From: Tepidimonas aquatica
Lineage (GTDB): Bacteria; Pseudomonadota; Gammaproteobacteria; Burkholderiales; Burkholderiaceae_C
Reading direction: 5' to 3'
NCBI RefSeq assembly: GCF_007556585.1
Contig: NZ_VJNA01000012.1
Coordinates: forward strand, 1-64,000
Length of the DNA stretch: 64,000 bases
In this document: piece by piece, positions 1-64,000 of the stretch
How positions within the stretch are numbered: the stretch's first letter is position 1
Layout: every line of letters starts with the position of its first letter
Notes under the pieces: model-generated
The model's input: the letters and a program-made list of their open reading frames with translations, nothing else
Databases searched by the model: none
What the model was told of the DNA's origin: nothing
Position numbers and translations under genes: made by a program

Positions 1-111
1 CTGTTCCGCCGTCTGAAAGGGTTCCGCCGCATCTTCAGCCGCTTCGACAAGCTCGACGTCATGTTCGCGGCCTTCATCCACTTCGCACTGATCGTCGAAT
101 CGTTGCGATAG
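1..111 (+). CDS. IS5-family transposase, C-terminal fragment
   Basis: An open frame enters from the left edge and ends at TAG (109-111), giving 36 residues. The sequence has the basic and aromatic character of the C-terminus of IS5-family DDE transposases: an [17 protein letters not shown]-type stretch, then [12 protein letters not shown]. The catalytic residues lie upstream of the window. The stop sits 12 bases before the presumed IS end, which is usual for these compact elements. It cannot be told from this fragment whether the full transposase is intact. Confidence 0.65.
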
Positions 112-123
112 TGTTAACAGGCC
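1..123 (+). mobile_element. Right end of an IS5-family insertion sequence (cut by window edge)
   Basis: The left edge holds the last part of a transposase gene followed by 12 bases that look like an IS terminal repeat, ending with GTTAACAGGCC at 113-123. It is followed directly by CTAG (124-127). IS5-group elements are known to duplicate a short YTAR-type target, so CTAG is a plausible target duplication. The other end lies outside the window, so the duplication cannot be confirmed. The element is inserted at the 3' end of pth and supplies that gene's present stop codon. Confidence 0.6.
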
Positions 124-745
124 CTAGTGCGCCGCCGGGTGCCGCGGACGGGCGCGGCGGCTTGGGGCGTGGGGGCTGGGTCGTGTGGATGGCGCTGGTG
201 GCCTTGGCCACCTCGCCGGCCAGCAGCAGCGGCAGCGCGCGCGCGGCGCGGTCGATCGCGGCGTCGATGGCTTGGCGCTGCTCCAGCGGCGGTTTACGCA
301 GCACCCAGTGCACCACCTCCGCCTTGACCCCGGGGTGGCCAATGCCCAAACGCAGCCGCCAGTAATCGGCGCTGCCAAGCTGCGCGTGGATGTCGCGCAG
401 CCCATTGTGGCCGGCGTGGCCGCCGCCGCGCTTGAGCCGGGCGTCGCCGGGCGGCAGGTCCAGCTCGTCGTGGGCGACCAAAATCTCGTGCGGCGCGATC
501 TTGAAAAACCGCGCCAGCGCCGCGACCGCCTGGCCGCTGCGGTTCATGTAGGTGGTGGGTTTGAGCAACCACAGCGGCTGCCCCTGCACCTGCGTGCGCC
601 CAACCAGGCCAAAGTAGCTGCGCTCGGGGTGCAGCGTCACGCGCAGGTCGGCGGCCACGCGGTCCAGCCACCACCAGCCCGCGTTGTGGCGCGTGTCCTC
701 GTACTCCGGGCCGGGGTTGCCCAGGCCCACCAACAGCTTGAACAT
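74..745 (-). CDS. pth: Peptidyl-tRNA hydrolase, 3' end altered by an IS
   Basis: This enzyme frees tRNA from peptidyl-tRNAs that drop off the ribosome in the cytosol. The GLGNPG motif is at residues 7-12, the catalytic His is residue 20 (TRHNAGW), and Asn68, Asp93 and Asn114 occupy the substrate-binding positions known for the family. The start is ATG at 743-745. The frame is 223 residues, a little longer than usual. The last 16 or so residues are read from the adjacent IS5-family element, which begins at 123 on this strand. The natural stop was therefore probably lost, and a Pro/Ala-rich tail now precedes the IS-derived residues. The catalytic core (to about residue 190) is intact, so the enzyme is probably still functional. 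It is the last gene of the prs-rplY-pth group. Confidence 0.95.
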
Positions 746-796
746 GGCGGCTCAGCTCCATTGCGGCGACGATGTCGATCAGACAAACCCGATCCT

Positions 797-827
797 GCAA
801 CACAAAGGCCCGCACGGGGCGGGCCTT
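797..827 (-). terminator. Rho-independent terminator after rplY
   Basis: On the minus strand a perfect 9-bp stem (AAGGCCCGC pairing with GCGGGCCTT, 805-813 with 819-827) and a 5-base loop are followed by TTTGTGTT. It lies about 20 bases past the rplY stop and before pth, so it would end or attenuate transcription between the two genes. Confidence 0.75.
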
Positions 828-846
828 GGCTGCGCGGGGGGCAGGG

Positions 847-1473
847 TTATTTCTTGCCCTTCTTGCCCTTCTTGTCGTCGGCCGGTGCGGCGGTCGGGGC
901 GACCACCACTTCCTCGACCGGCTCCACCACGGTGGCGATGGTCGGGTTGGGCTTGCCGTGCGTGACGACCTTCACCCCAGGGGCCAGCTTCAGGTCGCTG
1001 ACGTGCAGGCTCTGGCCCTTGTGCAGGTTGCCCAGGTCCACCTCGATGAAGTCGGGCAGCTGGGTGGCCAGGCATTCGATTTCGAGTTCGGTGGCCACGT
1101 GGTTGATCAGGCACTTGTCGGCCTTGACCGCGGGCGAATTCTCCGCGTTGACAAAGTGCAGCGGTACCTTCTTGCGCAGGCGGGTGTTTTCGTCCACGCG
1201 CTGGAAGTCCACGTGCAGCACCTGCGGCTTGAACGGGTGGTATTGCACGGCACGCAGCACGACCTTGGTCGTCTGGCCGCCCAGCTCCATCTCCAGGATG
1301 GAGGTGTGGAAAGCTTCCTTTTGCACCGCTTGCCACAGGGCGTTGTGGTCCAGCTCGATGGCTTGCGGCTCGGCGTTGCCACCGTAGACGATGCCGGGCA
1401 CCTTGCCGGCGCGGCGCAGGCGGCGGCTCGCACCCGTACCTTGCGCTTGACGCTCGAAAGCGACGAATTTCAT
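847..1473 (-). CDS. rplY: 50S ribosomal protein L25 (Ctc/TL5 type)
   Basis: The protein binds 5S rRNA in the large ribosomal subunit. The predicted 208 residues start at ATG 1471-1473 ([20 protein letters not shown]). The frame is open further upstream, but the L25 family begins with exactly this kind of short beta strand, so the upstream part is not coding. The N-terminal L25 domain covers about residues 1-95 and the Ctc-type beta domain about 100-185. A Lys-rich tail ([10 protein letters not shown]) ends the protein. The long two-domain form is the usual one in Burkholderiales. It sits between prs and pth, the conserved betaproteobacterial order. Confidence 0.95.
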
Positions 1474-1566
1474 GCTTGCACTCCAACGTTGAACGGGGCG
1501 GCCGCGACCAGCGCGCCCCAGGCTTGAAATGGCGCCGCCGCACGCGACCGCGCCCCGAAAATACAC

Positions 1567-2562
1567 TCAACCGGCCGAAACGGCGGCCTCCATCTCGGCA
1601 AACAGGTTCATCACCGACTCGCCGCTGGCGATGCGCGCGATCGTCTCGCCGATCAGCGGCGCCACACTGAGCTGGCGGATCTTGCCGCAGGCGCGCGCCG
1701 CTTCGCTCAGCGGGATGGTGTTGGTCACCACCAGCTCGTCCAGCGCATCGCCCTTGGCCACACGCTCCACCGCCGGCCCGGACAGGATCGGGTGGGTGAC
1801 ATAAGCAAACACCTTGGTCGCGCCGCGCTCCTTCAGCACCTCGGCCGCTTTGATCAAGGTGCCGGCGGTGTCCACCATATCGTCCATGATGACGCAGTGG
1901 CGGCCCTCGATGTCGCCAATGACGTGCATGACCTCCGACACGTTGGGCTTGGGGCGGCGCTTGTCGATGATGGCGATGTCGCAGTCGAGCTGCTTGGCCA
2001 AAGCACGCGCACGCACCACGCCGCCCACATCGGGCGAGACCACCAGCAAGTTGGGGTAATTTTTTTGCCGCAGGTCGCGCAGCAGCACCGGCGAGGCGTA
2101 GATATTGTCGACCGGGATGTCGAAAAACCCCTGGATTTGGTCGGCGTGCAGGTCCATCGTCAGCACCCGGTCGACGCCCACCACCTGCAGCATGTTGGCC
2201 ACGACCTTGGCGCTGATCGGCACCCGGCTGGAGCGAGGTCGCCGGTCTTGACGCGCGTAGCCGTAGTACGGAATGACGGCCGAGATGCGCGCGGCCGAGG
2301 CCCGCTTGAGCGCGTCGACCATGATGAGAAGCTCCATCAGGTTCTCGTTGGTCGGCGGGCAGGTGGGCTGGATGATGAAGACGTCGCGCGCGCGCACGTT
2401 TTGGCCGATTTCGACCGTGATTTCGCCGTCGGAGAAGCGTCCCACGTGCGCCTGGCCCAGCGTGGTGCCGAGGTGTTGCGCGATTTCGGCCGCCAGCACC
2501 GGGTTGGCATTGCCGGTGAAAAGCATAAAGTCAGGCGTGTGCGCTGGCGTCGAGCGTTCCAT
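1567..2562 (-). CDS. prs: Ribose-phosphate pyrophosphokinase
   Basis: This enzyme makes 5-phosphoribosyl-1-pyrophosphate from ribose 5-phosphate and ATP, feeding purine, pyrimidine, His, Trp and NAD synthesis. The 331 residues include the [10 protein letters not shown] start of the conserved core, the FSDGE and RYGYARQDR-like flexible-loop region (here [10 protein letters not shown]), the catalytic KRRPKPN segment and the PRPP-binding loop DDMVDTAGT. There is a short N-terminal extension ([12 protein letters not shown]) before the core, which is common in this order. The ATG at 2560-2562 lies just downstream (minus strand) of tRNA-Gln, so the two are probably cotranscribed from the ispE side. 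Confidence 0.97.
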
Positions 2563-2590
2563 GGTTCAACCGGCAATGGGAATGAGGATT

Positions 2591-2667
2591 TGGCAGGGGA
2601 GGAAGGATTCGAACCCTCGCATGTCGGAATCAAAATCCGATGCCTTAACCAACTTGGCGACTCCCCT
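2591..2667 (-). tRNA. tRNA-Gln (anticodon TTG)
   Basis: The minus strand folds into a full cloverleaf of 77 bases including an encoded CCA. The acceptor stem AGGGGAG/CTCCCCT is perfect, the T arm has GAGGG-TTCGAAT-CCTTC, the anticodon loop is TTTTGAT with anticodon TTG, and the discriminator is G. It lies between ispE and prs, the usual betaproteobacterial position. Confidence 0.97.
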
Positions 2668-2759
2668 ACGCAGGTTGACCACTGGCGCGATCAACCTTGG
2701 TCGCTGCGCTGCAAAACAGCTTGTGTTTAGCAGCGAGACCTGCATTGTAGCACGGTTTT

Positions 2760-3626
2760 TTACGCTTCGGCCAGCGGCAGCTTCGGCAGTGTGTGGCCGA
2801 TGTGCACGCGCCACCCCGGTGGCCACGTCAGCGCTGCCACCGCTTGCTGCGCGGCGGCGTCGGGCAGCAACGCAAACACGGCGCTGCCCGAGCCGCTCAT
2901 GCGCGGTTGCAAGCCGGCATCGGCCAGCCGTTGCAGGGCGACACCGATGGCCGGGCACGCCCGCGCGGCGCTGGCTTGCAGGTCGTTGCCGCCCCCCAAC
3001 GCGCCGGGCGAGCTGGGCCAGCGGGCTTGCATGGCAGGCCAGGTGGTGCGCGGGGTGTTGCGCGGCAGCGCCGGGTCGCCAAAGATGGTCGCCGTGGCCA
3101 CGCCCTCGGGCGGCTTGACGACGACGATGGGCTGCGACGGCCACGCCACGGGTGTGACGCGCTCGCCAATGCCTTCCACCCACGCTGGGCCGCTGCCCAA
3201 AAAAAACGGCACGTCCGCGCCCAGCGTGGCCGCCAGCGCCGCCAACTGCGCGCGCGGCCAGTGCAGCCCCCACAGATGGTTGAGGGCGATCAGCACGGTG
3301 GCGGCGTCGCTGGAGCCGCCGCCCAGGCCCGCTTGTTGCGGGATGCGCTTGTCCAGCACGATGTGGGCGCCCAGCGTGCAGCCGCTGGCGCGTTGCAGCG
3401 CCCGCGCGGCGCGCAGGCACAGGTCGTCGGCGGGCAGCGCGTGGTCGCCGCGCAGGTCTTCGCGCGACAGCCCGCCGTCGTCGCGCCGCTCGATGTGCAG
3501 CGTGTCGCACCAGTCGATCGGGACGAACAGCGACTGCAGCTCGTGGTAGCCGTCGTCGCGCCGGCCGACGACGTGCAGCATCAGGTTGACTTTGGCGGGG
3601 GCGGGCAGGTCGAGCAAGCGGCGCAT
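2760..3626 (-). CDS. ispE: 4-diphosphocytidyl-2-C-methyl-D-erythritol kinase
   Basis: This is the fourth step of the non-mevalonate (MEP) isoprenoid pathway, which phosphorylates the 2-hydroxyl of CDP-methylerythritol. The 288-residue GHMP kinase has the N-terminal PAPAKVNLMLHVVGRRDDGYH segment with the substrate-binding Lys, the ATP-binding PQQAGLGGGSSDAA loop near residue 95, and the GADVPFF motif near 135. The C-terminal GSGSAVFAL segment is typical of the GHMP C-domain. It starts at ATG 3624-3626, 15 bases after the lolB stop, and is cotranscribed with lolB and the TPR lipoprotein gene. Confidence 0.96.
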   Translation of the reverse strand: MRRLLDLPAPAKVNLMLHVVGRRDDGYHELQSLFVPIDWCDTLHIERRDDGGLSREDLRGDHALPADDLCLRAARALQRASGCTLGAHIVLDKRIPQQAGLGGGSSDAATVLIALNHLWGLHWPRAQLAALAATLGADVPFFLGSGPAWVEGIGERVTPVAWPSQPIVVVKPPEGVATATIFGDPALPRNTPRTTWPAMQARWPSSPGALGGGNDLQASAARACPAIGVALQRLADAGLQPRMSGSGSAVFALLPDAAAQQAVAALTWPPGWRVHIGHTLPKLPLAEA

Positions 3627-3641
3627 ACGCGGGCGGTGGTA

Positions 3642-4136
3642 TCAGGGCGATGGCGTCCAGGTCAGCCGCAGGTCGACCGGCGGTGTGGGGGCGATGCGCT
3701 GCGCGTGCAGGCGGCCGGCGGTGGCGTCGAGCTGCACGAGCACCCAGCCGGGCGCCTCGGTGGGGTGGCCCTGCAGCCAGTCCAGCAGCGCGGCCAGCGG
3801 CAGCGCCGCGCCGGTGAGCGCTTTGGTCAGCGTGGCCATGTCGGGGTAGGCCTCGCGCGCGGTGCCGGGGCGCTGCAACCACGCCCCGCCCGCATTCCAG
3901 CCGACGTGGGCCAACGCCTGCCCCAACGGGCTGCTGAGCAGCAGCTCGCCCGCCTGGGGGTCGCCGCGCAGCTCGAACAGCGCGCTGGCGCGCTGGGGCG
4001 GGTCACTGTGCACGGTCAGCGCCAAGCGCCCCGACCAGTGGCGGCCGGCGGACTCCGGCGGCGGGGGAGGCGGGGTGGCGCAACCGGCCAGCAGCGCCGC
4101 CACCCACCCGAGCGCCTGGCGTCGGTCCCCCCTCAT
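3642..4136 (-). CDS. lolB: Outer-membrane lipoprotein LolB
   Basis: LolB receives lipoproteins from LolA and inserts them in the outer membrane. The 164 residues begin with a short signal and a lipobox (LLAGC, Cys about residue 19), followed by a Pro-rich linker and the LolB beta-sandwich (WSGRLALTV..., FELRGDPQAGELLLSSPLG). It is slightly short for the family. The ATG overlaps the TGA of the upstream TPR gene by ATGA, which implies translational coupling. Position next to ispE supports the assignment. Confidence 0.9.
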   Translation of the reverse strand: MRGDRRQALGWVAALLAGCATPPPPPPESAGRHWSGRLALTVHSDPPQRASALFELRGDPQAGELLLSSPLGQALAHVGWNAGGAWLQRPGTAREAYPDMATLTKALTGAALPLAALLDWLQGHPTEAPGWVLVQLDATAGRLHAQRIAPTPPVDLRLTWTPSP

Positions 4137-5554
4137 AGGTCCTGCACGCTCAGGCGCCGCAACGTTTCGACGAGGGCGCGGTTGCGCGCGTCCAGCTCCA
4201 GACCCTGCCGCCAGACGCGCCGCGCTTCGTCATGTTCACCCAGGGTCCACAGCACCTCGCCCAGATGGGCGGCGATTTCGGCATCAGGCTTGAGCTCCCA
4301 CGCCCGGGTCAACCAGCGCCGCGCTTCGGCCGTGTTGCCCAGGCGAAATTCCACCCAACCGAGGCTGTCGAGGATATAGCCGTCGTTGGGGGCGCGGCGC
4401 ACCGCTTCCAGGATCAGGGCTTTGGCCTCCTCCAGACGGATGCCGCGCTCGGCCAGCGAGTAGCCCAGCGCGTTGTAGGCGTGCGCATCGTCCGGGCGGC
4501 GCTCGATGAGGCTCCGCAGCAAACGCTCGGCCTCGTCATGGCGGCCCAGGCGCTCGGCGGTCAGCGCCAGCTCGTAGGCGAGGTCGGCGTCGTCGGGGGC
4601 GCGCTGCACGGCCGCGGCCAGCACGTCGTAGGCGGCTTGTACCTGGTCGGCGTCGCGCAGCAGGCGCGCACGCAGCATCACCACGCGCCGCAGCGTGTCG
4701 GGCTGCGCGGTGTCGGTGGCGTCCAGCACGGCCAAGGCGCCGGCCAGGTCCCCCTGGCGGGCCAGGCGCTGCGCCCAGGCCAGGCGTGCGGTGGGGTCGG
4801 CGTCGGGGCGGCCGGCGCTGGCCTGCAGGTGGCGTTGCACCAACGCCGTGGCCTGCGCGGGGGCGTGGGCGGTCAGCTCGATGGCCAGCAACGCCGCCGG
4901 GGCCGATGTGGGGTCGGCCTGCAGCGCCTCGTCGGCGGCCAGCAGCGCCTCGGCGTGGCGGCCTGCCTGCAGCAACACGGCGCCCAGCGCTGCCTGCGCG
5001 ATGGCGGCGGTGGTCGGGTCGCGCAACACGTCTTGCAAGGCGGTGCGCACCGCCTCGATCGCGGCGTTGGTGTCCGCCGCACGGTCCAGCAGCGCCGGCA
5101 CCGCCGCCACGATGTCACGGCGTCGCTCGGGCGGGGCGGCGCGCAGCCAATCGCGCAGCGCCGCACCCAGCTCGGCGGTGCGCTGCAGGCCGGCCAGCAG
5201 TTGCACGCGGATGCGCTGCGCGTCGTCGTCAGTGGGGTGGGCGTCAACCCAGGCGCGCGCGGCGTCCAGCGCCGCGTTGGGGGCGCGGCCGCTGAGCGCA
5301 ATGTCCACCGCACGCCGGTACAACTGGGGGTGTTGGGTGCGTTTGGCCGCATCCAGCACCAGCGAGTAGGCGGCCCCCGGGTCGTGGCGGCGTTGCAGCT
5401 CGGCCAACAAAAGCTGGTACAGCAGCTCGGCGTCCATCGTCGCGCTGGCGGCTGTGGCTGAGGGCGGGCGCCCCGCGGGCGTGGCGGCACAGCCGCCCTG
5501 GCTCACACTCAACGCCAGCAGCGCAACCAACATCCAGGGACGGCAACGCATCAT
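4133..5554 (-). CDS. TPR-repeat lipoprotein upstream of lolB
   Basis: The predicted 473 residues start at ATG 5552-5554 (a second ATG follows at once) with a signal peptide and lipobox (SVSQGGCAA, Cys about 20). The rest is helical and built of tetratricopeptide-like repeats. The clearest are near the C-terminus: [29 protein letters not shown] and [19 protein letters not shown]. The frame stays open upstream of the chosen start, but the lipoprotein signal fixes the N-terminus. Proteins like this are found beside lolB in Burkholderiales; no enzyme activity is indicated, and a role as an envelope scaffold is inference. It is divergent from mutM with a 21-base gap. Confidence 0.85.
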
Positions 5555-5575
5555 GCGGGCATCATAATCGACACC

Positions 5576-6385
5576 ATGCCGGAGCTGCCCGAAGTCGAAG
5601 TCACCCGTCAGCGCATTGCCCCACCGCTGGTGGGGGCACGCATCATGGCCGTGCGCCTGGGCGCGCCGCTGCGCTGGCCGCTGGGGGTGGCGCCCGAGCG
5701 GCTGCAGGGGCGCATGGTGCAGGCCGTGCAGCGGCGCGGCAAATACCTGTTGCTGCCGCTCGATGCCGGGCTGCTGGTGGTGCACCTGGGCATGTCGGGC
5801 TCACTGGCGTGGTGGCCGCAGGCGCCGCAGCCAGGGCCGCACGACCACGCGGACATCGTGACCGACCGCGGCACGCTGCGCCTGCACGACCCGCGCCGCT
5901 TTGGTGCCGTGCTGTACGCCGGAAGCGAACACGACGCCCGGCTGCGCAAGCTGCTGGACGGCCTAGGGGTGGAGCCGCTGACCGCAGCGTTCACCCCGGC
6001 GGTGCTGGCCGCAGGTATGCGCGGGCGGCGCGCCCCGATCAAACAGGTGCTGCTGGCCGGCGACGTGGTGGTTGGTGTTGGCAACATCTACGCCAGCGAA
6101 GCGCTGTTCGTGGCCGGCATACGCCCAACCACCCCCGCGGGCAGGCTGGGGCCGCGGCGCGTGCAGCGACTGCACGCAGCGATCCAGCAGGTGTTGCAGC
6201 GTGCCGTCGAGGTGGGCGGCAGCTCGGTGCGGGATTTTCACGTCAACGGCCAGTCCGGGCACTTTCAAAACGAGTTTTGGGTGTACGGCCGCGCTGGCCA
6301 GCCGTGCCGCGTCTGTGGCACGCCGGTGCGCATGCTGCGTCAAGGGCAGCGCTCCAGCTTTTTTTGCCCGCGCTGCCAGCGATGA
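5576..6385 (+). CDS. mutM: Formamidopyrimidine-DNA glycosylase
   Basis: This bifunctional glycosylase/AP lyase removes 8-oxoguanine and formamidopyrimidines from DNA. The 269 residues begin MPELPEVE, in which Pro2 is the Schiff-base nucleophile and Glu3 the acid of the Fpg/Nei family. The helix-two-turn-helix region ([13 protein letters not shown]) is at about 160-175, and the C-terminal zinc finger has CRVCG and CPRC pairs (last 25 residues). The stop overlaps the mutY start by ATGA, so the two enzymes of the GO repair system are coupled. Confidence 0.97.
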
Positions 6386-7494
6386 CCGCGCCCGACCCGA
6401 CCCCACCGTCCGGGGTGTTTGCGCGTGTGGTGGCCTGGCAGCGCCGCGCCGGCCGCCATGGGTTGCCGTGGCAGGGCACGGGCGACCCGTACCGCGTCTG
6501 GTTGTCCGAAATCATGCTGCAGCAGACCCAGGTGGCCACGGTGCTGCGCTACTACGAGCGGTTTGTGGCCCGCTTTGCCAACGTGCACGCGCTGGCCGCC
6601 GCACCGTTGGACGAGGTGTTGGCGGCCTGGAGCGGGCTGGGCTACTACCGCCGCGCCCGCTTGCTGCACCGGTGCGCGCAGGTGGTGGTGCAGCGGCACG
6701 GGGGGCGGTTTCCGTGCGACTTTGCCACGCTGCGCACCTTGCCCGGCATCGGGGACTCGACCGCGGCGGCCATCGCGGCGTTTTGCGCCGGCGAGCGCGT
6801 GTCGATATTGGATGGCAACGTGCGCCGGGTGTTGATGCGGCTGTGGGCCGATGACCGCGACCCGGCCGCCGTGGCCACGCAGCGCGACCTGTGGGCGCGC
6901 GCGCAGGGGCTGGTACTGGCCACGGCGACGCCCGCTGACATGGCCGCCTACACCCAAGGGTTGATGGACCTGGGCGCCACCGTGTGCACCCGGCTGCGGC
7001 CGCACTGCGACGCCTGCCCGCTGCTGGATGGGTGCCAAGCGCACCGGGCGGGCACACCCACCGCCTGGCCACGCCCGCGCGCCCGCGCCCCGCGGCGCAC
7101 CGAGCGGTGGTGGTTGCTGTTGCTGCGTCGCGGCGACGGCGTGTGTTGGCTGCAACGTCGCGCCAGCGGCGGCATCTGGGGTGGGTTGTGGGCGCCGCCG
7201 GTGCTGACCGAGCCGCAGGGCGACCAGGGGCTGCGCGCCTGGCTGCAGCGCGCGGGCCTGACCGCCATCTGGGCGCCGCCCCAGCCGCATGCGCTCACGC
7301 ACCGCGACCTTGCGTTGCACTGGGTCGTGGTGCCGTGGACCGACGCTGCGGGCGAGGCGCTGGCGCACGTGCCCGGTGTGCTGGTGGATCAGGGTGCGTG
7401 GTGGTCACCTGCCGAAGCGCTGGCACTGGGGTTGCCCGCACCGGTGCGCGTCTGGCTGGCGGCAGCGGTCAGCCGAACGTCCAGCTCGCGGTGA
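6382..7494 (+). CDS. mutY: A/G-specific adenine glycosylase
   Basis: MutY removes adenine mispaired with 8-oxoguanine and so complements MutM. The 370 residues contain the EIMLQQTQV motif with the catalytic Glu near residue 39, the helix-hairpin-helix [12 protein letters not shown] followed by the catalytic Asp in ILDGNVRRV, and the 4Fe-4S Cys cluster C-x6-C-x2-C-x5-C ([17 protein letters not shown]). A C-terminal NUDIX-like 8-oxoG recognition domain follows from about residue 235. The start at 6382 overlaps the mutM stop; the frame is open upstream, but that part overlaps mutM and is not used. The last 106 bases overlap the convergent rapZ 3' end. Confidence 0.96.
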
Positions 7495-8342
7495 CGCCGC
7501 AGCACCGGCCAATGCGCGGCGAAGCGCTCGGCCAGCCGCTCGACCAGGTAAACGGAGCGGTGCTGGCCCCCGGTGCACCCCACCGCCACGGTGACGTAGC
7601 TGCGGTGGTCGCGCAGCAGTGACGGCAGCCAGTGCTGCAAAAAGTCCCCGATGTGCGCCAGCATCGTGGCCACCTGGGGTTCGGCGCTGAGGTACGCCGC
7701 CACTGGTGCGTCCAGACCCGTGAGCGCGCGCAGTAGCGGCTCGTAGTGGGGGTTGGGCAGCATGCGCACGTCGAAGACAAAATCGGCGTCGAGCGGCACA
7801 CCGCGTTTGAACGCAAACGATTCGAACACCAGCGACAAGGTTGTCGGCTGGGGCTTGAGGAGCGCGCGTACCTCGCTGCGCAATTGCGCGGCGCGCAACT
7901 GGCTGGTGTCGATGACCAGGGCCCCCTCGCGCAGCTCGGTCAGCAGTTCGCGCTCCAGGTGCAGCGCGTCCAGCAAGGCGCGGCGCTGGTCGGTGCTGCC
8001 GCGCACCGACAGCGGGTGCAAGCGCCGCGTTTCGGAGTAGCGGCGCACCAGCACGTCGTCGGTGGCGTCCAGAAACAACACCGTCAACGCCACCCCCTGT
8101 CCGCGCAGGGCCTGCAACCGCTGTGGCAGCCCTGGTAGCGACGAGGCGCTGCGCACGTCGATGGCCACGGCCACCTGCTGCGCGCCGTGCGCGCGCTCCA
8201 CCGCCACGAACGCTTCGAGCAGTTCCGGCGGTAGGTTGTCTACGCAGTAAAAGCCCGCGTCTTCCAGCGCGTGCAGCGCCACCGACTTGCCCGAGCCGGA
8301 CATGCCGGTGATCAGCACCAGTTGCAGTGTGGCGGTGGTCAT
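7389..8342 (-). CDS. rapZ: RNase adapter / nucleotide-binding protein RapZ
   Basis: RapZ-family proteins bind nucleotides and, in enterobacteria, guide RNase E to the GlmZ small RNA. Whether that RNA partner exists in this organism is unknown. The 317 residues carry a Walker A (GMSGSGKS, about 13-20), the DNLPPEL segment, and the C-terminal [16 protein letters not shown] signature. Compared with about 285 residues for the family, the C-terminus carries a Ser/Ala-rich extension that lies wholly inside the overlap with the 3' end of mutY. The ATG overlaps the recN stop (ATGA), so translation is coupled to recN. Confidence 0.93.
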
Positions 8343-9985
8343 GCTTGCAGCAGCTCCTGCGCGTGGGCCAGGGCGGCGGCCGAATCGTGCCCACCGAGCA
8401 TACGCGCGATTTCGCGTGTGCGCGCCGGCGCATCCAGTGGGGTGACGGTGCTGACGGTGACGCCGTCCTGCGTGGTCTTGGCGACGTGCAGATGGTGGTG
8501 CGCACGCGCCGCCACCTGGGGCAGGTGGGTCACGGCCAGCACCTGCCGCTGGCTGCCCAGCTCACGCATCAGCCGCCCCACCGTGTGGGCGACGCTGCCG
8601 CCGATGCCGCTGTCGATTTCGTCGAAGATGAGGGTGGGCGCTTCGCCCAGGGCGCTGGTGACCACCGCGATGGCCAGCGCCAACCGCGACAGCTCGCCAC
8701 CCGAGGCCACTTTGGCCACCGGCCGCAGCGGGGCGCCGGCGTGGCCGGCCACCAGCAGTTCCACCCGCTCCAGTCCCTGGGGGCTAGGCTCGCCCAGCGG
8801 CTCGAGGCGAACCTCGAAGCGCGCGCCTTCCATGCCGAGGGTGGGCAGCAGCGCTTGGACCGCCTGGGTCAACTGCTGCGCCGCAGGGATGCGCTGCGCG
8901 GACACCGCCTGGGCTGCCGCTTGGTAGGCCTGGCGCGCCTGGGCCGCGCGCGCGGCCAGCGCGTCCAGGTCAGCCGCTTCGTCCAGCGCGTGCAGCTGCT
9001 GGCGCCACTGCGCCCAGCGCGCCGGCAACTCCGCGGGCGGGCAGCGGTGGCGGCGCGCCAGCGCCATCCAGCGCCCCAGCCGTTCGTCCAGCCGCGCCAG
9101 CGCGTCGGGGTCGAGTTCGATGTGGCCAAGCACCTGCTGCAACTCGTGGCAGGCATCGTCCAGTTGTGCCTGAGCCGACTGCAACACGGCGGCGATGTCA
9201 CCGAAGCGCGGCTCGATGTGCGCCTGCGCCTGCAGCGCGCCGATGGCCTGCGCCACCAGGCGCGCGGCGCTGAGCTCGCGTCCGTCCAAAGCCTCCAGCG
9301 CCTGACCGGCGGCGTCCAGCAGCGCCTGGGCGTGCGCCAGCCGCGCGTGTTGGCGGTTGAGCTCGTCCCATTCGTCTTCGCCGGGCGCCAGCCGCGCCAC
9401 CTCTTCGATGAGCCACTGCAGCCGCTCGCGCTCTTGCTGGGCGCTGCTTTGCTGACGTTGTGCCGTCTGTAGCGCATCGTCGGCGGCGCGCCACGCGTCC
9501 CACGCGGCGCGCAGCGGCACGGTGTCCACGCGCCCGTAGCCGTCCAGCAACGCCCGCACGGCATCGGGGCGGGTCAGGCTCTGCCACGCGTGCTGGCCGT
9601 GGATGTCCACCAGCCACTCACCCAGCGCGCGCAGCTGGGCCGCGGTGGCGGGGCTGCCGTTGATCCAGGCGCGGCTGCGCCCTTGGGCGTCTACCACGCG
9701 GCGCAGCAGCAGCGGCTCGCCGTCGTCGCCCCCCAGGCCCTGCTCGGCCAGCCAGGCGCGCGCCGCCGCCGGGGCGTCGAATTCCCCGGCCACCTCGGCA
9801 CGCGCGGCGCCTTCGCGCACGCAGCCGGCGTCCGCACGCCCCCCCAGCAGCAGCTGCAGCGCATCGATCAGGATCGATTTGCCCGCGCCCGTCTCGCCGG
9901 TCAGCGCCGTGAAGCCCGTCCCCAGCTCCAGGTCCAGCTCACGCACGATGACGAAATCCCGCAGCGCCAGCCGCAGCCAGCTCAT
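8339..9985 (-). CDS. recN: DNA repair protein RecN
   Basis: RecN is an SMC-like ATPase that acts in double-strand break repair. The 548 residues start [14 protein letters not shown] at ATG 9983-9985. Walker A is GETGAGKS near residue 34, long coiled coils rich in Ala/Gln/Arg occupy about 150-360, and the ABC-type C-terminal half has [14 protein letters not shown] (signature) and [12 protein letters not shown] (Walker B with D-loop). The frame continues upstream into nadK, but the RecN core begins at this Met. It lies 25 bases after nadK and is probably in one operon nadK-recN-rapZ. Confidence 0.95.
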
Positions 9986-10010
9986 GCCGTGCCTCCTTGC
10001 CGATGCGTGT

Positions 10011-10934
10011 TCACGCCACCACCCCTTCGTTCCAGTGCAGCTTGCCGCGCAGGGTGTCGAAGTAGTTCCAGCCCACGGGGTGCAGCAGCCGCAAGGTGTG
10101 CACCGAACGGCGCACCACGATGCGGTCGCCCGCCAGCAGGCTGGTGAAGGTTTGCATGTCGAAGTGCGCGCTGGGCTCGCGCGCCGCCACCACCTCGATG
10201 GCGATTTCACTGCTGGCCGGCAGCACCACCGGGCGGTTGGACAGCGTGTGGGGCGCGATCGGCACCATCACCCAGCCGTCGATGCCGGGGTGCAGCAGCG
10301 GCCCGCCGGCCGACAGCGCGTAGGCGGTGGAGCCGGTGGGCGAGGCGATGATGAGCCCGTCGGCGCGCATGTTGGCCACGAAGCGGCCGTCCACCTCGAC
10401 GCGCAGCTCCACCATGCTGGGCGCGCCGCCACGGTTGACGACCACGTCGTTCATCGCGATGGTCTCGAACGCGCAGTGGCCGTCACGCCACACCCCCGCA
10501 GCCAGCAGCGCGCGACGCTCTTCGACGAACGCCCCATGCAACATGGGGCGCAGTACCGTCTCAAAGCCCTCGAACGCAATGTCGGTGATGAAGCCCAGCC
10601 GTCCTTGGTTGATGCCGATCAGAGGCACACCCCATGGCCCCAACTGCCGGCCGAAGCCCAGCATCGTGCCGTCGCCGCCCACCACCAACGCCAGTTGGCA
10701 GTGCTGTCCGATGCCCTGCACGTCGAGCACCCGGTCGCCCAACGCCCCCACATGCTGCGCCGTGTCACGCTCCAGCGTGACCTCACAGCCCTGCGCGTGC
10801 AAAAAGTCCACCACCCGCGCCAACACCGCGCCGCTGCCGGCGGCGTTGGGTTTGCCCACCAGCGCCACATGCTCGAAGCACAGCGCCGACTCGGCCGGGG
10901 CAGGGGGTGGGCTGGGCGAAACCATACGATTCAT
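10011..10934 (-). CDS. nadK: NAD kinase
   Basis: NadK phosphorylates NAD to NADP. The 307 residues contain the GGDGTML catalytic loop (Asp in GGDG), the MNDVVVNR motif, and the [13 protein letters not shown] glycine-rich segment. The start is taken as ATG 10932-10934 (MNRMVS...); an in-frame TTG lies two codons earlier. It is divergent from hrcA with 33 bases between the start codons, an arrangement common in beta- and gammaproteobacteria with the nadK-recN pair. No strong promoter could be identified in this very short gap. Confidence 0.95.
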
Positions 10935-10967
10935 GCTCAAATTACAACATGTCTTGCTGACCGTACC

Positions 10968-11996
10968 ATGATGTTGGACGAGCGCTCAAAAGTGTTGCTC
11001 AAAGCGTTGGTGGAACGCTACATCGCCGAGGGCCAACCGGTGGGCTCGCGCACGCTGTCCAAGGCGGCGGGGCTGGACCTGTCGCCGGCAACGATCCGCA
11101 ACGTCATGAGCGACTTGGAAGAGCTGGGTCTGGTGACAAGCCCGCACACCTCGGCCGGCCGCATCCCCACGCCGCGCGGTTACCGTTATTTCGTCGACAC
11201 CATGCTGACGGTGCGGCGTGCCGAGCTGTCGGAGCTGCAAGGGCTGCCCGGCGCCGAAACGCTGGTGGCCGACCAGCCGCGCCAGGTCATCAACCAGGCG
11301 GCGCAGTTGCTGTCGCAACTGTCGCATTTTGTGGGCGTGGTGCGTGTGCCCAAGCGGGCGGTGGTGTTTCGCCACATCGAGTTTTTGCGTCTGTCGGAGC
11401 GGCGCGTGCTGGTGATCCTGGTCACGCCTGAGGGCGAGGTGCAAAACCGCATCCTGCACCCCAGCGTCGAAATCACGCAGGACCAGCTGCAGGCCGCGGC
11501 CAACTACCTCAACGCCCACTGCGCCGGACTGACGCTGGACGCCGTGCGCGAGCGCCTGCGCGGCGAGGTCGAAGCGCTGCGTGGCGAGATCGCGGCGCTG
11601 ATGGTGCGCGCCGTCGAAGCCAGCACGGAGGAGGCGCAGCGCGATGACGTCGTCATTGCCGGCGAGCGCAACCTGCTGGAGGTGGACGACTTTGCACGCG
11701 ACATGGACAACCTGCGGCGTCTGTTTGGCCTGTTCGAGCAAAAGACGCAAATCATGCGGCTGCTCGACATTTCCGCGCAGGCCGACGGCGTGCGCATCTT
11801 CATCGGCGGCGAAAGCCAGGTCGTGCCGTACGAGGAGCTGTCGGTGGTCAGCGCCCCGTTCGAAGTCGACGGCCAGGTGGTCGGCACGCTGGGCGTCATC
11901 GGCCCGCAGCGCATGCCGTACGAGCGCATGATTCAAATCGTCGACATCACCGCCAAGCTCGTCGGCCAGGCGCTGGGGCAGACCCGCGGGGAGTGA
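10968..11996 (+). CDS. hrcA: Heat-inducible transcription repressor HrcA
   Basis: HrcA represses chaperone genes by binding CIRCE inverted repeats and is kept active by GroEL. The 342 residues start [22 protein letters not shown] with an N-terminal winged helix ([30 protein letters not shown] is its recognition part, split here as two motifs [17 protein letters not shown] and [12 protein letters not shown]). The GAF-like dimerisation domain follows, ending in [20 protein letters not shown] and [12 protein letters not shown], both typical of the family. Two adjacent ATGs (10968 and 10971) are possible starts. No CIRCE element was seen in this window. Confidence 0.95.
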
Positions 11997-12031
11997 CCCT
12001 CCCCGAGGCAGCCTACAATCGCGCCTGCGGT

Positions 12032-12108
<77 letters not shown>

Positions 12109-12464
12109 TATCAGCGTCACGATGGCTAGGAGCGGCTTCGTCCGGTTCCATGGTCGGGCAGGGCTTGCATCTTGCTGTCGTATCCATGGGCACTACCCAC
12201 CCCGCGCTACAGTCGCGTGCTGGCGTGCTACGTAGTTGACCATCATCGGGTGGGGTGTGTGTTGGTTGGACGTGGAAACCGTTCACTGGGACGCCAACTG
12301 CGAGTACTCGGTTGCCGGAAACATGCTCGCAGTACATCCAGCATACGTGCTGCGAGCGCCTCATGTCTTGCATCCCCTACCGGGTGGGTAGGTACCAACA
12401 CGACCAGTGCGCGTCAGCGCTCGCCAAGCAGGTTTTCGCTTGGCGCTCGCCGCCGGCTATCGGT
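12109..12464 (+). other. Gene-free stretch between the CAT tRNA and kup
   Basis: About 356 bases without a convincing gene. The short open frames here lack recognisable protein character, and one on the minus strand is merely the antisense of the tRNA. It holds two inverted repeats: an imperfect one at 12325-12356 (GCTCGCAGTAC against GTGCTGCGAGC, 10 of 11) and a perfect 8-bp one at 12422-12445. Its base composition and style differ slightly from the surrounding coding DNA, so it could be a decayed insertion at the tRNA 3' end; that is inference only. Confidence 0.6.
12422..12445 (-). terminator. Possible terminator hairpin downstream of kup
   Basis: Perfect 8-bp stem CGCCAAGC/GCTTGGCG with an 8-base loop, 20 bases beyond the kup stop on the minus strand. 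There is no T tract after it, so intrinsic termination is doubtful; it may only protect the mRNA 3' end. Confidence 0.35.
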
Positions 12465-14342
12465 TCAGATTTGAATCTTGGATCCCAGCTCGACCACCGC
12501 GTTGTTGGGCAGGTTCAGAAACTCGGCCGCAGCGCTGGCGTTGTGGTGCATCTGCGCGAAGAGTTTTTCACGCCAGGGCGCCATGCCCTTGCCGATCGTC
12601 GGGATGACGATGTCGCGCGACAGGAAATAGCTGGTGGTCATCGGATCCAGCGCGCAGCCGTGTGCGCGCACCTGCTGCAGCGCCTGCGGCAGGTTGGGGT
12701 CGTCCTTGAAGCCGTAGTGCACGATGACCTGCCAGCAGTCATACCCCAGCGGCGTGATCTCCACGCGCTGCTCCTTGGGCACCCAGGGCACTTCGTGACT
12801 GCGCACCGTCACGAACACGTTATGACGGTGCAGCACCTTGTTGTGCTTGAGGTTATGCAGCAAGGCATTGGGCACGGTACCCGGTTCGGCGGTCAGAAAG
12901 ACGGCCGTGCCGTCGACCCGCGTGGGCGGGCTGATGAACACCGACTCCAGAAAGCTGTTCAGATCCAGCGCATCCTGCCGCAAGGCCTCGTTGAGCAGCG
13001 CGCGGCCTTGCTTCCAGGTCGTCATCAGCGTAAAGACGGCCCCGCCTATGGCCAGGGGGAACCAGCCGCCATGGTGCAGCTTCATCAGGTTGGAGCTGAA
13101 GAAGGCCAGATCGATCAGGAAGAAAAAGCCCGTGGCCGCCACACACAGCGCCAGCGGATAACCCCAGCCGTAGCGGATGACGAAGAACGTCAGCACCGTG
13201 GTGATCAGCATGTCCAGCGTGACCGCGATGCCGTAGGCTGCCGCCAGGTTGCTGGAAGAGCGGAAAAACAGCACCGCCAGCACGATGGCCACGAACAGCC
13301 CCCAGTTGACAAAGGGCATGTAGATCTGGCCGGTGTCGGTCTCGCTGGTGTGCACCACCTGCAGGCGCGGCAGATAGCCCAGCTGGATGACCTGCTTGGT
13401 CACGCTGAAGGCGCCGGAAATCAGCGCCTGCGAGGCGATCACCGTAGCTATCGTGGCCAGCCCCACCAGCGGCAGCAGCGCCCAATCCGGCACCATCATG
13501 AAGAAGGGGTTCTTCACCGCCTCGGGGTTTTCCAGCAGCAGCGCGCCCTGGCCGAAGTAGTTGAGCGTGAGTGCGGGCATGACGATGGAGAACCAGGCCA
13601 GGCGGATGGGCCTCTTGCCAAAATGGCCCATGTCGGCATACAGCGCCTCGCCGCCGGTGACGCACAGCACCACCGCACCCAGGATGATGAAGGTCGTGCC
13701 CGGGTTTTCGACGATGAAGCCCAGCGCGTAATGGGGGCTGACGGCCCACAGGATTTCCGGGTGGCTGGCGATCTGCGCCACGCCCAGCAGCGCGATGGCC
13801 ACGAACCAGCTCAGCGTAATCGGCCCGAAGAAGCGCCCAATGCCGGCGGTGCCGCGCTTTTGCACGGCGAAGAGGCCAAAGAGGATGAGCAGCGTCAGCG
13901 GGATGACGGCCTGGGTGAAGGCCGGCGAGACGACTTCCAGCCCCTCCACCGCCGATAGCACCGAGATGGCCGGGGTGATAACCCCGTCACCATAAAAGAG
14001 GCAGGTGCCGAAGATGCCCACCAGCAGCAGCACGCGGCGCAGCTGCGGTTTATCCTTGACCGACTGCGAAGCCAGTGCCAGCATCGCCACCAGGCCACCC
14101 TCGCCATTGTTGTCGGCCCGCAGCACCAGCGAGACATACTTGAGCGAGATGATGAGGGTCAGTGTCCAGAAAACGATCGACAGGATGCCGTACACATTGG
14201 CCTGGGTGAAGGCCACATGACCGGAGCCGAACACCTCTTTGATGGCGTACAGCACACTGGTGCCGATGTCGCCATAGACGACGCCGATGGCGCCCAGGGT
14301 CAGCGCGGCAAGGGGGGATTTGGATGCAGCTGTCTCATCCAT
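12465..14342 (-). CDS. kup: Low-affinity potassium transporter Kup
   Basis: A KUP/HAK family K+:H+ symporter of the inner membrane. The 625 residues open with the family signature ([21 protein letters not shown]), have about 12 hydrophobic membrane segments up to residue 430, and a soluble C-terminal region of about 190 residues. [19 protein letters not shown] and [16 protein letters not shown] are further conserved KUP motifs. The start is ATG 14340-14342. It stands alone between the tRNA and miaB, all on the minus strand. Confidence 0.96.
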
Positions 14343-14429
14343 GGCGGACGCGCATCATAACCTCCTGCCATGGCTTCCTTCCTGCTGGTACCGTGTGCCG
14401 CGGCGGCCGTCACGTTAGCCGTGCTGTGC

Positions 14430-15761
14430 TCAAACCGCCTCGCGCACCACCACCTCCCCACGCAGCGAATGCGGCAGCGCCTGGGTGATGCGCACCTCGA
14501 TCATCTGCCCCACCAGCCGCTGGCCGTGGGGGCCGCCGTCGAAGTTGACGATGCGGTTGCACTCGGTGCGGCCCATCAGTTCCTGAGGGTTTTTCTTCGA
14601 CGGGCCTTCGACTAGGATGCGCTGCACGGTGCCGACGCGGCTGGCGCTGATGCGCGCCACGTTGGCTTCCAGCGCTTTTTGCAGCGTTTGCAGCCGCTGC
14701 AGCTTGACCTCGTGCGGCGTGTCGTCGGGCAGGTTGGCCGCCGGCGTGCCGGGCCGGGGGCTGAAGATGAAGCTGAAGCTGGCATCGAAGCCCACGTCCT
14801 GCACCAGCTTCATCAGTTTGGCAAAGTCCTCGTCCGTTTCGCCGGGAAAGCCGACGATGAAGTCGCTCGAGAGGCTGATGTCGGGCCGCACCGCGCGCAG
14901 CTTGCGAACGGTGCTTTTGTACTCCATCGCCGTGTAGCCGCGCTTCATCGCCATCAGGATGCGGTCGCTGCCGTGCTGCACCGGCAAGTGCAGGTGGCTG
15001 ACGAGCTTCGGAATGCGGGCGTAGGCCTCGATCAGGCGTGGCGTGAACTCGTTGGGGTGGCTGGTGGTGTAGCGGATGCGCTCGATGCCGGGGATGTCGG
15101 CCACGCACTCCAGCAGCAGCGCAAAGTCCTCGCCGTCGTCGCCGCCGCGCCAGGCGTTGACGTTTTGGCCCAGCAACGTCACTTCCTTGACCCCCTGTTC
15201 GGCCAGGCTTGCCACTTCGACCAGCACATCTTCCAGGGGGCGCGACACTTCCTCGCCGCGCGTGTAGGGCACGACGCAGTAGCTGCAGTACTTGCTGCAG
15301 CCCTCCATGATGCTGACGAAGGCCGACGCGCCCTCCACCCGCGCGGGGGGGAGGTGGTCGAACTTCTCGATTTCGGGGAAGCTGATGTCCACCTGCGGCC
15401 GCGCCTGCTGTTGGCGCTGGCGCAGCAGCTCGGGCAGGCGGTGCAGCGTTTGCGGGCCAAACACCACGTCCACGTAGGGCGCACGCTTGATGATTTCCTC
15501 GCCCTCTTGGCTGGCCACGCAGCCGCCCACGCCGATGAGCACGCCTTTTTGCTTCAGGTGCTTGACGCGGCCCAGGTCGGAAAAGACCTTTTCCTGGGCT
15601 TTTTCCCGCACGGAGCAGGTGTTGAACAGGATCAGGTCGGCCTGATCGGGGTCATCGGTGGGCTCGTAGCCCTCGGCGGCGGCCAGCACGTCGGCCATTT
15701 TGGCCGAGTCGTACTCGTTCATCTGGCAGCCAAAGGTGCGGATATAAACTTTTTTGCTCAT
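14430..15761 (-). CDS. miaB: tRNA-2-methylthio-N6-dimethylallyladenosine synthase
   Basis: MiaB is a radical-SAM methylthiotransferase that converts i6A37 to ms2i6A37 in tRNAs reading UNN codons. The 443 residues have the N-terminal UPF0004 domain with its three cluster cysteines (TFGCQMN, NTCSV, GGCVA), the radical-SAM motif C-x3-C-x2-C in CSKYCSYC near residue 160, and a C-terminal TRAM domain (about 380-443). The start [19 protein letters not shown] at ATG 15759-15761 matches the family. Confidence 0.97.
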
Positions 15762-15825
15762 GGCGGCGCTCGCAGCGGTTCGTGGTGTGGATCCAGAGGC
15801 TGGGCAAACCGCTAAGTATAGACCG

Positions 15826-16935
15826 CTACCCGACGGCGTTGGCAGTTTCGGACGGCTGGGTTGCCTCGGTTCGCGGCGGCACCATCGCCGCGATGATGTC
15901 CGCCATGGTGATCGTGCCCAGGTGTCGCCCCTTGCTGTTCACCACGTTGGCGGCCTCGCGTCCCTCACTGCTGAGCAGACGTGCGGCTTCCTCGATCACC
16001 AGGCTGGCGTCGACCGTCGGCCCCGCGACCGGTGGGGTGTTTTGCATCAGCGTGCGACAGCGGATGACCCGACCGCGGTTGACGTCGCGCACAAAATTGG
16101 CGATGTAGTCGTTCGCCGGGTGCAGCACGATCTGCTGGCCTGTGCCTTGCTGCACCACCTCGCCATCGCGCAGGATGGCAATGCGGTCGCCCAAGCGCAG
16201 CGCTTCGTCCAGGTCGTGGGTGATGAAGACGATGGTTTTGCTGACCTCCTGCTGCAAATCCAGCAGAATGCCCTGCATTTCACTGCGGATCAGCGGATCC
16301 AGCGCCGAAAACGCCTCGTCCATCAGCAGCACGGGGGCATCGTTGGCCAACGCCCGCGCCAAGCCCACGCGCTGCTGCATGCCGCCCGAGAGCTGGTTGG
16401 GGTAGTGGTCTTCATACCCCGCCAGGCCCACGCGCTCGATCCAGCGCGCCGCCTGCTCGCGACGCTGCTTGTGCGGCAAACCACGCACGCGCAGGCCGTA
16501 TTCGGCATTTTCCAGCACCGTCAGGTGCGGAAACAGCGCAAACTTCTGGAACACCATGGCCGTCTGCTCGCGCCGAAAACGCCGCAGCTCACGCTGCGAC
16601 ATCTTCACCACATCGCGCTCGGCCCCGGGTGGACCCACCAGCACCTCGCCCGCCGTCGGGTCGATCAGCCGGTTGATGTGGCGAATCAGCGTGCTCTTGC
16701 CGGAGCCGGACAGACCCATGACCACCTGGATGGCACCGGGTGCCATGTCGATGTTGATGTCGCGCAGGCCCAGCACGTGCCCGTGCTGGTCGCGCAGTTC
16801 CTGCTTGCTGATGCCCTGACGCACTGCGTCCAGGTAGCGCTCCGGTGTCGGGCCGAAAATCTTGTACAGGTGGCGGATGCGCACGCCGGTGGCGTTGGCC
16901 GGCGGCGCGCCGCTGGTGGATGCGGGGTCAGCCAT
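15826..16935 (-). CDS. proV: Glycine betaine/proline ABC transporter, ATP-binding protein
   Basis: ATPase of an OpuA/ProU-type importer for compatible solutes. The 369 residues contain Walker A (GLSGSGKS), Q-loop ([11 protein letters not shown]), ABC signature ([15 protein letters not shown]), Walker B ([12 protein letters not shown]) and switch His (ITHDLDEAL). The N-terminal [17 protein letters not shown] extension and a C-terminal CBS-like region (about 280-355) are typical of ProV. The start at ATG 16933-16935 overlaps the permease stop by 8 bases; 26 more codons are open upstream but would overlap the permease further. Confidence 0.9.
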
Positions 16936-17815
16936 GCTGTACCTCCAGGTGTTTCTGCAGCCGTTTGCCGTAGGCCTGCGAGACACGGTCGAACACGATG
17001 GCAATACCAACAATCGCCAGCCCGTTGAGCACCCCCAGCGTGAAGTACTGGTTGGTGATGGCCTTGAGCACCGGCTGGCCCAGCCCTTGCACGCCGATCA
17101 TCGAGGCGATCACAACCATCGACAATGCCATCATGATGGTCTGGTTGACGCCGCCCATGATGGTGGGCAGCGCCAGCGGCAGCTGCACCTGCCGCAGCCG
17201 CTGCCATGCCGAGGCTCCAAATGCGTCGGCGGCTTCCAGCAAGTCCTTGTCCACCAGGCGGATGCCGAGGTTGGTGAAGCGGATGATGGGCGGCACCGCG
17301 TAGATGACCACCGCAAGCAACCCCGGCACGCGCCCGATGCCCAGCAGCATGACCACCGGGATCAGGTACACGAAGCTTGGCATCGTCTGCATGATGTCCA
17401 GCACCGGGTTGATGGCCCTTTGCAGGCGGTCGGAGCGGCTCATGGCAATGCCCACCGGCAAACCGAGCAGAATCGCCACCACCGTGGACACGAAGATCAT
17501 CGACACCGTGCGCATGGTGTCTTCCCACATGCCCAGCGCGCCAATGGCGATCAGCGTGACCGCCGTGCCGACCACGATCTTCCAGGAGCGCGAAGCCAGC
17601 CAAGCCAGCAGCAAAATGCCGCCGAACACCAGCGGCCAGGGCGACTGAATCAGCAGCCGCTCCGAGCCGATCAGAAACTGCCGCAGCGGCTCAAAGAACA
17701 GCTCGATGGCTTCGCCGTACTCGCGGGTGAACGCCCGAAAACCGTCGTCCACCGCCCGCCGAAAGCCAGTGAGCCACTCCGTTGGCAGTTGCGGAAACCG
17801 GTTGAGTTCCAGCAT
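16928..17815 (-). CDS. proW: Glycine betaine/proline ABC transporter, permease
   Basis: Inner-membrane channel subunit of the ProU-type importer. The 295 residues have an amphipathic N-terminal region, then six or seven membrane segments. The binding-protein-dependent permease loop (EAADAFGASAWQRLRQVQLP, with the conserved EAA and the following G) is near residue 200 and contacts ProV. It begins 7 bases after the binding-protein gene ends (minus strand). Order binding protein, permease, ATPase differs from enterobacterial proVWX but is common elsewhere. Confidence 0.9.
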   Translation of the reverse strand: MLELNRFPQLPTEWLTGFRRAVDDGFRAFTREYGEAIELFFEPLRQFLIGSERLLIQSPWPLVFGGILLLAWLASRSWKIVVGTAVTLIAIGALGMWEDTMRTVSMIFVSTVVAILLGLPVGIAMSRSDRLQRAINPVLDIMQTMPSFVYLIPVVMLLGIGRVPGLLAVVIYAVPPIIRFTNLGIRLVDKDLLEAADAFGASAWQRLRQVQLPLALPTIMGGVNQTIMMALSMVVIASMIGVQGLGQPVLKAITNQYFTLGVLNGLAIVGIAIVFDRVSQAYGKRLQKHLEVQHG

Positions 17816-17821
17816 GGGCGC

Positions 17822-18835
17822 TTACAGGCCTGCTTTGACTTTGGCTGCCACCGCCGGCGGCACCCACTGCGTCCAGACCTCGGGCTGCGTCTTCAGGAAA
17901 TGGATGGCGCCGGCCTTGCCGTCGGCCTGGTTGTCGGACATCCACGCCAGCAGCTTGTTGACCGTGTTGTTGTCCCAGGCGCGCTGCTTGAGGTATTCCA
18001 TGGCGTCGCCTCCGCGCTTGGCAAAGCGGTCTGTCACCACCGTGTAGACCTCGGCCTTGGGCCATGCGTTGCGCTTCGGCGCGGCGCAATCGGCCTTGAC
18101 GTTGCAACTGTCCCACGCGGCCTTGTCGTGTGGCACGCCCGGATCCAGGCGCACCATCTCGTACTTGCCCAAGATGGACGTCGGCGACCAGTAGTAGCCC
18201 AGCCAGCCTTGCTTGCGCTCGTAGGCCCGGGCAATCGAGCCGTCCAGGCCCGCGGCCGACCCGGTGTCTACCAGCACAAAGCCTTTGTCTGCCGCGCCCC
18301 AGGCCTTGAAGGCGTTGGCTGTGGTGATCTGACAAATCCAGCCCGACGGGCAGTTGTGCACCGCGCCCTTGCGGGGGTCCTCGCGCGATGGGAACAGATC
18401 CGGGCGCTTCAACGCGTCCTCGATGGTCTTGATCTCGGGGTGGGCGTCCGCTACGTACTTCGGAATCCACCACCCCTCGATGCCGCCGTCTTTCAGCGAC
18501 TGCGCGGCGTAGTGCAGGCGGCCTTCCTTGACGGCCTTGTCCAGCGGCTCGCGCACGGCGTTGATCCACGCCTCCGGCGCCACGTCCGGTCGGCCTTTTT
18601 CCATCATCGATGTCAGTGTCGGCATCGTGTCACCCGGCACGATCTCGACATCGCATCCGTAGCCTTTTTCCAATATCACGCGGTCGATCTCGGCCAGCAC
18701 TTCGGCCGATTGCCAGTTCATGCTGGCAACCGTCACGCGGCCACAGGCGGCGTGTGCGGCCAGCGGCGCTGCTGTGCTGGCCACAAGACAGGCGGCAGCG
18801 ATCCAGTGCAGGGGGGAGCGCGTTTTCGCGGTCAT
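17822..18835 (-). CDS. proX: Glycine betaine/proline ABC transporter, substrate-binding protein
   Basis: Periplasmic OpuAC-domain protein. The 337 residues start MTAKTRSPLHW at ATG 18833-18835, chosen because AAAGGAAT precedes it and a Sec signal peptide follows, cut after AAPLAAHA. The mature protein begins ACGRVTVASMNWQSAE and carries the many Trp residues expected for an aromatic cage that holds a quaternary ammonium group. Paired cysteines around residues 170-240 may form disulfides. The substrate is inferred (betaine, proline betaine or choline); sequence alone does not decide it. Confidence 0.88.
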   Translation of the reverse strand: MTAKTRSPLHWIAAACLVASTAAPLAAHAACGRVTVASMNWQSAEVLAEIDRVILEKGYGCDVEIVPGDTMPTLTSMMEKGRPDVAPEAWINAVREPLDKAVKEGRLHYAAQSLKDGGIEGWWIPKYVADAHPEIKTIEDALKRPDLFPSREDPRKGAVHNCPSGWICQITTANAFKAWGAADKGFVLVDTGSAAGLDGSIARAYERKQGWLGYYWSPTSILGKYEMVRLDPGVPHDKAAWDSCNVKADCAAPKRNAWPKAEVYTVVTDRFAKRGGDAMEYLKQRAWDNNTVNKLLAWMSDNQADGKAGAIHFLKTQPEVWTQWVPPAVAAKVKAGL

Positions 18836-19133
18836 GCTCGATTCCTTTCGATGAAGTGATGCCCGGGGCATCGAGTGACGGGCTGCCGGTGTCGGCAGAT
18901 CGGTCGAGCTTGCAAGCAGTGTGCGCGTCGAAGTACGACAGCTTCCTTAGTATAACTTTTGATCTAATCTGTACGGAAATACTGCGATTTTTCACATAAC
19001 AAAATGGCGCAGCAAGACACCGGTGGGTGCGCTACGCAACCCGTGCCCAGTCGGCGTGCGTGCGGCTGGGTGCATGCGCCCTGGCGCCGCAGTGCCCGCC
19101 ACACACGGGGGGCCGCCCTGTTGCCCTATTCCG
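18836..19133 (-). promoter_or_regulatory. Leader and probable promoter region of the proX operon
   Basis: 298 bases between proX and the 3' end of the ATPase gene. The part at about 18940-19000 is clearly AT-rich against the GC-rich surroundings and contains a TATACT (minus strand, near 18948-18953) that would suit a sigma-70 -10 box. No good -35 could be matched at 16-18 bases, so the promoter is a suggestion only. An osmotically controlled operon would be expected to have its promoter here. No gene is seen in the stretch. Confidence 0.4.
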
Positions 19134-21839
<2,706 letters not shown>

Positions 21840-21915
21840 GATAAGAATGTGGTTATTCACTGGGTTGATGACCATCACCCCCAACCAGTTCCCGCCATAC
21901 TCAGGCCGATTGACG

Positions 21916-23448
21916 TTACGGGTTGGCGCGCAGCGGGTGCTGCGCAGCGGCCACGCCACGCACGAAGCCCACCAAACCCGGGTGGGCGTGCACCGTCGCC
22001 AGCAGATCAGCCGCGCGCAGCGTGTCACGCCAGCGGCCCAGGCGCTCTTGCCAGCCGCGCGCGCGGCGCTGCCAGCGTTGGGTACGTTCGGCGGCCTTGG
22101 CCGGCAGCACCGCCGCGGCGGCTTCGCTGGCGTAACGCAGACGCTTGGCCAGCAGCCGGGCGGCATGCAGCGCTTCGATGGCCTCGCTCGCATCGGTGGG
22201 GGCGTGCGCCAACGCGCGCGCCAGCCGCTTGTGCCAGCGCTGCAGTCGATCAAAGGCCCAATGCGGTGGGTGTGCTGCGCCGGTGTCGTCGGGCAGCTGG
22301 GCCACCCACATGGCCAGCGCCAGCAGGGGCGCCACCACGGTCGGGTCCGCCAGTTGGTCACGCAGCAGCCGGCGCTGCGCACGCGCGGCCTGGTGCAGCC
22401 GGCGCACAGCGCGCTGCAGCGCTCGGGCGCGGTGCGGGTGGGTGGAGGCGTCTTCCACGTAGGCCGCAGCCCATGCGGGTACCGTTTCGGTGGCGGCCAC
22501 GTCCCAGTCGCGCAGTGTGCCCAGGGTCTGCAGCAGCGGCTGCAGCGCCGTGGCGTCCGGCGGCGGGGAGGGCAGCCAAGGCCGCACCAACCGCACCACG
22601 CTGCGCCAGCGCCGCCAGCCGACACGGGCCTGGTGGATCAGCTCGGGGTCGTCGCTGTGGGCGGCGGCGGCCAGGTTGTCGCACAGCTGTCCCAGCGCGT
22701 CGGTGAGCGCCGCGCGGGCCAGCACCATCGGGCTGGCCGCCGGTGGCAGGTCCAGCGGTCTGGCGCGCACCGGGGCGTGGTGGCTGCCAGCGGCCAGGCG
22801 CTGCGCCTGCTCGGCCTTGCTGGCGCGTGCCGGCAGCAGCGGCAACACCTGCCCCAGCGCCGCAGCCACCGACCACAGCGCCTCGGGCGTGCCATGCAGC
22901 AGCTCCAGCTCTAACTCCAGCAGCGGGGCGCGGCGGCCCGGGGCGCGCAGCTCTCCCACGTCCAGCGCGACTTCGATACGCACGCCACCCTGCAGGTGCA
23001 GCGTCCACGTGGTGCGTCGGCAACGCGTCTCGTACTGCACGTCCAGCTGGTCCCAAGGCAGGGCGTCGTCGCTGGCCCGGGCCAGCGGGGTGGCTTCCAA
23101 CGCCGCGCGGTCCAGGCGTGCCCGCGGCAGCGGCGTGGTCCATTCGCCCCGCACGCTCAGTGCCGCGTCGCCCCGGCCCGCGGTTTTTAGGGTTTGTTCC
23201 CAGCGTGGGCGGCCTGCGGGGGTGCGTCCGTCGGCGGCCAGCGGCTGGGTCTGGCGCAGCCGCAGCGCGCAGCGCTGCTGGCGCAGCCAACCGTCAGGCG
23301 TGTCGAGGTAGCGGTTGACCAACCGCAGGTGGGTCATCGCGCGGCGGCGCAGCAGCGGGTGGCGGCGCAAGCGCGCCAGCGCCTGTTCACCGTCCACACC
23401 GGGCAGTGCGAACTTGAGCTCGATCTCTTGCGGCACAATGACCTCCAT
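21916..23448 (-). CDS. CYTH-CHAD protein, probable inorganic triphosphatase
   Basis: The 510 residues combine an N-terminal CYTH domain (about 5-205) with the diagnostic ExExK motif in QEIELKFALP and a C-terminal CHAD domain (about 225-500), helical and rich in His, Arg and Lys. CYTH enzymes hydrolyse triphosphates (E. coli YgiF acts on inorganic triphosphate), while CHAD domains bind polyphosphate. The paired basic and His residues seen in HQARVGWRRWRS and HAARLLAKRLRYASE are the CHAD hallmarks. It is divergent from argB with 44 bases between starts. The link with the downstream P-type ATPase may be functional or chance. Confidence 0.9.
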   Translation of the reverse strand: MEVIVPQEIELKFALPGVDGEQALARLRRHPLLRRRAMTHLRLVNRYLDTPDGWLRQQRCALRLRQTQPLAADGRTPAGRPRWEQTLKTAGRGDAALSVRGEWTTPLPRARLDRAALEATPLARASDDALPWDQLDVQYETRCRRTTWTLHLQGGVRIEVALDVGELRAPGRRAPLLELELELLHGTPEALWSVAAALGQVLPLLPARASKAEQAQRLAAGSHHAPVRARPLDLPPAASPMVLARAALTDALGQLCDNLAAAAHSDDPELIHQARVGWRRWRSVVRLVRPWLPSPPPDATALQPLLQTLGTLRDWDVAATETVPAWAAAYVEDASTHPHRARALQRAVRRLHQAARAQRRLLRDQLADPTVVAPLLALAMWVAQLPDDTGAAHPPHWAFDRLQRWHKRLARALAHAPTDASEAIEALHAARLLAKRLRYASEAAAAVLPAKAAERTQRWQRRARGWQERLGRWRDTLRAADLLATVHAHPGLVGFVRGVAAAQHPLRANP

Positions 23449-23492
23449 GCACGCTGCCAGCGTGGCCCCATCGTAACCCGTGATGCCCTGCC

Positions 23493-24395
23493 ATGAGCCA
23501 TACGCCCCGTGACCTTTCGCACCTGCAACCGAGCGACCGCGCCGAAGTGCTGGCGCAAGCGCTGCCGTACATCCGCCGCTACCACGGCAAAACCATGGTC
23601 ATCAAGTACGGCGGCAACGCCATGACCGACCCCGAGCTGCAAGCGGCGTTTGCCGAGGACGTGGTGCTGCTCAAGCTGGTCGGCATCAACCCGGTGGTGG
23701 TGCATGGCGGGGGGCCGCAGATCGAAACGCTGCTCAAACGCCTGGGCAAGGAGGGGCGCTTCGTGCAGGGCATGCGTGTGACCGACGCCGAGACGATGGA
23801 GGTGGTCGAGTGGGTGCTGGCCGGCGAGGTGCAGCAAGACATCGTCGGCCTCATCAACCGCGCCGGCGGCAAGGCCGTCGGCCTGACCGGACGCGACGGG
23901 GCGATGATCCGTGCGCGCAAGCTGCGCATGGTGGACGTCAACGACCCCAACGTCGAGCACGACGTCGGCCAGGTCGGCGATATCGTCTCCATCGACCCCA
24001 GCGTCGTGCGCGCGCTGCAGGAGGACCAGTTCATCCCGGTCGTCAGCCCGATCGGCTTTGGCGAGCACAACGAGAGCTACAACATCAACGCCGACGTCGT
24101 GGCGGCCAAACTGGCCACGGTGCTGCAGGCCGAAAAGCTGCTGATGCTGACCAACATCCGCGGCGTGCTGGACAAGGACGGCCAGTTGTTGGCCGAGCTG
24201 ACGCCGCGGCGCATCGACGAGCTGGTGGCCGACGGCACCATCAGCGGCGGCATGATCCCCAAGATCGCCGGCGCGCTGGATGCGGCCAAGAGCGGCGTCA
24301 AGGCGGTGCACATCATCGACGGGCGCGTGCCGCACGCCATCCTGCTGGAGGTGCTGGGCGATCAGCCCTTCGGCACGATGATCCGCTCGCATTGA
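23493..24395 (+). CDS. argB: Acetylglutamate kinase
   Basis: Second step of arginine synthesis: phosphorylation of N-acetylglutamate. The 300 residues include the KYGGNAM ATP-binding Lys segment near residue 32, the [10 protein letters not shown] motif, and the C-terminal [13 protein letters not shown] region that binds ATP. The N-terminal extension before the core ([23 protein letters not shown], of which the last half is the helix seen in hexameric, arginine-inhibited enzymes) suggests feedback control by arginine. It starts at ATG 23493 and is followed by 118 bases before the tetR-family gene. Confidence 0.97.
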
Positions 24396-24452
24396 CGCCA
24401 CGCGCAGCGGTGGCGGCGCCCGCGACCTAGGGTTTGCCCTGATGGTTGGCCG

Positions 24453-24480
24453 TTGACAGGCGGCGGTTTGCCTCTAGAAT
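24453..24480 (+). promoter_or_regulatory. Sigma-70 promoter of the tetR-fad operon
   Basis: A perfect -35 TTGACA (24453-24458), a 16-base spacer and TAGAAT (24475-24480, 5 of 6 to consensus). It points at the TetR-family gene 33 bases downstream. This is the best-looking housekeeping promoter in the window. Confidence 0.85.
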
Positions 24481-24481
24481 A

Positions 24482-24493
24482 GAACGACCGTTC
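24482..24493 (+). promoter_or_regulatory. Palindromic operator, probable TetR-family binding site
   Basis: GAACG-AC-CGTTC is a perfect 5+5 inverted repeat with a 2-base centre, placed directly after the -10 box, over the expected transcription start. A bound repressor here would block the promoter, so autoregulation by the next gene is likely. Confidence 0.7.
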
Positions 24494-24513
24494 GTTTTAT
24501 TTTGGAGGTACGC

Positions 24514-25185
24514 ATGGCCGACACCGCCCAGGGTGAGTCCGCCGACGTCGCGGTGGTGGCGCAGCGTCGGCGTCGTCCGACGCGCGCGCCCCACAAGGGC
24601 CAGCAGACCAAGGCGGCCATCGTCGATGCGGCGCTGGCGCTGGCCTCGCATGTGGGGCTGGAGGGCCTGAGCATCGGCGCCATCGCCGAGCTGATGGGCA
24701 TGAGCAAGTCGGGCGTGTTCGCCCACTTTGGCTCGCGCGAGGAGCTGCAAATCTCGGTGGTGCGCGAGTACCACGAGCGCTTCGAGCGTGAAGTGTTTCG
24801 CCCCGCGCTCGCCGCCCCGCGTGGCTTGCCACGGCTGCGCGCGCTGTTTGACCACTGGATGCGCCAGACCTCGCTGGAAATCGATTCCGGCTGCATCTAC
24901 ATCAGCGGCGCGGTGGAGTTCGACGACCGCCCCGGCGCCGTGCGCGATGCGTTGGTGGCCACCGTCAACACCTGGCAGGCGGCCGTGCGCAAAGCGGTGC
25001 AGATGGCCATCGACGAAGGCCATCTGCGCGCCGACGCCGACCCCGCGCAGGTGGCGTTCGAAATTCACGGCCTGATCCTGGCGCTGCATTACGAGGCGCG
25101 TTTTCTGCGCAACCCCGACGGCCTGCGCCACGCCCGCACCGGTTTCGACAACCTGATCGCCCGTTACCAGGCGTCGCGCGCCTGA
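24514..25185 (+). CDS. TetR-family transcriptional regulator of the fad operon
   Basis: The 223 residues have a basic N-terminal arm (about 1-30) and a TetR helix-turn-helix at about 45-75 (LSIGAIAELMGMSKSGVFAHF), followed by an all-helical ligand domain with a Cys near residue 130. The start is ATG 24514, preceded by GGAGG at a good distance. Its position in front of five beta-oxidation genes, with a palindrome over the promoter, suggests a PsrA/FadR-like repressor released by acyl-CoA; the ligand is inference. The next gene starts 39 bases after the stop. Confidence 0.88.
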   Translation: MADTAQGESADVAVVAQRRRRPTRAPHKGQQTKAAIVDAALALASHVGLEGLSIGAIAELMGMSKSGVFAHFGSREELQISVVREYHERFEREVFRPALAAPRGLPRLRALFDHWMRQTSLEIDSGCIYISGAVEFDDRPGAVRDALVATVNTWQAAVRKAVQMAIDEGHLRADADPAQVAFEIHGLILALHYEARFLRNPDGLRHARTGFDNLIARYQASRA

Positions 25186-25224
25186 GTTATTCACCCCACA
25201 TCCGTTTTGTCAAGGAGACCCACG

Positions 25225-27033
25225 ATGCCCCAGTACAACCCGCCCCTGCGCGACATGCAATTCGTGTTGCACGAGGTGTTTCGCGTCGTCGATGCACTCA
25301 AGGTCTGCCCGCCGCACGCCGAGGTCGACGCCGACACCATCAACGCCGTGCTGGAAGAGGGTGGCAAGTTCGCCGCCGAGGTGACGTTCCCGCTCAACAT
25401 TACCGGTGACGCCGAGGGCTGCCGCCTGGACAAAACCACGCACGAGGTCACCACGCCGACCGGCTTCAAGGCCGCGTACGAGCAGTACGTGACTGGCGGC
25501 TGGCCGGCGCTGAGCTGCGACCCGGCCTACAGCGGGCAAGGCTTGCCGTTTGTGGTCAACCAGTGCTTTTACGAAATGCTCAACAGCGCCAACCAGGCCT
25601 GGACGATGTACCCGGGCCTGAGCCACGGCGCCTACGAGTGCCTGCACGCCCACGGCACCGAGGAGCAAAAGCGCCTGTACCTGCCGAAGCTGGTCAGCGG
25701 CGAGTGGACCGGCACCATGTGCCTGACCGAGCCGCACTGCGGTACCGACCTGGGCCTGCTGCGCACCAAGGCCGAACCGCAACCTGACGGCACCTACAAG
25801 CTCACCGGGCAAAAAATCTTCATCAGCGCCGGCGAGCACGACATGGCGGCCAACATCGTGCACCTGGTGCTGGCGCGTCTGCCCGACGCACCGGCCGGCA
25901 CCAAGGGTATTAGCCTCTTTGTCGTGCCCAAGTACAAGGTCAACCCGGATGGCTCGCTGGGTGAGCGCAACGCCATCTACTGCGGCGGCCTGGAACACAA
26001 GATGGGCATCCACGGCAACGCCACCTGCCAGATGATTCTGGACGGCGCGGTGGGGACGCTCGTGGGCCAGCCCAACAAGGGCCTGCAGGCCATGTTCGTG
26101 ATGATGAACGCGGCCCGCTTGGGGGTGGGCAACCAATCGGTGGGCCTGACCGAAGTGGCGTTCCAAAACGCCCTGGCCTACGCCAAGGATCGGTTGCAGA
26201 TGCGCAGCCTCTCGGGCCCCAAGGCCAAAGACAAGCCGGCCGACCCCATCATCGTGCACCCGGACGTGCGTCGCATGCTGCTGACCGCCAAGGCTTACGC
26301 CGAAGGCGGCCGTGCGCTGTTGATCTACTGCGCGCTGCTGCTGGATCATGAGCTGCACCACCCCGACGAGCAGGTGCGCAAGGACAGCGCCGAGCTGCTG
26401 GCGCTGCTGACCCCGATCGCCAAGGCGTTCTTGACCGACAACGGCTTTGTGGCGGTCAACGAGTGCCTGCAGGTGTTCGGCGGGCACGGCTACATCAAAG
26501 AGTGGGGCATGGAGCAGTTCGTGCGCGATGCCCGCATCAACATGATCTACGAAGGCACCAACACGGTGCAGAGCCTGGACCTGCTGGGCCGCAAGGTGCT
26601 GGCCAACAACGGCGCCACGCTGAAAAAGTTCGGCAAGTTGGTGCAGGCCCTCATCGAAGAGGAGGGCGTCAACGAGAAGATGAGCGAGTTCATCAACCCG
26701 CTGGCGCAGTTGGCCGAGCAAATGACCAAGTTCACCACCGAAATCGGCTTCAAGGCGCTGCAAAACCCTGACGAAGCCGGTGCGGCGGCGGTGCCGTACC
26801 TGCGCGTGGCCGGGCACCTGGTGTTTGCGTACTTCTTCGCGCGCATGGCGTCGGCGGCGCTCAAGGCCGTCGCCGCGGGCAGCACCGACCCCTTCTACCA
26901 AGGCAAGCTGCAAACGGCGCGCTTTTATTTCGCGCGGCTGTTCCCCGAGACCGCCACGCTGATGCGTCAAGCCCGCGCGGGGGTGGCCAACCTGATGCAA
27001 ACCGACGCCGCGCTGGGCGTGGAGGGGATCTGA
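25225..27033 (+). CDS. Acyl-CoA dehydrogenase (long form)
   Basis: First oxidation step of fatty-acid beta-oxidation, an FAD enzyme. The 602 residues match the long acyl-CoA dehydrogenase group (about 600, against 380 for the short one) with an N-terminal helix MPQYNPPLRDMQFVLHEVF, the FAD-binding MCLTEPHCGTDLG segment near 165, the IHGNATC region and the catalytic-site segment INMIYEGTNTVQSLDLLGRK near 440, in which the Glu of YEGT is the expected base. A C-terminal domain of the DmdC/AcdA type follows. An AAGGAG Shine-Dalgarno precedes ATG 25225. The chain-length range is not readable from sequence. Confidence 0.93.
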   Translation: MPQYNPPLRDMQFVLHEVFRVVDALKVCPPHAEVDADTINAVLEEGGKFAAEVTFPLNITGDAEGCRLDKTTHEVTTPTGFKAAYEQYVTGGWPALSCDPAYSGQGLPFVVNQCFYEMLNSANQAWTMYPGLSHGAYECLHAHGTEEQKRLYLPKLVSGEWTGTMCLTEPHCGTDLGLLRTKAEPQPDGTYKLTGQKIFISAGEHDMAANIVHLVLARLPDAPAGTKGISLFVVPKYKVNPDGSLGERNAIYCGGLEHKMGIHGNATCQMILDGAVGTLVGQPNKGLQAMFVMMNAARLGVGNQSVGLTEVAFQNALAYAKDRLQMRSLSGPKAKDKPADPIIVHPDVRRMLLTAKAYAEGGRALLIYCALLLDHELHHPDEQVRKDSAELLALLTPIAKAFLTDNGFVAVNECLQVFGGHGYIKEWGMEQFVRDARINMIYEGTNTVQSLDLLGRKVLANNGATLKKFGKLVQALIEEEGVNEKMSEFINPLAQLAEQMTKFTTEIGFKALQNPDEAGAAAVPYLRVAGHLVFAYFFARMASAALKAVAAGSTDPFYQGKLQTARFYFARLFPETATLMRQARAGVANLMQTDAALGVEGI

Positions 27034-27061
27034 GGCCAGCCCCACCCTGAGGAGACGACCG

Positions 27062-27508
27062 ATGAACACGACACTGCGTACCCTGATGCCGGCCGCGTTG
27101 GCGGCGCTGTTGGCGCTGCCCGCGTGGGCGCAAATGACGCCGGTGGGCCGCTGGCACACCATCGACGACCAGACCAAAGAGGTCAAAAGCGAAGTCGTCA
27201 TCACCGAGCACGACGGCGTGCTGACCGGCCGCATCGACAAGCTGCTGCGCAAGGGCGCGGACCCCAACCGCCGCTGCACCGAATGCACCGACGACCGCAA
27301 GGACCAGCCGATCCTGGGCATGGACATCATCCGTGGCGTGCGCAAGGTGCCCGGCAAAGACGTGTGGGAAGGCGGCAGCATCCTCGACCCCGAAACCGGC
27401 AAGACGTACAACGTGCGCCTGACGCCGGTGGACGGCGGCGCCAAGCTGGAGGTGCGCGGCTCGATCCTGTTCATCGGTCGCACGCAAACCTGGGTGCGCG
27501 CGCAGTAA
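27062..27508 (+). CDS. DUF2147 secreted protein
   Basis: A small exported protein of 148 residues. A signal peptide (MNTTLRTLMPAALAALLALPAWA) is followed by a DUF2147 domain with VGRWHTIDDQTKEVKSEVVI, a Cys pair (RRCTECTD), and a C-terminal beta strand with GRTQTWVR. GGAG precedes the ATG at 27062. DUF2147 proteins are often found in Burkholderiales fad operons, but the function is not known. It lies between the dehydrogenase and the multifunctional gene with about 30-base gaps, so it is clearly in the operon. Confidence 0.85.
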   Translation: MNTTLRTLMPAALAALLALPAWAQMTPVGRWHTIDDQTKEVKSEVVITEHDGVLTGRIDKLLRKGADPNRRCTECTDDRKDQPILGMDIIRGVRKVPGKDVWEGGSILDPETGKTYNVRLTPVDGGAKLEVRGSILFIGRTQTWVRAQ

Positions 27509-27544
27509 AACAAGCGCGCCCCGTTCAACCAAGGAATGCCATCC

Positions 27545-29956
<2,412 letters not shown>

Positions 29957-29978
29957 ACCGGATGCGGAGAAAACGAGC

Positions 29979-31214
29979 ATGAAATCCCTCAGAGACGCCT
30001 ACATCGTGGCGGCCACGCGCACGCCGATTGGCAAGTCGCACAAAGGCTACTTTCGCCAAACCCGCCCGGACGACCTGCTGGCGCACGTGCTGCGCGCGGC
30101 GCTGCGCCAGGTGCCGGGGCTGGATCCCGCGGCCATCGAAGATGTGATTTGCGGCTGCGCCATCCCCGAGGCGCAGCAGGGCTTGAACGTCGCGCGCATC
30201 GGCGCGGTGCTGGCCGGTCTGCCCAAGAGCGTGGGCGGCATCACCGTCAACCGTTTCTGCGCCTCCGGTCTGTCGGCGGTGCAGATGGCCGCCGACCGCA
30301 TCCGCGTCGGCGAGGCCGACGTGATGATTGCCGCCGGCGTGGAGAGCATGAGCATGGTGCCGATGATGGGCAACACGCCCAGCCTCTCCCCGGCGATCTT
30401 TGCCAACACCGACGATGTGGACGACTACGGCATCGCCTACGGCATGGGGCTGACCGCCGAGAAGGTGGCGCAGCAGTGGAAGGTGTCGCGCCAGGCGCAG
30501 GACGAATTTGCGCTGCAGTCGCACCAGCGCGCCATCCGCGCGCAGCAGGCCGGCGAGTTCGCCGACGAAATCACCCCGGTGGACGTGGTCGAGCGCACGC
30601 TGGACCTGGACAGCGGCGAGGTGCGCACCACCACGCGCACCGTCACGCTGGACGAGGGCCCGCGCGCCGACACCAACCTGGAAGCGCTGGCCAAGCTCAA
30701 ACCCGTCTTTGCCACGCCGTGGCGCGCCGATCGCACGCCCACGGGGCTGGGCACGGTGACGGCCGGCAACAGCTCGCAAACCTCCGACGGCGCCGGCGCC
30801 CTGATCCTGGCCAGCGAGGACGCCATCAAGCGCTTTGGCCTGCAGCCGCTGGCGCGCTTTGTCAGTTACGCCAGCCGTGGGGTGCCGCCGCACATCATGG
30901 GCATCGGCCCGATCGAAGCCATCCCCGCCGCGCTCAAGGCCGCCGGCCTCAAGCAAGACGACCTGGACTGGATTGAGCTCAACGAAGCGTTCGCCGCGCA
31001 GTCGCTGGCGGTGATGAACCAGCTTGGCCTGGATCCCGCCAAGGTCAACCCGATGGGCGGCGCCATCGCGCTGGGCCACCCGCTGGGGGCCACCGGTGCC
31101 ATCCGCTCGGCCACCGTTGTGCACGCGCTGCGCCGCCACCAGCTGCGCTACGGCATGGTCACGATGTGCGTCGGCATGGGGCAAGGTGCGGCCGGGATTT
31201 TCGAGCGGGTATGA
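29979..31214 (+). CDS. fadA: Acetyl-CoA acyltransferase (thiolase)
   Basis: Last step of beta-oxidation: thiolytic release of acetyl-CoA. The 411 residues carry the nucleophilic Cys in NRFCASGLSAVQ near residue 91, the catalytic His in GGAIALGHPLGATGA near 365, and the second Cys in MCVGMGQGAAG near 395. GGAG lies before ATG 29979. It follows the multifunctional gene by 22 bases, as expected for the thiolase partner. Biosynthetic thiolases look alike, but the operon favours fatty-acid breakdown. Confidence 0.94.
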   Translation: MKSLRDAYIVAATRTPIGKSHKGYFRQTRPDDLLAHVLRAALRQVPGLDPAAIEDVICGCAIPEAQQGLNVARIGAVLAGLPKSVGGITVNRFCASGLSAVQMAADRIRVGEADVMIAAGVESMSMVPMMGNTPSLSPAIFANTDDVDDYGIAYGMGLTAEKVAQQWKVSRQAQDEFALQSHQRAIRAQQAGEFADEITPVDVVERTLDLDSGEVRTTTRTVTLDEGPRADTNLEALAKLKPVFATPWRADRTPTGLGTVTAGNSSQTSDGAGALILASEDAIKRFGLQPLARFVSYASRGVPPHIMGIGPIEAIPAALKAAGLKQDDLDWIELNEAFAAQSLAVMNQLGLDPAKVNPMGGAIALGHPLGATGAIRSATVVHALRRHQLRYGMVTMCVGMGQGAAGIFERV

Positions 31215-31231
31215 TGGTGCAGGAGACCACG

Positions 31232-31996
31232 ATGACCGACATCCTCGAACACACCGAAGGCGGCGTGCTCACGCTGACGCTCAACCGCCCCGCGCGCAAA
31301 AACTCCTTGACCAGCGCCATGTACGCGGTGTTGGCTGACGCGCTGGTGCGGGCCGCTGACGATGCGGCCGTTCGCGTTGTGGTCATTCAGGGCAACGAGG
31401 CGATGTTTTCGGCGGGCAACGACATCGAGGAGTTCCTCCACGCTCCGCCTGCCGGCACCGACAGCCCGGTGTTTCGCTTTCTGCGCGGCATTGCCACGTT
31501 CCCCAAACCGCTGGTGGCGGCGGTGTGTGGGCCCGCGGTCGGCATCGGCACCACGATGCTGTTCCACTGCGACCTGGTGTACGCCGGCGACAATGCGGCG
31601 TTTTCCATGCCGTTTGTCAACCTGGGGCTGTGCGCCGAAGGCGCCTCCAGCCTGATCGCGCCGCAGATGTTCGGCTACCACCGTGCGGCCGAGGCGCTGC
31701 TGCTGGGCGAGCCGATCTACGCCGAAGCGGCGCTGGAGGTGGGCCTGGTCAACAAAGTATTGCCACCCCATGAGACCAACGGCTACACCCAGCAGATGGC
31801 GCGCAAGCTGGCCGCCAAACCGCTGACGTCGCTGGTCGAGACCAAGCGCCTGATGAAAGGCGCGCAGCAAGACGCGGTCCTGCAGCGTATGGCCGAGGAA
31901 GGGGCGATCTTTGGCCGCATGCTGCGCGAGCCGGCTGCGAAAGAGGCGTTTGCCGCCTTTTTGGAAAAGCGCACCCCCGACTTCAGCCGCCTTTGA
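31232..31996 (+). CDS. Enoyl-CoA hydratase/isomerase family protein
   Basis: A crotonase-fold enzyme of 254 residues. The oxyanion-hole segment is FSAGNDIEEFL (about 62-72). At the first hydratase Glu position there is Thr (GIGTTMLFHCDL), while the second Glu is kept in LGLCAEGASSL. That pattern is more typical of enoyl-CoA isomerases and other crotonases than of true hydratases, so delta3-delta2 isomerase activity for unsaturated acyl-CoAs is quite possible. The start is ATG 31232 with AGGAGA before it; an ATG 21 bases earlier is less well placed. It lies 17 bases after fadA. Confidence 0.88.
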   Translation: MTDILEHTEGGVLTLTLNRPARKNSLTSAMYAVLADALVRAADDAAVRVVVIQGNEAMFSAGNDIEEFLHAPPAGTDSPVFRFLRGIATFPKPLVAAVCGPAVGIGTTMLFHCDLVYAGDNAAFSMPFVNLGLCAEGASSLIAPQMFGYHRAAEALLLGEPIYAEAALEVGLVNKVLPPHETNGYTQQMARKLAAKPLTSLVETKRLMKGAQQDAVLQRMAEEGAIFGRMLREPAAKEAFAAFLEKRTPDFSRL

Positions 31997-32048
31997 GCGG
32001 CGGCGCGCAGGCCGACATTTCGTTGGCCGGGATAACTCTGGGGCCACT

Positions 32049-32067
32049 GTCCACGACCGTCGTGGAC
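32049..32067 (+). repeat. Perfect inverted repeat between the crotonase and thioesterase genes
   Basis: GTCCACGA-CCG-TCGTGGAC: two 8-base arms with a 3-base loop in the 123-base gap. It could end the fad operon transcript (no T run follows) or be an operator for the thioesterase gene. Confidence 0.5.
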
Positions 32068-32119
32068 GGCGGCCTTTGCCCAGGTGCCCGATAATCGTTT
32101 CCCGAAAGGTGGCCCCACG

Positions 32120-32608
32120 ATGACACGTGACGCTTCCCCTGACCCTGCGATCGCCTTCGAGCCCGAGTTCATCGCCGGCGTGCGGGAAATTTTTGAAGAC
32201 AAAATCGTCTTCAACCGGGTGCTCGGCCTGCGGATCACCGACATCGCGCCGCACCAAGTGCGCGCACGCATCGACATGCGTCCCGAGCTGGTTGGGCATT
32301 ATGCTTACCACCGCGTCCACGGCGGCGTTATCAGCGCCGGCCTGGACGCGATGGGGGGGCTGGCGGTGATGGCCGCCATCGGCGCACGCCACATGGACGA
32401 GCCGCCGGCGCAACGGCTGCATCGTTTCGCCAAGCTGGGTACCATCGACCTGCGCATCGACTACCTGCGCCCGGGCATCGGCCAGGCCTTCGTGCTCGAA
32501 GCCGAGGTGCTGCGCCTAGGCTCGCGCGTGGCCTCCACCCGCATGGCGTTTTTGGGCACGGATGGCAAGCTGCTGGCCACGGGGGCTGGGGCTTATATCG
32601 TGTCCTGA
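32120..32608 (+). CDS. Hot-dog fold acyl-CoA thioesterase (PaaI/YigI-like)
   Basis: The 162 residues have the hot-dog thioesterase pattern: NRVLGLRITDIAPHQVRARIDM, then HGGVISAGLDAMGGLAV (the HGG-start of the central helix with the catalytic-side Asp), and LRIDYLRPG. The length and motifs resemble E. coli YigI, which hydrolyses medium- and long-chain acyl-CoA. GAAAGG precedes ATG 32120. It follows the fad operon by 123 bases and probably adjusts acyl-CoA pools. The stop is 16 bases before the glycosyltransferase gene. Confidence 0.85.
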   Translation: MTRDASPDPAIAFEPEFIAGVREIFEDKIVFNRVLGLRITDIAPHQVRARIDMRPELVGHYAYHRVHGGVISAGLDAMGGLAVMAAIGARHMDEPPAQRLHRFAKLGTIDLRIDYLRPGIGQAFVLEAEVLRLGSRVASTRMAFLGTDGKLLATGAGAYIVS

Positions 32609-32624
32609 GGGCTCGGCCACGCCG

Positions 32625-33392
32625 ATGCTGCCTGTCGTCTATATCAACCTCGACCGGGACGCCCAGCGGCGGCAGGCGATGGAGGCGATGCTGCGGCGCC
32701 ACGGGCTGCCGTTCGAGCGCCTGCCGGCTGTGGCGTGGGCGGTGCTGGACGAGGCCAGCCGCACCCGCCTGTACGACCCGGCATTGAACCAGCGCCAGTT
32801 CGACCGCCCGCTGGTCGATGGCGAGAAGGGCTGCTACGCCAGCCACCTCAAGGCCTGCGAGCATCTGCTGGCCTCCACCGCGCCCGCCTTGATCGTGCTG
32901 GAGGACGATGTCGAGCTGTCCGACGCGGTTGCCGATGTGCTGGCGGCGATTGAGGCGCTGCCCCCCGAGGGGTGGGATGTGATCAAGTTGTACAGCCGGC
33001 GCAACGAGCGGCCGGCCGCCGCTACGCCGTTGACCGGTGCCCACCAGCTGGTGGCCTACCGCCGCGTGCCCAGCATGAGCAACGGCTACGCCCTGAGTCG
33101 CACCGGGGCCGCCAAGCTGCTGCAGCACCGGCGTCCGTTCGGCCGGCCCGTGGATGTGGACGTGCGCTACTGGTGGGAGGCGGACCTGCGCGTGCTGGGC
33201 GTCGTGCCCGGGGTCGTGACGCTGGGGGCCGGGTCGGAAGCGAGCAGCATCTGGCACGGGGGGCGACCCGGTCGGACCTGGGCAGGGCGCTGGCGGCGCT
33301 GGTCGGCGCAACTCGATTATTCGTTGCGCAACGCATGGCATCGGCGCCGACAGGTCCTGCCCGCCGAGCTCGCTCGGCGCTCTCAGGGTTGA
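32625..33392 (+). CDS. Glycosyltransferase family 25 (LPS biosynthesis type)
   Basis: The 255 residues start MLPVVYINLDRDAQRRQAME, the classic family 25 opening, with the EKGCYASHLKACEHLL segment near residue 70 and the LIVLEDDVELSD metal/nucleotide site near 95. MSNGYALSRTGAAKLL near 150 is also typical. These enzymes, such as LpsA/LgtB relatives, add a sugar (often galactose) to lipooligosaccharide core; the substrate here is unknown. It is convergent with, and overlaps by 10 bases, the GT4 gene. Confidence 0.9.
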   Translation: MLPVVYINLDRDAQRRQAMEAMLRRHGLPFERLPAVAWAVLDEASRTRLYDPALNQRQFDRPLVDGEKGCYASHLKACEHLLASTAPALIVLEDDVELSDAVADVLAAIEALPPEGWDVIKLYSRRNERPAAATPLTGAHQLVAYRRVPSMSNGYALSRTGAAKLLQHRRPFGRPVDVDVRYWWEADLRVLGVVPGVVTLGAGSEASSIWHGGRPGRTWAGRWRRWSAQLDYSLRNAWHRRRQVLPAELARRSQG

Positions 33393-34531
33393 CGGCCACC
33401 GCCCGCCCGATCGGTGGGTGAATCGCCCGCTGCCAGGCGGATCAGCAGTTCCCGGTACCGCGCCTGCATCGAGCGCCGGTCGAAACGCGCCCGCACATCC
33501 TGCTGGCCCGCTTGGGCGAGCGCACGCCCAGCGTCGGGGGCCGCGTTCAGCGCGGTCAGTGCGTCCGCCAGTGCCATGGCATTGCCGGGGGGGACGCGCA
33601 CGCCCGTGCGGCCATCGTCGATCACCTCGCGAATGCCCTCGACGTCCGAGCCGATGGCGCAGCAGCCACTGGCCATCCCTTCGATCAGCGACAGGCCCAG
33701 GCCCTCGTAGTGGGAGCTGAGCACGCAATAGCGAACCCGCCCGTAGAGGGACGGCAAATCGCTGACCGGTCCCAGAAAATGCACCCACGGCGTGACGCCG
33801 AGCCGCTCGGCCAGGCGCTCGGCCCGATCCCGCCAGCGGCGGCTGCCGCCACCGGCCAGATAGAAGGGCATGGGCGTGCCGCGATCGAGCAGTTCGCGTG
33901 CGGTACGGATGAGGGTCTCGTGGTCCTTCTGTCGGGCAAACCGGGCTGCCATGACGACGGCGGCCTCGCGTTCGTCCCACGGCCGGCCGGCCGACCACCG
34001 CGACAGATCGATGCCATTGTGAATGGTCATGCAGCGCGATGCCGGATGACCCAGCCGCACGAGCGCATCCCGGACCGCGTCCGAGACACCGACCAGCGCA
34101 TCGGTGTGTTGCGCGAGCCAGCGCGACTGCCACAGCCGCCACCGGCCATACCGCTCGCGCACATTGTGCTCCACCTGAACCAGGTGCGGCACACCCGCCA
34201 GCAGGCCGGCCCAGCGGCCCCACAGATGGTCGCTGAAGCCATGCGCCACCAGCACGTGTGGTCGCCACGCGCGGCACAGGTGGGCCAGCCGCCACACGGT
34301 CAGCGCATGGGGCCAGCCGGGCACGGTCTCCACCGCGATGCCGCGGCGGCGCAGCTCGTCGATGCGGTGCGCCGGCGTCTGCCGCTTGCGCCGCAGCACC
34401 AGCAGCGTTTGCAGCCCCGAGTCGTCCGCGCACAGATCGATAGCCACCTGGGTGGCCCCGGAAAAGCCCCCCGTGACCACGTGTAGGACCCGTAGTGGCC
34501 GAGGTGCAAATTCGATGCGATTCGATGTCAT
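33383..34531 (-). CDS. Glycosyltransferase, GT4/GT-B type
   Basis: The 382 residues are a GT-B fold retaining glycosyltransferase. The N-domain opens RVLHVVTGGFSGATQVAIDL; the C-domain has AARFARQKDHETLI, the GGGSRRWRDRAERL segment and the EGLGLSLIEGMASGCCAIGSDVEGI donor site (split as EGLGLSLIEGMASG and CAIGSDVEGIREVI), where the E-x7-E pair binds the nucleotide sugar. It probably adds a sugar to LPS or another surface glycan. Its base composition is GC-rich as in the host, unlike its upstream neighbour. Confidence 0.9.
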   Translation of the reverse strand: MTSNRIEFAPRPLRVLHVVTGGFSGATQVAIDLCADDSGLQTLLVLRRKRQTPAHRIDELRRRGIAVETVPGWPHALTVWRLAHLCRAWRPHVLVAHGFSDHLWGRWAGLLAGVPHLVQVEHNVRERYGRWRLWQSRWLAQHTDALVGVSDAVRDALVRLGHPASRCMTIHNGIDLSRWSAGRPWDEREAAVVMAARFARQKDHETLIRTARELLDRGTPMPFYLAGGGSRRWRDRAERLAERLGVTPWVHFLGPVSDLPSLYGRVRYCVLSSHYEGLGLSLIEGMASGCCAIGSDVEGIREVIDDGRTGVRVPPGNAMALADALTALNAAPDAGRALAQAGQQDVRARFDRRSMQARYRELLIRLAAGDSPTDRAGGGRQP

Positions 34532-34734
34532 ATTGATTTGGCTATTGTGTGGGCAACACTAGCCGGGCTCAGGGGGGGGTGACATGAGGTGATTGATATA
34601 TTTTATTGATATTGATTTTCTCCTTGAGATCCTGATGAAGAGCTCTTTGAGTATTTGGTTTAGACAAGAAGCCTAATGGTGAGCAAATTTTGTTGGATAT
34701 TTGTCGGTGCTTGATGAAGATGTGCAATGAGGCG

Positions 34735-36006
34735 TCAAGGCTGCGTTGCAGGGTTGTTTTGTGTGCTTTCCTTTATTTTGAGGGCGGCACAAAAAGCGAA
34801 AGATGCCGCTATATGGGTGTTGAGTAGACCCTGCTGCATAGAGCCGGTGAATAATCCTACGATTGCTATTTGAGCTAGCGTGATAAAGAATAATTCTAGC
34901 GAAGTATTGCCGTTGGTCGGTGGTTTTGGTGTTTTCAGATATTTTATCATCAGCGAAATCGAAAAAATAAGAGCGAGAAAGCCTAGAATCCCTAATTCCA
35001 TCAGTATGTGAATATATTGTTGGTGCCAGTGGCCTGATACTAAGTCATTGGACTGAAGGGGAGCGTTTTGGTCGATGACGTGTTTGGAAGTTCCTGCTCC
35101 GAAACCGAGCCACGGTGACTTTGGCCATGTATTGAGTGCGATAATGTAGAGCGCAGCTCTGTTTCCCACGGAAGAGCTGGCTGCCTGCCGTAGTTCTTTA
35201 GTTGTGATGGCTCCGGATCGATAGGCTTGCCATGAGTTTAGATAGAGTTGATATTCGTCATATGCCTTTTCGACGCGCGGCCATATGGCCATTGCGCCCG
35301 CAAATAGTGGAATAATTGATATGAGCGCAACGGTTCTAAAATGTCTGGTATCGCGTGCGATGTAAATCAAGGTTGCAAGGTAAATTGCCAATGACGCTGT
35401 CCAGTGTGAACGTCCTCCCGCGAAGTAAACTGCGCCCAGGAAAATGGCCGAGGATAGCAGGAGACTTTTATCACGAGACTTCAGACCGAGGAGTAGAGCC
35501 CATGCGGCATAAACGCCGACTATTTGACCTAAGACTCCAGGGTTTTGGGCGCCGGCTTCCATTCTGAGTGCCTCGGTAATTGGGAAGCCATAGTTTATAG
35601 TGTGATAGATCATCCAAAGTAGAAGCATGGCTGCGGCCGTTTTGAGGCCAAATTTGAGTGCTGCCAGTAAGTTTTGTGCGGTGTGAAACGCAATGATAAT
35701 TAGGGGTGCCAGGAGAAAATGGATGTGGGTGCCAATATCGCGCAAAGTCGCTCTGGTATCAATTGACCATAATAATGAAAAAAATTTTAACCAAAATATA
35801 GATGTTACGCCAATGATAAAAAAGTTTAGTTTTTTATCTGGGTAGAGTTTTTGTTGCTTTAGTGAGATTAGCCCAATTATGCTGAGAAACAAGAAAATTG
35901 ACTCTCCGGCTGCGGGGATATTAAGTAATAGCGAAAAAAATAATATGGTAATTATTGTCGCGGTGTTGGCGGCGCTTCCGATGTGGTGAAGGTTTTTCGT
36001 TTTCAT
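34735..36006 (-). CDS. O-antigen ligase-like membrane protein (WaaL family)
   Basis: The 423 residues have about ten to twelve membrane segments and the large periplasmic loop of the O-antigen ligase/polymerase family, containing GNRAALYIIALNTWPKSPWLGFGAGT and later HNxYL-like SGHWHQQYIHILMELGILG (the His-rich motif near residue 325 typical of WaaL). It would join undecaprenyl-linked O-chain to lipid A-core in the periplasm. Codons are AT-rich (many AAA, ATA, TTA), very unlike the neighbours, so the gene was probably acquired. A gap of 203 AT-rich bases separates it from the GT4 gene. Confidence 0.82.
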   Translation of the reverse strand: MKTKNLHHIGSAANTATIITILFFSLLLNIPAAGESIFLFLSIIGLISLKQQKLYPDKKLNFFIIGVTSIFWLKFFSLLWSIDTRATLRDIGTHIHFLLAPLIIIAFHTAQNLLAALKFGLKTAAAMLLLWMIYHTINYGFPITEALRMEAGAQNPGVLGQIVGVYAAWALLLGLKSRDKSLLLSSAIFLGAVYFAGGRSHWTASLAIYLATLIYIARDTRHFRTVALISIIPLFAGAMAIWPRVEKAYDEYQLYLNSWQAYRSGAITTKELRQAASSSVGNRAALYIIALNTWPKSPWLGFGAGTSKHVIDQNAPLQSNDLVSGHWHQQYIHILMELGILGFLALIFSISLMIKYLKTPKPPTNGNTSLELFFITLAQIAIVGLFTGSMQQGLLNTHIAASFAFCAALKIKESTQNNPATQP

Positions 36007-36017
36007 GGTCTTAGATG

Positions 36018-36044
36018 GGCGGAGTCAATAAGGCGGAGTCAATA
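36018..36044 (+). repeat. Short tandem direct repeat at the IS481 junction
   Basis: GGCGGAGTCAATA occurs at 36018-36030 and again at 36032-36044. It stands between the waaL-like start and the IS481 remnant and may derive from the element end or from replication slippage. Confidence 0.7.
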
Positions 36045-36045
36045 A

Positions 36046-36540
36046 TCAAGTGCAACACCCCTGATCTGCCTTGTACCCGAGCCTGCCACCATCCCATGGG
36101 AACGCACTACTGTCATATTCCGGATGATTATGATGCCTCTTGTGAAACAGCTCCGGCCTTCGCTGGTACCAGTCCTTCATGATCTGCATGGGCGTGCGGG
36201 CGTCGAGCGCTGCCTGGGGCAGATGGTGGTTGTAGAGCCAAGCGTAGCGCAGAAGAGTCTGCTGCAGATCCTGGCCGCTGACGAAGTGGTGGCTCCTGAG
36301 CACCTCTTCGATCCTGCCGTTGAAGCGTTCCACCATGCCGTTGGTCTGGGGCCGGCATGGGGGCGTGAGCCGATGCTCGATGCCCGGCCCAGCGCACGCC
36401 TCGTCTGAGGCGTGCTGCCCGGCGCGGTGAGATCGCCCGTGGTGACTAAGCGGTCGGCGAACTCCTTACCGTTGTCTGTCAGGATCGTGCGGATGCGCAG
36501 CCAGCAGGCCTCGATGAGGGCCGATAGAAGCGGGCGCGCA
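36046..36540 (-). pseudogene. IS481-family transposase remnant (frameshifted)
   Basis: The minus strand encodes the C-terminal half of an IS481-type DDE transposase. The upstream part reads LIEACWLRIRTILTDNGKEF (catalytic Asp in the LTDNGKEF motif), and the downstream part reads NGMVERFNGRIEEVLRSHHF and YNHHLPQAALDARTPMQIMK. They lie in different frames: the shift falls near 36375-36390, where GIEHRLTPP would normally follow directly. The N-terminal half is absent. The last part, about 36046-36070, may include the terminal sequence (GTGTTGCACTTGA on this strand), but no full inverted repeat pair was found. The fragment marks past rearrangement at the edge of the AT-rich gene. Confidence 0.85.
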
Positions 36541-36630
36541 GCGCGCCCTCCTGCGCTCGTAGGGTGCAAAGGCTGCGACGTCTTGATTCACGGTGGGGAC
36601 GGGAAGCGGTGTCGGCGCTTCCGCGACGAC

Positions 36631-36852
36631 TCAGATGGGCCCCTTTGCCTGGGCGTCAGCCGCCACGCGGTACACCGTCCCACAATACGGACACTGCGCC
36701 TGCCCGGTGTGGCTCAGGTCCAGAAAGACGCGTGGGTGGCTGTTCCACAGTTCCATGCCGGCTTTAGGATGCGGGCAGTGGATGCGGCCGTGGGCGTTGA
36801 GGTCGGCTGCAGCGAGCTCGACCACGGCGGGGGCTTGGGTGGTGGCGGTCAT
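36631..36852 (-). CDS. CHCC zinc-finger domain protein
   Basis: A 73-residue protein with the zf-CHCC pattern: CPHPKAGMELWNSHPRVFLD and then CPYCGTVYRV, supplying Cys, His and two Cys ligands for one zinc. The family is related to a mitochondrial complex I accessory subunit; in bacteria its role is unknown. The start is ATG 36850-36852. It lies 30 bases after ilvE on the same strand, a pairing common in Burkholderiales, so the two are likely cotranscribed. Confidence 0.88.
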   Translation of the reverse strand: MTATTQAPAVVELAAADLNAHGRIHCPHPKAGMELWNSHPRVFLDLSHTGQAQCPYCGTVYRVAADAQAKGPI

Positions 36853-36882
36853 GGCGTTGCTCGTGTTGGGCAGACAAATGGC

Positions 36883-37818
36883 TCAGACCAACGTCAGCCA
36901 GTGCGCGTACTTGGGGTTGCGACCGTTGACGATGTCGAAAAATGCGTTTTGGATTTTTTCCGTGATGGGGCCGCGCTGGCCGGCGCCGATGGTCACCCGG
37001 TCCAGTTCGCGGATCGGGGTGACTTCGGCGGCGGTGCCGGTGAAGAACGCCTCGTCGGCGATGTAGACCTCGTCGCGGGTGATGCGCTTTTGCACCACCT
37101 CCAGACCCAGGTCGCGCGCGATGTGCAGCACCGTGTTGCGCGTGATGCCATTGAGCGCGCCGGCCGACAGGTCGGGGGTGTAAATCACGCCACCTTTGAC
37201 GATAAAAAGGTTTTCGCCAGCGCCTTCAGAGACGAAGCCGCTCGGGTCCAGCAGCAGCGCTTCGTCGTAGCCGTCGTCGGTGGCTTCCATGTTGGCCAGG
37301 ATCGAGTTGGTGTAGTTGGACACCGTCTTGGCCTGGGTCATCGTGATGTTGACGTGGTGGCGCGTGTAGCTGGAGGTCTTGACGCGGATGCCGCGTTTCA
37401 TGCCCTCTTCGCCCAAGTAGGCGCCCCATGCCCAAGCCGCCACCATCAGGTGCACGCGGTTGCCTTTGGGGCTGACGCCCAGCTTTTCGGAGCCGATCCA
37501 GGTCAGCGGGCGGATGTAGCAGCTCTGCAGGCCGTTGGCGCGCACGACGGCGCGCTGCGCTTCGTTGACCTCCTCCATGCTGAACGGGATTTTCATGCGC
37601 AGGATCTTGGCGCTGTTGAACAGGCGCTCGGTGTGCTCCTGCAGCCGAAAAATCGCCGTGCCGCGTTCGGTCAGATACGCCCGCACCCCCTCGAAGGCGC
37701 CGCAGCCGTAGTGCAGGGTGTGGGTCAGGACGTGCACCTTGGCGTCGCGCCAGTCGATCAGTTCACCGTCCATCCAGATTTTGCCGTCGCGGTCGTGCAG
37801 TGGGAGCGGGGTTGCCAT
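36883..37818 (-). CDS. ilvE: Branched-chain amino acid aminotransferase
   Basis: A PLP (fold type IV) enzyme for the last step of Ile, Leu and Val synthesis and the first of their breakdown. The 311 residues include HVLTHTLHYGCGAFEGVRAY near the N-terminus, the PLP Lys in SSYTRHHVNITMTQAKTVSNY-type context (the Lys near residue 160: MTQAKTVSNY), and the EGAGENLFIV and GITRNTVL phosphate-binding segments. AAGGA precedes ATG 37816-37818; the frame is open for 32 more codons upstream without family similarity. Confidence 0.96.
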   Translation of the reverse strand: MATPLPLHDRDGKIWMDGELIDWRDAKVHVLTHTLHYGCGAFEGVRAYLTERGTAIFRLQEHTERLFNSAKILRMKIPFSMEEVNEAQRAVVRANGLQSCYIRPLTWIGSEKLGVSPKGNRVHLMVAAWAWGAYLGEEGMKRGIRVKTSSYTRHHVNITMTQAKTVSNYTNSILANMEATDDGYDEALLLDPSGFVSEGAGENLFIVKGGVIYTPDLSAGALNGITRNTVLHIARDLGLEVVQKRITRDEVYIADEAFFTGTAAEVTPIRELDRVTIGAGQRGPITEKIQNAFFDIVNGRNPKYAHWLTLV

Positions 37819-37921
37819 GGGTCGTCCTTGTTGGGTCGTCGTTGGGCGCGGCGCACGCCGCGCGCTGCCGATAATACGATTGTAAGGTGGGCGGTGGCTT
37901 GAAAAACGGCGCACGACGCCC

Positions 37922-37948
37922 TAAAGTCGCGCTCAAGCTGGCCGATAA
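37922..37948 (+). promoter_or_regulatory. Sigma-28 (FliA) promoter
   Basis: TAAA (37922-37925), 15 bases, GCCGATAA (37941-37948) is an exact match to the flagellar sigma-28 consensus. It reads toward the 242-residue gene whose ATG is 60 bases downstream of the -10. Confidence 0.88.
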
Positions 37949-38007
37949 CAACGGTGAGCCCGGGGCGTGTGCCCATTGGGTTGGGTCGTCGAGCCGAGGA
38001 TTGCGCC

Positions 38008-38736
38008 ATGTTGACCATCTCGTCCATCGCTGTAGGGCCTGCGCCCCAGGTGACCCCGACCGTGCGCGCGCAGCCAGTGACGCCGACACGGCCGGGCAAC
38101 GCGGTTGCGCGTGAAGCCGTCGGTGCCGACCAAGTGGCGCTGCAAGGTGAGGCGGCGCGTGCGCAGGCCGCCGCTGCCCCGCCGTTGGCGCCGGTGCCGC
38201 CCGCGCAGGAAGCCCAGCAGGCGCAGCTGCCAACCAACGCCCGTGCGCCGGAGCGCACCGGTTTGCCGGTGGAGGGGCCCGACGTCGGACCGCGGCAGCG
38301 TGCCCAGGCGCAGGCCGCGCAGGACGAGCAGCGGCGCGCCGAGCGCGCACGGGTGGAACGTGAGCAGCAACAGCAGGACGCGCAACGCCGCACCGAGCAA
38401 GCGCCGTCCAAGGACGCACAGCAGGCCAAGGCCGGCGACGATCCAGGGTTTCCGCCGGTTAAAAACCCCGCGCTGGAAGCCTTGGACACCCAAATCAAAG
38501 AGCTGTTGCCCAACCTGTGGAAGGCCAGCCGTGCGGCGGTGGACATGGTCATCGGTGACGAGGCGCGTGAAGTAGCGCAGCAGCGCGCCAAGACGCTGGA
38601 GGAACTGCACAGCCGCCTCAACGCGCCGCCGCTGGCGAACTTGCCCCCCGGTGAGCCGCAGCAGACCTACGGCGCAGCGTCTGACAGTGCCAACCCGGCC
38701 GCCCCGACTGGGCAGCAAATCGACCGGTTGGTGTAA
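38008..38736 (+). CDS. Uncharacterised sigma-28-controlled protein beside the che operon
   Basis: I do not recognise this 242-residue protein. It starts MLTISSIAVGPAPQVTPTV at ATG 38008 after a GAGG site. Residues about 15-100 are Ala/Pro-rich and probably disordered, 100-145 are a Gln/Arg/Glu-rich predicted coiled coil (RAQAQAAQDEQRRAERARVE then EREQQQQDAQRRTEQAP), and 155-210 form a more ordered helical part (NPALEALDTQIKELLPNLWK, DEAREVAQQRAKTLEELHSR). There is no signal peptide. The consensus sigma-28 promoter and its place 14 bases from the convergent cheB end point to a late flagellar or chemotaxis role. A cytosolic scaffold or export-related protein is a guess. Confidence 0.8.
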   Translation: MLTISSIAVGPAPQVTPTVRAQPVTPTRPGNAVAREAVGADQVALQGEAARAQAAAAPPLAPVPPAQEAQQAQLPTNARAPERTGLPVEGPDVGPRQRAQAQAAQDEQRRAERARVEREQQQQDAQRRTEQAPSKDAQQAKAGDDPGFPPVKNPALEALDTQIKELLPNLWKASRAAVDMVIGDEAREVAQQRAKTLEELHSRLNAPPLANLPPGEPQQTYGAASDSANPAAPTGQQIDRLV

Positions 38737-38750
38737 CGGCGCGGCCCTGT

Positions 38751-39884
38751 TCAGATGCGGTGGCGCACCCCGGCTGCCGCCACCCGTTCCATGATCGCGC
38801 GGGCGATATCCTTCAGTGGCAGCACCGCGTGCACGGCGCCGGCCTGGATGGCCATTTTCGGCATGCCGAACACGACGCAGCTGGCTTCGTCCTGCGCGAT
38901 GTTGTAGGCGCCGGCGTCACGCATTTCTTTCATTGCCTCGGCGCCATCGGCCCCCATGCCGGTCAGCATGACGCCAATGGCGTTGGGTCCCAGCACGCGC
39001 GCGCAGGAGCGAAACAGCACCTCCACCGATGGTTTGTGGCGGTTGACGGGCGGGGAGTCGTCGACCACCGCGACGTAGTTGGCGCCGCTGCGCGCGATCG
39101 AAAACTGGTTGCCACCCGGCGCGATGTAGGCGTGGCCGGGCAAGATGCGCTCGCCATCGCGCGCCTCGGACACGCGGATGCGGCACAGGCTGTCGAGCCG
39201 CGCGGCAAAGCTGGCGGTGAAGCCCGGTGGCATGTGTTGGGTGATGACGACGGCCGGGGCGTCGGCCGGCAGCTGCATCAGGATTTCTTTGATGGCTTCG
39301 GTGCCGCCGGTGGACGCGCCAATGCAAATGACCTTCTCGGTCGACAGCCGAATCGGGGTAGCAGGGGCGGGTGGCGGCGAGCCCCCCAGGGCGCCGCTGC
39401 GTACCGAAGCACTGGCGGCGCCCGAGGATGCCGCGGCGGTGGCCGTGGCCGAGGCCGGGGTGACGGCGGCTGGCCGCCGCACGTGGGCCTTGGCCGCGAT
39501 ACGGATTTTGTCGACGATATCGTCGGCCAATTGCTGCAGACCGCTGGCCACACCGATGCGCGGCTTGGCCACAAAATCCACCGCGCCAAGCTCCAGCGCC
39601 CGCAGCGTGGTCTCGGCCCCTTGTTCGGTCAGCGTCGACACCATCACCACGGGCGTCGGACGCAGGCGCATCAGGCGCGCCAGGAACTCCAGCCCATCCA
39701 TCTTGGGCATTTCGACGTCGAGCGTGATGACGTCGGGGTTGCGCTCGCGGATGACTTCACGCGCCTGCAGGGGGTCGGCGGCCGTGCCGACGCATTCCAT
39801 GTCGGGCTGACGGTTGATGATCTCGGACAGCAGGCTGCGCACCAGCGCCGAGTCGTCGACGACGACCACCTTGATTTTCGCCAT
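38751..39884 (-). CDS. cheB: Chemotaxis protein-glutamate methylesterase CheB
   Basis: CheB demethylates and deamidates chemoreceptors when phosphorylated by CheA. The 377 residues hold an N-terminal receiver (VVDDSALVR, phospho-Asp56 in ITLDVEMP), an Ala/Pro-rich linker of about 60 residues, and the C-terminal esterase with Ser in [11 protein letters not shown], His in [10 protein letters not shown] and Asp in [13 protein letters not shown]. The linker is longer than in E. coli CheB. It is the last gene of the che operon, 15 bases after cheD. Confidence 0.96.
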
Positions 39885-39899
39885 GGGGGTAAGGATAGC

Positions 39900-40535
39900 T
39901 CAGAACAGGTCGACGGTACCGCCGGCGCGCGCCTGGGCCAGCCGGGTGGCCGTGCCTTGGCGCTCCTGCTGCTCCAGCAGATCGGGGTGGGCGTGCGCCA
40001 GGCGCTTGACCATGGCTTTGCCGGTGACTGGAAAAAACACCACCTTGCGCGGGTAGATGTCCAACACGTCTTTGGACACCACCGGGATGCGCTCGGTGGC
40101 CAGGTAGTCCTGCACGAACTGGGTGTTGCGCTCGCCAACGTTCATGCTGGTCATGCCGGCGATGACCGCGCCACCGCCGAACACCTTGGCCTGCATATAT
40201 TCGCGCGTCGAGCCACGCTTGACCAGTTCGTTGATCAGCAGCTCCATCGCGTACGAGCCGTAGCGTCCGCCGGCGTCGGCGCCGCCTTCGGGCAGCATGA
40301 AGTGGTTCATGCCACCGATGCGCAGGCGCGAATCCCAGATGCAAGCTGCGATGCACGACCCTAGCACCGTCATGATGAGAATATCTTCATCGGCAACGAA
40401 ATACTCGCCCGGCAGCACCTTGACCGCTGCGTATTTGAAATGCTGATCGAAAAAAAAGAACGACGCCTCGCCCGGTTTACGCGGGCGGGACTGGAGAACC
40501 TGCACGTGGGCAGGGGAGTGCACGGACGACGTCAT
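39900..40535 (-). CDS. cheD: Chemoreceptor glutamine deamidase CheD
   Basis: CheD deamidates receptor glutamines to glutamates. The 211 residues contain the catalytic Cys in TVLGSCIAACIWD and His in GGMNHFMLPEG, 17 residues apart, with the AKVFGGGAVI segment later. The C-terminus ends GGTVDLF, strikingly like the end of the CheZ-like protein of the same operon. The start ATG overlaps the cheR stop (ATGA), implying translational coupling. Confidence 0.95.
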   Translation of the reverse strand: MTSSVHSPAHVQVLQSRPRKPGEASFFFFDQHFKYAAVKVLPGEYFVADEDILIMTVLGSCIAACIWDSRLRIGGMNHFMLPEGGADAGGRYGSYAMELLINELVKRGSTREYMQAKVFGGGAVIAGMTSMNVGERNTQFVQDYLATERIPVVSKDVLDIYPRKVVFFPVTGKAMVKRLAHAHPDLLEQQERQGTATRLAQARAGGTVDLF

Positions 40536-41368
40536 ACCCGTTCATACATGGTTTTGCCGCGCAGCCGAAACAGGTCACGCGCGTCGGAGAAATTTTCGGC
40601 GTGGCCGACAAACAACGTGCCGTGGGGCTTGAGGACGCGGTGGATGCGGGCCAGCACCTTGCGCTGGGTGTCGTGATCAAAGTAGATCATGACGTTGCGG
40701 CAAAAGACGACGTCGAACGTCTCGCGCAATGGCCAGTGTTCATCGATCAGGTTCAGCGTGAAAAACTCCACATGGCGCTGCAATTCGGGCTTGACGCGCG
40801 CCAGGCCCTCGTTGGCGCCCTTGCCGCGCAAAAAGTACTTGCGTAGTTGCTCCTGCGACAGCAGGCGCAGTTGCTCCAGTTTGTAGGCGCCACGCTGCGC
40901 GGTTTGCAGCACGCGCGTGTCGATGTCGCTGGCCCAGACGCGAAAACGCCCACCGGGGCCCAGCGCATCGCTCATCGTGATGGCGATCGAATACGGTTCC
41001 TCGCCCGTGGAGGCGGCGCTGCACCAGATTTTCCAGTCGTGCGTGGGCTGCTCGCGGGCCAACCGCGCCAGCTCCACGAAGTGGTGTTGCTCGCGAAAAA
41101 ACGACGTCAAGTTGGTGGTGAGCGCGTTGACAAATTCTTGCCACTCGTCCGGATCGCGGCTGCTTTCCAACCAGTCGAGGTAGGCGCGAAAGCTGTCGTG
41201 CCCGGTTTCGCGCAGCCGCCGCGACACGCGGCTGTACACCATGGCCTGTTTGCCTTCGTGCAGGCTGATGCCAGCGTGGCGGTAGATCAGCTGGCGGATA
41301 CGCTCAAAATCCGCCGAGGTCCACGCAAATTCGCACGTTTGCAGTTGGGCTGCGGCATCGGGCTTCAT
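40532..41368 (-). CDS. cheR: Chemotaxis protein methyltransferase CheR
   Basis: CheR adds methyl groups from S-adenosylmethionine to receptor glutamates. The 278 residues have the N-terminal helical domain (about 1-90), the SAM site segment WCSAASTGEEPYSIAI near 130, and DVVFCRNVMIYFD near 225, both typical of the family. The start ATG overlaps the cheA stop by ATGA. No C-terminal TPR extension is present, so this is the plain E. coli-type enzyme. Confidence 0.96.
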   Translation of the reverse strand: MKPDAAAQLQTCEFAWTSADFERIRQLIYRHAGISLHEGKQAMVYSRVSRRLRETGHDSFRAYLDWLESSRDPDEWQEFVNALTTNLTSFFREQHHFVELARLAREQPTHDWKIWCSAASTGEEPYSIAITMSDALGPGGRFRVWASDIDTRVLQTAQRGAYKLEQLRLLSQEQLRKYFLRGKGANEGLARVKPELQRHVEFFTLNLIDEHWPLRETFDVVFCRNVMIYFDHDTQRKVLARIHRVLKPHGTLFVGHAENFSDARDLFRLRGKTMYERV

Positions 41369-43638
41369 GGCCGAGCGCGCCGCACCAAGGCAGAGGTGTC
41401 AAGGATCAGCGACACGCTGCCATCCCCCAAGATGGTGGCGCCGGACACGTTGGGCACCTTGCGGTAGTTGGCTTCCAGGTTTTTGATGACCACCTGCTGT
41501 TGGCCCAGCAGCTCGTCCACCATCAACGCCACCCGTGCGCCGTCGGATTCGATGACCACCATGATGCTGTTGGCACCCGCGTCGCTGCCCTTGCGTGGCA
41601 CCTGAAACAGCGCGTCCAGCGCCACCACCGGCATGTATTCGTCACGTACTTTGACCAGTTGCGCGCTTTGCGCCACCGTGTTGATGCTGCTGGACTCGAC
41701 CTGGAACGATTCCACCACCGACGACAGCGGCAGGATATAGACCTCGTCGCCGACGCGTACTGTCATGCCATCCATGATGGCCAGTGTCAGCGGCAGGCGT
41801 ACCTTGACGCTCATGCCGTAGCCTTCGGCCGAATCGATTTCGACGGTACCGCCCAGCGCGTGGATATTCTTTTTCACCACGTCCATGCCGACGCCGCGCC
41901 CCGAGACGTCGGTGACAACCTCGGCGGTAGAAAAGCCCGGCGCAAAGATCAGCTGCCAGACCTCCTGATCGCTCATGTCGTCGGAGCACGGGATGCCTTT
42001 TTCGCGCGCTTTGCGCAGCAGCTTGTCGCGCGACAGGCCGCGGCCGTCGTCCCGGACTTCGATGAGGATGGAGCCGCCTTGGTGTGCGGCCGACAGCGTG
42101 ATCGTTCCCACCTCCGGCTTACCTTTGGCGATGCGCTCGGCCGGCAGTTCGATGCCATGGTCGCAGCTGTTGCGCACCAGGTGCGTCAGCGGATCGGTGA
42201 TCTTTTCGATCAGGCCCTTGTCGAGCTCGGTGGCTTCGCCATGGGTGACCAGCTCGACCTTCTTGCCCAGCTTGGTGGCCAGGTCGCGCAGCATGCGCGG
42301 GAAGCGGTTGAAGACGACCGACATCGGGATCATGCGGATCGACATCACCGATTCCTGCAAGTCGCGCGTGTTGCGCTCCAGGTCGGCCAGGCCCGCCAGC
42401 AGCTGCTGGTGGACGGTGGCATCAAGGTCGCGGCTGTACTGCGCCAGCATGGCCTGCGTGATGACCAGCTCGCCCACCTGGTTGATCAGCTGGTCGATTT
42501 TGCTGACCGACACGCGCAGCGTGGTCGTTTCCAATTGGGCGCTGGCGGCGTTGCGCGCGGCTTTGGCGGCGTCGCGCGCGCGCGCGTCGGCCTGCGCCGC
42601 GACACCGCCGGCGGCCGCGTTGGCCTGCACGGCGGCGATCTCGGCACGCAGCTGTGCCGCGTGGTCGTCGGGTGTCACGGGGTTGCCCGGGGCACCAGGG
42701 AACAGACCGTACCCATGCACCTCATCCGGGGCGGGCGCCGGGGCGCCGCTGGCGTCTGGGCGTGTGCCCGCCACGGGGCTGCCTGGCGCGCCGGCGAACA
42801 GGCCATAGCCCTCCTCGATGACGTCGCGGCTGTGCTCCAGGTCCGTGTCGGCCGTGGCGGGGGCAGCCGTGGCCGGGGGTGTTGCCGCGGGCGCGGGAGC
42901 TGCAGGGCTGAGCGGCTCCAGCCGGATGTGTTCGCGCGCAACGTGGAAGGAAAACAGATCCAGCAGTTCGTCATCGCTGCTGGTGGTGTTGATCTCGTAA
43001 ATGCGCTGCGCGCCCTCGGTGCGCTCGGCCGTGATGGTCCCCAGGCCTTCGATGTCGCGGAACAGGTCCTTGATCGGGTCGGCCAGCTCCAGCCGATCCA
43101 GCGGGCCAATGACCGCGCGCAGCTGTCGCGGTGCGCCCGGCGGGCTGGCCGCCGGCATGCCGCCGGCCGCCAGCGGCGCCGGGCTGGGCGCGGGTGCCGG
43201 TGGCGGTGGTGGTGGCGATACGGGGGGCGCGGCCTGACCGCTGGCCAACGCCCGAATGCGTGCCACCAGGCTTGCGGTTTCTGGCGCGTCGTTGGCCAAC
43301 CCTTGGTGGCGCGCCAGCAGGCCTTTGAGGGCGTCGCTCGACTCCAGCAACACATCCACCATCGCCGCTGTCGGCGCCAGTTCGTGGCGCCGCAGCTTGT
43401 CCAGCAGTGACTCCATTTGGTGGGTCAGTTCCGCCACGTCCTCAAAGCCGAACGTGGCCGCACCGCCTTTGATCGAATGCGCGCAGCGGAAGATGGCGTT
43501 GAGCGTCTCGTCGTCGACCGTGTCGAGGTCCAGGTTGAGCAGCAGCTGCTCCATCTGCTCGAGGTTTTCGCCTGCCTCCTCGAAAAAGATCTGGTAGAAC
43601 TGGGTCAGGTCGAAGCCGTCGGTCGCGGTGTCAGCCAT
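41365..43638 (-). CDS. cheA: Chemotaxis histidine kinase CheA
   Basis: CheA relays receptor signals to CheY and CheB. The 757 residues run: Hpt domain with phospho-His54 (CAHSIKGGAATFGF), a Pro/Ala linker, a P2-like region (about 165-260, IKDLFRDIEGLGTI), a second linker, dimerisation helices, HATPase (HLVRNSCDHGIELP, GRDDGRGL-type VRDDGRGLS, GRGVGMDVVKKN) and a CheW-like domain (about 620-750). The second linker carries two copies of a GYGLFxGAPGxPV motif. The gene follows cheY by 36 bases; no cheW lies in this operon. Confidence 0.96.
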   Translation of the reverse strand: MADTATDGFDLTQFYQIFFEEAGENLEQMEQLLLNLDLDTVDDETLNAIFRCAHSIKGGAATFGFEDVAELTHQMESLLDKLRRHELAPTAAMVDVLLESSDALKGLLARHQGLANDAPETASLVARIRALASGQAAPPVSPPPPPPAPAPSPAPLAAGGMPAASPPGAPRQLRAVIGPLDRLELADPIKDLFRDIEGLGTITAERTEGAQRIYEINTTSSDDELLDLFSFHVAREHIRLEPLSPAAPAPAATPPATAAPATADTDLEHSRDVIEEGYGLFAGAPGSPVAGTRPDASGAPAPAPDEVHGYGLFPGAPGNPVTPDDHAAQLRAEIAAVQANAAAGGVAAQADARARDAAKAARNAASAQLETTTLRVSVSKIDQLINQVGELVITQAMLAQYSRDLDATVHQQLLAGLADLERNTRDLQESVMSIRMIPMSVVFNRFPRMLRDLATKLGKKVELVTHGEATELDKGLIEKITDPLTHLVRNSCDHGIELPAERIAKGKPEVGTITLSAAHQGGSILIEVRDDGRGLSRDKLLRKAREKGIPCSDDMSDQEVWQLIFAPGFSTAEVVTDVSGRGVGMDVVKKNIHALGGTVEIDSAEGYGMSVKVRLPLTLAIMDGMTVRVGDEVYILPLSSVVESFQVESSSINTVAQSAQLVKVRDEYMPVVALDALFQVPRKGSDAGANSIMVVIESDGARVALMVDELLGQQQVVIKNLEANYRKVPNVSGATILGDGSVSLILDTSALVRRARP

Positions 43639-43674
43639 GGTCGTGCAGCCCGGGCGTGTGAGGGTGGAAAGGGG

Positions 43675-44037
43675 TCAGCGGATCACCTTGCGGATGACTT
43701 CGATCAGCCGGTTGGGGTCAAACGGCTTGACCAGCCAGCCGGTCGCCCCCGCGGCACGGCCAGCCTGTTTCATCTGGTCGCTGGACTCGGTGGTCAGGAT
43801 CAGGATCGGCGTGGTGGCGTAGGCGGGCTGCTCACGCAGCTTGCGCACCAGGCCGATGCCGTCGAGCCGCGGCATGTTTTGGTCGGTCAGCACCAGGTCG
43901 AATTTTTGTTTTTGTGCTTTTTCGAAGGCGTCGACGCCGTCGACGGCCTCGACCACTTGAAAACCGGCGCCCACCAGGGTGAACGAGACCATCTTGCGCA
44001 TCGATGCGGAATCGTCAACGGCCAAAATCGTGTGCAT
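43675..44037 (-). CDS. cheY: Chemotaxis response regulator CheY
   Basis: A single receiver domain of 120 residues: acidic pair Asp8-Asp9, phospho-Asp52 (LVLTDQNMP), and conserved Lys in VKPFDPNRL. Such stand-alone receivers next to cheA are CheY, which binds FliM at the flagellar switch. It is slightly closer to the CheY group often found in betaproteobacterial cheY-cheA pairs (TDQNMPRLDG) than to E. coli CheY, so a second CheY could exist elsewhere. Confidence 0.94.
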   Translation of the reverse strand: MHTILAVDDSASMRKMVSFTLVGAGFQVVEAVDGVDAFEKAQKQKFDLVLTDQNMPRLDGIGLVRKLREQPAYATTPILILTTESSDQMKQAGRAAGATGWLVKPFDPNRLIEVIRKVIR

Positions 44038-44067
44038 GGGGCTAACCTTGTGCGCTCAACGTGGGGT

Positions 44068-44586
44068 TCAGAACAGCTCGATGGAACCGGCGTCCATCTC
44101 GCTTTGGGTCACGGGGTTGGGGTTTTGCGGCAGGTGCGTCACCACCATGCCGACCTCGTCTTCTTCCGGTTCCATCACCTGCTCGGCCAGCATGTAGGCG
44201 CAGCCGCGCAGCACCTTGCCCACGTGCACCAGCAGCTGGGTGGACATGTCGTGAAATTGCAACTCCAGCAGGGCCATCTGGACCGACTCGCGCAGCTCCG
44301 CCACGGTGCCCAGGGCGGCTTCAGGGGGCAGCGCCTCGGCTGCGGCCACCGCGCGGTTGAGGCGGTCGAGCAAATTGGCGGTGGCGTGGTCCAGCAGCCC
44401 CTCGAGGCGTTTGAGGTCGTTCATCGCCGCCAGCAGCGAGTCCTGCAGATCCGCCACGGCGCTCAGACGCACCGTCACGGTGGGCTCGTCCTCCTGCGGC
44501 TCGGGCGGGCGTGGCTCGACCACCGTGACCTCTTCACGCGGCCAGCGGCGTCGTTGCGGGGTCGGGGTGCCGTCCGGGTCGGTCAT
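44068..44586 (-). CDS. CheZ-like chemotaxis protein
   Basis: A helical, acidic protein of about 172 residues in front of cheY. Residues 60-140 form long helices with MALLELQFHDMSTQLLVHVG, similar in place and pattern to the EFQDLTGQ motif of the CheZ phosphatase, whose Asp and Gln act on CheY-P. The C-terminus (MDAGSIELF) is a short acidic-hydrophobic tail, as in CheZ where it binds CheY. The identity is inferred from these features and from the neighbour, not from clear homology. Start is uncertain: ATG 44584-44586 is used, but in-frame ATG 44604 and GTG 44628 are possible. It is the first gene of the che operon. Confidence 0.6.
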   Translation of the reverse strand: MTDPDGTPTPQRRRWPREEVTVVEPRPPEPQEDEPTVTVRLSAVADLQDSLLAAMNDLKRLEGLLDHATANLLDRLNRAVAAAEALPPEAALGTVAELRESVQMALLELQFHDMSTQLLVHVGKVLRGCAYMLAEQVMEPEEDEVGMVVTHLPQNPNPVTQSEMDAGSIELF

Positions 44587-44702
44587 GGTCAGTGGGGCCT
44601 GCATGGCCCGTGCAACTGCGTAGTTCACAAATATACTGGCTTTGTGTGCCCGTAGGCACCGGCATCAACCCGTAAAGTCGCCGTTTCGTCACCGCACCCA
44701 TC

Positions 44703-45806
44703 ATGAGCCCCCCGCCGCTGCGCCTGCTGCACTTGGAAGACAACCCTGTGGACCATGGGTTGCTGGTGCGTGCGTTGTGCCGCGCCGAGCTGGATGCCGA
44801 GGTGACGTCGGTGGACACGCTGGCGGCGTTCCAGCAGGCGCTGGCCACGCCGGGGGTGGACGCGGTGCTGGCCGACTACCACCTGGCGGGGTTTTCGGGC
44901 ATGGAGGCCTGGACCTGGATGCAGCAGCAGGGCATCGAGTTGCCGTTCATCCTGGTCTCCGGCGCGATTGGCGAGGCCACGGTGGCCGACGCCATGGTGC
45001 GGGGCGTGAGCGACTACGTCGACAAGCAGCACCTGACCCGCCTGCCGCACGTGCTGCAGCGGGCGCTGGAGCTGCACGCCACGCGCCGCCGCCAGGCCGA
45101 GGCCGCGGCCGCGCTGGCCGAGTCGCGTCAGCGCCTGCTGGAGCTGACCGAACACCTGCAAACCAGCATCGACCGCGAGCGCGCCGATATCGCGCGCGAG
45201 ATCCACGACGACATCGGCGGGGCGCTGGCGGCGGTGCGGCTGGACTTGGCGTGGCTGCAGCGTCGCCTGACCGACCCCGAAGCGCTGGCGCACGTGCGCT
45301 CGGCGTTGACGATGGCCGAACAGGCCCTGGGGGCCAGCCAGCGCATCATGCGCAACCTGCGCCCCGCGGTGCTGGACCAGGGTTTGATGGCCGCGCTGCA
45401 GTGGCTGACGCGCACGTTCGCCGAGCGCACGGGGTTGGACGTCACGCTGCACGGCAGACTGGCGCGCGCCGCGCTGCCGCCGCGGGTCGAGATGGCTGCG
45501 TACCGCACCGTGCAGGAAGCGCTGACCAACGTGCTCAAGCACGCCCAGGCGCGCCGCGTGCGCGTCGAGGTCAGCGACCTGGAGGATCACCTGACCATCG
45601 AAGTGGCCGACGATGGCCGCGGCGCGGCGCCCGAGGCGTTGCGCAAGGAGCGCTCGTTTGGCCTGCTGGGCCTGCGCGAGCGCGCGCAGTCGGTGGGCGG
45701 CTGGCTGGATGTCGTCACGGCGCCGGGGGAAGGCATGACGCTGATCCTTTCGGTACCATTGAGCGAGGCGGCGCGCCGTGCCGCCGAGGAGGACGCTAGC
45801 CTATGA
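44703..45806 (+). CDS. Receiver-histidine kinase hybrid (N-terminal REC, HisKA_3)
   Basis: The 367 residues have an unusual order: an N-terminal receiver domain (LLHLEDNPVDHGLL, phospho-Asp58 in VLADYHLAGF), a coiled linker, then a NarX/LiaS-type kinase with phospho-His168 (ADIAREIHDDIGGALAAVRL) and an HATPase domain (ALTNVLKHAQ, VADDGRG, GLLGLRERAQSVGG). It has no membrane segment and no sensor domain, so it is cytosolic and probably takes its input as phosphate from another kinase. It overlaps the next gene by ATGA and lies between che and fli, divergent from the CheZ-like gene. Confidence 0.9.
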   Translation: MSPPPLRLLHLEDNPVDHGLLVRALCRAELDAEVTSVDTLAAFQQALATPGVDAVLADYHLAGFSGMEAWTWMQQQGIELPFILVSGAIGEATVADAMVRGVSDYVDKQHLTRLPHVLQRALELHATRRRQAEAAAALAESRQRLLELTEHLQTSIDRERADIAREIHDDIGGALAAVRLDLAWLQRRLTDPEALAHVRSALTMAEQALGASQRIMRNLRPAVLDQGLMAALQWLTRTFAERTGLDVTLHGRLARAALPPRVEMAAYRTVQEALTNVLKHAQARRVRVEVSDLEDHLTIEVADDGRGAAPEALRKERSFGLLGLRERAQSVGGWLDVVTAPGEGMTLILSVPLSEAARRAAEEDASL

Positions 45807-46432
45807 TCCGTGTGATGTTGTGCGACGACCACGCGGTCGTGCGCCGGGGCATCCGCGACACGTTGCAGGAAGCCACCGACATCCGCGTGGTGGCCGAAGC
45901 GGGCAGCTACCCCGAGCTGCGCGAGGCGTTGCGCCGCGAAACCCCGGACGTGCTGTTGCTCGATGTGGACCTGCCCGGGCGCAGTGGGCTGGAAATCCTG
46001 GCCGTGTTGCACGAGGAGGCCAGCCCCGTGCGCACCATCATGGTCAGCATGTATCCGGAGGACCAGTACGCGATCCGTTGCCTCAAGGCCGGTGCGATGG
46101 GTTACCTGAACAAAGGGGGCGACCCGCAGGTGCTTGTGGCCGCCGTGCGTGCCGTGGCGCAGGGGCGCAAATACATCACGCCCGACATCGCGGAGCTGCT
46201 GGCCAACCACCTGCAGGCGCCCGAGGGGGGCGAGCTGCACGACGTGCTGTCGGAGCGCGAGCTGCAAACGCTCAAGATGATTGCGTCTGGCAAAAAGCTG
46301 TCGCAGATCGCCGAGGCGCTGATGATCAGCCCCAAAACCGTGAGCGTGTACCGCGCCCGTGTGCTCGAAAAACTCGGCCTGAGCAACAACGCCGAGCTGA
46401 CCGTCTACGCCATCCGCAACAAGCTGGTGTAG
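45803..46432 (+). CDS. NarL/FixJ-family response regulator
   Basis: The 209 residues are a receiver (CDDHAVVRRGIRDTL, phospho-Asp54 in LLLDVDLPGR, Lys in YLNKGG) and a C-terminal LuxR-type HTH (LSERELQTLKMIASGKKLSQ, ISPKTVSVYRARVLEKLGLS). It is the partner of the preceding HisKA_3 kinase, coupled by a 4-base overlap. Its target genes are not visible, but its location makes motility genes a reasonable guess. It is convergent with fliR, with 46 bases between. Confidence 0.93.
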   Translation: MIRVMLCDDHAVVRRGIRDTLQEATDIRVVAEAGSYPELREALRRETPDVLLLDVDLPGRSGLEILAVLHEEASPVRTIMVSMYPEDQYAIRCLKAGAMGYLNKGGDPQVLVAAVRAVAQGRKYITPDIAELLANHLQAPEGGELHDVLSERELQTLKMIASGKKLSQIAEALMISPKTVSVYRARVLEKLGLSNNAELTVYAIRNKLV

Positions 46433-46478
46433 CCGCGCTGACGATAAACGGCCGGCGGCCCACCCACGGCAGCCGCGC

Positions 46479-47252
46479 TCAGCCGACGCCGTACAGCGCC
46501 GCCAGGCGTTGCAGCAACTGGCGCACGGGTTCGTCTAGCAACGGCAGCGAGGCCGCCACCCCCACCAACCCCACCGACAACGTCAGCGGAAAGCCGATGG
46601 CAAACACGTTCATCTGCGGCGCGATGCGCGAAATGATGCCCAGCACCACGTTGACGAACAGCAGCAGCACCACCAGCGGCAGCGCGATCCACAGCCCGTA
46701 GCCGAAAATCAGGCCGCCGAGCTCGTGCAGCGGCATGCGTTGCAGCGCCGCCGTGGTGCCGTCACCCACCGGCAGGGCCACGAAGCTGGCCGCCACCGCC
46801 TCAATCAACATCAGGTGACCGTTGAGCACGATGAACAGCAACACCATGGCGTTGCCATAAAAGCGCCCCACCGTGCTGGATTGGCCCCCGGTGGCGGGAT
46901 CAAAAAAACCCGCGAAGTTCAGCCCCATTTGCAGCCCGACGATTTCGCCGGCCATTTCCACCGCGGCCATCATGATGCGCGCCGCCAGCCCGATGGCCAC
47001 GCCAATGGCCAGTTGTTGCACCACCGTGGCCAACGCCGTCGGGCTGTTGAGCGCCGGCATCGGTGTTGCAGGCAGCGCTGGCTGGATGCACACCGCCAGC
47101 ACCAGCGCCAGGCCGATGCGCGTGCGCAGCGGCACCGAACGCGCCGAAAACACCGGGGCCGTGCCCAGCACCGCCAGGATGCGCAAAAACGGCCACCACA
47201 CGGGCGCGAGCCACCCCATCAGCTGCGCTTCGGTGAACGTCAAGCTTGGCAT
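46479..47252 (-). CDS. fliR: Flagellar export gate protein FliR
   Basis: An inner-membrane component of the flagellar type III export gate (FliP5Q4R1). The 257 residues have six or so membrane helices, beginning MPSLTFTEAQLMGWLAPVWW and including AARIMMAAVEMAGEIVGLQM and GFFDPATGGQSSTVGRFY, which are conserved in FliR. It is the last gene of fliLMNOPQR, 32 bases after fliQ. Confidence 0.95.
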   Translation of the reverse strand: MPSLTFTEAQLMGWLAPVWWPFLRILAVLGTAPVFSARSVPLRTRIGLALVLAVCIQPALPATPMPALNSPTALATVVQQLAIGVAIGLAARIMMAAVEMAGEIVGLQMGLNFAGFFDPATGGQSSTVGRFYGNAMVLLFIVLNGHLMLIEAVAASFVALPVGDGTTAALQRMPLHELGGLIFGYGLWIALPLVVLLLFVNVVLGIISRIAPQMNVFAIGFPLTLSVGLVGVAASLPLLDEPVRQLLQRLAALYGVG

Positions 47253-47284
47253 GGCGGGGCGGGTGGCTGCCTAGGCGCGGCGCG

Positions 47285-47554
47285 CTACACGGCGTAGCTT
47301 GGCAGCGCCAGCAGCACGCGGCGGATGAACTCCACCAGCGTGGTCAGCATCCACGGGCCGACGATGACCAGCACCGCCACCGCCGCCAGCAGCTTCGGCA
47401 CGAACGACAGCGTGGCCTCGTTGATCTGCGTCAACGCTTGAAACAGGCTCACGACCAGCCCAACCACCAGCACCGCGCCCAGCACCGGCGCGGCCACCAT
47501 CAGCAGCGTGAACATGGCCTGCTGGCCCAGGGTCAAAACGGCTTGAGGGTCCAT
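47285..47554 (-). CDS. fliQ: Flagellar export gate protein FliQ
   Basis: A small gate protein of 89 residues with two membrane hairpin helices: MDPQAVLTLGQQAMFTLLMV followed by a conserved ATLSFVPKLLA loop and a second helix. The start ATG 47552-47554 gives the usual FliQ length; 11 extra codons upstream do not fit the family. It is 16 bases after fliP. Confidence 0.95.
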   Translation of the reverse strand: MDPQAVLTLGQQAMFTLLMVAAPVLGAVLVVGLVVSLFQALTQINEATLSFVPKLLAAVAVLVIVGPWMLTTLVEFIRRVLLALPSYAV

Positions 47555-47570
47555 CGGGGGCTTGAGCGCA

Positions 47571-48338
47571 TCAGGAGGGTGGGGCAAACGACGCCGCCAA
47601 CGAGCCGATCAGCAGGTTCCAGCCATCGGCCAGCACGAACAACATCAGCTTGAACGGCAGCGCCACCAGCACCGGCGACAGCATCATCATCCCCAGCGAC
47701 ATCAGCACGCTGGCCACGATCATGTCGATGACCAGAAACGGGATGAACACCATGAAGCCAATCTGGAACGCGGTTTTGAGCTCGCTGATGACGAACGCCG
47801 GCACCAGCACGCGCAGCGGCGCCTCATCCACCGTGGTGGTGGACGGCAGCTTGGCCAGGTTGACAAAAAGCTGGAAATCGGCCTGGCGCGTTTGCGCTTT
47901 CATGAACGCGCGCATCGGCGCTTCCGCCGCCGCCACGGCTTGCTCGAAACTGGCCCGCCCCTCGGCGTAGGGCTGGTAGGCTTCCTGGTACACCCGGTCC
48001 AGCGTGGGGCCCATGATGAACAGCGTCAAAAACAGCGACAGCCCGATGATGACCTGGTTGGGTGGCGAGGCTTGCGTGCCCAGCGCCTGGCGCAGCAACG
48101 ACAGCACGATGACCACGCGCGTAAACGCCGTCATCATCAGCAGCACCGCGGGCAGAAACGACAGCGCGGTGAAAAACAGCAGCGTCTGGATCGGCACCGA
48201 GTAGCTGGTGCCCTGCGGCCCCTGGGCCACGACCAGCGGCAGTTGCCCTGGAGGGGTGGTCGTTTGCGCCCACGCGGCGCTGGCCGCGCCGACCAGCACC
48301 AGCCCCGCCAGCAGGTGTCCCGTCGCGCTGCGCCTCAT
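47571..48338 (-). CDS. fliP: Flagellar export gate protein FliP
   Basis: The 255 residues begin with a cleavable signal peptide (MRRSATGHLLAGLVLVGAAS AAWA region), followed by four membrane segments: TLLFFTALSFLPAVLLMMTA, RIVIVLSLLR-type VVIVLSLLRQALGTQ, and the C-terminal GFMVFIPFLVIDMIVASVLM. LMSLGMMMLSP and LPFKLMLFVLADGW are family signatures. FliP forms the core of the export channel with FliQ and FliR. The ATG overlaps the fliO stop (ATGA). Confidence 0.96.
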   Translation of the reverse strand: MRRSATGHLLAGLVLVGAASAAWAQTTTPPGQLPLVVAQGPQGTSYSVPIQTLLFFTALSFLPAVLLMMTAFTRVVIVLSLLRQALGTQASPPNQVIIGLSLFLTLFIMGPTLDRVYQEAYQPYAEGRASFEQAVAAAEAPMRAFMKAQTRQADFQLFVNLAKLPSTTTVDEAPLRVLVPAFVISELKTAFQIGFMVFIPFLVIDMIVASVLMSLGMMMLSPVLVALPFKLMLFVLADGWNLLIGSLAASFAPPS

Positions 48339-48679
48339 GCGGCGGGCTCCCGTCGCGCGTCGTCCGCAGCCAGCGTGCGCGCCACGTCGGCGTAGCGCGG
48401 GGTGGGCGCGCGCGCGCCCAGCGGCTGCACGTGCAGCGTGCGCACGTGTTGCGGCGTCACGCCCAAGGTCAGTTGCACCGGCGTGCCCGGCCCCTGCAGC
48501 TCCACCACCACCACGCGCTGCTGCGGCCCCACCATCAATTGGGCCACCACACGCAGCGCCGGGCCGCCGTCGCCCATGGCTTGCTGGCGGCGGCGCAGCC
48601 ACTGCACACCCCACGCCAGCAACGCCAGCAGGGCCAACAGGCCCAGCGCAGGCAGCCACGCGGTCCAGGCGCTGTTCAT
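48335..48679 (-). CDS. fliO: Flagellar protein FliO
   Basis: A 114-residue membrane protein that helps assemble FliP. A single N-terminal membrane helix (ALGLLALLALLAWGVQWLRR) is followed by a small cytosolic domain with VVAQLMVGPQQRVVVVELQG and LTLGVTP, which match the FliO pattern of small hydrophobic strands. It is coupled to fliP by a 4-base overlap and lies 20 bases after fliN. Confidence 0.88.
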   Translation of the reverse strand: MNSAWTAWLPALGLLALLALLAWGVQWLRRRQQAMGDGGPALRVVAQLMVGPQQRVVVVELQGPGTPVQLTLGVTPQHVRTLHVQPLGARAPTPRYADVARTLAADDARREPAA

Positions 48680-48699
48680 GCTCGGCTCGCTCGCGGGGT

Positions 48700-49143
48700 T
48701 CAGTGCTTGCTGAGGCGCCGCAGGCGCTCCGAGGGCGTGACGATGTCGGTCAGGCGTATGCCAAACTTTTCGTTGACCACCACCACCTCGCCTTGGGCGA
48801 TCAGGTAGCCGTTGACCAGCACGTCCATCGGCTCGCCCGCCAGCGCGTCGAGCTCGACGATGGAGCCCTGCGCCAGTTGCAGGATGTATTTGATCGGCAC
48901 TTTGGTGCGGCCCAGCTCGACCGACAAGGTGACCGGGATGTCCAGCACCATGCTGATGTCGTTGTTGGCCGCAGGCGCGGGCGGGGCGCCGTCGAACGCG
49001 GGCGCACCGGCGAAGGGGTCATCGGAGCGGCCCGCCGAGGCGGTGCTGCTGGACTGCTCCTGCAGCGCTTGCGCCCATTCGTCGGCCAGCGCCTGCTCGT
49101 CCACCGGGGCGCTGGGCGGGTTGTCTTGCTGGTCGGTCGTCAT
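48700..49143 (-). CDS. fliN: Flagellar motor switch protein FliN
   Basis: The C-ring protein FliN has 147 residues: a low-complexity N-terminal region (about 1-60) and the SpoA-type C-terminal domain (VLDIPVTLSVELGRTKVPIK, LDALAGEPMDVLVNG, KFGIRLTDIVTPSERLR). The start ATG 49141-49143 overlaps the fliM stop by ATGA. It forms the base of the switch and binds FliH for export. Confidence 0.96.
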   Translation of the reverse strand: MTTDQQDNPPSAPVDEQALADEWAQALQEQSSSTASAGRSDDPFAGAPAFDGAPPAPAANNDISMVLDIPVTLSVELGRTKVPIKYILQLAQGSIVELDALAGEPMDVLVNGYLIAQGEVVVVNEKFGIRLTDIVTPSERLRRLSKH

Positions 49144-50147
49144 AGGTCGGTCCTTCCGTGCGCGTGCCACGTGGCGTCGGAGCTGCGCAAGGTGCGCACC
49201 ACCTTGAGCGCGTATTTGCCGTTGTGGGTGCCGTACTCACACTCCAGCACCGGCACGCCGTCCACCTTGGCCTGGATGATGCGCTGGCGCTCCAGTTCGA
49301 TGAAGTCGCCCGGCTTCATCGCCAGCAACTGCTCGACGGTGGCGTCGGCGGTGGCCAGTTCGGCCACCAGTTCGACCTCGGCGGCCTGGATTTCCTGGCT
49401 CAGCAGCTTGACCCAGCGCCGGTCCACCTCCATCGAGTCGCCCTGCGTGTTGGAGTACAACAGGTCGCGAATCGGCTCCAGCGTGGAATACGGGATGCAA
49501 ATGTGCAGCGAGCCGGTGATGTCGCCGATTTCGAGCGAGAAGCTGGTGCTGACGACGATTTCGCTGGGCGTGGCGATATTGGCGAATTGCGGCTGCATCT
49601 CGGAGCGCTGGTACACGAGCTCCAGTGGGTATACGCCTTTCCAGGCTTTTTTGTACTCCTCGGCCACCACGTCGACCATGCGGTTGATGACACGCTGCTC
49701 GGTGGGCGAAAAGTCGCGCCCTTCGATGCGGGTGTGGAATTTGCCAGAGCCGCCAAACAGGCTGTCGATGACGCCAAACAGCAGGGTAGGCTCACACACC
49801 ACCAGCCCGCTGCCGCGCAGCGGACGCACCGCCATGATGTTGAAGTTGGTCGGCACGACCAGATCGCGCAAAAACATGCTGTACTTTTGCACCTGCACGG
49901 GACCGACCGAGATTTCGGGGCTGCGGCGGATGAAGTTGAACAGCCCCACGCGCAGGTTCCGGGCAAAGCGCTCGTTGATGACCTCCATCGTGGGCATGCG
50001 CCCACGCACGATGCGCTCCTGCCGCGACAGGTCGTACGTTTGGATGCCGCCGGTCTGGACCTCTTCCTTGGCCAGCTTTTGGCTCTCGCCGGTGACGCCC
50101 TCGAGCAGGGCGTCGATCTCGTCCTGAGAAAGAAACGCGTCGCTCAT
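49140..50147 (-). CDS. fliM: Flagellar motor switch protein FliM
   Basis: The 335 residues begin MSDAFLSQDEIDALLEGV, the CheY-P binding peptide, followed by the middle CheC-like domain (about 45-235, with PTNFNIMAVRPLRGSGL and CIPYSTLEPIRDLL) and the C-terminal SpoA domain. It sets rotation direction in the C-ring. It lies 44 bases after fliL and is coupled to fliN. Confidence 0.97.
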   Translation of the reverse strand: MSDAFLSQDEIDALLEGVTGESQKLAKEEVQTGGIQTYDLSRQERIVRGRMPTMEVINERFARNLRVGLFNFIRRSPEISVGPVQVQKYSMFLRDLVVPTNFNIMAVRPLRGSGLVVCEPTLLFGVIDSLFGGSGKFHTRIEGRDFSPTEQRVINRMVDVVAEEYKKAWKGVYPLELVYQRSEMQPQFANIATPSEIVVSTSFSLEIGDITGSLHICIPYSTLEPIRDLLYSNTQGDSMEVDRRWVKLLSQEIQAAEVELVAELATADATVEQLLAMKPGDFIELERQRIIQAKVDGVPVLECEYGTHNGKYALKVVRTLRSSDATWHAHGRTDL

Positions 50148-50191
50148 GGTGTCACGTCCGTTGGTTGAGGGTCAGTGGGCGGTGTGGCGCA

Positions 50192-50731
50192 TCACTGCAC
50201 GATGATGCTGGAAAACAGCACGGCTTCCACCGGGCTGTAGCCCTTGTACGGCTCCATGCCCGTGGTTTCCTGGATCAGCGTCAAAATGTCGGCGGCGAGT
50301 TTTTCCTTACCCTCAGCGCTGAGCAGTTCTTCGGCCGTGCGGCGGGAAATCTGCATCAGGATGCCGTTGCGGATGGCGGGCATGTATTTTTTGACCTCCT
50401 CGGCCGTTTGCCCGTTTTCCACCTGCAACGTGATGCCGACTTGCGCGTAGCGCGTCGAGCCGGGGTCGGCCAGGTTGACCACCACCGCATCCAGCGGCAT
50501 GAAGGTCGGCGCTGCAGCGTCTTTTTTCTTCTTGGGTTTGGCCTTTTCGGCTTTGGCGGGCGCTTCCTCGCCGCCTTCTTCGTCATGGTTGGAGCCTTTG
50601 AGCAGGAACAACGCCGCCGCACCGCCAGCGGCCAGCAGCACGACCAGGGCAATGATGATGATCAGCAGCTTTTTGCTCTTGGGGGGCGCCGCCTCACCGG
50701 CGGCCGCGGCTGGGGCTTCGGCTTTGGCCAT
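50192..50731 (-). CDS. fliL: Flagellar basal body-associated protein FliL
   Basis: The 179 residues have one membrane helix (LLIIIIALVVLLAAGGAAALF, about residues 22-42), a Lys/Glu-rich linker, and a periplasmic domain ending EAVLFSSIIVQ, which is the typical FliL C-terminus. It surrounds the stator and supports motor torque. The start is taken at ATG 50729-50731; 10 further codons upstream begin with an ATG too (50759-50761) and cannot be excluded. Confidence 0.92.
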   Translation of the reverse strand: MAKAEAPAAAAGEAAPPKSKKLLIIIIALVVLLAAGGAAALFLLKGSNHDEEGGEEAPAKAEKAKPKKKKDAAAPTFMPLDAVVVNLADPGSTRYAQVGITLQVENGQTAEEVKKYMPAIRNGILMQISRRTAEELLSAEGKEKLAADILTLIQETTGMEPYKGYSPVEAVLFSSIIVQ

Positions 50732-50921
50732 GGTCACAGACTCGTCGTTGGGTTGAACCATCCACCACCGGTGCCGACGGCGACATCGGTGGGACGCTGC
50801 CTATTGTGGCATGGCGCTGGCTCCACCATGCAGGGTATTGTGTGGGGGCGTGTCGCACGCCATCAGCGCAATAAGCACGGATGGGGCGGCGTTGTTCGGG
50901 CGCTCACGCCCCCGTGGCCGC

Positions 50922-52163
50922 TCAGGCGTACACGTCGAGCGCACCGCGTGGCGCCGCCGGTCGGGGCCCCTGCGCATGCGCGACGACCACGGCGGAGGCC
51001 GCGGCGGCCCCAAGGCGGGCGCCGCGCGGCGTGCTCGCGGTCGCTTCGCCTTGCCCTTGCCCTTGCCCTTGGCGGGCGCCAACGTCCAGCTGTCCCAGCG
51101 TCAACCCTGCGCGTGCCAACGCATCGGCCAGCACCTGCGGGGCCTGGGCCTGGATCAGTTGCCGCGTGTTGGCGTCATCGCTGCGAAACGTCAGGTGCGC
51201 CAGCCCCGCGTCCAGCTGCACGTCCACCGCCAGTGGGGTGTCCCATGTTTCGTCATCAAAGGTCAGGCTGGCGCGCTGCTTGTCGCCGATAGACCACAGG
51301 GCCAGCTCGGCACCCAGGGCGTCGGCGGTTTGCTGCAGGGCGGCCTCCAGCCGCTGGCCAAAGGTGACCTCGACGCCCGGGTGGCTGCCGACAGCCCCGC
51401 TGCCAGGCCCGTGGGGTGCGCCGGGCGACGCGGCGTGCCCGGGCAGGGCGTGGTCGCCGGTGCGAGGCTGACTGCCCTCTGCCGACGGCGTGGGGGTGGC
51501 GGCGCCCGCCGTCGCGGTCTCGCCCGCCGCGGGACCGACCGGGCTTGGGGTGCCGTCACCGACCAGCGTACGCAAACCATGCGCCACGCCGGCGTGGCCG
51601 GCCGCCTCGCGCAAGGCGGTCAGCGCGGTGTCCGACCGTGCGGCACCCGCGTCGGGCGCGGGGCCCTGGCCGGCGCCCGCGCGCGGGGCGGCTTTGGCGC
51701 GTGCACGGCCCGGCGGCCCCCCGGCGACCCCGGCCGGTGCGTCGCCGGGCGACGCCTGGCCAGGCTCGGTGCCGTGGCGCCGCTGCACCGCAGCCGCTTG
51801 CGGTGTTGGCCGTTCCTCGATGCCCGGCCCGTTGACGATGGGCGCGTTGGCGCCTGCCTGGGCAAACGCTGGCGTCCCGGGCAGCTGGGGCCACGTACCC
51901 CACAGGGCCGCGATCGCGTCGCCCGGCGGGACCTTGGGGTCATCCGCAAGCGCGTCCTGATCCGGCTGGGCGGCGCTGTTCGCCAGGGTGTCCGGGCCCG
52001 GCGCGCTGGTGGGGTCCATGTCAGCCTGGGCATCGTCGGGCGCCGCCCGCAGGTCGGCCAGCAACTGGGCGAACAGGTCCGCAGGCGCGGCGGGGTCAGC
52101 CTTGCCGTGCGCCGCGGGGCGGGCTGCCGCGGGCGTCGCGGGGGTGGGGGCGGTGGTGGTCAT
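50922..52163 (-). CDS. fliK: Flagellar hook-length control protein FliK
   Basis: FliK measures hook length and switches export specificity. The 413 residues have a long Ala/Pro/Gly-rich disordered first part (about 1-270) and a folded C-terminal domain with VEVTFGQRLEAALQQTADAL and LDAGLAHLTFRSDDANTRQL, the Flg_hook pattern. A four-copy CCTTGC tandem repeat (near 51049-51072) encodes a GQGQGQG run. The start ATG 52161-52163 is preceded by a weak Shine-Dalgarno. About 190 bases separate its end from fliL, giving room for a separate promoter. Confidence 0.85.
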   Translation of the reverse strand: MTTTAPTPATPAAARPAAHGKADPAAPADLFAQLLADLRAAPDDAQADMDPTSAPGPDTLANSAAQPDQDALADDPKVPPGDAIAALWGTWPQLPGTPAFAQAGANAPIVNGPGIEERPTPQAAAVQRRHGTEPGQASPGDAPAGVAGGPPGRARAKAAPRAGAGQGPAPDAGAARSDTALTALREAAGHAGVAHGLRTLVGDGTPSPVGPAAGETATAGAATPTPSAEGSQPRTGDHALPGHAASPGAPHGPGSGAVGSHPGVEVTFGQRLEAALQQTADALGAELALWSIGDKQRASLTFDDETWDTPLAVDVQLDAGLAHLTFRSDDANTRQLIQAQAPQVLADALARAGLTLGQLDVGARQGQGQGQGEATASTPRGARLGAAAASAVVVAHAQGPRPAAPRGALDVYA

Positions 52164-52179
52164 GGTGTGTCCTCGCGCG

Positions 52180-52632
52180 TCAGGGGTGGGGGGCATGGCG
52201 GCGGCGATGTTGTTGCAGTGCCATGTCGTCGTTGAACTTTTGTTCTTGCCGTAGCAGGTGCTGCTGCCACTGCTGGGCGCGGCGTTGCTGCAGTCGGCGC
52301 AGCGTGGCCAGGGCGCGCTCGGCTTGGTGCCACTGGGCCTCGCAGTGCGCGATGCGGCGCTCCAGGTGCTGCAGCACGTCGGTTTGCACGTGGCTGGCGT
52401 GCTGCAGCCGCTCCATGAAGTGGCGCTGCGTGGCCAGCAGCGTGGGGCTAACGCCCGCGCGGGCACGCTCGGTCCAGCGCTGCTCGGCCTCGCGCGCGTA
52501 GCCCTGCAGCGCGGCCAGTTGTTGTTCGGCCAACGCACGCTCGCAGCGGGCTTGCGCCAGCGCGGTCAGCGCTTCGTCGCGTTGGCGTTCGCGCAGCTGC
52601 ACCAAGACGCTGAGGTCGGCGGGCTTTTTCAT
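52180..52632 (-). CDS. fliJ: Flagellar export chaperone FliJ
   Basis: A 150-residue, almost entirely coiled-coil protein ([59 protein letters not shown]). FliJ acts as the central stalk in the FliI ATPase ring and escorts chaperones. Its start ATG overlaps the fliI stop by 4 bases, and 16 bases separate its end from fliK. Confidence 0.9.
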
Positions 52633-54086
52633 GCGCGTCCTCCGCGGGCGGTGGCCGCCAGCACCTGTTGCAGGCGCTGCACGCTGGCCTCCAGCGTGGC
52701 CCCTTCACGCATGTCCTGCTGCAGCAGCTCCACCATGCTCGGGTGCAGCTGGATGGCCAAGTCGGTGTCGGGGTCGCTGCCGGGCACGTAGGCGCCCAAC
52801 TGGATCAGGTCGCGGCTTTTTTGGTAGCGCGACCACAGTTGCCGGAAGCGCCGCGCCAGCGCCCAGTGCTCGGGCGTGACGACGTTGTGCATGACGCGCG
52901 ACGCCGAGGCTTCGATGTCGATCGCGGGGTACTGGCCGGCCTCGGCCAGCGCGCGCGACAGCACGATGTGGCCGTCCAGGATCGCGCGCGCCGCGTCGGC
53001 GATCGGGTCTTGCTGGTCGTCGCCCTCGGACAGCACGGTGTAAAACGCTGTGATCGAGCCGCCGCCCTCGGGCCCGTTGCCAGAGCGCTCGACCAGCTGC
53101 GGCAGGCGTGCAAAGGCGCTTGGGGGATAGCCTTTGGTGGCCGGCGGCTCACCGACGGCCAGGGCGATTTCGCGCTGTGCCATCGCGTAGCGGGTCAGCG
53201 AATCCATCAACAGCAGCACGTGGCGGCCCTGGTCACGGAAGTGCTCGGCGATCGCGGTGGCGTAGTGCGCGCCTTGCAGCCGTACCAGCGGTGGCGCGTC
53301 GGCCGGCGCGGCCACGACCACGGCGCGCTGCCGGTCACGCGCGGCCAGGATGTCTTCGATGAACTCCTTGACCTCGCGGCCGCGCTCGCCGATGAGGCCG
53401 ACGACAATCACCTCGGCCTCGGTGAAGCGCGCCATCATGCCCAGCAGCACGCTTTTGCCGACGCCGGAGCCCGCGAACAGCCCCAGCCGCTGCCCGCGGC
53501 CTACGGTCAGCAGCGCGTTGATGGCGCGTACCCCCGTGTCCAGCGGCTGGCGGATGGGTGCACGCTGCATCGCGTTGATGGGCGGGCGCTCCATCGGCTC
53601 GGCGTGCACGGCGTCCAGCGGTCCGGCGCCGTCCAACGGCGTGCCGTAGGCGTCCACCACGCGGCCCAGCAACCCCGGCCCCAGCGGCAGGCGCAGCACG
53701 CCGCGTTCATCGGCCGGGGTGGCCAGGGCGCTGGCCTCCGCTCCCCAGCGTAGCCGCGGCCGAAACGGCGGCAGCGGCCGCACGATGGCGCCGGGCGCCA
53801 GCCCCGTGGTGGCGCTGGCGGGCATCAAAAACGCGCGGTCGCCGGCAAAGCCGACGACTTCAGCCAACACCGGCTCGCCCGGGCTCGGGGCCAGGGGGTC
53901 GCTGGCGGCGGTGATCGCGCACTGGCTGCCCACCGGTACGTGGATGCCACGCGCCTCCAGCACCAGGCCAGCCATGCGCGTCAGGCGCCCGCCGCCATCC
54001 AGCGGCTGTGGCCGCTGCGCCAGCGTGCGCGCCGCCTGCACAAAGGCATGCCAGCGGGATGCGGGGTCAGGGGTCTGCGCGCTCAT
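52629..54086 (-). CDS. fliI: Flagellum-specific ATP synthase FliI
   Basis: The ATPase of the flagellar export apparatus, 485 residues. Walker A is FAGSGVGKS (about 200), with [20 protein letters not shown] after it, Walker [18 protein letters not shown] and the [18 protein letters not shown] segment, all shared with F-type beta subunits. The start is ATG 54084-54086; 83 further codons are open upstream but overlap fliH. Confidence 0.96.
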
Positions 54087-54807
54087 TGCCCGTCTCCGCA
54101 GTGGGGGCATCCCACGGTTCGTCGTCCCGGCCCAGCGCGGCCAGCGCCCGTGCCCAGCGCCGCGGTAGCGTGGCGTCCACCACCCCCGCCGCCGATTCCA
54201 GCACGCAGCCGCCGGGCTGCACGCGCGCGTCGGCCACCGCCTGCACGCGCCGGCCCGCCAGCAGCTCGCCCAGGGTAGGCTGCAACGCCTCCAGGTCGCT
54301 CGGGTGCAGCCGCAGTGTGGCGGGCTGCGCATCATCGGTCAGCTGTTGCAGCGCCTCGAGCACCACCGCCCGCAACGGGGCCAGCGGCTGGGTCAGCTCG
54401 CGGCGCACCACCTGGCGCGCGATGTCGCACGCCAGCGCCAGCACCTGCTCGGCCAGCCGCGTGCGCAGCGCTTCGAACTCGTCTTGCAGGCTGGCCACCA
54501 GCGCGTCGACGCGGCGCGCGTGTTCGGCGGCCTGGGCTCGCAGCTCGGCCATCAGGGCGTCGCGGGTTTGTTGGGCGCCGGCCTGGCGGCCTTGTTCGTA
54601 GCCCTCGGTGTAGCCGCGCGCATGGGCTTGCCGCAGTTGCTCTTCGGTGGCGGCCAACGCGGCGCGCTGGCGCGCCTCGGCCTCGGCACGCTGGGCGGCC
54701 AGGGTGGCTTCGTCCACCGGCGCGAAGGTCCAGCTTTGCACCTGCTGGACCTCCTCGCGCGGGATGAAGCGCTGGTACGGGTGCGCGCCGCGGTTAGACG
54801 AAGGCAT
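54067..54807 (-). CDS. fliH: Flagellar assembly protein FliH
   Basis: FliH holds FliI at the C-ring and restrains its ATPase activity. The 246 residues have an N-terminal FliN-binding Trp peptide ([17 protein letters not shown]), an Ala/Glu/Gln coiled coil with [13 protein letters not shown] GxxxG pattern (about 75-90), and a C-terminal domain with [15 protein letters not shown]. The start ATG 54805-54807 is preceded by GGAGGT and overlaps the fliG end by 14 bases. Confidence 0.93.
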
Positions 54808-55795
54808 CGTCGCCACCTCCACCCAGCACGATCTGGCCTTCGTCGGCCAGTCGGCGCACGATCTTGAGGATTTCCTTTTGCTGCGCCTCCACCTCCGACA
54901 GCCGCACCGGCCCGCGCGACTCCAGATCTTCCTTGAGCGCCTCGGCGGCGCGGCTGGACATGTTGGACAGGATTTTTTCGCGCAGCTCCTGCGAGGCGCC
55001 CTTGAGCGCCACCACCAGCTGGTCCGACGACACCTCCTTGAGCACCATCTGCAGCGACTTGTTGTCGAGCTTGAGCAGGTCCTCGAAGGTGAACATCTTG
55101 TCCATGATCTTTTGCGCCAGGTCCGGGTCCTGCTCGCGGATGGCTTCGATGACGCTGGCCTCGAGGCTCGCCCCCAACAGGTTGATGATTTCGGCCGCCG
55201 TCTTAACCCCCCCCAGCGAGCTTTTGCGGATCTTGTCGCCGCCGGCCAGCACCTGGTACAGCGCTTCGTTGAGGTCTTTCAGCGCCACCGGCTGGATACC
55301 TTCCAGCGTGGCGATGCGCAGCATCACCTCGTTGCGCGTGCGCTCGGTGAAATGCTTGAGGATGTTGGCCGCGTGGTCCTGGTCCAGGTGCACCAGAATC
55401 GCCGCCAGGATTTGCGGGTGCTCGTTGCGCAGCAGCTCGGCCACCGACAGCGGGTCCATCCACTTCAGGCTTTCGATGCCCGACACGTCGCCGCCTTGCA
55501 AGATGCGGTCGATCAGCAGCGACGCTTTGTCTTCGCCCAGCGCACGTTTGAGCACCGAGCGCACGTAGTTGTCGGTGTCCGACACCAGCAGGCTTTGCGA
55601 CTGCGCCTCGCGCACGAAGCGCTCGATGACGGTGTTGACCTTTTCTTTCGGCACGGCGCGCATGCGCGCGATCGCCTCGCCCAGGCGCTGCACCTCCTTG
55701 GGCGAGAAATGCTTGAACACCTCGGCCGCCTCTTCCTCGCCAAGCGACATCAGGAAGATGGCGGCGTCCTGCAGTCCGTCGTCGCTGTCAGCCAT
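54794..55795 (-). CDS. fliG: Flagellar motor switch protein FliG
   Basis: The 333 residues are a complete FliG: N-terminal FliF-binding part (AIFLMSLGEEEAAEVFKHFS), a middle domain with the EHPQ motif (RNEHPQILAAILVHLD), and the C-terminal torque helix with charged residues (DDLLKLDNKSLQMVLKEV and GPVRLSEVEAQQKEILKIVR). It transmits torque from the stator. It follows fliF by 29 bases. Confidence 0.97.
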   Translation of the reverse strand: MADSDDGLQDAAIFLMSLGEEEAAEVFKHFSPKEVQRLGEAIARMRAVPKEKVNTVIERFVREAQSQSLLVSDTDNYVRSVLKRALGEDKASLLIDRILQGGDVSGIESLKWMDPLSVAELLRNEHPQILAAILVHLDQDHAANILKHFTERTRNEVMLRIATLEGIQPVALKDLNEALYQVLAGGDKIRKSSLGGVKTAAEIINLLGASLEASVIEAIREQDPDLAQKIMDKMFTFEDLLKLDNKSLQMVLKEVSSDQLVVALKGASQELREKILSNMSSRAAEALKEDLESRGPVRLSEVEAQQKEILKIVRRLADEGQIVLGGGGDDAFV

Positions 55796-55824
55796 CGGAG
55801 CTCATCCGTTGCCTGTGGGCCGCA

Positions 55825-57573
55825 TCACGCGGGCACCCCTTCGCCACTGATCCAGCCCTTGATGATATTGGCCACCGCCACCGGGTTTTCCTTGGCCAGA
55901 CGGCGTGCGTCTTCCAGGTGGCGCTCCTCGGGGGTGGGTTCATTGTGCACCGGTTGCGGCAGGCCGGGGCGCTCCACCTCCTCGGCCACCAGTGCCTCCA
56001 GCTGGCTGCCTGGCGCGGGCAGGGCGCCAGCCTGGCCAGGTGCGGCCCCGGCCTCGGGCGCGGGCGGCGGCTGCATCATCTTCAGCGTCGGGCGTACCAT
56101 CAGCAGCCACGCCAGCAGACCGGCCAGCACCAGCCCCAGCGGCGCACCCAGGCTGCGCGCGGTGTCCAACACGTCGGGGTTGCGGTACCAGGGCAGCTCC
56201 ACCGGCTCCACCTTGGGTTGGTTGAACGGCGCGTTGACCACGTTGACCGAGTCACCGCGCTCGCCATTGAAGCCGATCGCTTCGCGCACCAAAGCCTGGA
56301 TTTGCTGCAGCTGTTCCGGCGGCAGCGGGGCGGTGCTGGTGTTGCCTTTTTTGTCGGTGACCTGGGTGTGGTTGATGACCACCGCGGCGCTCAGGCGCCG
56401 CACGGTGCCGCTGGCGTTGCGCGTGACCGACACGGTCTTGTCGACTTCGTAGTTGACCACCTGCTCGCGGCGGCTGCGTGCGTCGGCGCCGGCGGCACCC
56501 TGGCCCACCACCCCGACCGGGGCGCCGGGGCCGTTGATCGGTGCGGCGGTGGCCCCCGGCGCCACGTTGGTGGCCGCACCCGGCACACCGGCGGGTTGCG
56601 TGGGGGTGCCCGCGCTTTCTTCGATGGTTTGCGAGCTGCGCACCGCCGCCGGCTCGTTGCCCTGGTTGGGGCGGTGCTGCTCGGTGGTCGATTCGGTCAG
56701 CGAAAAGTCCACATCGGCCGTGACGGTGGCACGCACGTTGTCGCGCCCGACCACGGGCTCGAGCAGATCCAGAATGCGTTGCTGGTAGGTGCGCTCCAGC
56801 GTGCGCACGTACTCCAACTGACGCGAGTCGATGCCGCCGTCACCCTCCGGCCGCTGCGACAGCAGCGTGCCGTTTTGGTCGATGACGCTGACGGCCTTGG
56901 GGTCGAGCTCCGGCACCGAGCTGGCCACCAAGTGCACGATGCCGGCCACCTGCGTGCGGTCCAGACTGCGGCCCGGGTGCAGCGTCACCACCACGCTGGC
57001 CGATGGCTTTTGCTGCTCGCGGAAAAACCCGTTTTGGTTGGGCAGCGCCAGGTGCACGCGCGCATCCGCCACCGACTGCAGCGACAGGATCGTGCGGGTC
57101 AGCTCGCCCTCCAGGCTACGCTGGAAGTTGACGCGCTCCTGAAACTGCGTCATGCCGAGCTTGGTCTGGTCCATCAGCTCAAAGCCCGCCACCGTACCCT
57201 TGGGCAGCCCCAGGCTGGCCAGCTTCATGCGCACGTCGTTGACGCGGTCGGCTGGCACCAGGATCGCGTTGCCCCCGTCGGCGTGCTTGTACGGCACGTT
57301 CATCTGCGACAGCTGCGCCAGGATCGCGCCGCCGTCCTTGTCCGACAGGTTGGCGTACAGCACGCGGTAGTCGGGCCGGTTCAACATATAAAACGCCGCC
57401 GCCAGCAGCGCCACGGCCGCCAGCGCGCCGGCCACCAGCAGGGCCTTGCGTTGGGTCGGCAAGCGCTGCCAGCCAGCCACCAGCGGCGTCGGCGCGGCGG
57501 CGGGGGGCAGCTCGGCGGCGTCCAGTTCGGTGCCAGTGCTCAGGGCAGGGGTGGTCGTAGCCATGGGCGCCAT
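55825..57573 (-). CDS. fliF: Flagellar MS-ring protein FliF
   Basis: The MS-ring protein has 582 residues. The N-terminal membrane segment (ALLVAGALAAVALLAAAFYML) is about residues 45-65, followed by ring-building motifs (VLYANLSDKDGGAILAQL, RVNFQRSLEGELTRTI), a long disordered Gly/Pro/Ala insert (about 330-380), and a second membrane segment (LGLVLAGLLAWLLMV) before the C-terminal FliG-binding tail. Two starts are possible (57573, 57564). It is divergent from fliE across a 133-base regulatory gap. Confidence 0.95.
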   Translation of the reverse strand: MAPMATTTPALSTGTELDAAELPPAAAPTPLVAGWQRLPTQRKALLVAGALAAVALLAAAFYMLNRPDYRVLYANLSDKDGGAILAQLSQMNVPYKHADGGNAILVPADRVNDVRMKLASLGLPKGTVAGFELMDQTKLGMTQFQERVNFQRSLEGELTRTILSLQSVADARVHLALPNQNGFFREQQKPSASVVVTLHPGRSLDRTQVAGIVHLVASSVPELDPKAVSVIDQNGTLLSQRPEGDGGIDSRQLEYVRTLERTYQQRILDLLEPVVGRDNVRATVTADVDFSLTESTTEQHRPNQGNEPAAVRSSQTIEESAGTPTQPAGVPGAATNVAPGATAAPINGPGAPVGVVGQGAAGADARSRREQVVNYEVDKTVSVTRNASGTVRRLSAAVVINHTQVTDKKGNTSTAPLPPEQLQQIQALVREAIGFNGERGDSVNVVNAPFNQPKVEPVELPWYRNPDVLDTARSLGAPLGLVLAGLLAWLLMVRPTLKMMQPPPAPEAGAAPGQAGALPAPGSQLEALVAEEVERPGLPQPVHNEPTPEERHLEDARRLAKENPVAVANIIKGWISGEGVPA

Positions 57574-57599
57574 TATTCGCCCACCGCGCCGCGCGGCTA

Positions 57600-57651
57600 A
57601 AGCGCAAACAGACCGGCGGCGCAGGCGCTGTTTGCGCTTATGCGCCGCCGG
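57600..57651 (+). promoter_or_regulatory. Two interleaved perfect inverted repeats in the fliF-fliE gap
   Basis: Arm A AAGCGCAAACAG (57600-57611) pairs with CTGTTTGCGCTT (57628-57639), 12 bp, 16 apart. Arm B CCGGCGGCGCA (57613-57623) pairs with TGCGCCGCCGG (57641-57651), 11 bp, 17 apart. The order is A-B-A'-B'. In enterobacteria this same gap contains FlhDC boxes, which are spaced inverted repeats, so A/A' may be the binding site of the master regulator here. The identity of the regulator is inference. Confidence 0.6.
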
Positions 57652-57706
57652 GGCCTGCCGTTACGATGCCCCCAAGCGTTGTCACGCCCCACCAGGAGAA
57701 CTGCCC

Positions 57707-58090
57707 ATGGACCTGCGACTGCTGCCTTTGGCCGGTGCTGCCCTGAGCCCCGCCCAAGCCGCCGCACTGCGCGCGGCCCAAAAGGCACTGGCGGCCAAAG
57801 CCGCCGCCGGGGCGACGCCGGTGGCCAACCCCGCTTCCCCCAACCCGACGGTGCGCGCCACCACTCAGGCGGGCTTTGGCGACGCGCTGCGCAACGCCCT
57901 GCGCGAGGTCAGCGCCGCGCAGCAACACGCCTCCGAGCTGCAAAACCGCGTGCAGATGGGCGACCGCAGCGCCAGCCTGGAGCAAACCATGGTGGCGATG
58001 CAAAAAGCCCAAATCGGCTTTCAGGCCGCGCTGCACGTGCGCAACCGCATGATGCAGGCGTACACCGACGTGATGAACATGCAGGTGTGA
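57707..58090 (+). CDS. fliE: Flagellar hook-basal body protein FliE
   Basis: FliE joins the MS ring to the rod. The 127 residues start MDLRLLPLAGAALSPAQAAAL at ATG 57707 after AGGAGA; the second half contains GFGDALRNALREVSAAQQHA and LEQTMVAMQKAQIGFQAALHVRN, the FliE signature of helices ending YTDVMNMQV. It is the only flagellar gene on the plus strand here, divergent from fliF and convergent with fliT. Confidence 0.95.
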   Translation: MDLRLLPLAGAALSPAQAAALRAAQKALAAKAAAGATPVANPASPNPTVRATTQAGFGDALRNALREVSAAQQHASELQNRVQMGDRSASLEQTMVAMQKAQIGFQAALHVRNRMMQAYTDVMNMQV

Positions 58091-58128
58091 GCGCCGCGCC
58101 CACGCCAGGGGCCGGCCAGCGCGGGCGG

Positions 58129-58455
58129 TCAGTGCAGCGACAGCGAGCGGCTGCCGGGCGGGGTATTTTCCCAGGCGTCCAGCCACGGCTCGGCCAGCGC
58201 GCGGATCTGCGCGTCGTGGCGCAGAATCGCCAGCATCACGCGGTGCTTCTCGGCGCGCTGCTGCGGCGTCAGCTCGGCCTCGTTGGCCTGCGCACGCAGC
58301 TGTTCGATCAGCACCGCGCAGGCGCCTTCCAGCTCCGCCACGCGGTCCCAGTCGTCGGTCTCGGCTGCCTGCAGCATGCGCGCGCTCAGCTCCTCCAACG
58401 CACGGTAGCACTGCAGCAGATCCAGTTGGGGCTTGTCCATGATGGCCTCGCTCAT
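58129..58455 (-). CDS. fliT: Flagellar export chaperone FliT
   Basis: FliT is the chaperone of the filament cap protein FliD and in enterobacteria also an anti-FlhDC factor. The 108 residues are all helical: LLQCYRALEELSARMLQAAE, DWDRVAELEGACAVLIEQLR, and a C-terminal helix with DAQIRALAEPWLDAW. It begins 18 bases after fliS. A start at ATG 58440 is possible. Confidence 0.85.
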   Translation of the reverse strand: MSEAIMDKPQLDLLQCYRALEELSARMLQAAETDDWDRVAELEGACAVLIEQLRAQANEAELTPQQRAEKHRVMLAILRHDAQIRALAEPWLDAWENTPPGSRSLSLH

Positions 58456-58473
58456 CGGCGGTGGGGGCGGCGC

Positions 58474-58866
58474 TTACTGCGGGCGGATTTGGTTCCAGGC
58501 GTCGGCCACCGGCGCGATCAGCCGTCGCACTTCCTCGACACGCTCGCCGTCGTTGTGCAGGTTGGCTTCGGTCAGGCGCCGGGCGCAATATTCGTAGAGC
58601 ACATCGAGCCGCTCGGTCAGCTCGCCGCCCTTGGGATCGAGCGCGGCCCGCAGGCCCTCTTCCAGCAGCTGCACCGCCTTGCTGAGCGCTGCGGCCTTGG
58701 CCGGCACATCCCCGCGCTGCAGCGCCCCCAGGGCGTTGAGCAGCGCCTGATCCAGCGCCTCGAAAATCATCGCCACCAGCTCGTGCGGGCTGGCGGCGGC
58801 CACGCGGCTGGCCGCGGCCTGGCGGGTGTAGGCATTGACCGATCGGACGGCAGGGGAGGTATACAT
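58474..58866 (-). CDS. fliS: Flagellin export chaperone FliS
   Basis: FliS keeps flagellin unfolded for export. The 130 residues begin MYTSPAVRSVNAYTRQAAAS and have the family segment ASPHELVAMIFEALDQALLN and a C-terminal part with LYEYCARRLTEANLHND. GGAGTGA precedes ATG 58864-58866; 16 more codons upstream are open but have no family character. Confidence 0.94.
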   Translation of the reverse strand: MYTSPAVRSVNAYTRQAAASRVAAASPHELVAMIFEALDQALLNALGALQRGDVPAKAAALSKAVQLLEEGLRAALDPKGGELTERLDVLYEYCARRLTEANLHNDGERVEEVRRLIAPVADAWNQIRPQ

Positions 58867-59059
58867 CGTCTCACTCCGTGGCGAAGAAGAATCTTTGCCT
58901 GCTTTATCGGTCATGGGCGGCGGATCCTGAGGGCTGGGCAGAAAGAGTGGCCGCTAAAAAAGGCCGGATTGGCCGCTCTATTCTAGGCCCGCGGTGTCCG
59001 GGCGGTGCGCCTGGCCGTGGCCTGATCGAGTCCCGCGCCCGCGATCGCGACAAAGCCAA

Positions 59060-59093
59060 GCAGGGTGCCCACCGCGGGCGGTGGGCACCCTGC
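59060..59093 (-). terminator. Terminator after the second flagellin gene
   Basis: A perfect 14-bp stem (59060-59073 with 59080-59093) and 6-base loop lie 50 bases beyond the flagellin stop on the minus strand, followed by TTGGCTTTGT. It separates the flagellin unit from fliS-fliT. Confidence 0.8.
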
Positions 59094-59143
59094 CGGGTAC
59101 CGGGTGGCGGCGAGGCCGCCAGCCGCGTGGCCAGCGCCTGGCT

Positions 59144-60655
59144 TCAGCCTTGCAGCAGCCGCAGCACGTTCTGCGGCATTTGGTTGGCCTGGGCGACCAT
59201 GGCGGTGCCGGCCTGCTGCAGGATCTGGGCGCGCGAGAGGGCGGCCGTTTCGGCGGCGAAGTCGGCGTCCTGGATGCGGCTGCGGCTGGCGGTGAGGTTT
59301 TCGGCGTTGATTTGCAGGTTGCTCACCACGGCCTCGAAGCGGCTCTGGATGGCGCCAAATGTGCTGCGCAGGTTGCTCACCGCGGTCAGGGCCGAGTCGA
59401 CGCGGTAGATCGCTGTGTTGGCGTTGGCCACTGTCTTCACGTCGATCTGCGAGATCGAGCCCGAGTCCTTGGAGATGGTGAAGTTGGCCGAGGCAAAGCC
59501 AAGTGCCGCACCGTCACCGGTGATGATGATGTTCTCGCTTGCGGTCAGGGTCAACCGCCCGCCGTTGACCGCGGTGGCATTCGTGCTGTTGTTGGTGGCG
59601 TCGGCAAACGCACCGATCGTGCCTTGGTAATAGGTCACGCCGTTGAGTGCGATATTGCCGCTACCGGCACTGATGCCGCCCGTCGCACCGCCGCCGAGGG
59701 TTTGACCGATCGCGATGTCACGCCCGTCGGCCGCCGTGAGCAGCAGGTTGCTGCCGTTGAGGATGGCGGTGACGCCGGTGTTATTTTGCTGGGCGTTGAT
59801 GGCGTCGGTGATCTGCTGCGTGGTCAGGGCGCCGGAGGACAGGTCGGTCCCGTTGAAGATATCGATGCCGTTGATGCGCAGGGAATAGGTTTGGCCGGCA
59901 CCACTCGAAGTGTTTGCGATCTGCAAGGCAATCGTGTTGGTGGCGGTCGCGGTCAGACCGGAGACGTTGGCCGAATTGATGGCATTGGCCTTGGCGAAGG
60001 CGCTGCCCGCGGACTGGCCGTTGGCGCTGCCGGCCACCGACTGGCCGATGGTGACCGCGGTGCCGCTGCCGACCTGGATGGTGCCCGTGCCGGGAAGGGC
60101 CGCCGTGCTGACCTCGGTGCTGGACGTGCCCTGTGCGAAGGCGCCGATGGCGGTGGAGCGCATGCTGGTGGCCAGATTCAGGCCGATGGTGTCACCGACG
60201 TTGGCGCCGACTTGGAAGACCGCGCTGCCGAAGGTGCCATCGAGCAGTTTTTGGCCGTTGAAGGAGGTTTGGGTGGCGATGCGCTCGATTTCGGCAATGC
60301 GCTGCTGCACTTCGAGGTCGAGGGCGGCGCGGTCGCCGGCGCTGTTGGTGGCGTTGGCGGCCTGAACGGCCAGCTCGCGGATGCGCTGCAGGTTGGAGGT
60401 GATTTCGGCCAGGGCACCTTCGCCGGTTTGCGCCAGCGAGACGCCGTCATTGGCGTTGCGCACTGCTTGGTTGAGGCCACGGATTTGCGTGGTCATGCGC
60501 TCCGAGATGGCCATGCCGGCGGCGTCGTCCTTGGCGCTGTTGATGCGCAGGCCCGAGGACAGGCGCTGCATCGCGGTCTGCAGGGCGTTTTGCGATGCGT
60601 TGAGGTTGCGCTGGGCGTTCAGCGACATCACGTTGGTATTGATGATCTGCGGCAT
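59144..60655 (-). CDS. fliC: Flagellin (second copy, downstream of fliD)
   Basis: Filament subunit of 503 residues. The N-terminal D0/D1 part (MPQIINTNVMSLNAQRNLNA, QRLSSGLRINSAKDDAAG, LQRIRELAVQAANATNS) and C-terminal D1/D0 part (LTASRSRIQDADFAAETAAL, QAGTAMVAQANQMPQNVLRL) are canonical; the middle (about 180-400) is the variable exposed domain. Its first 493 codons are identical to the other flagellin except one silent base; only the last few residues differ (PQNVLRLLQG against PQGVLALLR). I could find no sigma-28 promoter in the 170 bases upstream, so readthrough or another promoter may serve it. The start is ATG 60653-60655. Confidence 0.96.
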   Translation of the reverse strand: MPQIINTNVMSLNAQRNLNASQNALQTAMQRLSSGLRINSAKDDAAGMAISERMTTQIRGLNQAVRNANDGVSLAQTGEGALAEITSNLQRIRELAVQAANATNSAGDRAALDLEVQQRIAEIERIATQTSFNGQKLLDGTFGSAVFQVGANVGDTIGLNLATSMRSTAIGAFAQGTSSTEVSTAALPGTGTIQVGSGTAVTIGQSVAGSANGQSAGSAFAKANAINSANVSGLTATATNTIALQIANTSSGAGQTYSLRINGIDIFNGTDLSSGALTTQQITDAINAQQNNTGVTAILNGSNLLLTAADGRDIAIGQTLGGGATGGISAGSGNIALNGVTYYQGTIGAFADATNNSTNATAVNGGRLTLTASENIIITGDGAALGFASANFTISKDSGSISQIDVKTVANANTAIYRVDSALTAVSNLRSTFGAIQSRFEAVVSNLQINAENLTASRSRIQDADFAAETAALSRAQILQQAGTAMVAQANQMPQNVLRLLQG

Positions 60656-60660
60656 GGCGG
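59171..60660 (-). repeat. Flagellin direct repeat, copy 2 (1,490 bp)
   Basis: This segment matches 62403-63892 over 1,490 bases with the same spacing throughout (offset 3,232) and only one difference that I found (60638 A against 63870 G on the plus strand). The similarity ends abruptly at both sides, inside the last codons of the gene and about 5 bases before the start codon. Confidence 0.9.
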
Positions 60661-60765
60661 CTCTCCTGGGCAGCGAAAGACAGGGATCGGTCCGTGCGCC
60701 GGCACCCCGCCGGCGGGTGGGCGGGGGCACGGCCCCGCCCGGTGATTCCGATTCTGAGGCGGCCC

Positions 60766-60795
60766 ATGAAAACCAAAGCCCCGATGAACGGGGCT
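60766..60795 (-). terminator. Terminator after fliD
   Basis: The 7-bp perfect stem AGCCCCG/CGGGGCT with a 5-base loop (60777-60795) is followed on the minus strand by TTGGTTTTC. It lies about 30 bases past the fliD stop and before the second flagellin gene. Confidence 0.8.
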
Positions 60796-60826
60796 AGGCT
60801 GGCGCATTTCCGCGGTTGGTTTGGCT

Positions 60827-62233
60827 TCAGCCGTCCTTGGCCTTGTTCCACTGCGTGATCTGCTGCGCCACGTACTGGTTGAGCGCGTTGAGCTGCGAGA
60901 CCGTCTTGTCCAGCCGCGAATACTGAGCCAGCAGGCGCTCCTCAGTGCGGGCGACCTTGTCGCTCAGGCGCTGCTGCTGCTGCCGCAGGCGCTCGATTTC
61001 CCCCTCCAGGGCTGTGCGCTTGAGGTCCAGCCGCCCGGTCCCCTGCTGCAACAGGCCGGACGTGACGGATCGCCATTGCACGGCGATCCCCTGACTGGCC
61101 TCGGCAAGCGTGGTTTCCAGCGTGGCGGCGTCGGCCAGTGCTGCGCCGAGCCTGCCTTCGTCCACCGTCAGCTTGCCGTCGCGGCCCAGCCGCACCCCCA
61201 GATCCGACAGGGTGCGTCCGTCCGGCCCGGGGGTGAACAGCATGCGCCGCAGGCTGGCCTGCAGGGTGACGATGGCGCTGTCGCCCTGCAGCGGCCCGGC
61301 TTCGCGCGTGCGGGCATCGTAGCGCAGCGCATCGGCCAGCACCGCATCGAGCGCGTTGAAGGTCTCCACCAGCGCGCCGATGGCCTTGCGTGCGGTCTCG
61401 GGGTTGGCGCCGATCTGCACATTGACCGTGGCCGGTGTTTCGGCGCTGACGTTGAGCGTGACGCCCGCGATCGCATTGGCGATGGTGTTGTTGGCCGAGC
61501 GCACAGACACGCCATCGATGGTGACCACTGTATCCTGCGCCGCCTGCGCCAGCGCAAGGCCGGCGCCGGGCTGGTTTTCGGGGTCGTAGAGCAGGCGCGA
61601 CAGACCGGTGCCATCCGTCAGGTTGCCGTCGGCGTCGCTGGCCTGAAGGCGAAAGCCCTCCGCCTCCCCGGTGGCGCGCGAGCGCAGCACCAGCCTCGCC
61701 CCGGCGCCATCGTTGATGACCGAGGCACTCACCGGTGCCGAAGCCGCGTTGATCTTGGCGGCGACGTCGGCCAGGGTGTCGGTGGCGGTGACGTCGATCG
61801 TGATGGCTCCGCGGTCGTCGGCGGTGAAGCTTGCGCCGTTCCATCGGCCCATTTGCAGGGTCAGCGTGCCGGCACCCACCGGGTCGCCCGCCGCCATCGC
61901 CACGCTTTGCACTGTCTGCCCCTTGGCGAGCTGGTTGACCTGCACGGCGTAGGTGGCAGGCGTGGCAGTAAACACCGCCGAGCCGCCGATTGCCGGGGAG
62001 CCGGAGGTCAGCGTCTTTTCCCGGAACGTGGAGGGGCGCGTCAGCGCCTTCAGCGCATCGTCCAGCGCCGCGACGCGCGACTTGATTTCGCCCATCGAGG
62101 ACAGGCGCACCTGCGCCCGTTCAGTGCGCTTTTGCACCTGCTGCAGCGGGCGCTTTTCCAGCTCCACAAGCTGGCTGACGATGTTGCGGATGTCCAAGCC
62201 GCTGCCGATGCCCGGGGACGAGAGGGTGGCCAT
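60827..62233 (-). CDS. fliD: Flagellar filament cap protein FliD
   Basis: FliD caps the filament and folds flagellin as it leaves. The 468 residues start MATLSSPGIGSGLDIRNIVS (SPGIGSGLDI is the FliD signature), contain TFREKTLTSGSP and YAVQVNQLAKGQTVQS, and end with a coiled coil and LNQYVAQQITQWNKAKDG. GGAGAT precedes ATG 62231-62233. A GCCGGTAA that fits 7 of 8 bases of a sigma-28 -10 is at 62264-62271, but no TAAA lies 15 bases before it. Confidence 0.95.
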   Translation of the reverse strand: MATLSSPGIGSGLDIRNIVSQLVELEKRPLQQVQKRTERAQVRLSSMGEIKSRVAALDDALKALTRPSTFREKTLTSGSPAIGGSAVFTATPATYAVQVNQLAKGQTVQSVAMAAGDPVGAGTLTLQMGRWNGASFTADDRGAITIDVTATDTLADVAAKINAASAPVSASVINDGAGARLVLRSRATGEAEGFRLQASDADGNLTDGTGLSRLLYDPENQPGAGLALAQAAQDTVVTIDGVSVRSANNTIANAIAGVTLNVSAETPATVNVQIGANPETARKAIGALVETFNALDAVLADALRYDARTREAGPLQGDSAIVTLQASLRRMLFTPGPDGRTLSDLGVRLGRDGKLTVDEGRLGAALADAATLETTLAEASQGIAVQWRSVTSGLLQQGTGRLDLKRTALEGEIERLRQQQQRLSDKVARTEERLLAQYSRLDKTVSQLNALNQYVAQQITQWNKAKDG

Positions 62234-62293
62234 GGGGATCTCCACGAAGGGTCAAGGGCGACTTTACCGGCCCGCAAGCAAACTGTCCACGGC

Positions 62294-62319
62294 AAAAAGC
62301 GTGACCGCAGCCACGCTTT
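62294..62319 (-). terminator. Terminator after the first flagellin gene
   Basis: A perfect 8-bp stem AAAGCGTG/CACGCTTT with an 8-base loop (62296-62319) is followed by TT on the minus strand, about 60 bases past the flagellin stop and before fliD. Confidence 0.75.
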
Positions 62320-62378
62320 ACGTCGCGCCGCCGGCCTGGGCGCGGCCGGCGGCGTGCTTGCCAACCCCGCGTCGTGCG

Positions 62379-63887
62379 TCAGCGCAGCAGGGCCAGCACA
62401 CCCTGCGGCATTTGGTTGGCCTGGGCGACCATGGCGGTGCCGGCCTGCTGCAGGATCTGGGCGCGCGAGAGGGCGGCCGTTTCGGCGGCGAAGTCGGCGT
62501 CCTGGATGCGGCTGCGGCTGGCGGTGAGGTTTTCGGCGTTGATTTGCAGGTTGCTCACCACGGCCTCGAAGCGGCTCTGGATGGCGCCAAATGTGCTGCG
62601 CAGGTTGCTCACCGCGGTCAGGGCCGAGTCGACGCGGTAGATCGCTGTGTTGGCGTTGGCCACTGTCTTCACGTCGATCTGCGAGATCGAGCCCGAGTCC
62701 TTGGAGATGGTGAAGTTGGCCGAGGCAAAGCCAAGTGCCGCACCGTCACCGGTGATGATGATGTTCTCGCTTGCGGTCAGGGTCAACCGCCCGCCGTTGA
62801 CCGCGGTGGCATTCGTGCTGTTGTTGGTGGCGTCGGCAAACGCACCGATCGTGCCTTGGTAATAGGTCACGCCGTTGAGTGCGATATTGCCGCTACCGGC
62901 ACTGATGCCGCCCGTCGCACCGCCGCCGAGGGTTTGACCGATCGCGATGTCACGCCCGTCGGCCGCCGTGAGCAGCAGGTTGCTGCCGTTGAGGATGGCG
63001 GTGACGCCGGTGTTATTTTGCTGGGCGTTGATGGCGTCGGTGATCTGCTGCGTGGTCAGGGCGCCGGAGGACAGGTCGGTCCCGTTGAAGATATCGATGC
63101 CGTTGATGCGCAGGGAATAGGTTTGGCCGGCACCACTCGAAGTGTTTGCGATCTGCAAGGCAATCGTGTTGGTGGCGGTCGCGGTCAGACCGGAGACGTT
63201 GGCCGAATTGATGGCATTGGCCTTGGCGAAGGCGCTGCCCGCGGACTGGCCGTTGGCGCTGCCGGCCACCGACTGGCCGATGGTGACCGCGGTGCCGCTG
63301 CCGACCTGGATGGTGCCCGTGCCGGGAAGGGCCGCCGTGCTGACCTCGGTGCTGGACGTGCCCTGTGCGAAGGCGCCGATGGCGGTGGAGCGCATGCTGG
63401 TGGCCAGATTCAGGCCGATGGTGTCACCGACGTTGGCGCCGACTTGGAAGACCGCGCTGCCGAAGGTGCCATCGAGCAGTTTTTGGCCGTTGAAGGAGGT
63501 TTGGGTGGCGATGCGCTCGATTTCGGCAATGCGCTGCTGCACTTCGAGGTCGAGGGCGGCGCGGTCGCCGGCGCTGTTGGTGGCGTTGGCGGCCTGAACG
63601 GCCAGCTCGCGGATGCGCTGCAGGTTGGAGGTGATTTCGGCCAGGGCACCTTCGCCGGTTTGCGCCAGCGAGACGCCGTCATTGGCGTTGCGCACTGCTT
63701 GGTTGAGGCCACGGATTTGCGTGGTCATGCGCTCCGAGATGGCCATGCCGGCGGCGTCGTCCTTGGCGCTGTTGATGCGCAGGCCCGAGGACAGGCGCTG
63801 CATCGCGGTCTGCAGGGCGTTTTGCGATGCGTTGAGGTTGCGCTGGGCGTTCAGCGACATCACGTTGGTGTTGATGATCTGCGGCAT
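62379..63887 (-). CDS. fliC: Flagellin (first copy, upstream of fliD)
   Basis: A flagellin of 502 residues, MPQIINTNVMSLNAQRNLNA to ANQMPQGVLALLR. The domain layout is the same as in the second copy: conserved helical ends for polymerisation and the TLR5-type LQRIRELAVQ segment near residue 90, with a variable centre. The start is ATG 63885-63887, 5 bases after the end of the repeat unit on the outer side. Upstream there is a plausible but incomplete sigma-28 site. Which copy dominates the filament cannot be read from sequence. Confidence 0.96.
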   Translation of the reverse strand: MPQIINTNVMSLNAQRNLNASQNALQTAMQRLSSGLRINSAKDDAAGMAISERMTTQIRGLNQAVRNANDGVSLAQTGEGALAEITSNLQRIRELAVQAANATNSAGDRAALDLEVQQRIAEIERIATQTSFNGQKLLDGTFGSAVFQVGANVGDTIGLNLATSMRSTAIGAFAQGTSSTEVSTAALPGTGTIQVGSGTAVTIGQSVAGSANGQSAGSAFAKANAINSANVSGLTATATNTIALQIANTSSGAGQTYSLRINGIDIFNGTDLSSGALTTQQITDAINAQQNNTGVTAILNGSNLLLTAADGRDIAIGQTLGGGATGGISAGSGNIALNGVTYYQGTIGAFADATNNSTNATAVNGGRLTLTASENIIITGDGAALGFASANFTISKDSGSISQIDVKTVANANTAIYRVDSALTAVSNLRSTFGAIQSRFEAVVSNLQINAENLTASRSRIQDADFAAETAALSRAQILQQAGTAMVAQANQMPQGVLALLR

Positions 63888-63892
63888 GGCGG
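62403..63892 (-). repeat. Flagellin direct repeat, copy 1 (1,490 bp)
   Basis: Partner of 59171-60660 in the same orientation, with fliD and its two flanking terminators between them. Recombination between the copies would remove 3,232 bases, that is fliD and one flagellin gene. Confidence 0.9.
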
Positions 63893-63980
63893 TCACTCCT
63901 TCGGGTGGTTGCCGGTGGGCTGGCTGCTTCGGGCCCCGCGCCCTGCGCTTCGCCAACCACTTGACATCCGGTTGCCAGCT

Positions 63981-63988
63981 ATATCGGG
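63981..63988 (-). promoter_or_regulatory. Possible sigma-28 -10 element of the first flagellin gene
   Basis: On the minus strand CCCGATAT matches GCCGATAA at 6 of 8 positions, about 94 bases before the start codon. The -35 (TAAA) would fall just outside the window at about 64004-64007, so it cannot be checked here. Confidence 0.4.
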
Positions 63989-64000
63989 CAGCGCGCGGCG

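Follow-up and report, generated by a model that had tools for sequence, protein, structure and literature searches.

The window, a 64-kb stretch on contig C4 of the 2.67-Mb genome of the heat-loving bacterium Tepidimonas aquatica, contains the divergent flagellar genes fliF (minus strand) and fliE (plus strand). Their products matched YscJ_FliF and FliE, and showed 99% (557 columns) and 93% identity to FliF and FliE of Tepidimonas ignava, respectively. From the listed ORF start of fliF at 57573 to that of fliE at 57707, the gap measured 133 bases, in agreement with the preliminary description. The true start of fliF is probably 57564, which extends the gap to 142 bases; from this likely start (ATG at 57564–57562), fliF occupies 55825–57564. 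fliE occupies 57707–58090 and has a normal leader with an AGGAG-type ribosome site before its ATG, as judged by eye. Two inverted repeats are interleaved in the gap in the order A-B-A'-B'. Arms A (57600–57611, AAGCGCAAACAG) and A' (57628–57639) are exact reverse complements of 12 bp, and arms B (57613–57623, CCGGCGGCGCA) and B' (57641–57651) are exact reverse complements of 11 bp. Both repeats had been described as perfect, with these arm lengths, and recomputation gave exactly the same result.

The frequency of such repeats was estimated from 12 Markov versions of the window (six each of order 1 and order 2), with a loop of 0–40. The mean numbers of perfect repeats per 64 kb were 2.0 for 11-bp arms and 0.67 or 0.33 for 12-bp arms. 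Counting A and B, the real window contained seven perfect repeats with arms of 11 bp or more. Single repeats of 11–12 bp thus arise by chance in such DNA. No interleaved arm pair of at least 10 bp was found in the 12 Markov versions, in line with the earlier view that two such repeats nested out of phase are unlikely by chance. Furthermore, the Tepidimonas gaps and the comparison with T. ignava revealed that the two repeats differ in kind, A/A' being conserved and B/B' not.

We compared the window with the best 80 of 136 loci encoding a FliE relative, which yielded 81 fliE-fliF gaps; fliF was located upstream of fliE on the opposite strand in all 80 relative loci. Separate models of the left and the right half-site, with seeds chosen by eye in gaps whose halves were spaced by 16 nt, were refined on all 81 gaps, and the spacing was allowed to vary from 14 to 19. 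The best pair of half-sites (15 bp each) was separated by 16 nt in 72 of these 81 gaps and in 61 of the 70 gaps outside the Tepidimonas clade, and the median pair score across the 81 gaps was 26.8 bits. When shuffled gaps were put through the identical seeding and training (8 runs), the medians were 7.0–10.7, and the commonest spacing occurred in at most 21 of 81. The two halves, each trained separately, yielded nearly the same inverted word, approximately C-x-(A/T)-(A/T)-x-G-C-x-C-G-A-A-x-A-G. In the window, the predicted FlhDC box was located at 57597–57642; its score was 36.7 bits, falling to 30.5 bits when the Tepidimonas clade was left out of the training. It consists of a half-site at 57597–57611 (CTAAAGCGCAAACAG) that contains A, a 16-nt spacer at 57612–57627, and an inverted half-site at 57628–57642 (CTGTTTGCGCTTATG) that contains A'. 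Alignment of the gap across relatives, which the preliminary description had proposed as a check, thus revealed that the half-sites around A/A' are conserved at one spacing.

The Tepidimonas clade was defined as the 11 rows grouping on the FliF tree (the window, L011–L017, L019, L020, and L022). The title and the tree disagreed for L019, which is titled Hydrogenophaga sp. TT109 and falls within Tepidimonas. L024, titled Tepidimonas sp. UBA997, grouped with Tepidicella and was excluded from the clade count.

The B and B' arms were perfectly paired (11/11) in the window alone; the remaining 10 clade gaps, that of T. ignava included, had 1–6 of the 11 positions paired. The 133-bp gaps of the window and T. 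ignava differed at 16 sites, none of which was among the 30 half-site bases. By comparison, 5 of the 22 bases of the B arms differed: 2/11 in B, which lies inside the box spacer, and 3/11 in B', which extends from the outer edge of the box into the stretch between the box and the −10. It is very improbable that B/B' acts as a second operator specific to this species, or as a DNA structure competing with FlhDC binding. In favor of such a role, shuffling the rest of the gap around fixed box halves produced a second perfect repeat of 11 bp or more in 0.23% of 3000 shuffles, and in 0.47% of 3000 when shuffling was limited to the spacer and flank. This rarity is tempered by the fact that the gap came to notice for holding a repeat, and 11-bp arms arise by chance about twice per 64 kb; in addition, the loss of pairing in all 10 other clade gaps and the excess of changes over the half-sites argue against this reading. 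The B and B' arms are probably without function, and their pairing looks like a coincidental match of a GC-rich spacer with a GC-rich flank, seen in this genome only. The preliminary description had proposed B/B' as a second operator or a competing hairpin; this proposal was not borne out, as even in the closest species the pairing is missing, and the predicted transcription starts of fliF and fliE both lie downstream of the entire A-B-A'-B' block.

The search for −10 elements in the flanks of the box covered 14 offsets (12–25 nt) in those gaps whose box scored at least 20, namely 65 of the 81 (from the window and the best 80 of 136 loci). On the fliF side, the best −10-like hexamer (AATAAT, GATAAT, CATAAT, AACAAT, and similar) was located at a distance of 17–19 nt in all 65 gaps. 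On the fliE side, the best hexamer (TACGAT, TAGCAT, TACCAT, and similar) was located at 16–19 nt, again in 65 of 65, and a predicted sigma-70 −10 thus occurs at a set distance of 16–19 nt on both sides. When the flanks were shuffled (200 runs), 4/6 matches at 16–19 nt were found in a mean of 4.0 of 65 gaps (maximum 10) on the fliF side and 3.5 of 65 (maximum 8) on the fliE side. Widening the search to 6–33 nt shifted just 1 of the 130 hexamers. In the window, the predicted −10 of fliF is AATAAT on the minus strand (57572–57577) and that of fliE is TACGAT on the plus strand (57662–57667), each 19 nt outside the box. Neither differed from its T. ignava counterpart (0/6 bases for fliE). The predicted starts are 57564 for fliF and approximately 57675 for fliE, and the −10 positions accordingly place the center of the box approximately 55 bp upstream of each.

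Other early flagellar genes were searched for the same signal. The arm AAGCGCAAACAG had no exact copy in the T. aquatica genome beyond the two arms themselves, and the search with up to one mismatch gave 28 matches versus 12 for the reversed control, indicating that the raw arm sequence is uninformative. With up to three mismatches, one strict 42-base pattern matched the fliE/fliF site alone and another gave no match. Detection of further class II sites needed a weight matrix. We scanned the window and three other stretches of the same genome (L122, L123, and L124) with a symmetric matrix trained on fliE-fliF boxes only (67 gaps, or 56 without the Tepidimonas clade). A second predicted FlhDC box was found upstream of fliL at 50861–50906 on the minus strand; it scored 24.8 bits, or 24.1 bits with the clade left out, and the product of the gene matched FliL. 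The gap between flgA and flgB contained a box of 27.2 bits (L124:10791; 26.1 bits with the clade left out), and boxes of 17.5–32.3 bits were present in this gap in all 8 Tepidimonas genomes examined, out of 11. With the leave-clade-out matrix, none of 20 Markov windows contained a hit of 21 bits or more, and no hit above 13.4 bits was found in 76 kb of real DNA, most of it non-flagellar; the fliL and flgA/flgB boxes are therefore well clear of background. As judged by eye, a CACAAT −10-like site lies 18 nt beyond the fliL box, and the −10-like sites of fliL, flgB, flgA, and flhB in this genome lie 17–18 nt outside the boxes.

The site upstream of flhB (L124:2807) scored 14.9 bits with a spacing of 15, and below 12 bits with the clade left out. 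A site at 40751 in the window, not known to be linked to any flagellar promoter, scored about as high (14.4 bits). Across 8 Tepidimonas genomes, the best flhB site scored 1.8–19.7 bits, with a spacing of 15 in 6 of 8. The flhB site is no better than background. In T. aquatica, it sits on a terminator-like hairpin, and the box and the terminator may share bases. A match at 60774–60819 upstream of one fliC (18.9 bits; 19.7 bits with the clade left out) was set aside, though not disproved; it overlaps a terminator-like palindrome after fliD, as judged by eye, and its score exceeds nearly all shuffled hits (each Markov window contained 0.05–0.1 hits of 18 bits or more). The two fliC copies (59144–60730 and 62379–63956, minus strand) are nearly identical and flank fliD, and the ends of their translations differ by eye. 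The proposal that the arm would recur near other early flagellar genes thus failed for the exact arm and held for a degenerate motif, which was found at fliE/fliF, fliL, and flgA/flgB. Together with the conserved box, this recurrence supports the earlier suggestion that A/A' may be the site of the master regulator.

The genes for FlhD and FlhC were identified together on contig C67 of the T. aquatica genome. FlhC matched the FlhC chains of 8j56 and 2avu over nearly its full length, and its C-terminal cysteines aligned with those of 8j56. FlhD matched 8j56, 5hxg, and 1g8e. We next scored the DNA upstream of fliE, regardless of the orientation of fliF, across genomes. FliE was found in 75 of 100 genomes, including that of T. 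aquatica, and 73 of the 74 others were scorable; G052, with short DNA upstream of fliE, and G000 were omitted, the best FliE copy per genome was used, and the second-copy stretches L150 and L152 were excluded. A box of at least 15 bits was present in 37 of 49 genomes with FlhC and in 3 of 22 lacking it, and in neither of the 2 with a weak FlhC match, some of the species counted being also in the training set of the matrix. Reversed-sequence controls gave a box in none of the 73 genomes. A rank test of the 40 FlhC-bearing genomes outside the genus Tepidimonas against the 22 without FlhC, one of which (G001) belongs to that genus, gave p = 7.6e-6. The exceptions were the 12 of 49 FlhC-bearing genomes scoring below 15 bits and three FlhC-less genomes with a box, namely G001 (assembly 88% complete), G054 (86%), and G083. 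The last is a complete genome from the same order, in which a 20.7-bit FlhDC-like box was located upstream of fliE and no FlhC was found.

FlhDC boxes are known from other bacteria. In the available excerpt of PMC12888815, a box with the motif ANNA-N18-TNWT-N6-WT is described for Acidovorax delafieldii (Burkholderiales, Comamonadaceae), with fliE, fliF, fliL, flgA, and flgB as targets. Acidovorax and Tepidimonas belong to the same order, Tepidimonas being without a family in the NCBI taxonomy, and they share these target genes. The window box fits the Acidovorax motif in one of its two orientations, when read towards fliF. Among the 81 gaps (the window and the best 80 of 136 loci), this motif was present at the box in 30 and anywhere in 33, versus a mean of 1.65 in shuffled gaps. 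Unlike the Acidovorax site, which was compared by its excerpted motif, the Tepidimonas box has a perfect 12-bp palindrome as its core, a second repeat overlapping it, and a fliF predicted to be leaderless. For E. coli, excerpts give the FlhDC consensus as AAYGSSNNAAATAGCG-N10-12-inverse (PMC9962212), term the motif degenerate, and list flgAMN, flgB-J, flhBAE, fliAZY, fliE, fliF-K, and fliL-R as class II operons (PMC4183435). On the basis of these excerpts, inverted half-sites in the divergent fliE/fliF gap and class II sigma-70 promoters are common to both systems. Counted from the AAA core, AAACAGAC and CGCTGTTT are 12 nt apart in the window by eye, within the N10-12 of E. coli, and the 16-bp E. 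coli half-site is partly matched by eye. The Tepidimonas site differs from the excerpted E. coli consensus in being a GC-rich variant with AAACAG instead of AAATAG and in having one dominant spacing rather than 10–12. Since FlhDC boxes at these promoters have been published for Acidovorax, the kind of site is already known and the window box is a new instance of it.

It is very improbable that A/A' is the site of a flagellar regulator other than FlhDC. The degenerate match to the E. coli consensus and the box-like sites of the three FlhC-less genomes would fit such a regulator; the tracking of the box with FlhC across genomes, and the resemblance of its geometry and targets to the E. coli and Acidovorax FlhDC regulons in the excerpts cited, argue against it. 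That A and B are alternative hairpins (an attenuator or a pseudoknot) in a transcript is the most improbable of the readings: although both repeats could pair as RNA, judging from the sequence, both lie upstream of both predicted starts and hence outside the predicted transcripts, the box halves are complementary at only 9–13 of 15 columns in 10 clade relatives, and the B pairs are lost in all 10 of these.

A/A' very probably forms the core of an FlhDC box common to two divergent class II promoters, those of fliE and the fliF operon, with B/B' as a coincidence. From the computed conservation, spacing, −10 geometry, recurrence at early promoters, and presence of FlhDC, we infer FlhDC binding, activation, and the start sites. 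FlhD4C2 would bind the two inverted half-sites at 57597–57611 and 57628–57642 and, from approximately 55 bp upstream of each predicted start, would recruit sigma-70 RNA polymerase to the −10 on either side and thereby switch on fliE together with the fliF operon.

The first ATG of the listed fliF ORF (57573–57571) overlaps the −10. The ATG at 57564 was located exactly 7 nt past the −10 in all 11 gaps of the Tepidimonas clade, though the 7 intervening bases vary, and the same arrangement was found in Macromonas (L045) and in a MAG locus (L026). In the other 52 gaps, the fliF ATG was located 22–84 nt after the −10 in 49, including L024 (36 nt), and two had no call; the 8-nt distance in Pseudacidovorax (L049) is thought to reflect a mis-called start. 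Mapping the 7-nt trait on a quick 64-row FliF tree required 2 changes. For flgA, an in-frame ATG or GTG was located 6–8 nt after TACAGT in all 8 Tepidimonas genomes examined (L124:10759 region in T. aquatica); seven of the 8 have other in-frame starts within the next 44 codons, so that this start call is not forced, whereas L128 has none. With start codons directly behind the −10, the fliF and flgA mRNAs are predicted to be leaderless. A literature search on leaderless flagellar transcripts gave a single paper, which concerns Methylosinus sporium. As judged by eye, fliE and flgB of T. aquatica have ordinary leaders with purine-rich, ribosome-site-like stretches. We lean towards the view that each of the two divergent Tepidimonas FlhDC promoters may drive one leaderless gene (fliF or flgA) and one with a normal leader and ribosome site (fliE or flgB).

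The repeat can thus be explained as a normal site of the master regulator, and the analysis gives a sharp FlhDC half-site model for GC-rich Burkholderiales, with CTAARGCSCGAAYAG-like half-sites, one dominant spacing, and a −10 at 16–19 nt. It also advises caution, as in 68% GC DNA one of two interleaved perfect repeats can be genuine and the other a coincidence. A minor side result, open to direct testing, is the predicted lack of a leader in the fliF and flgA mRNAs. If the prediction is true, the mRNA for the first membrane-ring protein would be leaderless and that for its partner would not, and a difference in translation would be built in from one common activator site.
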